Positions 1 through 26,353 of a DNA stretch of 26,353 bases are shown piece after piece. This stretch comes from a virus: IMG/VR virus record IMGVR_UViG_3300031974_002078, positions 1 through 26,353 of that record; one strand, written 5' to 3'. Under the pieces are notes generated by a model. It was not told the origin of the DNA and searched no databases. It was given only the letters and a program-made list of their open reading frames with translations. Each line of letters opens with the position of its first letter. The first letter of the stretch is position 1. The position numbers and the translations under genes were made by a program.

Positions 1-696
1 GGACTCAGACTCAGTGGTTTCACGAACCAGCGAAGAGGTAACCAGAGAACCGTGCATGGCACTGAACAGAGAACCACCGAAGACACCAGCAACGCCCAGC
101 ATGTGGAAGGGGTGCATCAGAATGTTGTGCTCTGCTTGGAAAACAAGCATGAAGTTGAACGTGCCACTAATGCCGAGAGGCATACCATCAGAGAAAGAAC
201 CTTGACCGAAAGGATAGACCAGGAAGACAGCAGATGCAGCAGCAACAGGTGCAGAGTATGCAACGCAGATCCAAGGACGCATACCAAGACGGTAAGACAG
301 TTCCCACTCACGACCCATGTAGCAGAAGATGCCGATCAGGAAGTGGAAAACTACAAGTTGATAAGGACCACCGTTGTAAAGCCACTCATCAAGTGATGCA
401 GCTTCCCAAATGGGGTAGAAGTGGAGTCCAATTGCGTTAGAAGAAGGAACGACAGCACCAGAGATGATGTTGTTTCCATAGAGAAGGGAACCAGCGACGG
501 GTTCACGGATACCATCAATGTCTACAGGAGGTGCAGCAATGAAGGCAACGATGAAGCAAACTGTAGCAGCAAGAAGGGTTGGAATCATAAGAGTTCCGAA
601 CCAACCAACATAAAGACGATTGTTGGTGGAAGTGACCCAATTGCAGAACTGTTCCCAAGTATTCGATTGTTGTTGACGTGAAAGTGTAGAAGTCAT
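1..696 (-). CDS. psbA: Photosystem II reaction-centre protein D1 (5' part, truncated by window edge)
   Basis: The minus strand reads from an ATG at 694-696 without a stop for 232 codons to the left edge. The protein matches D1 (family length about 360 aa), so roughly one third is missing at the C-terminus. Visible landmarks: helix A segment [24 protein letters not shown] (Glu at the position equivalent to D1-130, the high-light type), [14 protein letters not shown] (Tyr161 and Asp170 region), [14 protein letters not shown] (His190/His198) and [10 protein letters not shown] (His215). Cyanophage D1 replaces the light-damaged host protein and sustains photosynthesis during infection. Start choice: first ATG, aligned with the normal D1 N-terminus (MTSTLSRQQ). 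Upstream lie a composite early/late promoter at 859-892 and a second promoter at 1020-1048. No intron is seen in the part present. Confidence 0.98.
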
Positions 697-747
697 TGTT
701 ATGTACTAGAAAGTAAAACCATCAGGGAAATGGTGGAGTTACTATTT

Positions 748-816
748 CCTGTCACCCTAAGACAGGATATTAGAGACGTGATTTAGACACCCTAGAGGTC
801 TCGGTTTAAGGGGTGT
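748..816 (-). promoter_or_regulatory. Structured psbA leader with two hairpins
   Basis: In the psbA leader, 748-766 can fold with 6-bp arms (CCTGTC/GACAGG), and 787-816 has matching arms ACACCC/GGGTGT around a 18-nt loop. There is no U-tract, so these are not typical terminators. A stable 5' leader is a plausible role. A tiny upstream ORF (ATG at 720-722, stop at 699-701, 7 codons) ends three bases before the psbA ATG and could influence translation. Roles are inference. Confidence 0.4.
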
Positions 817-858
817 TTGACAACGGTTAAGAAATGTTTCATTCCTGCGTCGTTGATG

Positions 859-892
859 TATTTATATTACTACGATTCATGGCACCCGTCAA
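859..892 (-). promoter_or_regulatory. Composite early/late promoter for psbA
   Basis: Minus strand: TTGACG (887-892), 17-bp spacer, TAATAT (864-869), with a perfect T4-type late box TATAAATA at 859-866 overlapping the -10. Transcription from either would leave a leader of about 155 nt before psbA. The same register recurs at 10039-10072. Boxes are seen directly; dual use is inference. Confidence 0.7.
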
Positions 893-1019
893 GCCCTCTT
901 GAAAAATATTTTTTAATCTGATGTTTGAAGGTCTATCAGCACCCATATAAAGAACTATTTTTCATTAGTACTCTTATAAATTAAGTACTTAAGATGTTCC
1001 CATCAACCCTAACAAAGGT

Positions 1020-1048
1020 ATTCTACTCAAGTTTTAAAGACATGTCAA
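1020..1048 (-). promoter_or_regulatory. Host-type promoter toward psbA (left half of divergent pair)
   Basis: Minus strand: TTGACA (1043-1048), 17-bp spacer, TAGAAT (1020-1025, 5/6 of consensus). Its -35 forms the left arm of the palindrome TGTCAACTATTGACA (1043-1057), whose right arm is the -35 of the promoter running the other way. Confidence 0.6.
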
Positions 1049-1051
1049 CTA

Positions 1052-1080
1052 TTGACATTAGTTATTAAGAATATTAGACT
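1052..1080 (+). promoter_or_regulatory. Host-type promoter toward the exported-protein operon (right half of divergent pair)
   Basis: Plus strand: TTGACA (1052-1057), 17-bp spacer, TAGACT (1075-1080, 4/6 match). It would start transcription about 40 nt upstream of the ATG at 1128. The -10 is weak. Confidence 0.5.
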
Positions 1081-1087
1081 TAAAGCA

Positions 1088-1104
1088 TATAAATTCTAAA
1101 TACT
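1088..1104 (+). promoter_or_regulatory. T4-type late-promoter-like boxes
   Basis: Two near-consensus late boxes: TATAAATT (1088-1095) and CTAAATACT (1096-1104). The second ends 23 nt before the ATG at 1128. The same CTAAATA box at similar spacing occurs before the ATGs at 20062 and 25294. Confidence 0.45.
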
Positions 1105-1127
1105 GTTAGTCTTAATCTTTCAAGTTA

Positions 1128-1622
1128 ATGAAAAAAGCGTTACTTGCTTTTGGAATGTTATTGATGGCGGCACCAGCACATGCCGATATTACTCATAGAA
1201 TGTCATCTTCAGTTCAGTTGACTGTTGAAGGACCTGCTGTTCAAACAAATAGAATTGGCACTACATACTCAGTGTCTGCTCAAAACGTTACTGTATCTAC
1301 TCCAGGAACTCTTGGTTCTCTTACTTCTGGTAGTGCAGTTGGTTATACACCATTAGCATATACTGCTCCTACAGATGGGACAGCATGGAATGTAACTCAA
1401 AGTTTTATTGAAGGTGATGGTATTACAACTTCACAAACTACTCTTAGTAATGCGGGACGATTTGATTCTCCTGTTCTGTATGGCAACTCTACCACTCAGG
1501 CTGGTGGATATGCAGGTTCTCTTGCAGGAACCATCGATACTTCTGGTGCTATGACTCTTACTGCTGGTGGTGCTGGAACAACTGCAACAGGTCAATTCGT
1601 ATCTGAACTTACTATTAAATAA
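1128..1622 (+). CDS. Exported Ser/Thr/Gly-rich protein of unknown function
   Basis: 164 aa with a clear signal peptide: KK, hydrophobic core ALLAFGMLLMAAP, likely cleavage after AHA near residue 19. The mature part is rich in Ser, Thr, Gly and Val with alternating polar/hydrophobic strands and no cysteine, suggesting an all-beta extracellular or periplasmic protein. First gene of the only sizeable plus-strand group in the window. It shares a loose pattern with the next gene (an MSS-Thr-rich start, a Y-S/T-V core, a SLSPG/STPG turn, a late F-T-E/Q stretch), so the two may be distant paralogues. I do not recognise the family. Secretion is well supported; role is unknown. Confidence 0.88.
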   Translation: MKKALLAFGMLLMAAPAHADITHRMSSSVQLTVEGPAVQTNRIGTTYSVSAQNVTVSTPGTLGSLTSGSAVGYTPLAYTAPTDGTAWNVTQSFIEGDGITTSQTTLSNAGRFDSPVLYGNSTTQAGGYAGSLAGTIDTSGAMTLTAGGAGTTATGQFVSELTIK

Positions 1623-1637
1623 CTTGGATAGATAGTT

Positions 1638-2081
1638 ATGTCTAAATTACAAGAAGCAATCGGTCTTGGGTTGATTTTAGGTGTGGTTCATGGACTGTTC
1701 CAATCCTCTGGAGCAGTTCCAGTAGTCCCTAACTTTACACAAGGCAGTATGAGTAGTCATACCGAAACTACTCAAAAGATTACAGAAATCATTAACTCGA
1801 TGGACTATAACACGGGTTATCAATACACAGTAACTGGAAGTGGCATTACAGCATCAGGTAGTCTTTCACCTGGCACATCCGAATCTTCATCACAAATTGA
1901 AGGAGTGACATCAAAATGGACGGGATTAAATACAAGACCAACATTCACACAGACAACACCAGGAGCAGCGTTTCAGTTCACGGAAACGTATCAAGGTCCT
2001 GGTTTGAGCAATCAAACAATAATTCAAAGAGAAACAGAAGTAAAAAGTATAACCGACACAACTTCAATATTCACCCAATAA
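1638..2081 (+). CDS. Exported or membrane-anchored Ser/Thr-rich protein, unknown function
   Basis: 147 aa, starting 15 nt after the previous stop. Residues 6-25 (AIGLGLILGVVHGLFQSSGA) form a hydrophobic N-terminal segment without a strongly basic n-region, so it may be a weak signal peptide or an anchor. The rest is Ser/Thr/Gly-rich with predicted beta pattern, resembling the preceding gene. The Shine-Dalgarno is weak (GATAG), so coupling to the upstream gene is likely. Its last 166 nt are overlapped in another frame by the next gene as called from its first ATG. Confidence 0.8.
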   Translation: MSKLQEAIGLGLILGVVHGLFQSSGAVPVVPNFTQGSMSSHTETTQKITEIINSMDYNTGYQYTVTGSGITASGSLSPGTSESSSQIEGVTSKWTGLNTRPTFTQTTPGAAFQFTETYQGPGLSNQTIIQRETEVKSITDTTSIFTQ

Positions 2082-2797
2082 TTGGAGCAATACTGGTTGG
2101 ATTACTATCTCCGACTGCAGCACTTTCTGAAACTATCGGTGGTGTTAGTGCCACTGCTTCTCCTGTGGCTAACAGTAGTGGTTCTGTTACCAATCAGGCC
2201 ATCCAGGTACTCCAGGGTCCGTATATTACGAACACATACGGCAGCGGGATCCAGTGTCAGGGTCCTACGCTAAACATCACACCATATATTACTGGTAGTA
2301 TAGCGGCACAAAAACCTTGGGAACCTTATTATAATGATCCTGTGTATGATGTAACTGATAACTTTGGTTCCTTTGATGAAGATGGAAATCCACAAGGTGA
2401 TGGAATCTTAGATAATCCTGGTGATGTCATCTTCTATAAGAAAACAAGAACGGGTCAGAAAGATAACTATAATCTTGGTCTTGGTTTTTCTGCTACTTGG
2501 TCTCAACCACTAGATAAAAAATTACAAGACCAATGCAAAGAAGCAGCTGCTGCTAACATCGCATTGATGCAACAGACAACTGCTAATAAAAGATTAGATT
2601 TTGAAATTGCCAGACTTAAAAACTGTGGCGAACTTATAAAGCAAGGTATTATGTTTCACCCCAAGAGTCCTTATTATAAGGTGTGTGCTGATGTCGTAGT
2701 GAATAATCCACCAGGACATACACACCCACACGTTCATAAGATTTCAGCATCAGTCAATGCTAAAGATCTTGGTACTCCTATTGAAACGAAAAGATAG
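1916..2797 (+). CDS. Exported/membrane protein of unknown function, start uncertain
   Basis: 293 aa from the ATG at 1916, which has an AGGAG 10 nt upstream (1901-1905). The first ~53 residues overlap the previous gene and are basic and Asn-rich, unlike the rest. A signal-peptide-like core (IIGAILVGLLSPTAALSE) begins only around 2077, where no ATG, GTG or TTG start exists in frame. Either the long form is made as a type-II membrane protein, or a rare start (ATT, ATA or CTG near 2077-2090) is used. The mature region has a conserved-looking block (QVLQGPYITNTYGSG, then CQGPTLNITPY), an acidic stretch near residues 140-165, a helical C-terminal part (QCKEAAAANIALMQQ) and a His-rich tail (HTHPHVHK). 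The stop directly abuts the convergent gene ending at 2798. Confidence 0.8.
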   Translation: MDGIKYKTNIHTDNTRSSVSVHGNVSRSWFEQSNNNSKRNRSKKYNRHNFNIHPIIGAILVGLLSPTAALSETIGGVSATASPVANSSGSVTNQAIQVLQGPYITNTYGSGIQCQGPTLNITPYITGSIAAQKPWEPYYNDPVYDVTDNFGSFDEDGNPQGDGILDNPGDVIFYKKTRTGQKDNYNLGLGFSATWSQPLDKKLQDQCKEAAAANIALMQQTTANKRLDFEIARLKNCGELIKQGIMFHPKSPYYKVCADVVVNNPPGHTHPHVHKISASVNAKDLGTPIETKR

Positions 2798-2944
2798 TCA
2801 TCGGTTATAAGTAATAATAATTCTTTTCTTTGGTTCTCCACTGGAACTCCAAGTAACTGTCTGATGATGAATATCAGCATTGAGCAGTTTTGCAATATGT
2901 TTAATCAAGTTAAGAGCAATATTTTCATTAGTTACATTATTCAT
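2798..2944 (-). CDS. Small protein of unknown function (48 aa)
   Basis: Reads MNNVTNENIALNLIK... to a stop at 2798-2800. The start overlaps the stop of the upstream minus gene as ATGA (2941-2944), the coupling used throughout this operon. The peptide is amphipathic with a basic C-terminus and no membrane segment. It ends exactly where the convergent plus-strand gene ends, with no terminator between them. Called from coupling and plausible composition; function unknown. Confidence 0.65.
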   Translation of the reverse strand: MNNVTNENIALNLIKHIAKLLNADIHHQTVTWSSSGEPKKRIIITYNR

Positions 2945-3732
2945 CTTTTTTTAAATGTTGAACGTAGTTTCATTATAGCATGATTTCTTTCTCTTTGTTC
3001 ATCTCTACGTTCTGAAGTTGAAAGCACGGGAGGTGTCTTCCCTCTAATCTTAGCAATTTTTTTCATAACTTTTTTGACCGTTGGTTTGACAACCTTTAGT
3101 AGGATGTCTGCCAACGGTTTTGCTAATAGTGCTGATGCTGTAGCAATAACAGCAACGCCACCAACCTGAACAACCTGACCACCACTAGGCAGTCCTGCTA
3201 CTATCTGTTGAGGTAGTGGGACTGCTTCTGTTATCTGGACACACTCATTGCCCATCAGTTTATATTCAACAACCTTCTTTCGGAAACCTTCTACATATGT
3301 TCCTACAGGTTCCTTTGCTTGTTGTGCTTTCGTAGGACATTCTACGTTTGCAGAAGAAACTGGTGATGGTGCTTGTGGAACTTCTACTTGTCCTGGTGGT
3401 TTTGGTTCTGGTGGTTCTCCAGTATCAATTCCAGAAGGAGTGGTAGGAACTATCTGTTCAGGTTCATAAGTAGGAGGATTGAAACTAGGGAGACCAGAAT
3501 CACAATACGTAACCAATCCATTCTCGTCATCTTGACCTACCGTTTTAGATTTGCTGTTACTCTCATGTGCCTCAACACATCCAGGAATATCAACAACAGG
3601 CACACCAATATTTAATACCACAGGTGGTGCTAATGGTATTGATGTATAGTTTTCTGACGATGTTATAATATTAGGAATAGCAATCTCACCAATATCAATA
3701 TCGGTAGAAGTAATATTTGGAATTTCAGGCAT
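2941..3732 (-). CDS. Proline-rich protein with one C-terminal membrane segment
   Basis: 263 aa. Residues about 75-130 are strongly Pro/Glu-rich (PPTYEPEQIVPTTPSG, EPPEPKPPGQVEVP), typical of an extended linker. Residues about 188-210 (VQVVQVGGVAVIATASALLA) are hydrophobic and followed by a very basic tail (KVVKPTVKKVMKKIAKIRGK). Four cysteines lie in the middle part. No signal peptide. Topology suggests a tail-anchored protein whose Pro-rich part could span a gap such as the periplasm. The start is joined to the upstream 37-aa ORF by TAATG. Family not recognised. Confidence 0.85.
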   Translation of the reverse strand: MPEIPNITSTDIDIGEIAIPNIITSSENYTSIPLAPPVVLNIGVPVVDIPGCVEAHESNSKSKTVGQDDENGLVTYCDSGLPSFNPPTYEPEQIVPTTPSGIDTGEPPEPKPPGQVEVPQAPSPVSSANVECPTKAQQAKEPVGTYVEGFRKKVVEYKLMGNECVQITEAVPLPQQIVAGLPSGGQVVQVGGVAVIATASALLAKPLADILLKVVKPTVKKVMKKIAKIRGKTPPVLSTSERRDEQRERNHAIMKLRSTFKKR

Positions 3733-3845
3733 TAGTCCTCAAATAGTTTAAAAAATCCAGTCCAGATAGAATGAAAGAAAACATATAAGAAGAAGGTTTC
3801 TGTTGCTTCTTTGTTTTGTTTTTTCTTTCGCATAGAACGTGTCAT
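3732..3845 (-). CDS. Small basic/aromatic protein (37 aa)
   Basis: ATG at 3843-3845, stop TAA at 3732-3734 overlapping the next start as TAATG. N-terminus is basic (MTRSMRKKKQNK), followed by an aromatic hydrophobic segment (FFLYVFFHSIWTGFFKLF), so it is probably membrane associated. Shine-Dalgarno is poor and a second in-frame ATG lies at codon 5. Supported mainly by the overlap and composition. Confidence 0.5.
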   Translation of the reverse strand: MTRSMRKKKQNKEATETFFLYVFFHSIWTGFFKLFED

Positions 3846-3897
3846 AAGGATGTAACAAATAACTCTTTATTATTTAATAAAACTCAGCAAATTTTAA

Positions 3898-3993
3898 CTA
3901 ATTTTTGTTACCACTTCGATACCTTACTGGTAAAGTTGCCTCTAAAGTGGTAACTAAAAGAAGTACAAATCCAAATACAAATAGTGTGCTCAT
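3898..3993 (-). CDS. Small single-pass membrane protein (31 aa)
   Basis: Starts at 3993 inside an ATGA overlap with the stop of the nuclease gene. Residues 2-17 (STLFVFGFVLLLVTTL) are a membrane helix; the tail is basic (RYRSGNKN). It belongs to a series of tiny membrane ORFs in this operon. Function unknown; a holin/antiholin-type or spanin-type helper is one possibility given the lysozyme in the same run. Confidence 0.6.
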   Translation of the reverse strand: MSTLFVFGFVLLLVTTLEATLPVRYRSGNKN

Positions 3994-4451
3994 TCTACAA
4001 GTGTTCCGTGTGCTCTACGAATTTCTCTGAGTTCTTCAAAGTTCTTTTGTTTGGTTCCACCATCATATGCCCACGCATATCCTTCAGTAATCATTTGTTC
4101 GTTGAGTGATAACTCTGCGTCCCCAATGTATAACCAGCCCAGAAGACGACCGTACTTCCCCATACCGCCAACAAGTTCAGTCCTAATGACAAGATCATCA
4201 TCGCCAGATATAGCACCTTCCAGTTTCTCTTTGAGCCAGTTGGTTGCATCGTATCCAAGTGCTTTTTCTTCTTCGTCTTTGGTACGTTTCTCTGGCGTGT
4301 CCACACCAGCGACTCTAACTCTTTCTTTTTTATAAAGGTCAAAACCGAGATCAATTGTGACATCGATCGTGTCCCCATCGACGACTCTATTTATTTCTAT
4401 TACTCGAAAATTGTAACAACTCTTCCGACTCGGTGGAACCATAGCGCCCAT
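3990..4451 (-). CDS. Staphylococcal-nuclease-like (SNase/thermonuclease) enzyme
   Basis: 153 aa from the ATG at 4449-4451, chosen because AGGAG sits 7 nt upstream; longer in-frame starts lie inside the previous gene. SNase-fold motifs: VVDGDTID (residues 23-30, Ca2+ ligand region), RVAGVDTPE (46-54, with the Arg and Glu matching catalytic R35 and E43 of the staphylococcal enzyme) and KYGRLLGWLY (99-108, Arg matching R87). All catalytic residues are present, so an active Ca2+-dependent DNA/RNA endonuclease is expected. There is no signal peptide, so it should act in the cytoplasm, unlike the secreted staphylococcal enzyme. Host DNA breakdown is a plausible role. Overlaps the upstream gene by 65 nt. 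Confidence 0.9.
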   Translation of the reverse strand: MGAMVPPSRKSCYNFRVIEINRVVDGDTIDVTIDLGFDLYKKERVRVAGVDTPEKRTKDEEEKALGYDATNWLKEKLEGAISGDDDLVIRTELVGGMGKYGRLLGWLYIGDAELSLNEQMITEGYAWAYDGGTKQKNFEELREIRRAHGTLVE

Positions 4452-4713
4452 GTTCTTTCTCCTGTGCGTTTGCTGCAATACCAATGACAAATGCACCAAC
4501 TGCGATAACTGCAGCAGCACCCCATACCCATCTTTCTAATTGACGAACTCTAGTTTTAAGTTCGTCAATACTTTTTTCAAGACGTTCATAATCATCTTTG
4601 CGAGTCATTCTTTCTTCAAGACCCATGACTCGCTCTCTCATACTACCAAAATAATTTTCCAGAACAGCAATTTGTTTATCCTGTTCGGCATCTTTGTTTG
4701 TGAGATCACTCAT
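4387..4713 (-). CDS. Coiled-coil membrane protein
   Basis: 108 aa. Residues 1-60 are highly charged with heptad spacing typical of a coiled coil (QIAVLENYFGSMRERVMGLE, RLEKSIDELKTRVRQLERW). Residues about 64-84 (WGAAAVIAVGAFVIGIAA) form one membrane helix, followed by a short polar tail. This coiled-coil-plus-single-helix layout resembles XhlA-type phage lysis-associated proteins, but that is topology only. Start overlaps the previous small gene by 8 nt; its 3' end overlaps the nuclease start by 65 nt. Confidence 0.85.
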   Translation of the reverse strand: MSDLTNKDAEQDKQIAVLENYFGSMRERVMGLEERMTRKDDYERLEKSIDELKTRVRQLERWVWGAAAVIAVGAFVIGIAANAQEKEHGRYGSTESEELLQFSSNRNK

Positions 4714-4849
4714 CTTTCATCTCATCATTTGCCATACGAAGTATATATGCAACATAATATAAAACCCCCACCAAAAGAATGGCAAGGGTTATTATTACAC
4801 TCCAAGTAGGTTCATTAATATCAGTAAGAGGTCTTAAAAATAAATTCAT
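4706..4849 (-). CDS. Small single-pass membrane protein (47 aa)
   Basis: ATG at 4847-4849 forms TAATG with the upstream stop; TGA at 4706-4708 lies inside the next start. Residues about 16-38 (TWSVIITLAILLVGVLYYVA) make one membrane helix, flanked by NLFLRPLTDINEP and an acidic tail (ANDEMKDE). Coupling at both ends strongly supports it as a real gene. Function unknown. Confidence 0.75.
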   Translation of the reverse strand: MNLFLRPLTDINEPTWSVIITLAILLVGVLYYVAYILRMANDEMKDE

Positions 4850-5436
4850 TAACAGTCATTGAATATACTACCAACTTCGGATCCTACTTCAGATCCAATA
4901 TTCTGTCCCAGAAGTGTCATCCAACCTGCTGCTAACCATCCAACATAAGGAATGTTAACAACTGCAGGAACAAGAAGACCAGTAGCAATACTAGTCCCCG
5001 CCATTGCACCTTGTGACCGTGCTCCAGCGTCCGCCACTATGCACTCTATGTCTTTTGCAGACTTTCCCTCACCGCCGTCTACAGCGCCTCCTGAACCCAT
5101 ATTCCTGGTTCCGTTAGCAGTGTATTCATCACGGCGATATTCACTTCGTTTTTCAGTTCCTCCACCAAACCAACCTTTCTTTTCTTTATCAAGGTCAAGT
5201 GATCTTTCTGATGTTAATACCTTAGGATCATTTGCCTTATAACGAATAGAGTACCCATCCTTATTGACATTTACGTCATAGGATGAGTACTCTCCAGTTG
5301 GTAAATTGAATGAAGGATACTGAGGACGATCAGCATACTTCTCAGTCATCTTAAGAACATGTCCTAAAACACCGATGTGTGCGATTGCTACAACACCACC
5401 AATAGTAACAGCAACCCATTTAAATGATGGTTTCAT
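4849..5436 (-). CDS. Membrane-anchored protein with glycine-zipper-like C-terminus
   Basis: 195 aa. Residues 8-28 (VAVTIGGVVAIAHIGVLGHV) form an N-terminal anchor. Residues 30-130 are hydrophilic and charged. The last 60 residues are hydrophobic and Gly/Ala-rich (ARSQGAMAGTSIATGLLVP, IPYVGWLAAGWMTLLGQNIG) and end in a GSEV repeat, resembling glycine-zipper membrane segments. Two cysteines lie in or near this region. Such segments can insert into or perforate membranes, but no activity can be inferred. Follows the two-helix gene after a 2-nt gap. Confidence 0.85.
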   Translation of the reverse strand: MKPSFKWVAVTIGGVVAIAHIGVLGHVLKMTEKYADRPQYPSFNLPTGEYSSYDVNVNKDGYSIRYKANDPKVLTSERSLDLDKEKKGWFGGGTEKRSEYRRDEYTANGTRNMGSGGAVDGGEGKSAKDIECIVADAGARSQGAMAGTSIATGLLVPAVVNIPYVGWLAAGWMTLLGQNIGSEVGSEVGSIFNDC

Positions 5437-5438
5437 GA

Positions 5439-5756
5439 TTACTTCTTAGGTTCGATAGCAGGTGCAACTTCTGGTTCCTTTTTCGCGATTGCTTTACCGT
5501 TAGCATTGCCACCGCCACCCGCCTTAGCAGGAGACAGTCCGAAAGCAGCTAGCGATCCAGAAAAGACCGATGCAATGAAGGTAGGATCGAAGTCAAGGAT
5601 CTTTTGACCGTTTGGAAGTCTGACGTAACTAAACGTGAGGAGAGATGCAGACCAAATAAGTACAACAACTTTCACCAAATTACCAAGAACTTCACTCTTA
5701 TCTTCATGATGGTCGTCTTTCTCTTCTACGTTTGCTTTAGATTTATTTCCTAGCAT
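5439..5756 (-). CDS. Two-helix membrane protein, candidate holin
   Basis: 105 aa. A charged N-terminus (VEEKDDHHEDKSE) is followed by two hydrophobic segments (about 25-43, LGNLVKVVVLIWSASLLTF, and 60-78, FIASVFSGSLAAFGL), then a Gly/Ala/Lys/Pro tail ending in KK. Length, two helices and a basic tail fit a class-II holin, and a lysozyme-family gene is in the same operon. Tail, head or scaffold-associated membrane roles are equally possible. A late-type box AATAAATA lies 22 nt upstream of the start, so this gene may have its own late transcript. Confidence 0.85.
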   Translation of the reverse strand: MLGNKSKANVEEKDDHHEDKSEVLGNLVKVVVLIWSASLLTFSYVRLPNGQKILDFDPTFIASVFSGSLAAFGLSPAKAGGGGNANGKAIAKKEPEVAPAIEPKK

Positions 5757-5778
5757 TGAATAGAAGACAAGGCAGTTC

Positions 5779-5786
5779 TATTTATT
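5779..5786 (-). promoter_or_regulatory. Late-promoter-like box AATAAATA
   Basis: Matches T4 late TATAAATA at 7/8 positions. It overlaps the stop codon of the metallopeptidase gene and ends 22 nt before the ATG at 5756, the same spacing seen for other late boxes in this window. Confidence 0.45.
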
Positions 5787-6474
5787 TGGGGAAACCTTCA
5801 GTATTAACAGGTCCGATATAATTATTCTCCTCCAACCACTTGCGTGTAAGTGGTGTTGGTTCATAATCTGTCCACATAGTTCCTGCAGCACAAGACTGAA
5901 GTGCTTTCATAGTCATATCTTCTGTCTTACCTGCCCATGATGCTTCTGCTTCCCAAGGCACTGCTGCTTCGGGATAAGTACTTTCAACCATCTTACGCCA
6001 GATAGTAGGCACTTCTTCCTCTGGTTTAATAATGGCAATCATACTATTGTTGATACTACCTGCCATACAATCCTGTGCAACATGCCAACCTTCGTGACGC
6101 ATAACACTCATGAGAACATAAGGACGGTGCATGAATGCTTTATTGAGGAAGAAGTTATTACTAACAGTATGGTAGACACCACGATGTCCAACTGGAAAAT
6201 ACTTCTCATCTGCTAAAAACACATTAACTCCGACTTTATCAAGGGCAACGAGCATGATGTTGAACTCGTTAGCAACAGCATTAAAATTACTATCGGGATA
6301 ATAATTAGCAATATCTTTGATATCTTTGACTTTATCGATTCCATCTGTACATTCTCGGAGTAACATACAACCCATTGAATGCATAGTGTAGAATTCGTTA
6401 TCTTTTAGGGGGGCGGAATGGACAGGTAGGGCAACCGCCGCCGCAGCAACCAGAGAGGCAATAATATTTTTCAT
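5782..6474 (-). CDS. Exported HExxH zinc-metallopeptidase candidate
   Basis: 230 aa with a signal peptide (MKNIIASLVAAAAVALPVHS, cleavage near residue 20). The central motif RHEGWHVAQDC (residues 126-136) is HExxH, with His127 and His131 as zinc ligands and Glu128 as catalytic base. WEAEASW (174-180), about 45 residues later, could supply the third ligand in gluzincin style. Seven cysteines suggest a disulfide-bonded periplasmic protein. A secreted protease in a phage operon beside a lysozyme could cleave envelope proteins at lysis, or be a virion part used at entry. The exact family is not recognised. Start is coupled to the upstream gene by ATGA. Confidence 0.8.
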   Translation of the reverse strand: MKNIIASLVAAAAVALPVHSAPLKDNEFYTMHSMGCMLLRECTDGIDKVKDIKDIANYYPDSNFNAVANEFNIMLVALDKVGVNVFLADEKYFPVGHRGVYHTVSNNFFLNKAFMHRPYVLMSVMRHEGWHVAQDCMAGSINNSMIAIIKPEEEVPTIWRKMVESTYPEAAVPWEAEASWAGKTEDMTMKALQSCAAGTMWTDYEPTPLTRKWLEENNYIGPVNTEGFPK

Positions 6475-6725
6475 GGAAGTTTAATAGCAGGACCAGTTTC
6501 GGCATAAGGAATAGAAGGACCAGTTAATTCTGGAACATTGGGAGTTGCTGCATCTATAAGACCAGGAAGAGCATCGGATATTGCTTCTACAGCAGCATTT
6601 GCAAGTTCTTCTCTTGCATCTTCAATCATTACATCTGCATTCTTATACAGATAAACCCCACCACCAATGACTGCCAATGAAGTCAGTCCTGATAGCAGGG
6701 CAATAACATTAATTAGTTTTTGCAT
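6471..6725 (-). CDS. Small N-terminally anchored membrane protein
   Basis: 84 aa. Residues 6-28 (NVIALLSGLTSLAVIGGGVYLY) form one membrane helix. The rest is Ala/Glu-rich, then Pro-rich (LPGLIDAATPNVPELTGP). Overlaps the upstream 73-aa gene by 17 nt and the metallopeptidase by 4 nt (ATGA). The one-helix plus Pro-rich soluble layout is reminiscent of inner-membrane spanins, but this is topology only. Confidence 0.8.
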   Translation of the reverse strand: MQKLINVIALLSGLTSLAVIGGGVYLYKNADVMIEDAREELANAAVEAISDALPGLIDAATPNVPELTGPSIPYAETGPAIKLP

Positions 6726-6930
6726 AATACGCCTCGTAATATTTTACAATCCCCGATGTGCTCATGTTACCTTGTGAAACCCAATCATGAACACATTCGT
6801 AAATGGATTGGTTTGTATATTTAGGTTCTCCATTTGATTTTAATACAGAACCAAACTTAGACAATAGAATGTTAAGTGCTTGCGTTCTTACTGCCATTCT
6901 ATCGTCAGAATATCTCCAATCATTATTCAT
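6709..6930 (-). CDS. Soluble protein of unknown function (73 aa)
   Basis: Starts in an ATGA overlap with the upstream gene (6927-6930). Sequence MNNDWRYSDDRMAVRTQALN... is polar with several Tyr/Trp and no membrane segment. It reads as a small folded domain. Context is the lysozyme/metallopeptidase operon. Not recognised. Confidence 0.8.
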   Translation of the reverse strand: MNNDWRYSDDRMAVRTQALNILLSKFGSVLKSNGEPKYTNQSIYECVHDWVSQGNMSTSGIVKYYEAYYAKTN

Positions 6931-7340
6931 CGAAATTGACTCATACCAGTACCAGACATAGAACCTCCAGGACCCTCTTGGAAGACTTCAGAACCACCTT
7001 GAAACTCTTTTACGGTAGTCCAGTTCTTTGTTGCCAGTTCATACATCTTTTGATGGATATTTTCTGGTTCTTGGAATTCTTCTTTACAATTTTCTTCCTC
7101 ACGTCGTGCTGCTTCTTCAAGCATTTCTTCATGAGTAATTTGTTTCTCAGTTTTTACCATTTCAATATTTGGATCTACAAACCAAGGATCAATAGGCATC
7201 TCAACTGGAGCAGGAACTCCGAGATAAGGATGCTCAATATCTTTACAATCAATTACTTCATCATCAATAGAACATTCAATTCTTTCTTGCTTGTTGAAAC
7301 CCAGAATTTCTTTGATCGTGTTTGTAATTGTGTTGATCAT
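6927..7340 (-). CDS. Acidic protein of unknown function (137 aa)
   Basis: The N-terminal 15 residues are amphipathic (INTITNTIKEILGFNKQ). A middle part is Pro/Val-rich (LGVPAPVEMPIDPWFVDP), then a strongly acidic helical region (HEEMLEEAARREEENCKEEF) and a Gly/Ser-rich C-terminus (GGSMSGTGMSQFR). No signal peptide. Both ends overlap neighbours by ATGA. The acidic helix may mediate protein contacts. Family not recognised. Confidence 0.85.
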   Translation of the reverse strand: MINTITNTIKEILGFNKQERIECSIDDEVIDCKDIEHPYLGVPAPVEMPIDPWFVDPNIEMVKTEKQITHEEMLEEAARREEENCKEEFQEPENIHQKMYELATKNWTTVKEFQGGSEVFQEGPGGSMSGTGMSQFR

Positions 7341-7903
7341 GCTAGTACCATTTTTTTAGTGTAGTCGTAAGCATAGTGCTCACGGTATCCTTTGATTCCC
7401 CATCCCAACCAATAATATGCTGGAACCATATATTGATGGACAGTGTATCCATGTCCTTCAAATTCTGGAAGAACTTTTTGAAATTGTGGTTCGTTAATCA
7501 TATAACGAGTTTGGCATTGTAGGGTGCTTGGATCGCATCCATATTTTTTAGCAAATGATCCTAACCCCAGATAACGACCCGTAGAGGTCCACTGAATGAG
7601 TCCGTAACCACCGCGATAGCAACGATTGTAAGGAACTCTAGCACCTCCCTCACAAATATTGGCATGGAAGTTAGACTCTGATTTAATGTTTCCAAGAATC
7701 GTTGCAAGAGCATTGCGGTCTGTGATATTTGTTTTTGCTTGAAGTTGCTCAAGCACATACTTTTCATTCGGTGTGCATGAAGGACATGTCCACTTTTCTT
7801 CATATTTTACCACCTCAATCTGCATAGGTTCGGGTGGTGCCTCAGTAGGTCCTAGTGCAAACAAGGACATCAGTGCAGTAATCATACCTTCTATAAAATT
7901 CAT
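7337..7903 (-). CDS. Phage lysozyme-family protein (peptidoglycan hydrolase, Phage_lysozyme2/phage tail lysozyme type)
   Basis: 188 aa from the ATG at 7901-7903; a TTG at 7936 would add 11 residues but lies in the terminator stem. Residues 1-18 (MNFIEGMITALMSLFALG) are hydrophobic and may be a signal-anchor. The catalytic domain begins near residue 45; ATILGNIKSESNF (67-79) holds the presumed catalytic Glu, followed by GGYGLIQWTSTGRYLGL, the G-L-Q/I-Q-W signature of this family. Two Cys pairs (CPSC and the CEGG/RCYRG region) suggest disulfides. It could be the endolysin (with the N-terminal segment giving SAR-like export) or a virion enzyme. The preceding Shine-Dalgarno is poor, and the promoter at 7908-7936 would give an almost leaderless transcript. 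Confidence 0.87.
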   Translation of the reverse strand: MNFIEGMITALMSLFALGPTEAPPEPMQIEVVKYEEKWTCPSCTPNEKYVLEQLQAKTNITDRNALATILGNIKSESNFHANICEGGARVPYNRCYRGGYGLIQWTSTGRYLGLGSFAKKYGCDPSTLQCQTRYMINEPQFQKVLPEFEGHGYTVHQYMVPAYYWLGWGIKGYREHYAYDYTKKMVLA

Positions 7904-7907
7904 ATTT

Positions 7908-7936
7908 ACAATAGCATACAAAAAAGAGGGTGTCAA
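7908..7936 (-). promoter_or_regulatory. Host-type promoter embedded in a terminator (lysozyme operon)
   Basis: Minus strand: TTGACA (7931-7936), 17-bp spacer, TATTGT (7908-7913) preceded by TG one base upstream (extended -10). The -35 lies in the loop and right arm of the terminator hairpin at 7928-7942, and the U-tract falls in the spacer. Predicted start is close to the lysozyme ATG. Confidence 0.6.
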
Positions 7937-7942
7937 GCACCC
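7919..7942 (-). terminator. Rho-independent terminator of the hli/ferredoxin operon
   Basis: Hairpin GGGTG-CTTGA-CACCC (7928-7942) followed by TCTTTTTTG. It lies 20 nt after the stop of the 41-aa gene, closing the photosynthesis/redox operon. Confidence 0.8.
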
Positions 7943-7962
7943 CCCTACTTATATGTATTAAC

Positions 7963-8088
7963 TCAAATGGGGTTGTAGGCAGGAACCATCATGCCTCCAT
8001 CCATATCATCATCGTCATCGATGTCCTCACTAAAAATAGCATTATAAAAAATGAATGTTCCCAGTATTATGGAACCTAGAATTAACAT
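7963..8088 (-). CDS. Small membrane protein with Asp-rich segment (41 aa)
   Basis: ATG at 8086-8088 lies 6 nt after the hli stop, with GGTGA upstream. Residues 1-18 (MLILGSIILGTFIFYNAI) are a membrane helix, followed by an acidic run (SEDIDDDDDMDGG) and a hydrophobic tail. Last gene before the terminator. Its place after hli suggests a thylakoid-associated role, but the family is not recognised. Confidence 0.7.
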   Translation of the reverse strand: MLILGSIILGTFIFYNAIFSEDIDDDDDMDGGMMVPAYNPI

Positions 8089-8093
8089 ATCAT

Positions 8094-8201
8094 TCACCAA
8101 ATACCTGGAATGATTTGTCCAGTGGCAGCATAAGATCCCATTGCAGCAATAACACCGATCATTGCTGCCCAGCCATTAATACGTTCTGCTCGTTCGTTCA
8201 T
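8094..8201 (-). CDS. hli: High-light-inducible protein (short Hli, 35 aa)
   Basis: Single-helix Hli/chlorophyll a/b-binding-like protein. The ERINGWAAMIG core matches the conserved ExxNGRxAMIG chlorophyll-binding motif, except that the usual Arg is Trp; the C-terminus TGQIIPGIW is the typical Hli ending. Hlis bind chlorophyll and carotenoid and protect photosystems from excess light. Shine-Dalgarno GGAG is 8 nt upstream. Its start overlaps the previous gene by 26 nt. Loss of the Arg is unusual and worth comparing with other phage Hlis. Confidence 0.92.
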   Translation of the reverse strand: MNERAERINGWAAMIGVIAAMGSYAATGQIIPGIW

Positions 8202-8346
8202 TGTTTTTCTCCAGTGTTTTGTTGTAAATAATAACTCTACCTTTTTCGTGAGTGAAAACTAATTCATCATCGTGCCCCCAGCAGAGTTCTTCGTATAGGG
8301 CATTAAGTTTCTCCATATCTTCGTATAGTTGATTTGGATTAGGCAT
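8176..8346 (-). CDS. Small acidic protein of unknown function (56 aa)
   Basis: Start taken at the ATG at 8344-8346 (MPNPNQLYEDMEKLNALYEE), since the longer ORF only reads back through the thioredoxin gene. Contains CWGHDDELVFTHEKGRVIIY, a small beta-type domain. Overlaps the thioredoxin-like gene by 8 nt and hli by 26 nt, so is probably translated by coupling. Located in the photosynthesis/redox operon; function unknown. Confidence 0.78.
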   Translation of the reverse strand: MPNPNQLYEDMEKLNALYEELCWGHDDELVFTHEKGRVIIYNKTLEKNNERTSRTY

Positions 8347-8629
8347 ATTGATCAAACGCTTTTCTAATATTTTGTGTAATGCCCATACCCCCAACATACT
8401 CTGCAAGTTTAATACCATCAGAATCGGTGATAATCAGAACAGGAGTTGCTGTTACACCATACTTTGAAGCAAGGTCAAGATTCTCTTGAGGGATAGGGAT
8501 GTCACTGAAATCTTCAAGGTCAACTTTTTCTAAAAGACTAGTACGTTCGTCTTTAATAGAAACCATGTACTTATCTACAAGAGCACATGGACCACAAGAT
8601 TTTTTAGAAAAAAGAAGAAACCTATTCAT
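8339..8629 (-). CDS. Thioredoxin-like protein (CGPC)
   Basis: 96 aa with thioredoxin-fold features: N-terminal strand FLLFSK, active site CGPC (Cys12, Cys15), and the cis-Pro loop VTATPVLI near residue 62. Shorter than E. coli thioredoxin (about 108 aa) but in range for phage thioredoxin/glutaredoxin-like proteins. A dithiol-disulfide reductase is expected, possibly drawing electrons from the phage ferredoxin encoded immediately upstream (the two genes overlap by one base, TGATG). In T4-like phages such proteins usually serve ribonucleotide reductase. Confidence 0.88.
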   Translation of the reverse strand: MNRFLLFSKKSCGPCALVDKYMVSIKDERTSLLEKVDLEDFSDIPIPQENLDLASKYGVTATPVLIITDSDGIKLAEYVGGMGITQNIRKAFDQYA

Positions 8630-8922
8630 CAGTAGAGCTCTTCTTCCTTTTCGGTTTCAATGACACAATCACTAGTCGGATATGCGACACAAGTCAAAAC
8701 AAATCCTGCTTCAATTTGATCATCATCCAAGAAAGACTGGTCAGACTGGTCAACAGAACCGCTGATAACTTTACCTGCACAAGAAGAACAAGCACCAGCA
8801 CGACACGAATAGTTCATATCAATGCCTGCTTCTTCTGCAGCGTCAAGGATGTATTGATCATCCTCACAAGTAATAGTGTTTTCAGTTCCGTCAGAAGATC
8901 GAAGAGTAATATTAAATGCCAT
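8629..8922 (-). CDS. petF: Plant-type [2Fe-2S] ferredoxin
   Basis: 97 aa, the normal ferredoxin length. Cluster ligands Cys40, Cys45, Cys48 (CRAGACSSC) and Cys78 (LTCVAYP) have the classic CX4CX2CX29C spacing. The protein is acidic, as for photosynthetic ferredoxins. It would accept electrons from photosystem I and pass them to ferredoxin-dependent enzymes such as phage bilin reductases, thioredoxin systems or host FNR. Located between hli and the thioredoxin-like gene on one transcript from the promoter at 9258-9286. Confidence 0.96.
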
Positions 8923-8925
8923 TGT

Positions 8926-9012
8926 TCAGTAAGTTTCAGAAAGTTGTTCTACAGTATAACCCAGAAGACAGAAGAATGCAACTGCCGTAAAGGTGAAAAT
9001 GAATTCAGTCAT
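8926..9012 (-). CDS. 28-aa single-pass membrane peptide between hli and ferredoxin
   Basis: ATG at 9010-9012 overlaps the upstream hli stop as TGATG; the stop at 8926-8928 leaves 3 nt to the ferredoxin start. The peptide is one hydrophobic helix (FIFTFTAVAFFCLLGYTV) with acidic ends. Its size and placement resemble the tiny accessory subunits of photosystem II or cytochrome b6f, but I cannot match it to PsbX, PsbT, PetG, PetL, PetM or PetN. Gene reality rests on coupling on both sides. Confidence 0.65.
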   Translation of the reverse strand: MTEFIFTFTAVAFFCLLGYTVEQLSETY

Positions 9013-9230
9013 CAGAATCCAAGAGCACCAAAGAAGAAGACACTACCAGTTGTAGCATAAGAGATAACTGCTGCAGCAAAACCAAGCATAGCAACACGCC
9101 CGTTCAGTTTTTCTGCTTTCTCTGAATGAGTTTCGATGCCATAACGGTCAAGGTCTTCTTTAGTCATATACATTGTGGGTTCAGTTGCCCACATATTTTG
9201 TTGTCCGTGTTCGTTAGTTGTTACAGTCAT
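9012..9230 (-). CDS. hli: High-light-inducible protein (longer Hli, 72 aa)
   Basis: The Hli core EKLNGRVAMLGFAAAVISYA (about residues 40-59) contains the full ExxNGRxAM chlorophyll-binding motif, followed by TTGSVFFF. An N-terminal extension of about 35 residues distinguishes it from the short Hli downstream. Strong Shine-Dalgarno AGGAGGT (9234-9240) and consensus promoter at 9258-9286, so this is the first and probably best-expressed gene of the operon. Photoprotective role as for other Hlis. Confidence 0.95.
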   Translation of the reverse strand: MTVTTNEHGQQNMWATEPTMYMTKEDLDRYGIETHSEKAEKLNGRVAMLGFAAAVISYATTGSVFFFGALGF

Positions 9231-9257
9231 GTTACCTCCTGTTATATTTCTTTACAT

Positions 9258-9286
9258 ATTATATAGTAAAAAAGGAACCCTGTCAA
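9258..9286 (-). promoter_or_regulatory. Consensus sigma70 promoter fused to a terminator (hli-ferredoxin operon)
   Basis: Perfect TTGACA (9281-9286), 17-bp spacer, perfect TATAAT (9258-9263). The -35 sits in the loop of the terminator hairpin at 9273-9294, and the terminator's T6 is the spacer. Expected start near 9251, about 20 nt before the hli ATG. Confidence 0.9.
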
Positions 9287-9294
9287 GAGTTCCT
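9268..9294 (-). terminator. Rho-independent terminator upstream of the hli operon
   Basis: 6-bp stem AGGAAC/GTTCCT (9273-9294) with a 10-nt loop, followed by T6 (9268-9273). It closes the transcript carrying the 60-aa ORF, 4 nt after that ORF's stop. Confidence 0.75.
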
Positions 9295-9297
9295 ATG

Positions 9298-9480
9298 TTA
9301 GTCATTGGAAATAAACGACCTACATTTTTCTATGTTTTTGTTACAAAAATTACGAACATATCCATCAACATCTATTTCCATCTGATGGTGTGCGTGATTA
9401 TGCAGAAATCCTATAAAGATTAGAGCACACACAGTTAAGAGATTGAAGTGGATAACAGGAGAAAAAAGAATTCTTTTCAT
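9298..9480 (-). CDS. Small membrane or exported protein lying between two terminators (60 aa)
   Basis: Begins MKRILFSPVIHFNLLTVCA with a hydrophobic segment to about residue 26, followed by a His-rich stretch (HNHAHHQ) and a C-terminal part with two Cys. The ATG immediately follows the T7 tract of the terminator at 9481-9505, and no Shine-Dalgarno is visible. Expression would need readthrough. A basic start and hydrophobic segment support a real protein, but the missing ribosome-binding site keeps confidence moderate. The His cluster could bind metal. Confidence 0.5.
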   Translation of the reverse strand: MKRILFSPVIHFNLLTVCALIFIGFLHNHAHHQMEIDVDGYVRNFCNKNIEKCRSFISND

Positions 9481-9505
9481 AAAAAAAGGGGACCGAAGTC
9501 CCCTT
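9481..9505 (-). terminator. Strong Rho-independent terminator after the porin-like gene
   Basis: Minus strand: GGGGAC-TTCG-GTCCCC stem-loop with a UUCG tetraloop, followed by T7 (9481-9487). It lies 15 nt after the stop at 9520. Confidence 0.92.
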
Positions 9506-9519
9506 GATTATAGCAGAGA

Positions 9520-9885
9520 TCAGAAGCTATACTTCAGACCCAGCTTACCACCGTAACCAGTGTCACCGTCGTTAGGAGCAGTGGCAAAGGAAACCTCACC
9601 ATATGCACCCAGAGCGTCGGTCAGAGCAACAGAACCGCCTGCCTTACCAGTAAAGACGGTCTCAGTGTCGCCACCGTCGGGAGTCAGAATAGCAGGACCG
9701 CCCTGGATGTAATAACCTACGCCACCAGCAGTGCCTTCGTAACCAATGTGCAGATCGGTTGCTGCACCATTGTAGTCAGAACCAGTCCAACCTGCATTGG
9801 TTTCGACGTTGACGTAGGGACCTGCAAAAGCAGCACCGGCGGACATGGACAGAGCAGCGGATGCTGCGAATACAGATTTGATCAT
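9520..9885 (-). CDS. Exported outer-membrane beta-barrel/porin-like protein
   Basis: 121 aa with a signal peptide (MIKSVFAASAALSMSAGAAFA, cleavage near residue 21). The mature ~100 residues show alternating beta pattern (GPYVNVETNAGW, LHIGYEG, GVGYYIQGGPA) and end in KLGLKYSF; a C-terminal Phe is the usual outer-membrane barrel signal. At this size it could form a small barrel or be a secreted beta protein. It has a single-gene transcript: composite promoter upstream, structured leader, strong terminator downstream. Codon use and G+C look higher than in its neighbours, consistent with host origin. It may alter the host envelope during infection; specific role unknown. Confidence 0.88.
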   Translation of the reverse strand: MIKSVFAASAALSMSAGAAFAGPYVNVETNAGWTGSDYNGAATDLHIGYEGTAGGVGYYIQGGPAILTPDGGDTETVFTGKAGGSVALTDALGAYGEVSFATAPNDGDTGYGGKLGLKYSF

Positions 9886-9959
9886 TTTAGATACCTCGTT
9901 AGTTTACTTGCGGAATTTCACCCGCAGATGATGGGGGATTCGACGTTCCCCGCGTGAAT
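9886..9959 (-). promoter_or_regulatory. Structured leader of the porin-like gene
   Basis: The leader can form two GC-rich hairpins: arms GGGG/CCCC in the first part (about 9932-9952) and TGCGG/CCGCA (about 9909-9927), before GAGGT and the ATG at 9885. Stable 5' hairpins are typical of long-lived outer-membrane-protein mRNAs such as ompA; that role is inferred. Confidence 0.45.
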
Positions 9960-9968
9960 ATTATAACA
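9960..9968 (-). promoter_or_regulatory. Extended -10 promoter for the porin-like gene
   Basis: TATAAT (9960-9965) preceded by TGT (TG at 9967-9968), the extended -10 form. No -35 is seen at 16-18 bp. Expected start near 9953. Confidence 0.55.
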
Positions 9969-10010
9969 TAAACTTGGCGCGAGTAGTTGAGGCGTTGGTT
10001 TTTGTTACTG

Positions 10011-10034
10011 TTCGTAAAGCGAGTGCCTTACGAA
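10011..10034 (-). repeat. Inverted repeat between the two porin-gene promoters
   Basis: Perfect 7-bp arms TTCGTAA/TTACGAA, with a further GC/GC pair inside after one mismatch. It lies just downstream of the composite promoter, so it would be at the 5' end of that transcript or could be a dimer-binding operator. Confidence 0.6.
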
Positions 10035-10038
10035 ACTT

Positions 10039-10072
10039 TATTTATAATAATACAGATTGCCTGTCGTGTCAA
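10039..10072 (-). promoter_or_regulatory. Composite early/late promoter upstream of the porin-like gene
   Basis: TTGACA (10067-10072), 17-bp spacer, TATTAT (10044-10049), with perfect late box TATAAATA (10039-10046) overlapping the -10 in the same register as at psbA. The -35 overlaps the stop codon of the last glycan gene. Confidence 0.8.
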
Positions 10073-10863
10073 GCGTTTTTGGGAGTTGGTTCGGAAACCC
10101 GTCCAAGATACGGATTATAGTCCGTAATCTTCTCCACAGTCATATCAGAACCTACCTGCTCCCAGAAGTTTCTGATGCCATCATGGCTCTGACGATGGAA
10201 TGCATCGATATGATCAGGATGAATAGATGACCCTAGTTGAATCTTATAAAGAAGAATAGGTGTAGCATAAGTCACACCAGAATTGTAGATAAGATCGTCT
10301 GCAACTGGTCGTGGTTTGATACCATTATCCAGTTTATACTTATCACCACGAACATGATTACGGATAAGTTTTTCTGCATGATGTCTTGTAATAACATAGC
10401 AGGCAGTTGAAAAATCATTCACAAACCTTGCGTGGATAGGAACATGAATATCACCAGTTTGAATAATGGCAAGTTGAATCACGTCCCAAGCATAAGGAAC
10501 ACGAGCAATGAAATCTTCCCAAGTAAAGTTCCAGAATCTTACAACATCAAGATCACAATCATCTTCCATAATGATTGCATAAGGACTATCAGATGTTTCC
10601 ATCCAATGTTTAATTGCTTTTAAGTGAGATGTGGTACAACCAATCTCACCAGAAGTCATCATCTCTGGATATCGACCTTTGATAATATCACTTAGATCAT
10701 CTTCTCTACCATCATATGCAGAAATACGAGTATAGTCTTCAATTTCCCAATACTTAAATTGGTTTTCCATATACTCTTTTCTTTCTGGTTGCCCATCAAG
10801 ATTCAAGTAATAAACTGGACCGAAGTTCTTGAGTTTATATACTGACTTATTTTTATCCATCAT
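10069..10863 (-). CDS. Glycosyltransferase family 25 (LPS/LOS-type)
   Basis: 264 aa. GT25 features: N-terminal PVYYLNLDGQPERKEYM, GEIGCTTSHLKAIKHW (conserved GE-G-C--SH), and IIMEDDCDLD (metal/nucleotide-sugar binding). Enzymes of this family (LgtB/LpsA-type) add galactose or similar sugars to lipooligosaccharide; the sugar here cannot be told. Last gene of the glycan operon. Start is coupled by ATGA to the previous gene; a second ATG follows immediately. Confidence 0.9.
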   Translation of the reverse strand: MMDKNKSVYKLKNFGPVYYLNLDGQPERKEYMENQFKYWEIEDYTRISAYDGREDDLSDIIKGRYPEMMTSGEIGCTTSHLKAIKHWMETSDSPYAIIMEDDCDLDVVRFWNFTWEDFIARVPYAWDVIQLAIIQTGDIHVPIHARFVNDFSTACYVITRHHAEKLIRNHVRGDKYKLDNGIKPRPVADDLIYNSGVTYATPILLYKIQLGSSIHPDHIDAFHRQSHDGIRNFWEQVGSDMTVEKITDYNPYLGRVSEPTPKNA

Positions 10864-11621
10864 GGTTCATATGTTATGTGTTGAATATTATCAAAAATAA
10901 AAATGCCTTTGTTGATATGATACTGATAATCATCCTCTGGCATTATACAATAACTTTGAAGATCTGTATTGTATTGTTTCTTTACTGCAGAACTTAAATG
11001 ACTTTGACCACTATGAACTGATACTAATCCAGCAGAAGAAGCCATAGCATTAACATATGAAAAGATATTTGATATAACCATCTTTCCATCGACAGGAACG
11101 GGATATGTTACATGCTTTCCATCATGTGCAATATCAATTCCTTTCCTACTATTAATTTCGTTTTCAAACTCTACTCTAACAAACAATTTATCTGGATGTT
11201 CTTTTCGAATATCTTCGTATTTTTGTAGTAGTTTTTCGTGGTTATAATCTCTACTGATTGTAGAAACATCAACTAAAAAAACATCCTTCAGATCTGTACA
11301 TTGTGGTTGATAATAGATCTTTGGATATTTATTTCTTGGTTCTAACCCATGAAGTTTTTCCCAGTTTCCTATAGAGTTTCCAGCAACATTCTCAAACTTA
11401 ATTTCTGGAATATCACCAGCATTCCACTTTCCACCTTTGACTCCTTTGATATAAGGATTCTGTCCCCATACCAACTGTGCTATTTCTTTATTACGAAAAA
11501 AAGCACGGTCCCACACATAAGTGTCACGACCCTGCTGAATTGAAAACTCTTCAGGTAAAGTGGAGAACTGAAGACTATCCCCTAGTCCTCCATGATACGC
11601 TGCAATTAAAACATCACTCAT
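10860..11621 (-). CDS. GT-B glycosyltransferase-like protein (family 9/heptosyltransferase-like)
   Basis: 253 aa. The start IAAYHGGLGDSLQFSTLPE resembles the GLGD loop of ADP-heptose:LPS heptosyltransferases, and SSAGLVSVHSGQSHLSSAVK near residues 195-215 resembles their donor-binding motif with SG-SHL. The protein is shorter than typical heptosyltransferases (about 320-350 aa). Likely transfers a sugar in the glycan made by this operon. ATGA overlaps at both ends. Confidence 0.7.
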   Translation of the reverse strand: MSDVLIAAYHGGLGDSLQFSTLPEEFSIQQGRDTYVWDRAFFRNKEIAQLVWGQNPYIKGVKGGKWNAGDIPEIKFENVAGNSIGNWEKLHGLEPRNKYPKIYYQPQCTDLKDVFLVDVSTISRDYNHEKLLQKYEDIRKEHPDKLFVRVEFENEINSRKGIDIAHDGKHVTYPVPVDGKMVISNIFSYVNAMASSAGLVSVHSGQSHLSSAVKKQYNTDLQSYCIMPEDDYQYHINKGIFIFDNIQHITYEP

Positions 11622-12337
11622 GATTCTCTTTTGATAATTTCCTCCCAGTCAATTGTGGGCGAGTGTAGAAGATCACAGTGAGTTGAATATCCAGGCATAG
11701 GTGTAATTAACCTACGTCCAATGTCTCTAAGGTGGCAGAACTTTGCATGATCCATAGAAATGCCATCTGGCGATGCATCACTAAAATGTTTATGGATAGC
11801 GTAGTCTCCCTTTAAAGTTCCCAACTTAGCAGCATATGTGTTGCAAGTAGAAGGAACAGTTCTCCAATGAGAATTCTCACTCACCATAACTTTTGAGACA
11901 AGATCATCATACCCTCTATCAATGTATTTGTCCAGATGGTCATACAATGATACGTAGTTTGTTTCTAAACTAAAACCTTCCATTAACATTTCACACCATC
12001 CAGGACGATGAAGATAATCATCCTCAAGGAAGTAAATGATAGTATCATCAGGAACATCAAGTTGTACTGCAATATCTACAGTTTTTGAGAAACTACCTGC
12101 CTCATATCCGTAGTTGATAACTTCAACATTAGGTTCATCCTTCAAGAAGGTTTCTTCAAGAGGTCCAAACTTTTCATCATAGATGATTTTATAATCAGCA
12201 AGTTCTGGATTGATAGTGTTCTTAAAGTTCTGAAAGACCTTTACTTTATCAAACCAATCTGGTCTTTTTCTATTTGCTAACGAAGTGTTTGGTGAATAGA
12301 AACACTGACGCATCAATACTTGAATAGGTTTTGTCAT
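11618..12337 (-). CDS. GT-A-type glycosyltransferase-like protein
   Basis: 239 aa from the ATG at 12335-12337 (an ORF from an upstream TTG adds only two residues). Contains FKNTINPELADYKIIYDEKF and YFLEDDYLHRPGW, the EDD motif being typical of nucleotide-sugar binding in GT-A enzymes. The end STHCDLLHSPTIDWE looks like a conserved signature, but I cannot name the family. Linked by ATGA overlaps to the epimerase upstream and the GT-B gene downstream. Confidence 0.72.
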   Translation of the reverse strand: MTKPIQVLMRQCFYSPNTSLANRKRPDWFDKVKVFQNFKNTINPELADYKIIYDEKFGPLEETFLKDEPNVEVINYGYEAGSFSKTVDIAVQLDVPDDTIIYFLEDDYLHRPGWCEMLMEGFSLETNYVSLYDHLDKYIDRGYDDLVSKVMVSENSHWRTVPSTCNTYAAKLGTLKGDYAIHKHFSDASPDGISMDHAKFCHLRDIGRRLITPMPGYSTHCDLLHSPTIDWEEIIKRES

Positions 12338-13323
12338 TTCCAATAATCGTAAATGTCTTTAGTAACTTCATAAGGCATATCTTTTACCTTACGGTTGGGT
12401 TGCTTCATTGCCCACACAAACATCTCTTCTACAAGTTCATAGAGGTTTGTATTGTCCTCAAACTTAAGAAGAGTCTTTGCTTTGGTGTGGTCACAGTAGG
12501 CGTGTTTTGCTTCGTGACGGGGTTCTCCGTGCTCAATAGGCACATCGTAACCATATTTCTTTCCAATGTCTTGTACGGTCTTTGCGACCTCATTGAGAGT
12601 GAAATGTTTATCCGCACCAATATTAAATGTCTCGCCATCAAACCCATCTAAAAGAAGGTCAAATGGTTCCATATAATATTTGATATCAGAGAATGCTCTG
12701 GTCTGCTCTCCATCACCATAGACAAGAATAGGTTGACCATTCAATGTCTTACGAATAAAGATACCAATCACATTACGATATCTATCCCAAATGTTCTGAT
12801 ACTTACCAAGAACATTATGAGGACGAATGATATTATATCTCAAACCAAACTGCTTTCTAGCCAGTTCAAGGTCAACCTCCACACCATACTTTGCAACACC
12901 ATATGGGTCAATAGGAGAAGGTCTCATCTCCTCATTGAATGGTGGTTCCTGATCACCATAAACTGCCATAGTAGAAGTAAACAAAATCTTAGTTCCGTGT
13001 GTGATACACTCATTAATAAGATTTGCAGAACAAACTAAGTTGTTTCTATAGTTAAAGTTCCGAATGAAAGGAGACAAACCTTCTGCCGCATATGCAGCAA
13101 AATGAACACAAACGTCTGGTTTGTGTTCTTCAAAAAGTTCTACAACTTTCTTTCTATTTTCAATATTCAGTTTTACAAACTGAAAGTTTTCTCCTTTAGG
13201 GACAAATGCTTTGTATCCTCCAGAAAGATTGTCAATACCGATAACTTGATGACCGTTCTTCATCAAGTGTCTTGAGTAGTTAGAACCCAAGAGACCTGCA
13301 CAACCTGTTACAAATATTTTCAT
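12334..13323 (-). CDS. NAD-dependent sugar epimerase/dehydratase (extended SDR)
   Basis: 329 aa from the ATG at 13321-13323 (TGATG with the previous stop), giving MKIFVTGCAGLLGSN, the Rossmann GxxGxxG motif at the exact N-terminus. Catalytic features: ILFTSTMAVYGD (Ser/Thr) and YGVAKYGVE (YxxxK). GDGEQTRAFSDI is the conserved region of UDP-glucose 4-epimerase and dTDP-glucose dehydratase-like enzymes. Closest in style to GalE-type 4-epimerases. Probably makes an activated sugar for the transferases in the operon. Exact substrate not determined. Confidence 0.9.
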   Translation of the reverse strand: MKIFVTGCAGLLGSNYSRHLMKNGHQVIGIDNLSGGYKAFVPKGENFQFVKLNIENRKKVVELFEEHKPDVCVHFAAYAAEGLSPFIRNFNYRNNLVCSANLINECITHGTKILFTSTMAVYGDQEPPFNEEMRPSPIDPYGVAKYGVEVDLELARKQFGLRYNIIRPHNVLGKYQNIWDRYRNVIGIFIRKTLNGQPILVYGDGEQTRAFSDIKYYMEPFDLLLDGFDGETFNIGADKHFTLNEVAKTVQDIGKKYGYDVPIEHGEPRHEAKHAYCDHTKAKTLLKFEDNTNLYELVEEMFVWAMKQPNRKVKDMPYEVTKDIYDYWK

Positions 13324-13934
13324 CACTCTTTCTCCCAAACAAGATAGGCACATTCAGCACCAAAGAATGGAAACCATTTTGGATCTGGTTGATAAATTTT
13401 TACTTCAGTATCAGGGAAACGTTCTTCAAAGAAAGAAGCATCGAACATATGAGGATGTGCTGCGTCAGTAGGAATATTGAGAGGTTCAAATACTCTTACA
13501 ACTTTTGCAATCTCTTTTCCCTTTTCAATTTGATAACTCGGGTCTTTTACATGTTGAAGGACATTAAAGAACCATACTTCATCAACATCAAGATCTTCAG
13601 GTGGATCATAATCTTCAAATGCACCTGTAACTACTTGAACACCATTGTCCAATTGATACTTTTTAGAGTATTCATCTAAAGAATCAAATAAAGGTTCTAC
13701 ACTAATTTTATTCTTTGCCCCATCACAAAATGTGACATGAGGAAATCTTCCTCCTCCAGATTCCACAATGGTTTTATCTTTGAAATAAGTCTTATAATCA
13801 ACTCCAAAATGATGATTGAAAATGACTTCTGTTCCATGCCTATGACACTCTTCATCGGCAGTATCTCTCATCATATGCCAGAGTTCAGTATTTTGTGCCT
13901 TGTCCCAAGTTTCGTCGTTGATTTTATTAGTCAT
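13323..13934 (-). CDS. SAM-dependent methyltransferase-like protein
   Basis: 203 aa. Class-I methyltransferase pattern: motif I-like TIVESGGGRFPHV, acidic end of the second strand SVEPLFDS, QVVTGAFEDYDP (motif II position) and EVWFFNVLQHVKDP (motif III, as in NVLHHV). Likely methylates a sugar or lipid-linked glycan. It follows the DUF5672-like gene after 4 nt and overlaps the epimerase by one base. Confidence 0.75.
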   Translation of the reverse strand: MTNKINDETWDKAQNTELWHMMRDTADEECHRHGTEVIFNHHFGVDYKTYFKDKTIVESGGGRFPHVTFCDGAKNKISVEPLFDSLDEYSKKYQLDNGVQVVTGAFEDYDPPEDLDVDEVWFFNVLQHVKDPSYQIEKGKEIAKVVRVFEPLNIPTDAAHPHMFDASFFEERFPDTEVKIYQPDPKWFPFFGAECAYLVWEKE

Positions 13935-13938
13935 AATT

Positions 13939-14655
13939 TTATTGATACTTTAATGATAACAACTGATGTTTATTAGAGAATTGACTTCCGTGCCAACCAA
14001 AATGTTTGTTCATATCAAATGCAATGAACTCATCCCAATGATGACCATCATACTCTAAGCAAGGATTCTCGTATGCAAATTTAATTGCTAGTTCAAATGG
14101 AGCAAACTTGATGCCATAATCAATTGCTTCCTGATACATCTTGGTACAAAGAAAAGTATCTTCACCAAGAATACCAGTGTCTTTGAACTGACTAGAAAAC
14201 TCAAGGAACTTACGACTTCGAATACAGAAACCACCATTACCTACTCGGTTCTTAGGAAGATTCTCCCTAAGTTTTGGTTGATGTTCCTTGTGTTGCATTG
14301 AAATCCAACTGTCTTCAATAGGCCAAGGTGCTCCAATATAATCATATTCTAGAAACTCATCATCCCAAAGTTCTGGATTAACAATATATCCATCATCCTG
14401 AATGACCATAACAAAGTCATTATCTGTATGGTCTTTTAGGTTTAAGATATGATCATTATACCCATCCCAACTAAGTTTCTCTTCCAGTTTATGCAATTCA
14501 ATATCATAATATTCTGATGGTTCAATATGAGAAACTAAAATAGACTTCCCAAACTCAAAGTATTTTTGACAATGATTGAGTGCTGCTACTGATGCTTGTG
14601 GATTTACACAGTTGATCGAAATAAGATCAACGTTTGATAAGAGTTTTCTTTTCAT
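13939..14655 (-). CDS. DUF5672-type putative glycosyltransferase
   Basis: 238 aa from the ATG at 14653-14655. Recognisable block: VMVIQDDGYIVNP, DYIGAPWP, VGNGGFCIRSRKFLE, then GEDTFLC, the pattern of DUF5672 proteins found in sugar clusters. The QDD and ED pairs could bind metal. Overlaps the upstream methyltransferase by 29 nt. Confidence 0.8.
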   Translation of the reverse strand: MKRKLLSNVDLISINCVNPQASVAALNHCQKYFEFGKSILVSHIEPSEYYDIELHKLEEKLSWDGYNDHILNLKDHTDNDFVMVIQDDGYIVNPELWDDEFLEYDYIGAPWPIEDSWISMQHKEHQPKLRENLPKNRVGNGGFCIRSRKFLEFSSQFKDTGILGEDTFLCTKMYQEAIDYGIKFAPFELAIKFAYENPCLEYDGHHWDEFIAFDMNKHFGWHGSQFSNKHQLLSLKYQ

Positions 14656-15397
14656 TTTCAATAAGACTGGTATATTCAGGACTCAGATAGTATCTAAAAC
14701 CATCCTTTACATTTCCAGAAGCATCTATCGATTGCCAAATATCAATATCACTAATAGAAGAATGTAGATCTTCCAAAGATGATTCGATATCATCTGGAAG
14801 AAGATATGTTAGATCATTTCTGACAAAATATGCATTTCCATTATGACATACTAGCGTATATCCTTTCTTTTCTGCAAGTTCTGTTACTGATTTCAAACTA
14901 CATCCATTACCAAAAATATTGTACTTAACATTCGGATCATCAAAACCTTTTGTTTCTATGACAACAACCTTAGGAGAATACTCTTCTAAGGATTCAAAAA
15001 TATGATAGTCGCATGAATCTACATCAATAGACACAAGATTCAGGTTATCATTAGTAATATTAAGTATTGACTTTTGTAGCAGATTATCTAATGAATACTC
15101 ATCACCCTTATCAGGTGATACTGCACAATTCATTAGATCTACATTATCAAAGTCGGAAAACATTCCCAACATTTCATTTGCCTTTCCTTCATCACTCTCA
15201 ATCAACAGAGCACTGAAGTTTTTATTTTTCCATAGGTTGTATACATTGCTCAGATATATTCCATCCCATGCGCCAAACTCTACAACCACTCCATCATTAA
15301 TTTTTAGATGTTCAAATATCTTTTCGATAATACCATCATCACCATTTTGAGAGAAAATGTTTTTCGCATACTTGAAATAATATTGGTTTTCAACCAT
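14627..15397 (-). CDS. FkbM-like SAM-dependent methyltransferase
   Basis: 256 aa from the ATG at 15395-15397, which overlaps the previous stop by 8 nt. FSQNGDDGIIEKIFE and VVVEFGAWDGIYLSNVYNL (SAM-binding loop), LLIESDEGKANEM (acidic ligand) and NLVSIDVDSCDYHIFES match the FkbM/Methyltransf_21 pattern. Enzymes of this type O-methylate sugars and other small substrates. The second methyltransferase of the operon, so the glycan may be methylated at more than one place. Confidence 0.82.
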   Translation of the reverse strand: MVENQYYFKYAKNIFSQNGDDGIIEKIFEHLKINDGVVVEFGAWDGIYLSNVYNLWKNKNFSALLIESDEGKANEMLGMFSDFDNVDLMNCAVSPDKGDEYSLDNLLQKSILNITNDNLNLVSIDVDSCDYHIFESLEEYSPKVVVIETKGFDDPNVKYNIFGNGCSLKSVTELAEKKGYTLVCHNGNAYFVRNDLTYLLPDDIESSLEDLHSSISDIDIWQSIDASGNVKDGFRYYLSPEYTSLIENEKKTLIKR

Positions 15398-16205
15398 CAG
15401 GCAACTCCCGATTCTCATTCTCATACGTCATATTTATTAAATCACTATGACGGTCATAAAAGATCTTGGTGTTCTTTTGATTTGCTTTCAACAGCCAAGG
15501 TGCAGGTGATCCATCAACTCTTGTACCGCCCCACTCATCTCTTGACTCAAAGTCAATCCAGTAGCAACCACAAACCTTTCCAAGTTCTTTATGCATACGA
15601 TACATTAAGTCATGGTCATCCATATCTTGTGGAGAGAATGCCTCATCAAGATAACCCAAAGTCTTAAGGTCTTCATGATTAATCATCAGTGGTCCGCGAT
15701 TAACTGAAGCACGAACAGCAAAGACATCTCTAGAGATACTACTACGATTTGCATGTTCCGTATGAATGCAAATATCAGACCAACAGTTATCAAGGTCTTC
15801 TTTCATACCAAGATGCTTAGTATTATGATTGAACTCCCAGTTATGTGCGGTTCTTGAAGTGACTGCAAATACATCATCAAATGCATCAAAAGGTTTTTGC
15901 ATTCTTAGGTTCCAACCCTTCTCTCTAATAATCATATCGTCTTGAACGATAATCACATATTCACCTTGAGCACTTTTAAGTCCTACGTTATTTGCTTTGG
16001 TTTCAAATACATCTGGTGTCGTTGCAATCAAAACCTTTTTATCAGTTCCATAAAAGAAGTCTTCAACAATATTAAACGACTTATCTGTACATCCATCAAG
16101 AACAACAATAAGTTCATAGTCCCCAACAGTATTTTTTACAATACCATTAAGGACTTCTTGAATCAACCACTCTTTATTATGAACAGTTAGAATAATACTA
16201 TGCAT
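15390..16205 (-). CDS. Family 2 glycosyltransferase
   Basis: 271 aa. GT2 start MHSIILTVHNKEWLIQEVLN, nucleotide-binding IVVLDGCTDKS, VGLKSAQGEYVIIVQDDM (D-x-D-type metal site) and SPQDMDDHDLMYRMH (ED/DD acceptor-side motif). Length is normal for a single GT2 domain. Probably cytoplasmic and membrane-peripheral. Overlaps neighbours by 8 nt at both ends. Confidence 0.9.
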   Translation of the reverse strand: MHSIILTVHNKEWLIQEVLNGIVKNTVGDYELIVVLDGCTDKSFNIVEDFFYGTDKKVLIATTPDVFETKANNVGLKSAQGEYVIIVQDDMIIREKGWNLRMQKPFDAFDDVFAVTSRTAHNWEFNHNTKHLGMKEDLDNCWSDICIHTEHANRSSISRDVFAVRASVNRGPLMINHEDLKTLGYLDEAFSPQDMDDHDLMYRMHKELGKVCGCYWIDFESRDEWGGTRVDGSPAPWLLKANQKNTKIFYDRHSDLINMTYENENRELPDG

Positions 16206-16935
16206 CTTTAATACTTACAAGGAATCTATCAATATCCCTTCCATAGTTGGAATTTGGATAACGCTCGTACCAATAGTCATAGTCACATTCAATAAAGTTT
16301 CTAAACTCTTGGTTACTTACACTCAGACCTTCTCTGATTGCTACATTAGTTAGGATACTTTGATCATTGCGATGTGCGTTGAATGATGCCATCTCTTCAC
16401 CCAAAACACTAGGATCATCTTTAATAATCCTTTCATCCAAACAATATTTCATCCAATCAGAAACAATATTGACAGACTGTTCTGTCTTCTTCCAAACCTG
16501 AACCCCTGCTTCTAACTGGTTTGAGTTCCAATAGTCTTCTTCATCACAACCCATAAGAACAAAACAATCTCTCTTTGTATAATCTTTGTTCTTATTATTT
16601 CCAAGAAGAAGGAGACAAAACTCATCTTCACTCAAAGTATTTTCAACAAAAGACTTGATACCAGGTGATACCATATCTCCACAATCACAGTAGATTATAT
16701 AATCGTTTTCTTCTACTTTAGATAGTGCATCCAAGATAACAAATGGTTTCCATGCCCACCATCCACCACCGTGTTCCTCATCTAAAAGACTTTGATTGTC
16801 CTTATAAAAACCAGTGGTAACTAACCACTCCCTGTCATAAGAAATAATGTTAAAGTTATTGGAATGAACTCTCTCTAAAAACTTTTGTTCTTCTTTAAAC
16901 TTCTCATCACCATAGTTTACTAAGTGCCAAGTCAT
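16198..16935 (-). CDS. Putative GT-A glycosyltransferase
   Basis: 245 aa. GGGWWAWKPFVILDAL followed by DYIIYCDCGD is a pattern of poorly characterised sugar-cluster glycosyltransferases in which the W-WKP block precedes a DxD-type metal site (here CDCGD). HRNDQSILTNVA near residue 188 matches the conserved D-Q-S/xL motif. No signal peptide. Substrate unknown. ATGA overlap with the upstream gene. Confidence 0.75.
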   Translation of the reverse strand: MTWHLVNYGDEKFKEEQKFLERVHSNNFNIISYDREWLVTTGFYKDNQSLLDEEHGGGWWAWKPFVILDALSKVEENDYIIYCDCGDMVSPGIKSFVENTLSEDEFCLLLLGNNKNKDYTKRDCFVLMGCDEEDYWNSNQLEAGVQVWKKTEQSVNIVSDWMKYCLDERIIKDDPSVLGEEMASFNAHRNDQSILTNVAIREGLSVSNQEFRNFIECDYDYWYERYPNSNYGRDIDRFLVSIKDA

Positions 16936-17804
16936 TTTAGTTTCTCCTTCACATACTCTTGGTTTTCATAATATTCAATTACTTGTTCCTTAGTAAGGTT
17001 TTTCAAGTATTCCCAAAGTTCATTATTCTTTTGCATAAAAGGATTGTTAAACCAGGAGTTTTGAGTTCTCTTATGCTCTAGATGATAAGCATGGTTATCC
17101 ACTCTACCGATATTATATCCAAGAAGTTTCCAACGGTGATGACGTTCTACATCTTCTGGTGCATATGCAATAAAGTTTTCGTTCTCAAGATACCCATCTA
17201 GATATACTTGCTTATTAAAGAACTGAACCATTCCATATTCTGCCCATCCAATACCATTTACATTCTGAGCATATCCAAACGACTGATCAAGAACTTCTGG
17301 GTTAGTAGTTTGAACAAAGTCTCTGACGATAGGAGTATTGAGAAGGCGTTTCAAATCATCTTCGTCTTCAACTTTAGTATTCAGAGTTACTTTTCGTTCT
17401 CCCTTCTCACCAAACTTATAAGGATAGACAACATCATACTCCTTACTATCAAGCATCTCCTTTGCTTTGATATAAGAATCAATAGGAAGAATGATATCGC
17501 TGTCATAGTTGACAACAATATCAGTATCTGCCATCAGAACCATTTCATTCAGAAGACGAGTTCTATGGAAATGGTCTTCAGTATTTTCTTCAAACACATA
17601 AGTCAGATTCTTTATGTTAGCAACAGATTGAATCAAAGGCAGAGCCCAAGTTTCAAACTTACGCATCTCATCAGACTCTTTAACAATGACTTTACAGTCA
17701 AACTTATTCAGAAGAAAAATAGAAGTCAGGATGATATTACGAAGACGATCGTCAGTATCAATTCGCAGAGGAATGATAAAGGTTACATTACTCAAGTCAA
17801 TCAT
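16932..17804 (-). CDS. Glycosyltransferase with galactosyltransferase (GT7-C-like) module
   Basis: 290 aa. The N-terminal GT-A part has TFIIPLRIDTDDRLRN and VVNYDSDIILP (DxD). Residues about 185-235 (GIGWAEYGMVQFF, then YAPEDVERHHRWKLLGY) fit the Glyco_transf_7C pattern, where the ED pair is catalytic. Known members transfer galactose or N-acetylgalactosamine. C-terminal Lys/Glu-rich helix may contact the membrane. Overlaps neighbours by 4 nt. Confidence 0.82.
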   Translation of the reverse strand: MIDLSNVTFIIPLRIDTDDRLRNIILTSIFLLNKFDCKVIVKESDEMRKFETWALPLIQSVANIKNLTYVFEENTEDHFHRTRLLNEMVLMADTDIVVNYDSDIILPIDSYIKAKEMLDSKEYDVVYPYKFGEKGERKVTLNTKVEDEDDLKRLLNTPIVRDFVQTTNPEVLDQSFGYAQNVNGIGWAEYGMVQFFNKQVYLDGYLENENFIAYAPEDVERHHRWKLLGYNIGRVDNHAYHLEHKRTQNSWFNNPFMQKNNELWEYLKNLTKEQVIEYYENQEYVKEKLK

Positions 17805-18598
17805 ATCTTAACCCACCTATCAGGAACCAAGTCTTTTACATCATTCTGCTCACTCAGGGGAGGACCAAACCAACGCTGAGGAGCAACAACCTTCTTACTA
17901 TCTGCCAACCAAGCACCCCACCAACTGAATGATGAGTTAGCAATAATGTGATAGTCACAAAGTGTCATCAGACACATATCAAAGAGGTTACTATTTCCTT
18001 CCGAAACATAGAACCTATCAGACCCAAAGATGTTTTCATTCAGCACCCATTTAGGATCGTCAGTAAAAACAATAACTGGAAGGTTACTATCAAACATTGA
18101 CAGTGCTTGCTGATAGTATTCCATAGGACAACAACCGTGCCAAGGTTGGTTTACATAGTCTCCTCTACGAACGTGTAAAGAAATAACTTCTTCACTATCA
18201 ATTTGACTACGATATTCTTCTGCAACAGAACGAATGCTTTCTTTAAAAGTTAGGTCTTTCTTTACCTCATCAGCAAACTCAGAAAAATACTTTTCTGTTT
18301 GAAAGTATCCAAAGAGATCTACATCATCTGGACACTTTTCATAAAGTTCTTGGTTAAAATGAAAGTGTCCTTCTTCTGCTCGTCGTTGGACATTATTGAT
18401 TCTGATGTTTTCTTTTGGAAGACTACTAAGTTCAAACCCTTCAAATAGTTGATGATCATGGTATGCATCATTAAAATCACTTGGTGGAATGGTAAAGTCG
18501 TATCCATGCTTGAGTGCAATAGACTTAAGAGTTGCATATTGGAACATCTGGTTACCAAGTCTTCCATGATGCCCAAGCATATTGAAACTAATTGTCAT
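17801..18598 (-). CDS. Alpha-1,2-fucosyltransferase-like (GT11)
   Basis: 265 aa from the ATG at 18596-18598 (TGATG with the previous stop). GT11 signatures: GRLGNQMFQYA (residues 12-22), ISLHVRRGDYV (GDP-fucose binding HxRRGD) and ANSSFSWWGAWL. These enzymes transfer L-fucose, or a related GDP-6-deoxy or L-sugar, from GDP donors. Being next to a GDP-mannose 3,5-epimerase, whose product is GDP-L-galactose, it may use GDP-L-galactose as donor; that is inference. Confidence 0.93.
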   Translation of the reverse strand: MTISFNMLGHHGRLGNQMFQYATLKSIALKHGYDFTIPPSDFNDAYHDHQLFEGFELSSLPKENIRINNVQRRAEEGHFHFNQELYEKCPDDVDLFGYFQTEKYFSEFADEVKKDLTFKESIRSVAEEYRSQIDSEEVISLHVRRGDYVNQPWHGCCPMEYYQQALSMFDSNLPVIVFTDDPKWVLNENIFGSDRFYVSEGNSNLFDMCLMTLCDYHIIANSSFSWWGAWLADSKKVVAPQRWFGPPLSEQNDVKDLVPDRWVKI

Positions 18599-19653
18599 CA
18601 AAGGTGTCCTTTCTTGTTAGCAATTTGTTCAGAAATCCACTGGTATGTAATACGAATACCTTCTTCAAGAGTCTGAGAATAGTCCCAACCAAGTTCTTTA
18701 CGAATTAAATCATTATTGGAGTTACGACCACGAACACCAAGAGGTCCATCAATATGAATCTTATTTACAGTCTTTCCAGAAACTTTTTCAGCAGTTTCTA
18801 CCAGTTGATTAATAGTAACCATCTCCTCTGAACCAATATTTACAGGACCCATAAAGTCACTGTCCATCAGTCGTCGAGTTGCTTCAATGCATTCGTCAAT
18901 GAACAAGAAGGAACGAGTCTGTAAGCCATCTCCCCACACCTCGATTGCTCCACCTTGCTCCGGGAGGTAAGCGACTTTACGGCAGATTGCAGCTGGTGCC
19001 TTCTCTCTTCCACCTTCCCAGGTTCCTTCTGGACCAAAGATATTGTGATACCTAGCAACGCGAACAGGAATGCCATAGTTCCTATTAAAAGCGAAATATA
19101 GTCGTTCAGAAAAGAGTTTCTCCCATCCATATTCGGAGTCTGGGTCTGCTGGGTATGCGGATTCTTCACGACAGTCAGGGTTATCAGGATCAAGTTGGTT
19201 ATGTTCTGGATACATGCAAGCAGAACCAGAATAGAAGATCTTAGTTTTATTACCTACAGTTTCATTAAACTTACGTTGCTCATCAAGCACATTCAAGTTA
19301 ATAGTAACTGAGTTGTGCATAATGTCTGCATCGTTCTCGCCAGTGAAAACAAAACCTGCACCACCCATATCAGCAGCAAACTGATAGATCTCATCAAACG
19401 GTCGATGATACCTATCAGGAACATTATTGTAGAAGTTACCCTGCTCACCTTTGAACCGAATAACACGACGAACAAACTCTACATCACGAAGGTCACCAGT
19501 GATAAACTCATTTGCTTCAGACTTAGAAAACTCTGTGTGCTTTAGATCGACACCACGCACCCAGTAACCTTCAGAACGAAGTCTCTTTACCATATGACTT
19601 CCAATAAATCCACCAGCACCAAGCACTAGTGCTGTCTTCTTATACTCACTCAT
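18598..19653 (-). CDS. GDP-mannose 3,5-epimerase
   Basis: 351 aa, close to the plant/bacterial GME length. Rossmann motif LGAGGFIGSH (residues 11-20), QFAADMGGAGFV (91-102), SGSACMYPE (142-150, with the Ser/Cys of the active site), YGWEK (175-179, YxxxK) and ARYHNIFGPEGTWEGGREK are hallmark segments. The enzyme converts GDP-D-mannose to GDP-L-galactose or GDP-L-gulose. First gene of the 12-gene glycan operon, directly after the promoter at 19680-19708. Supplies a GDP-L-sugar, presumably for the adjacent GT11. Confidence 0.95.
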   Translation of the reverse strand: MSEYKKTALVLGAGGFIGSHMVKRLRSEGYWVRGVDLKHTEFSKSEANEFITGDLRDVEFVRRVIRFKGEQGNFYNNVPDRYHRPFDEIYQFAADMGGAGFVFTGENDADIMHNSVTINLNVLDEQRKFNETVGNKTKIFYSGSACMYPEHNQLDPDNPDCREESAYPADPDSEYGWEKLFSERLYFAFNRNYGIPVRVARYHNIFGPEGTWEGGREKAPAAICRKVAYLPEQGGAIEVWGDGLQTRSFLFIDECIEATRRLMDSDFMGPVNIGSEEMVTINQLVETAEKVSGKTVNKIHIDGPLGVRGRNSNNDLIRKELGWDYSQTLEEGIRITYQWISEQIANKKGHL

Positions 19654-19679
19654 AAGTCCAATACTTGTGTATAGTATAT

Positions 19680-19708
19680 ATTATACAAAAAAAGGATGGT
19701 TTATGCAA
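19680..19708 (-). promoter_or_regulatory. Promoter of the glycan operon, fused to a terminator
   Basis: TATAAT (19680-19685), 17-bp spacer, TTGCAT (19703-19708; only TTG matches consensus). The -35 lies in the loop and stem of the terminator hairpin, and its T7 lies in the spacer, as at 9258 and 7908. Confidence 0.65.
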
Positions 19709-19715
19709 CCATCCT
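19687..19715 (-). terminator. Strong Rho-independent terminator upstream of the glycan operon
   Basis: Perfect 9-bp stem AGGATGGTT/AACCATCCT with a 5-nt loop (19693-19715), followed by T7 (19687-19693). Confidence 0.93.
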
Positions 19716-19733
19716 CGTTGGGGTCTTTACATG

Positions 19734-19821
19734 CCGCGCCACTTGCTCTTTGACCTGAAGCAAGAAACAGGGCGGGAGTTTCCTCCATCCGCACCACTTG
19801 CTCTTAGGAAAAGCAAGAAAC
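19734..19821 (-). repeat. Two near-identical hairpin-forming repeats between genes
   Basis: Plus-strand copies at 19734-19768 and 19789-19821 share CCGCRCCACTTGCTCTT and AAGCAAGAAAC; the middle 6-8 nt differ. In each copy CTTGCT pairs with AGCAAG. A 20-nt spacer separates them. They sit in the 3' untranslated part of the 79-aa gene transcript, before the terminator. Could be protein-binding RNA elements or remnants of duplication. Short ORFs across them have no ribosome-binding site. Confidence 0.7.
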
Positions 19822-19822
19822 C

Positions 19823-20062
19823 TTAGAGAGAAATTTTTCTATTGCCCTCAGCATCCTTTGGAAAATGTTCAACAATAGAAGGAACTTGATTCAATGCTGC
19901 AATAAGAGCATCAACCTTTGCTTCTAATGCGGAAGTATCTCCACCGCCACCACAAGGTGTATGTGCTTGAGACTCAAGTGCCTTCAGTCTCTTTTCAACT
20001 TCTTGATCGTATTCGGACATATATGCTCCGCTTTCTGAAGTTGTTCTTTTTCTCGTTGCCAT
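19823..20062 (-). CDS. Small protein with Gly loop and helical C-terminal half (79 aa)
   Basis: Begins MATRKRTTSESGAYMSEYDQ, then a helix (EVEKRLKALESQ), a PCGGGGD turn and a second helix (ALEAKVDALIAALNQV): a helical-hairpin protein, possibly coiled-coil. No membrane segment. The late-type box CTAAATACT (20084-20092) lies 21 nt before the ATG; no good Shine-Dalgarno is visible. Function unknown; may be a virion-associated small protein given its apparent late promoter. Confidence 0.75.
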   Translation of the reverse strand: MATRKRTTSESGAYMSEYDQEVEKRLKALESQAHTPCGGGGDTSALEAKVDALIAALNQVPSIVEHFPKDAEGNRKISL

Positions 20063-20083
20063 TTGTTTATAATGAACTCTTGT

Positions 20084-20092
20084 AGTATTTAG
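20084..20092 (-). promoter_or_regulatory. Late-promoter-like box CTAAATACT
   Basis: Identical to the box at 1096-1104 on the plus strand and at nearly the same distance from its start codon. Confidence 0.4.
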
Positions 20093-20106
20093 TTTTAAGG
20101 GGTCTT

Positions 20107-20205
20107 ATGACTCCACCAGTACTGTTAAAGTCCATCCGTGACTTCGGGATTGAAGGGGTTCCTTCACCGACCAGGGCTAGTTTTGAGACGATACCGAGTC
20201 TTTAA
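20107..20205 (+). CDS. Possible 32-aa plus-strand peptide
   Basis: ATG at 20107 with AAGGGG 5 nt upstream (20096-20101 region), running as MTPPVLLKSIRDFGIEG... to TAA at 20205. The last 29 nt are antisense to the end of the 86-aa minus gene. It has a good ribosome-binding site and a protein-like composition, but no plus-strand promoter is visible. It fills the only untranscribed-looking gap here (20063-20176). Confidence 0.35.
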   Translation: MTPPVLLKSIRDFGIEGVPSPTRASFETIPSL

Positions 20206-20437
20206 CATAAGCAGGAACACCATCAGGATCTAACCAGCAAGTATAATCATGATCTTCCATAGCAGTCATCAACTGCATTTCATTATCACAAAGATACATA
20301 TCGCGGTAACGACCTGTGTATGAATCTACTTTTTGAATACGGCAGTCTGGAAGACCATTGATCTCCAGTTTGCCGACTTGAACATAACGATAAGGAAACC
20401 GCTCAAGAAGAACGGTTGGTTTCACAGTAACTTTCAT
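20177..20437 (-). CDS. Protein of unknown function (86 aa)
   Basis: ATG at 20435-20437 (TGATG with the upstream stop; an in-frame TTG just before adds one residue). The sequence has beta-rich parts (MKVTVKPTVLLERFPYRYVQ, VGKLEINGLPDCRIQKVD) and an aromatic/acidic C-terminus (DYTCWLDPDGVPAYVKD). No membrane segment. Follows the 71-aa gene on the transcript from 20675-20703. Confidence 0.8.
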   Translation of the reverse strand: MKVTVKPTVLLERFPYRYVQVGKLEINGLPDCRIQKVDSYTGRYRDMYLCDNEMQLMTAMEDHDYTCWLDPDGVPAYVKDSVSSQN

Positions 20438-20652
20438 CAAGCAACCTCAACAGTTTCAAGATCGTTGTAAAGGTATTCCATCAGGATTTCATAATCGTCC
20501 ATAGGATCACCAGAGAACACTACACCATTGTTTTCATAAAAACGACGAACCTTTTTGAAAAGTTTCGGATTCTTTACATCAAGGAAAATTTCGCCATTTG
20601 CTGCGGAACGAAGAGTTTGAACGTCTTTCTTGAACTTGGAAGTGATAGTCAT
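20437..20652 (-). CDS. Protein of unknown function (71 aa)
   Basis: Start set at the ATG at 20650-20652 because upstream codons lie inside the promoter. Sequence MTITSKFKKDVQTLRSAANG... to LYNDLETVEVA is a basic-then-acidic small domain with FLDVKNPKLFKKVRRFYENN. The Shine-Dalgarno is weak. First gene after the consensus promoter at 20675-20703, so probably expressed early. Not recognised. Confidence 0.78.
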   Translation of the reverse strand: MTITSKFKKDVQTLRSAANGEIFLDVKNPKLFKKVRRFYENNGVVFSGDPMDDYEILMEYLYNDLETVEVA

Positions 20653-20674
20653 CTTTTTGAATGTTGACCTTAGT

Positions 20675-20703
20675 ATTATAAGGGTTTGACACCGAAGTGT
20701 CAA
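20675..20703 (-). promoter_or_regulatory. Consensus sigma70 promoter directly after a tRNA gene
   Basis: Perfect TTGACA (20698-20703), 17-bp spacer, perfect TATAAT (20675-20680). The -35 begins at the base after the tRNA discriminator. TTGACAC-TTCG-GTGTCAA forms a 7-bp hairpin with a TTCG loop, embedding the -35. Confidence 0.88.
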
Positions 20704-20776
20704 TGGGGGATGAGGGGATCGAACCCACCTTAACCGAATTATGAGTTCGGTGCATTCACCAGATTGCTAATCCCCC
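20704..20776 (-). tRNA. tRNA with CAU anticodon (Met, or Ile2 if lysidine-modified)
   Basis: Acceptor GGGGGAT/ATCCCCC, anticodon stem CCGAA/TTCGG with loop CTCATAA (anticodon CAT), T-arm with GGTTCGATCC. D-stem is short. 73 nt; CCA is not encoded. Sequence alone does not settle Met versus Ile2; no fMet mismatch at position 1-72 is seen. Confidence 0.93.
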
Positions 20777-20781
20777 GATGC

Positions 20782-20961
20782 TCAGGGTGCCTCGTTATTA
20801 AATTCCGTATACATGCGTATGAGTTCATCATCCGCAGGCATCATTATAGCACGTTCTCTTCCGTTTGTAACCCCTATTGACTCTCCGTTTTCGACTCTAT
20901 TAACCAACGCTTCCCAGTTCTCTTGCCAGTGTTCCACAGAGTAAAATTCCATCGTTGTCAT
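20782..20961 (-). CDS. Phd/YefM-type antitoxin-like protein, no toxin partner seen
   Basis: 59 aa from the ATG at 20959-20961; the longer ORF runs into the tRNA-Pro gene. VEHWQENWEALVNRVENGES, then IGVTNGRERAIMMP and DDELIRMY fit the Phd/YefM family, in which an N-terminal DNA-binding domain regulates its own operon and the C-terminus blocks a toxin. No RelE/Doc/YoeB-like gene is adjacent; both neighbours are tRNA genes. It may act as a free antitoxin against a host toxin, or as a small repressor. No Shine-Dalgarno is visible; the ATG lies only 10 nt after the tRNA-Pro end. Confidence 0.72.
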   Translation of the reverse strand: MTTMEFYSVEHWQENWEALVNRVENGESIGVTNGRERAIMMPADDELIRMYTEFNNEAP

Positions 20962-20971
20962 ATTTAGACAA

Positions 20972-21045
20972 TCGGAATGACACGATTCGAACGTGCGACC
21001 CCTGCTTCCCAAAAGCAGTGCTCTACCAAACTGAGCTACATTCCG
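20972..21045 (-). tRNA. tRNA-Pro (UGG)
   Basis: Acceptor CGGAATG/CATTCCG, D-arm GCTCAGTTTGGTAGAGC, anticodon stem CTGCT/AGCAG with loop TTTGGGA (anticodon TGG), T-arm GTTCGAATC. 74 nt, no encoded CCA. Confidence 0.96.
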
Positions 21046-21118
21046 TTGCAGTAGGTTCCTGTCGCCGCTAACCCTGAACCTACCAAAGGGGGTTACCGCA
21101 GTGGTCTCTCAACCACTC
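21046..21118 (-). other. Structured leader upstream of tRNA-Pro
   Basis: From the promoter at 21123-21151 to the tRNA, the leader can form GTGGT/ACCAC (about 21098-21113) and an 8-bp stem GTAGGTTC/GAACCTAC (about 21052-21086). Part resembles a tRNA-Ser/Leu D-arm (GAGTGGTTGA), so it could be a decayed tRNA, but no anticodon arm can be drawn. Confidence 0.35.
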
Positions 21119-21122
21119 ATAT

Positions 21123-21151
21123 AATATAACACTACTTGTGGTGTTTGTCAA
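21123..21151 (-). promoter_or_regulatory. Host-type promoter for tRNA-Pro and downstream genes
   Basis: TTGACA (21146-21151), 17-bp spacer, TATATT (21123-21128, 5/6). It overlaps the last codons and stop of the 52-aa gene. Confidence 0.75.
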
Positions 21152-21290
21152 ATGGTGCCCAGTGTTCCCACCCATACTTATGAACTGCCCACATACCTAA
21201 GATAGGAACAAACACAAGAGTAAACCCCATAAGACCTAAGCACCAAGGAGTGTTCATTACACCCCTAACAAATAATTGAATATGTGTCAT
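21132..21290 (-). CDS. Small single-pass membrane protein (52 aa)
   Basis: Start in an ATGA overlap with the upstream gene (21287-21290). One membrane helix at about residues 18-36 (LGLMGFTLVFVPILGMWAV), then a His/Trp-rich tail (HKYGWEHWAPFDKHHK). The His/Trp-rich tail might bind metal or pigment; role unknown. Its 3' end holds the promoter for the tRNA-Pro transcript. Confidence 0.78.
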   Translation of the reverse strand: MTHIQLFVRGVMNTPWCLGLMGFTLVFVPILGMWAVHKYGWEHWAPFDKHHK

Positions 21291-21436
21291 GGGTTATTTG
21301 GATCCATTCCAAGTTTTTCAAGGTATTCTAACCACCAGTCTTGGTCTTTCATATATCTCCAGTTAGGGACTTCTTTACCACGTTCTACTGTATAGTATTG
21401 ATAAAGAGCATCATCGATAGTCTGTGCGATCTCCAT
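21287..21436 (-). CDS. Small soluble protein of unknown function (49 aa)
   Basis: Start taken at the ATG at 21434-21436 (MEIAQTIDDALYQYYTVE), which has AGGAGG 9 nt upstream and limits overlap with the previous gene to 26 nt; an ATG at 21517 would overlap it by 107 nt. The sequence has many Trp/Tyr (WRYMKDQDWWLEYLEKLG). Not recognised. Confidence 0.75.
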   Translation of the reverse strand: MEIAQTIDDALYQYYTVERGKEVPNWRYMKDQDWWLEYLEKLGMDPNNP

Positions 21437-21629
21437 ACTCTTCTTCCTCCTCATCAACGTCTCCATATGCATTTTCCAAATATGGTCCTCGTTTTCGGAA
21501 TGGTTCTCTTTTGACATATTCGTTTTCAGAATTAACAGCAGATATCCAAACAGCAAGTTTCATCACTATGTAAATAACAACAAGTGGTAGAAAACATCCA
21601 ATAAGAACGATTGTTTGATTAGTCATCAT
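21411..21629 (-). CDS. Membrane protein with acidic tail (72 aa)
   Basis: Start at the ATG at 21627-21629, preceded by AGGAGG at 6 nt (the next codon is also ATG). Residues about 6-27 (IVLIGCFLPLVVIYIVMKLA) form one membrane helix. The C-terminal half is charged with a DVDEEEEEYGD run. That run is encoded by the same bases that provide the Shine-Dalgarno of the next gene. Function unknown. Confidence 0.78.
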   Translation of the reverse strand: MMTNQTIVLIGCFLPLVVIYIVMKLAVWISAVNSENEYVKREPFRKRGPYLENAYGDVDEEEEEYGDRTDYR

Positions 21630-21741
21630 TCTCTTCCTCCTCATATAAAGGACATGGTTCTTCAAATAAAATATCTATCCGAAGTTGGTTGATTCGTTCT
21701 CTAAGTTGTTTGTAAAACTTTTCCTTTTCTTCTTCGCTCAT
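21619..21741 (-). CDS. Small charged protein (40 aa)
   Basis: ATG at 21739-21741 with AGGAGG 2 nt upstream (closer than usual). Sequence MSEEEKEKFYKQLRERINQL then an acidic end (YEEEENDD) is mostly helical. Its last codons contain the Shine-Dalgarno of the next gene, and the two overlap by 11 nt. Function unknown. Confidence 0.7.
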   Translation of the reverse strand: MSEEEKEKFYKQLRERINQLRIDILFEEPCPLYEEEENDD

Positions 21742-21747
21742 TGCCTC

Positions 21748-21969
21748 CTAAAGAGTAAGGTTTAGCCATGGAAACAATGGAGGAACTACTCCAATAAGTC
21801 GAAGCAGACCCTCAGCAAAAAGTGCAAGAACAACCCACCCAACACACATAGAGATAATTCCAGCATTACGATTATGCTTTCGTATGGCAGCATCAATCAT
21901 CTCCTGCACTTCTTCTTTAGTTATGTATTCGATTGGTTCTATATCCTTTCCCCAGTTTTTAAACATCAT
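21748..21969 (-). CDS. Membrane protein of unknown function (73 aa)
   Basis: Starts ATGATG at 21964-21969, overlapping the previous stop by 11 nt. The N-terminal half is soluble and helical (YITKEEVQEMIDAAIRKH), and residues about 37-58 (GIISMCVGWVVLALFAEGLL) form a membrane helix, with a second short hydrophobic part at the end. Not recognised. Confidence 0.78.
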   Translation of the reverse strand: MMFKNWGKDIEPIEYITKEEVQEMIDAAIRKHNRNAGIISMCVGWVVLALFAEGLLRLIGVVPPLFPWLNLTL

Positions 21970-22225
21970 TTTCCATTTGGCGTTTCAGTTTTTCAAGGTT
22001 GCTCATATCTTCAAATCTTTTTTTCCAAGTGTCGCCACCATCTTGTCCCTTTAATGGATTGATACAAGTCTCATCTCCAAGTTTGTTACACACTAAACCA
22101 GCAAGATCCATTTCACTTCCCTTATTGCCGGTTCCTGACCATCGATGTTGTCCATTAATCCATGTGGCACCACACTTCGGACACTCCCTTCTCTCCATCG
22201 ATAGGTCAGAAAGTTCTTTATCCAT
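21959..22225 (-). CDS. Zinc-ribbon-like protein (88 aa)
   Basis: RRECPKCGATWINGQHRWSG (residues 12-31) gives a CPxCG knuckle, with later cysteines in LVCNKLGDETC completing a possible CxxC...C...C zinc site. C-terminal part is basic and helical (WKKRFEDMSNLEKLKRQ). Such small zinc ribbons bind nucleic acid or proteins. Overlaps the upstream gene by 8 nt and the downstream gene by 11 nt. Specific role unknown. Confidence 0.8.
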   Translation of the reverse strand: MDKELSDLSMERRECPKCGATWINGQHRWSGTGNKGSEMDLAGLVCNKLGDETCINPLKGQDGGDTWKKRFEDMSNLEKLKRQMENDV

Positions 22226-22430
22226 CCTTGTTCTCCAGTTCTTTGATTAGTGAATTGTGGTCTATTGCGAGTTGTGATTCAAGTTTTTTCATCATTACCC
22301 ACATTTTGACCTTTACGATTTGATATCTAAAAAGAAGATCAATATACGCAACTAAACGTAGGGTAGCATCAAAACCACCTATTGCCACAAGTGCAATAAA
22401 AGTTAATACAAGAAGATAAAAAACTACCAT
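22218..22430 (-). CDS. Small membrane protein (70 aa)
   Basis: Residues 1-20 (MVVFYLLVLTFIALVAIGGF) are an N-terminal membrane helix, followed by a basic amphipathic part (FRYQIVKVKMWVMMKKLESQ). GGTG lies about 6 nt before the ATG. A weak -10-like TATATA lies about 30 nt upstream, after the tRNA-Ser gene. First gene of a short run of small genes. Function unknown. Confidence 0.75.
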   Translation of the reverse strand: MVVFYLLVLTFIALVAIGGFDATLRLVAYIDLLFRYQIVKVKMWVMMKKLESQLAIDHNSLIKELENKDG

Positions 22431-22506
22431 AAAGGCACCAAAACGTTTAGCTTATATAGACATTACACTATTGCTTAATATTTTGGAGTAGTTATTAATA
22501 CTAAAA

Positions 22507-22591
22507 CGGAAAGGAGAGGATTCGAACCTCCGGATGCTTTCACATCTCCTGTTTTCAAGACAGGTGCATTAAACCGCTCTGCCACCTTTCC
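22507..22591 (-). tRNA. tRNA-Ser (UGA)
   Basis: Acceptor GGAAAGG/CCTTTCC, anticodon stem CCTGT/ACAGG with loop CTTGAAA (anticodon TGA), a long variable arm typical of tRNA-Ser, T-arm GGTTCGAATCC, discriminator G. 85 nt, no encoded CCA. Confidence 0.96.
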
Positions 22592-22839
22592 TAACGAATT
22601 TCAAAGTCCAATTTACGAACTTTTCTTTTCTTCCTTTCTTCTTGGAAGGCAAGATCTTGATTTGAAAGTAAGTTTGTTTTTCTTTCATTCCTTGTAGAAT
22701 TTAGCATAACAACCTTGTTTAAGTCAAGTGCTGTAACGCTATCATCCTTTACGGTCATCATATTAGAGCAACCACAAACTTGTGTTTTTGTATTACTCGT
22801 TATTTCTCTATTGCAGTTTTTGCATCTTACGACTAACAT
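22591..22839 (-). CDS. Zinc-ribbon-type protein (82 aa)
   Basis: Begins MLVVRCKNCNREITSNTKTQ and continues VCGCSNMM: a CxxC plus CxC zinc-knuckle. The C-terminal half is very basic (FQEERKKRKVRKLDFEIR), suggesting nucleic-acid contact. The G of its TAG stop is the first base of tRNA-Ser. A late box TATAAATA lies 33 nt upstream of the ATG, so it is probably a late gene. Not assigned to a named family. Confidence 0.8.
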   Translation of the reverse strand: MLVVRCKNCNREITSNTKTQVCGCSNMMTVKDDSVTALDLNKVVMLNSTRNERKTNLLSNQDLAFQEERKKRKVRKLDFEIR

Positions 22840-22872
22840 TTTTCTGCATCCTATTCAATTCAATTGATACTC

Positions 22873-22880
22873 TATTTATA
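22873..22880 (-). promoter_or_regulatory. Perfect T4-type late promoter box abutting tRNA-Val
   Basis: TATAAATA starts at the base after the tRNA-Val discriminator (22881), 33 nt upstream of the ATG at 22839. Confidence 0.75.
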
Positions 22881-22952
22881 TGCCCGAAGACGGGATCGAA
22901 CCGCCGACACCCAGAATGTAACTCTGGTGTTCTACCACTGAACTATTCGGGA
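22881..22952 (-). tRNA. tRNA-Val (UAC), divergent copy
   Basis: D-stem GTTC/GAAC, anticodon stem CCAGA/TCTGG with loop GTTACAT (anticodon TAC), T-arm GGCGG-TTCGATC-CCGTC. The acceptor TCCCGAA/TTCGGGC has a T-C mismatch at 1-72. A second, canonical tRNA-Val(UAC) is at 25507-25579. Fold is clear; amino-acid identity relies on the anticodon only. Confidence 0.85.
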
Positions 22953-23029
22953 TGATTTTTTCTATTTAAACGTTTTCTAACAGCATTATCACTAACACCA
23001 AACATTCTACCAGTAAAAGAAATTTTCAT
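22943..23029 (-). pseudogene. Helix-turn-helix fragment (28 codons) running into tRNA-Val
   Basis: ATG at 23027-23029 overlaps the stop of the sulfotransferase remnant (ATGA) and reads MKISFTGRMFGVSDNAVRKR... to a stop inside the tRNA-Val 5' end. GRMFGVSDNAVRKRL is a typical helix-turn-helix as found in phage HNH-endonuclease or regulator C-termini. Length is far too short for a full protein, so it is probably the tail end of a lost gene. Parent family is not determined. Confidence 0.55.
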
Positions 23030-23255
23030 TTCCAAACCTCATAGTTTGATCCATATTTTTTAATAACATAATCTGACAATACATCAGAAGGATTTTTAGA
23101 TATTTTATCTATTTTAGATCTTACATCATGTAAAGATGGTAAATTGTAATATTCATGTTTGATTTCATCAACAGGTGAAATATTTTCAAATGAATGCTCA
23201 AAAAAAGGGTTGACCCACTTCTAGGCAACCCAGAAAGAAAAAAATAAGTTTTCAT
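23026..23255 (-). pseudogene. Sulfotransferase remnant with internal deletion and frameshift
   Basis: ATG at 23253-23255 starts MKTYFFLSGLPRSGSTLF, the 5'-PAPS-binding P-loop of sulfotransferases (LPRSGST). After about 18 codons the frame fails; from near 23200 another frame continues EHSFENISPVDEIKHEYYNL, then LHDVRSKIDKISKNP and KKYGSNYEVWK to a stop at 23026-23028, resembling the C-terminus of the same enzyme class. Around 200 residues of the normal 250-300 aa are missing. The junction is at a T7 run (23200-23206). So only the cofactor loop and the tail survive and no active enzyme is possible. Confidence 0.75.
23200..23231 (-). terminator. Terminator-like hairpin inside the sulfotransferase remnant
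   Basis: GGGTTG/CAACCC arms (23207-23231) with a 13-nt loop, followed by T7 (23200-23206). It lies 31 nt after the stop of the tail gene at 23262, so it could now terminate the tail-gene transcript, although it comprises former coding sequence (PRSGS loop region). Confidence 0.55.
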
Positions 23256-23261
23256 AATGTT

Positions 23262-23651
23262 TTATTCAGAGAAGTCTTCTATCTTCCAATTTTCTACATC
23301 TGGTGGAGAATCTTTTGGTTTTTTTATATTGGATTTTATTTTATCAATATGAGTTATCCAAGAACCAGATTCTAAATTATTTGATTTAATATCATGATAT
23401 AGCATATCTAATTGATCTTTTATATCACCATACATTTCTTCTCTTTTTCGGGCATATTCATAATAGTTCCAGATTTTATTAAGTTTATGGATTTCAAAAC
23501 TTATTTCTTCCCATGTTGGAGGTTCAGATCCAGTGGGATCATTCCACTCTAAAAATTTTTTTGTTGTTGTATCAATATATATTTGCCATGTTATTGCATT
23601 TGGTCTTAATGATTTTACAGCATTATCAATGCTAGGATCTTTAAATTCCAT
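23262..23651 (-). CDS. Tail-associated conserved phage protein (129 aa)
   Basis: Sequence MEFKDPSIDNAVKSLRPNAI..., with REEMYGDIKDQLDMLYHDI followed by WITHIDKIKSNIKKP, resembles a C-terminal module (YPS-x-DQLDMLYxD) common in phage tail-region proteins. WNDPTGSEPPTWEEISFE lies in the middle. Located directly after the MAHFA-type protein and the adhesin, consistent with a tail-fibre or assembly role. Exact function unknown. Confidence 0.8.
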   Translation of the reverse strand: MEFKDPSIDNAVKSLRPNAITWQIYIDTTTKKFLEWNDPTGSEPPTWEEISFEIHKLNKIWNYYEYARKREEMYGDIKDQLDMLYHDIKSNNLESGSWITHIDKIKSNIKKPKDSPPDVENWKIEDFSE

Positions 23652-23683
23652 TTTTAATACTCAACTCAGTAAAAACTATTATA

Positions 23684-24079
23684 TCATGAAATATCAATTT
23701 TAACCCACCCCTTTGTATTATCAGATTGATACAGATCTTCATCCCAATAGTAAGTATGCGTTTCAGTATCTTCTGGTTTGGGAATAGGAGCTTCCCATTT
23801 ATAAGATGAATTTAAAACCCAAGAAGGATATATCTTTGGTGAAATAAATGCGTCTGCTATAGAATCATAAGTATATCCAATACCAGCATAATTATATCTT
23901 TTATTTGAGTTGTATGATGTTTGAACCCAAACAGTATCTTCTCCATGAATTGACTTACATACCTCAATCCCCATTTCCTCGCATTCCACTTTATTTTCTT
24001 TATCAAAGCATGATAAATTATCAATAACAATTACATTAATTACTTTGTTATTTTCGTCTAGCTGAGCAAAATGTGCCAT
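23684..24079 (-). CDS. Conserved cyanophage tail-region protein (131 aa)
   Basis: Begins MAHFAQLDENNKVINVIVID, and contains DTVWVQTSYNSNKRYNYAGI, GYTYDSIADAFISPKIYPSW and YKWEAPIPKPED, segments I recognise as typical of proteins found in several copies near tail-fibre genes of marine T4-like phages. Tyr/Trp-rich and soluble. May be a fibre attachment or assembly factor; no enzymatic motif is seen. The ATG is 21 nt downstream of the adhesin stop. Confidence 0.85.
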   Translation of the reverse strand: MAHFAQLDENNKVINVIVIDNLSCFDKENKVECEEMGIEVCKSIHGEDTVWVQTSYNSNKRYNYAGIGYTYDSIADAFISPKIYPSWVLNSSYKWEAPIPKPEDTETHTYYWDEDLYQSDNTKGWVKIDIS

Positions 24080-24100
24080 TTTAGTTAACAGTCTTTTATC

Positions 24101-25087
24101 TTAATGTGGATAGTATATTATAACAGTGCCAGAACCCCCAGTTCCTCCGGCTCCCCCATTACCTAATGGTGCAGGTCCTGCTTGAGCACCGCCGCCACCA
24201 CCGCTACCAGTTCCTACAGCAGCAAGAGTACCCGGATAAGGTAAATTTGGACCATTACCTCTTCCAGCACCACCGAAACCAGCTTGTCCGTAAGCAGGAC
24301 CGTTACGGCCACCTCCACCACCAGCTGCATAATAAGAAGCAGTTGTAGGGTTATAGATACCTGTACCACCTGGTCCAGCAGGAATATAAGAATTATTGCC
24401 TGCACGTGAAGAAGGAGGAGCAGGAGTACCAGCAGTTGCTGGCGCACCGCCACCACCTCCAGATAAGTTATAACCTCCTCCACCATTTCGACCGGGAGAT
24501 CCTGTTCCACCCGAGGTAGATCCATAAGTATTTCCTCCTCCTCCACCACCACATCCACCTGGAGATCCGCTACCAGATCCACTTCCTCCCCTACCACCAC
24601 CAGGGGCAGAACCAAATGGAGTTGATGTTGTTGAACCATTAGTTGCAGCTGCTCCTCCACCCCCAATAGATATTGAATAAGCAGTGCCACTTGAAACTGG
24701 GGTGCTACCAGTAACATAGGCACCACCACCACCTCCTCCTCCAGTAGTGTTACCACCGCCGCCACCACCGCCAACAATAATATAACTAATTGTCATTGAA
24801 GTATTTGCCACAAAAGTTCCAGTAGATGTAAATGTATGAATATAAATACTTGGAGTTACACTAAGACCTCCACCAGATCCTTTAGGTGTAGAAGAAGATC
24901 CTCCTCCAGCGGCAATCCATGAAGAACCATTATAAACTTCTATGGTTTGTAGTGATGAATTGAAAATAACATCTCCAGTACTACCACTTGGTCTATTTCC
25001 TGGAGTATAAACACCAATATTTACACTAGTAAATATACCTTTTCTATTATTATCAACAACATTTGTTCCAGATATTTGAAGAGTCAT
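24101..25087 (-). CDS. Glycine-rich tail-fibre adhesin
   Basis: 328 aa. Residues 1-60 form a module (TLQISGTNVVDNNRKGIFTS ... IEVYNGSSWIAAG) shared with the 59-aa gene just upstream. Residues 83-105 (YIHTFTSTGTFVANTSMTIS, then YIIVGGGGGGG) begin the glycine-rich domain found in phage tip adhesins, where poly-Gly motifs pack as polyglycine-II helices. Gly runs are separated by variable, receptor-facing-type loops, and the protein ends GSGTVIIYYPH. Such proteins sit at fibre tips and decide host receptor binding. TATAAATT (25112-25119) lies 24 nt upstream of the start. Many glycines use GGA, the codon read by the two tRNA-Gly(UCC) genes nearby. Confidence 0.9.
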   Translation of the reverse strand: MTLQISGTNVVDNNRKGIFTSVNIGVYTPGNRPSGSTGDVIFNSSLQTIEVYNGSSWIAAGGGSSSTPKGSGGGLSVTPSIYIHTFTSTGTFVANTSMTISYIIVGGGGGGGNTTGGGGGGGAYVTGSTPVSSGTAYSISIGGGGAAATNGSTTSTPFGSAPGGGRGGSGSGSGSPGGCGGGGGGNTYGSTSGGTGSPGRNGGGGYNLSGGGGGAPATAGTPAPPSSRAGNNSYIPAGPGGTGIYNPTTASYYAAGGGGGRNGPAYGQAGFGGAGRGNGPNLPYPGTLAAVGTGSGGGGGAQAGPAPLGNGGAGGTGGSGTVIIYYPH

Positions 25088-25111
25088 GGTTTTGTAAATA
25101 TAGTCTTTAAA

Positions 25112-25119
25112 AATTTATA
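25112..25119 (-). promoter_or_regulatory. Late-promoter-like box TATAAATT upstream of the adhesin
   Basis: 7/8 match to TATAAATA, overlapping the stop of the 59-aa gene and 24 nt before the adhesin ATG. Confidence 0.45.
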
Positions 25120-25294
25120 CTGTTAACCAAGTAGATCCATTATAAACTCTCAAAGTTCCTGCGGATGTATTATAATATATATCTCCAGTTGAAGGTGATG
25201 ATGGATTTGAAGTGGATGTTCCGGGATTCATGCTTGCAAATATACCTTTTCTACTATCATTAATAACAGTAGTTCCTGATATTTGATAAGCCAT
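25115..25294 (-). CDS. 59-aa protein duplicating the adhesin N-terminal module
   Basis: Reads MAYQISGTTVINDSRKGIFA... then STGDIYYNTSAGTLRVYNGS to a stop at 25115-25117. It aligns along its whole length with residues 1-58 of the adhesin (QISGT-V--+-RKGIF, STGD-----S---+VYNGS-W). It is either a truncated second fibre gene or a stand-alone cap of the same fold. A host-type promoter (25361-25390) and CTAAATA box (25320-25326) lie upstream. Confidence 0.85.
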   Translation of the reverse strand: MAYQISGTTVINDSRKGIFASMNPGTSTSNPSSPSTGDIYYNTSAGTLRVYNGSTWLTV

Positions 25295-25317
25295 CTAATA
25301 ATATTAACAGAGTTCTT

Positions 25318-25326
25318 ATATATTTA
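25318..25326 (-). promoter_or_regulatory. Late-promoter-like box CTAAATATA
   Basis: Lies 23 nt upstream of the ATG at 25294, like the other CTAAATA boxes. Confidence 0.4.
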
Positions 25327-25360
25327 GATAACTTTTATTGATTCCAACCCAGACAAGGCA

Positions 25361-25390
25361 ATTTTAACTAAAAATTCAACCCTATGTCAA
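25361..25390 (-). promoter_or_regulatory. Host-type promoter upstream of the fibre-module genes
   Basis: TTGACA (25385-25390), 18-bp spacer, TAAAAT (25361-25366, 5/6). It gives a leader of about 60 nt. The rest of 25295-25430 shows no gene. Confidence 0.65.
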
Positions 25391-25430
25391 TGGGACACTT
25401 TTCCAACTGTTCCATCCATATTGAGATACA

Positions 25431-25502
25431 AGCGAATGATCGGATTTGAACCGACGACGTTCTGCTTGGAAGGCAGACATTCTACCACTGAATTACATTC
25501 GC
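25431..25502 (-). tRNA. tRNA-Gly (UCC), copy 1
   Basis: Acceptor GCGAATG/CATTCGC, anticodon stem TCTGC/GCAGA with loop CTTCCAA (anticodon TCC), T-arm GGTTCAAATCC, 72 nt. Confidence 0.96.
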
Positions 25503-25506
25503 AAGG

Positions 25507-25579
25507 TGCCCGAAGAGGGATTCGAACCCCCGACATCCTCCGTGTAAAGGAGACGCTACTACCGCTGAGCTATTCGGGC
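25507..25579 (-). tRNA. tRNA-Val (UAC)
   Basis: Acceptor GCCCGAA/TTCGGGC, anticodon stem TCTCC/GGAGG with loop TTTACAC (the usual Val loop, anticodon TAC), T-arm GGTTCGAATCC. Only 4 nt separate it from tRNA-Gly. Confidence 0.96.
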
Positions 25580-25712
25580 AATACGCCAGCGATATCCTGC
25601 AGAATATCACTGACGGGCATCGAGAAGGATCCCACTTCTCTCTCACATGGGTTGGGATTCCGATTCTTTTTTCTCTCGGAGATGTGAGCACGGATGTATT
25701 CCAGTCCGTTTA
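25580..25712 (-). other. Structured 133-nt spacer inside the tRNA cluster
   Basis: No supported gene. Contains three possible hairpins (ACGGA/TCCGT, GAGAAG/CTTCTC and CCGA/TCGG) and a near-perfect 18-bp palindrome at 25591-25608 (GATATCCTGCAGAATATC). It would be co-transcribed with the tRNAs. Size and setting recall the small stable RNAs of the T4 tRNA cluster; that is only an analogy. Confidence 0.35.
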
Positions 25713-25785
25713 CTCCTCCACCTGGAATCGAACCAGGGACAGGGTGATTAACAGTCACCTGCTCTACCAACTGAGCTATAGAGGA
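25713..25785 (-). tRNA. tRNA-Asn (GUU)
   Basis: Acceptor TCCTCTA/TGGAGGA (one G-U pair), anticodon stem GGTGA/TCACC with loop CTGTTAA (anticodon GTT), T-arm CCTGG-TTCGATT-CCAGG, discriminator G, 73 nt. Confidence 0.96.
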
Positions 25786-25788
25786 ATA

Positions 25789-25956
25789 TCAGTAGGGATT
25801 TCTCCCTTGTTCCTTGCAAAGTTTAAAGTAGAGTTTATAATACCTCTGCTTCATCTCATCAAGGATTTTATTGTCCTCTTCAAAACCCAACTTTCTGGTG
25901 TGCGTATAACAACCTTCAAGTTCTCCTATTAATAGTAGAATTTTTATTGGGTCCAT
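25789..25956 (-). CDS. Small protein of unknown function (55 aa)
   Basis: ATG at 25954-25956, stop at 25789-25791, just 3 nt before tRNA-Asn. Sequence MDPIKILLLIGELEGCYTHT... is helical with a basic/aromatic C-terminus (MKQRYYKLYFKLCKEQGRN). No membrane segment long enough to be sure. It lies between tRNA-Gly and tRNA-Asn, so its mRNA is likely released by tRNA processing on both sides. Not recognised. Confidence 0.72.
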   Translation of the reverse strand: MDPIKILLLIGELEGCYTHTRKLGFEEDNKILDEMKQRYYKLYFKLCKEQGRNPY

Positions 25957-25972
25957 AATAGAAAAGGACGAG

Positions 25973-26044
25973 AGCGGAGTATCGGACTCGAACCGACGAC
26001 ATCTAACTTGGAAGGATAGCGTTCTACCGCTGAACTAACTCCGC
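25973..26044 (-). tRNA. tRNA-Gly (UCC), copy 2
   Basis: Acceptor GCGGAGT/ACTCCGC, anticodon loop CTTCCAA (anticodon TCC) on a stem CTATC/GTTAG with one T-T mismatch, T-arm GGTTCGAGTCC, 72 nt. It has the same anticodon as copy 1 but diverges in the acceptor and anticodon stems. Confidence 0.93.
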
Positions 26045-26048
26045 AAGG

Positions 26049-26122
26049 CGACTCAAGTAGGATTCGAACCTACGACCGACTGCTTAGAAGGCAGTTGCTC
26101 TGTCCAGCTGAGCTATTGAGTC
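26049..26122 (-). tRNA. tRNA-Arg (UCU)
   Basis: Acceptor GACTCAA/TTGAGTC, anticodon stem ACTGC/GCAGT with loop CTTCTAA (anticodon TCT), T-arm GGTTCGAATCC, discriminator G, 74 nt. First tRNA after the consensus promoter. Confidence 0.97.
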
Positions 26123-26138
26123 ATTTGCTTACCCACAT

Positions 26139-26167
26139 ATTATAAGGTATGTGGGGAACCTTGTCAA
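26139..26167 (-). promoter_or_regulatory. Consensus sigma70 promoter of the tRNA cluster with inverted repeat around the -10
   Basis: Perfect TTGACA (26162-26167), 17-bp spacer, perfect TATAAT (26139-26144). CCCACATA/TATGTGGG arms (26132-26139 and 26148-26155) flank the -10. The -35 overlaps the stop of the upstream gene. Confidence 0.9.
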
Positions 26168-26353
26168 CCCTCTGTTGTTTCTTCTGTTACTTCCTCAGTA
26201 ACTTCAGGTTCGGGTTCTGGAAGGGTTACACCAGTTTGAGTCAGATACTCAATAGCACCTTGAACCTTAAAGTAAAGTTCCCTGTTTTTTGTAAGGGTGC
26301 TTTCAAGGTCGTTGCGTTGTTGAAGCAGGTTTTGCAAGTGTGTTTGTTGTTCT
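26164..26353 (-). CDS. Conserved phage protein, 3' end only (about 63 codons)
   Basis: The reading frame enters from the right edge and ends at TGA 26164-26166. The visible part is a Gln/Leu-rich coiled coil (LQNLLQQRNDLESTLTKNRE), then LYFKVQGAIEYLTQTGVTLP and a Pro/Glu/Thr-rich acidic tail (PEPEPEVTEEVTEETTEG). The KVQGAIEYL--TGV block is one I associate with a small conserved protein of marine T4-like phages. Function unknown. Its stop codon overlaps the tRNA-cluster promoter. Confidence 0.75.
   Translation of the reverse strand, partial: EQQTHLQNLLQQRNDLESTLTKNRELYFKVQGAIEYLTQTGVTLPEPEPEVTEEVTEETTEG

Follow-up and report, generated by a model that had tools for sequence, protein, structure and literature searches.

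Can one transcript end, and another begin, on a single short run of bases? The question is raised by a short site on the minus strand of the window, by which we mean the whole stretch of DNA analysed here, a virus record of 26,353 bases; its closest named relatives are myoviruses of Synechococcus and Prochlorococcus in the Kyanoviridae. The genes around the site encode a GT25 glycosyltransferase, a cyanophage outer-membrane protein, a 60-aa ORF, an hli product, a 2Fe-2S ferredoxin, a thioredoxin-like protein and a phage lysozyme-like protein. A preliminary description had proposed that a terminator and a promoter are fused there into one element ahead of hli and ferredoxin.

A predicted hairpin and promoter on the same bases

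On the minus strand, positions 9258-9294 of the window read AGGAACTCTTGACAGGGTTCCTTTTTTACTATATAAT. The element is present at exactly the described position, with TTGACA, a 17-bp spacer, TATAAT and a hairpin all on one strand. From 9294 to 9258 the order is AGGAACTCT, TGAC, AGGGTTCCT, TTTTT, ACTA, TATAAT, which we divide into the following features, the two boxes and the T-run being read directly from the sequence:

9273-9294, minus strand: predicted terminator hairpin AGGAACTCT-TGAC-AGGGTTCCT, 9 bp with loop TGAC, supported by the fold and by stem covariation in relatives
9281-9286, minus strand: -35 box TTGACA, at the hairpin tip; TTGAC is invariant among relatives
9268-9273, minus strand: T-run, six T including the last stem base, the putative terminator U-tract within the promoter spacer
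9258-9263, minus strand: -10 box TATAAT, 17 bp past the -35 box

The stem is longer than the 6 bp first proposed, with nine pairs: A-T, G-C, G-C, A-T, A-T, C-G, a T.G wobble, C-G and T-A. Because the first T of TTGACA pairs with its last A to close the stem, the strict loop is TGAC only; the -35 box had been placed in the loop, which is correct for the hairpin tip but not for the whole hexamer. Similarly, the U-tract does lie inside the 17-bp spacer but had been equated with it, while the spacer also holds what remains of the 3' arm (GGGTTCCT), followed by five more T and ACTA. The reported run of six T is reached by counting the last stem base.

The hairpin RNA has a minimum free energy of -11.1 kcal/mol, compared with a mean of -4.5 for shuffled sequences (z = -3.35). 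A stem containing G+C, a U-tract directly after it and a position past a stop codon together predict an intrinsic terminator, and TTGACA, 17 bp and TATAAT at a fitting distance from the ribosome binding site and start codon predict a sigma-70 promoter; this geometry is kept in relatives. Within the first 20 kb of the window, this TTGACA-N17-TATAAT is the sole promoter match at 12 of 12 positions. Transcription is predicted to start at about 9251-9250, some 7 nt past TATAAT, and a purine 7 nt after the -10 box is conserved among relatives. Since the hairpin lies upstream of this predicted start, the new hli RNA would not contain it. The flanking genes, and a second element of the same kind, are as follows:

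9298-9480, minus strand: small membrane-protein-like ORF, 60 aa, upstream of the element, its stop codon 3 nt ahead of the hairpin
9012-9230, minus strand: hli (high light inducible), the gene the promoter is predicted to serve; homologues are annotated "high light inducible protein"
8629-8922, minus strand: 2Fe-2S ferredoxin, next in the unit after hli (Pfam Fer2, E 6.6e-25)
7908-7946, minus strand: second loop-nested element, upstream of the phage lysozyme-like gene, with hairpin AGGGGGGTGCTTGACACCCTCTT, a T-run and a -10 box TATTGT preceded by TGC

The hli product matches Pfam Chloroa_b-bind slightly under the cut-off, and its start codon is 27 nt past the -10 box with an AGGAGG ribosome binding site in between (9240-9235). 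The gene after the 7946-7908 element matches Pfam Phage_lysozyme2, and two of the related loci (L152 and L080) also carry nested elements ahead of the orthologous lysozyme-like gene. A further candidate at 4790-4756 (TTGCCA, 11-bp stem) was not counted, as it falls inside a possible small ORF (4849-4706).

Nested elements recur in cyanophages and exceed chance

We scanned the surroundings of hli and ferredoxin in cyanophages (158 loci, 1.81 Mb in total). The 960 terminator-like and 828 promoter-like sites found there gave 52 pairs with the -35 box in the hairpin, as against 0-1 per dinucleotide shuffle (n = 5), although the sequences are related and these counts are therefore not independent events. 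An excess over shuffled genomes, which the preliminary description had named as a check on itself, is thus observed. The offset from the -35 box to the stem end has a sharp peak at -16 to -11. For these scans a strict promoter definition was retained, because relaxing it to 9 of 12 matches made the signal within single genomes less distinct.

We also assembled a set of 96 distinct promoters, picked solely by TTTTT in the spacer and ignoring pairing, from the loci together with S-PM2, Syn9, P-SSM2, S-B43, DSL-LC02 and one 250-kb metagenomic record. Of these 96 promoters, 54 had a stem of 6 bp or more around the -35 box; when 5' arms were swapped, the mean was 9.3 and the maximum 16 (200 trials). 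The mean stem was 6.1 bp, versus 3.2 bp with swapped arms. Among promoters lacking TTTT in the spacer, stems of at least 6 bp were seen in 49 of 1102. In an alignment of 19 distinct elements TTGAC was invariant while seven of the nine stem pairs had changed on both sides; pairing held in 94.7% of cells, compared with 74.6% after shuffling, and none of 500 shuffles reached any of these measures. As the 19 elements were picked from long stems, the arm swap is the unbiased test. The loop and the -10 box appear to be held by the promoter and the arms by pairing alone, a pattern that indicates selection on both signals.

These results bear on the simplest explanation, that promoter-like and terminator-like sequences merely coincide in AT-rich DNA. 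Each motif is indeed common alone (63 promoter-like matches in 20 kb, as many as in shuffles), but the count of nested pairs, the swapped-arm control and the orthologous nested elements at hli of S-PM2, near position 124,308, and of DSL-LC02 all speak against it, and the covariation contradicts it. We consider chance overlap extremely improbable.

Under the strict rule, nested forms number two in S-PM2, three in P-SSM2, one in S-B43, one in DSL-LC02 and one, weak, in Syn9. The 250-kb metagenomic cyanophage has seven, some with weak or absent T-runs. By the same rule the nested form was not found in T4, S-CRM01, HTVC008M or Ma-LMM01, and 1.39 Mb of Prochlorococcus, the sole host control, contained no nested element. 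Random other viral contigs with a promoter and a T-run had the stem in 6 of 73 cases, which is within the control range (mean 2.6, maximum 7); the design therefore does not extend to viruses at large. What had been presented as a curiosity of a single site instead recurs among cyanophages and is akin to composite elements already known.

Nested elements sit at gene borders

The positions of nested elements relative to genes are consistent with a double role. An upstream stop codon lies -11 to 28 nt from the stem in 48 of 54 elements, and a start codon follows the -10 box by 21-28 nt in 42 of the 50 for which one was found. The downstream gene is mostly hli; by sequence inspection, other downstream genes are PurC-like, GDP-mannose dehydratase-like, GIY-YIG-like and lysozyme-like. 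Taken with the covariation of the stem around a constant -35 box, the stop and start codon positions and the unrelated genes involved support, at the level of sequence, the original suggestion that one transcript could stop and another begin on shared bases.

Among 100 distinct hli genes, the rule used assigned 37 to the nested form, 7 to a tandem form, 52 to a promoter without a recognised hairpin and 4 to no promoter. Insulation is therefore not required, since 52 of the 100 have a promoter without a recognised hairpin. Median intergenic lengths were 80 nt (nested), 62 nt (promoter only) and 99 nt (tandem). One and the same hli promoter, with its nested hairpin, follows about 11 upstream gene families that are unrelated to each other; behind others it lacks the hairpin, and one upstream family can show either state. 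Mapped on the hli tree, which is weakly resolved, hairpin state switches some 14 times, and well supported branches force at least five of these switches. The closest hli relatives of the window's gene lack the nested form.

Two observations concern the hli promoters and leaders themselves. Many hli 5' leaders (for example L004, 9960-10000) have a conserved ATGTAAAGAT/TTTACA-like inverted repeat between the -10 box and the start codon, far exceeding shuffled leaders. Where hli promoters lack the hairpin, operator-like palindromes around the -10 box numbered 6, compared with 7.4 in the swap control; as this is within the control, we claim no regulator site there.

Relation to known composite elements

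T4-like phages carry PeSL (promoter-early stem-loop) cassettes, reportedly described by Arbiol in 2010 and Comeau in 2014. Like a PeSL, the element joins a terminator stem-loop and a strong sigma-70 early promoter as a single composite between co-directional genes and sits at seams of exchangeable gene modules. In the window, two genes on one strand are separated by an intrinsic-terminator-like stem-loop combined with a predicted strong sigma-70-like early promoter, at a border of exchangeable modules where the nested element and the hli cassette stand behind the unrelated upstream families. PeSLs are described as mediating gene shuffling in T4-like phages; a study of S-PM2 (PMC4503421) reported, for one region of that phage, a separate early promoter as well as stem-loops, and judged PeSL density low.

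The layout differs among phages. In RB49 we counted 12 tandem elements, with TTGACA after the hairpin and T-run, and none that is nested. There the promoter comes after the terminator, whereas the cyanophage element has its -35 box in the hairpin loop and its U-tract in the spacer; in the window and its relatives the tandem order of hairpin, U-tract and -35 box thus gives way to loop nesting. KVP40 (L358-L369) has at least six copies of near-identical composites, AAAAGGGTTGAC-NNNN-GTCAGCCCTTT-CTTG-TATTAT. These resemble the cyanophage element in having the -35 box within the hairpin and the 3' arm within the spacer, but their -35 (TTGAC) is paired in the 5' arm, the tetraloop is separate, the U-tract is short and the stems are near-identical. 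We regard the cyanophage form as a nested variant of the promoter-terminator cassette known from T4-like phages, which fuse stop and start in three ways: in tandem (RB49), with the -35 box in a stem arm (KVP40) or with the -35 box in the loop (cyanomyoviruses).

A probable stop-start insulator and its alternatives

The best reading, and in our judgement a probable one, is that the element is a compact stop-start insulator. The evidence in hand consists of the sequence, the excess over chance, the covariation and the gene context; from it we infer termination, initiation and early timing. Coming from the upstream gene, host RNA polymerase would make the 9-bp hairpin and U-tract and release its RNA by intrinsic termination. 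The same DNA, when double-stranded, would be read by host sigma-70 polymerase as a consensus early promoter, the hairpin loop serving as its -35 box and the 3' arm plus T-run as its spacer. Initiation about 7 nt past TATAAT would give an hli-ferredoxin mRNA without the hairpin and with a leader of about 20 nt. The early gene cassette would in this way be insulated from any upstream gene at a cost of about 18 additional nt. The T4 polymerase-modifying genes alt, modA and modB are absent from cyanomyoviruses, and early in infection these phages are thought to rely on host sigma-70 polymerase in its unmodified form (PMC2984593). The loop form would solve a hard double-coding problem, hard because the same bases must suit sigma-70 and fold as a terminator.

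Other roles for the same layout were weighed. One is that the element is mainly a conserved seam for module exchange, as proposed for PeSLs. The identical hli promoter and leader behind many unrelated upstream genes fit this, as do the repeated changes of hairpin state on the hli tree. Stem sequences, however, differ among copies while pairing is kept, so selection acts on structure and not on the sequence identity that homologous recombination would need. We find it rather unlikely that exchange is the main function; the seam and insulator roles are in any case compatible. The preliminary description had suggested a regulatory switch, in which upstream transcription and new initiation compete for shared DNA and toggle between readthrough and a fresh start during infection. 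The geometry implies overlapping footprints: a polymerase pausing on the U-tract would cover the -35 to -10 region, and one bound at the promoter would block the hairpin DNA. Against this, the element showed neither a regulator site nor an alternative fold, and the covariation suggests a stem conserved as a plain strong terminator. Moreover, since the new transcript would lack the hairpin, a switch at the RNA level is not expected and competition could occur only through polymerases meeting on DNA, which leaves a switch unlikely.

The remaining possibility is that polymerase is handed on: after RNA release the enzyme would stay, about 16 bp from the next start, rebind sigma and restart, coupling the two genes. 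E. coli polymerase is described in PMC6978380 as reinitiating at nearby promoters after intrinsic termination, with 37-55% in vitro, and PMC6978322 proposes gene coupling via promoters adjoining terminators. These systems share with ours a terminator beside a promoter, a layout that would favour the mechanism, and in the nested form the distance is minimal. On the other hand, the reinitiation figures come from an in vitro E. coli system and not from cyanobacterial polymerase, and the portions of the two papers to which we refer describe no nested element. They do report diffusion over long distances, so nesting would not be needed, and compaction is a simpler account of the layout. We judge such coupling unlikely; if true, the end of one transcript would directly feed the start of the next gene.

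Whichever applies, the element offers a natural template for direct tests of reinitiation by terminated polymerase or of interference between termination and initiation. A simple rule for finding the borders of early genes in uncultured cyanophages follows as well, host-derived genes such as hli included.

Other promoter-hairpin overlaps and RNA motifs

Stems can also surround the -10 box. Stems of at least 7 bp around it occur in 21 of 1291 cyanophage promoters, versus 5.9 (maximum 11) in the swap control. L075 and L323 (DSL-LC02) have U-tract terminators with the -10 box in the loop, for example AACCTCTGGG-ATAGAATAAA-CCCAGAGGTTTTTT, and such terminators may represent a further topology. In the window, a perfect promoter at 26167-26139 (minus strand), upstream of tRNA-Arg, has its -10 box in the loop of CCCACAT-ACCTTATAAT-ATGTGGG. 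Another perfect TTGACA-N17-TATAAT, at 20703-20675 (minus strand), has its -35 box as the 5' arm of TTGACACTTCGGTGTCAA, has no U-tract and directly abuts the 3' end of tRNA-Met (20704-20776). At 10072-10039 (minus strand), ahead of the outer-membrane protein gene, an early promoter (TTGACA-N17-TATTAT) overlaps a late-like TATAAATA (10046), and its TTGACA includes the stop codon of the GT25 gene. Finally, the window contains two known cyanophage-associated RNA motifs of Rfam, both on the minus strand: wcaG at 19825-19728 (87.7 bits) and PhotoRC-II at 829-734 (74.6 bits).
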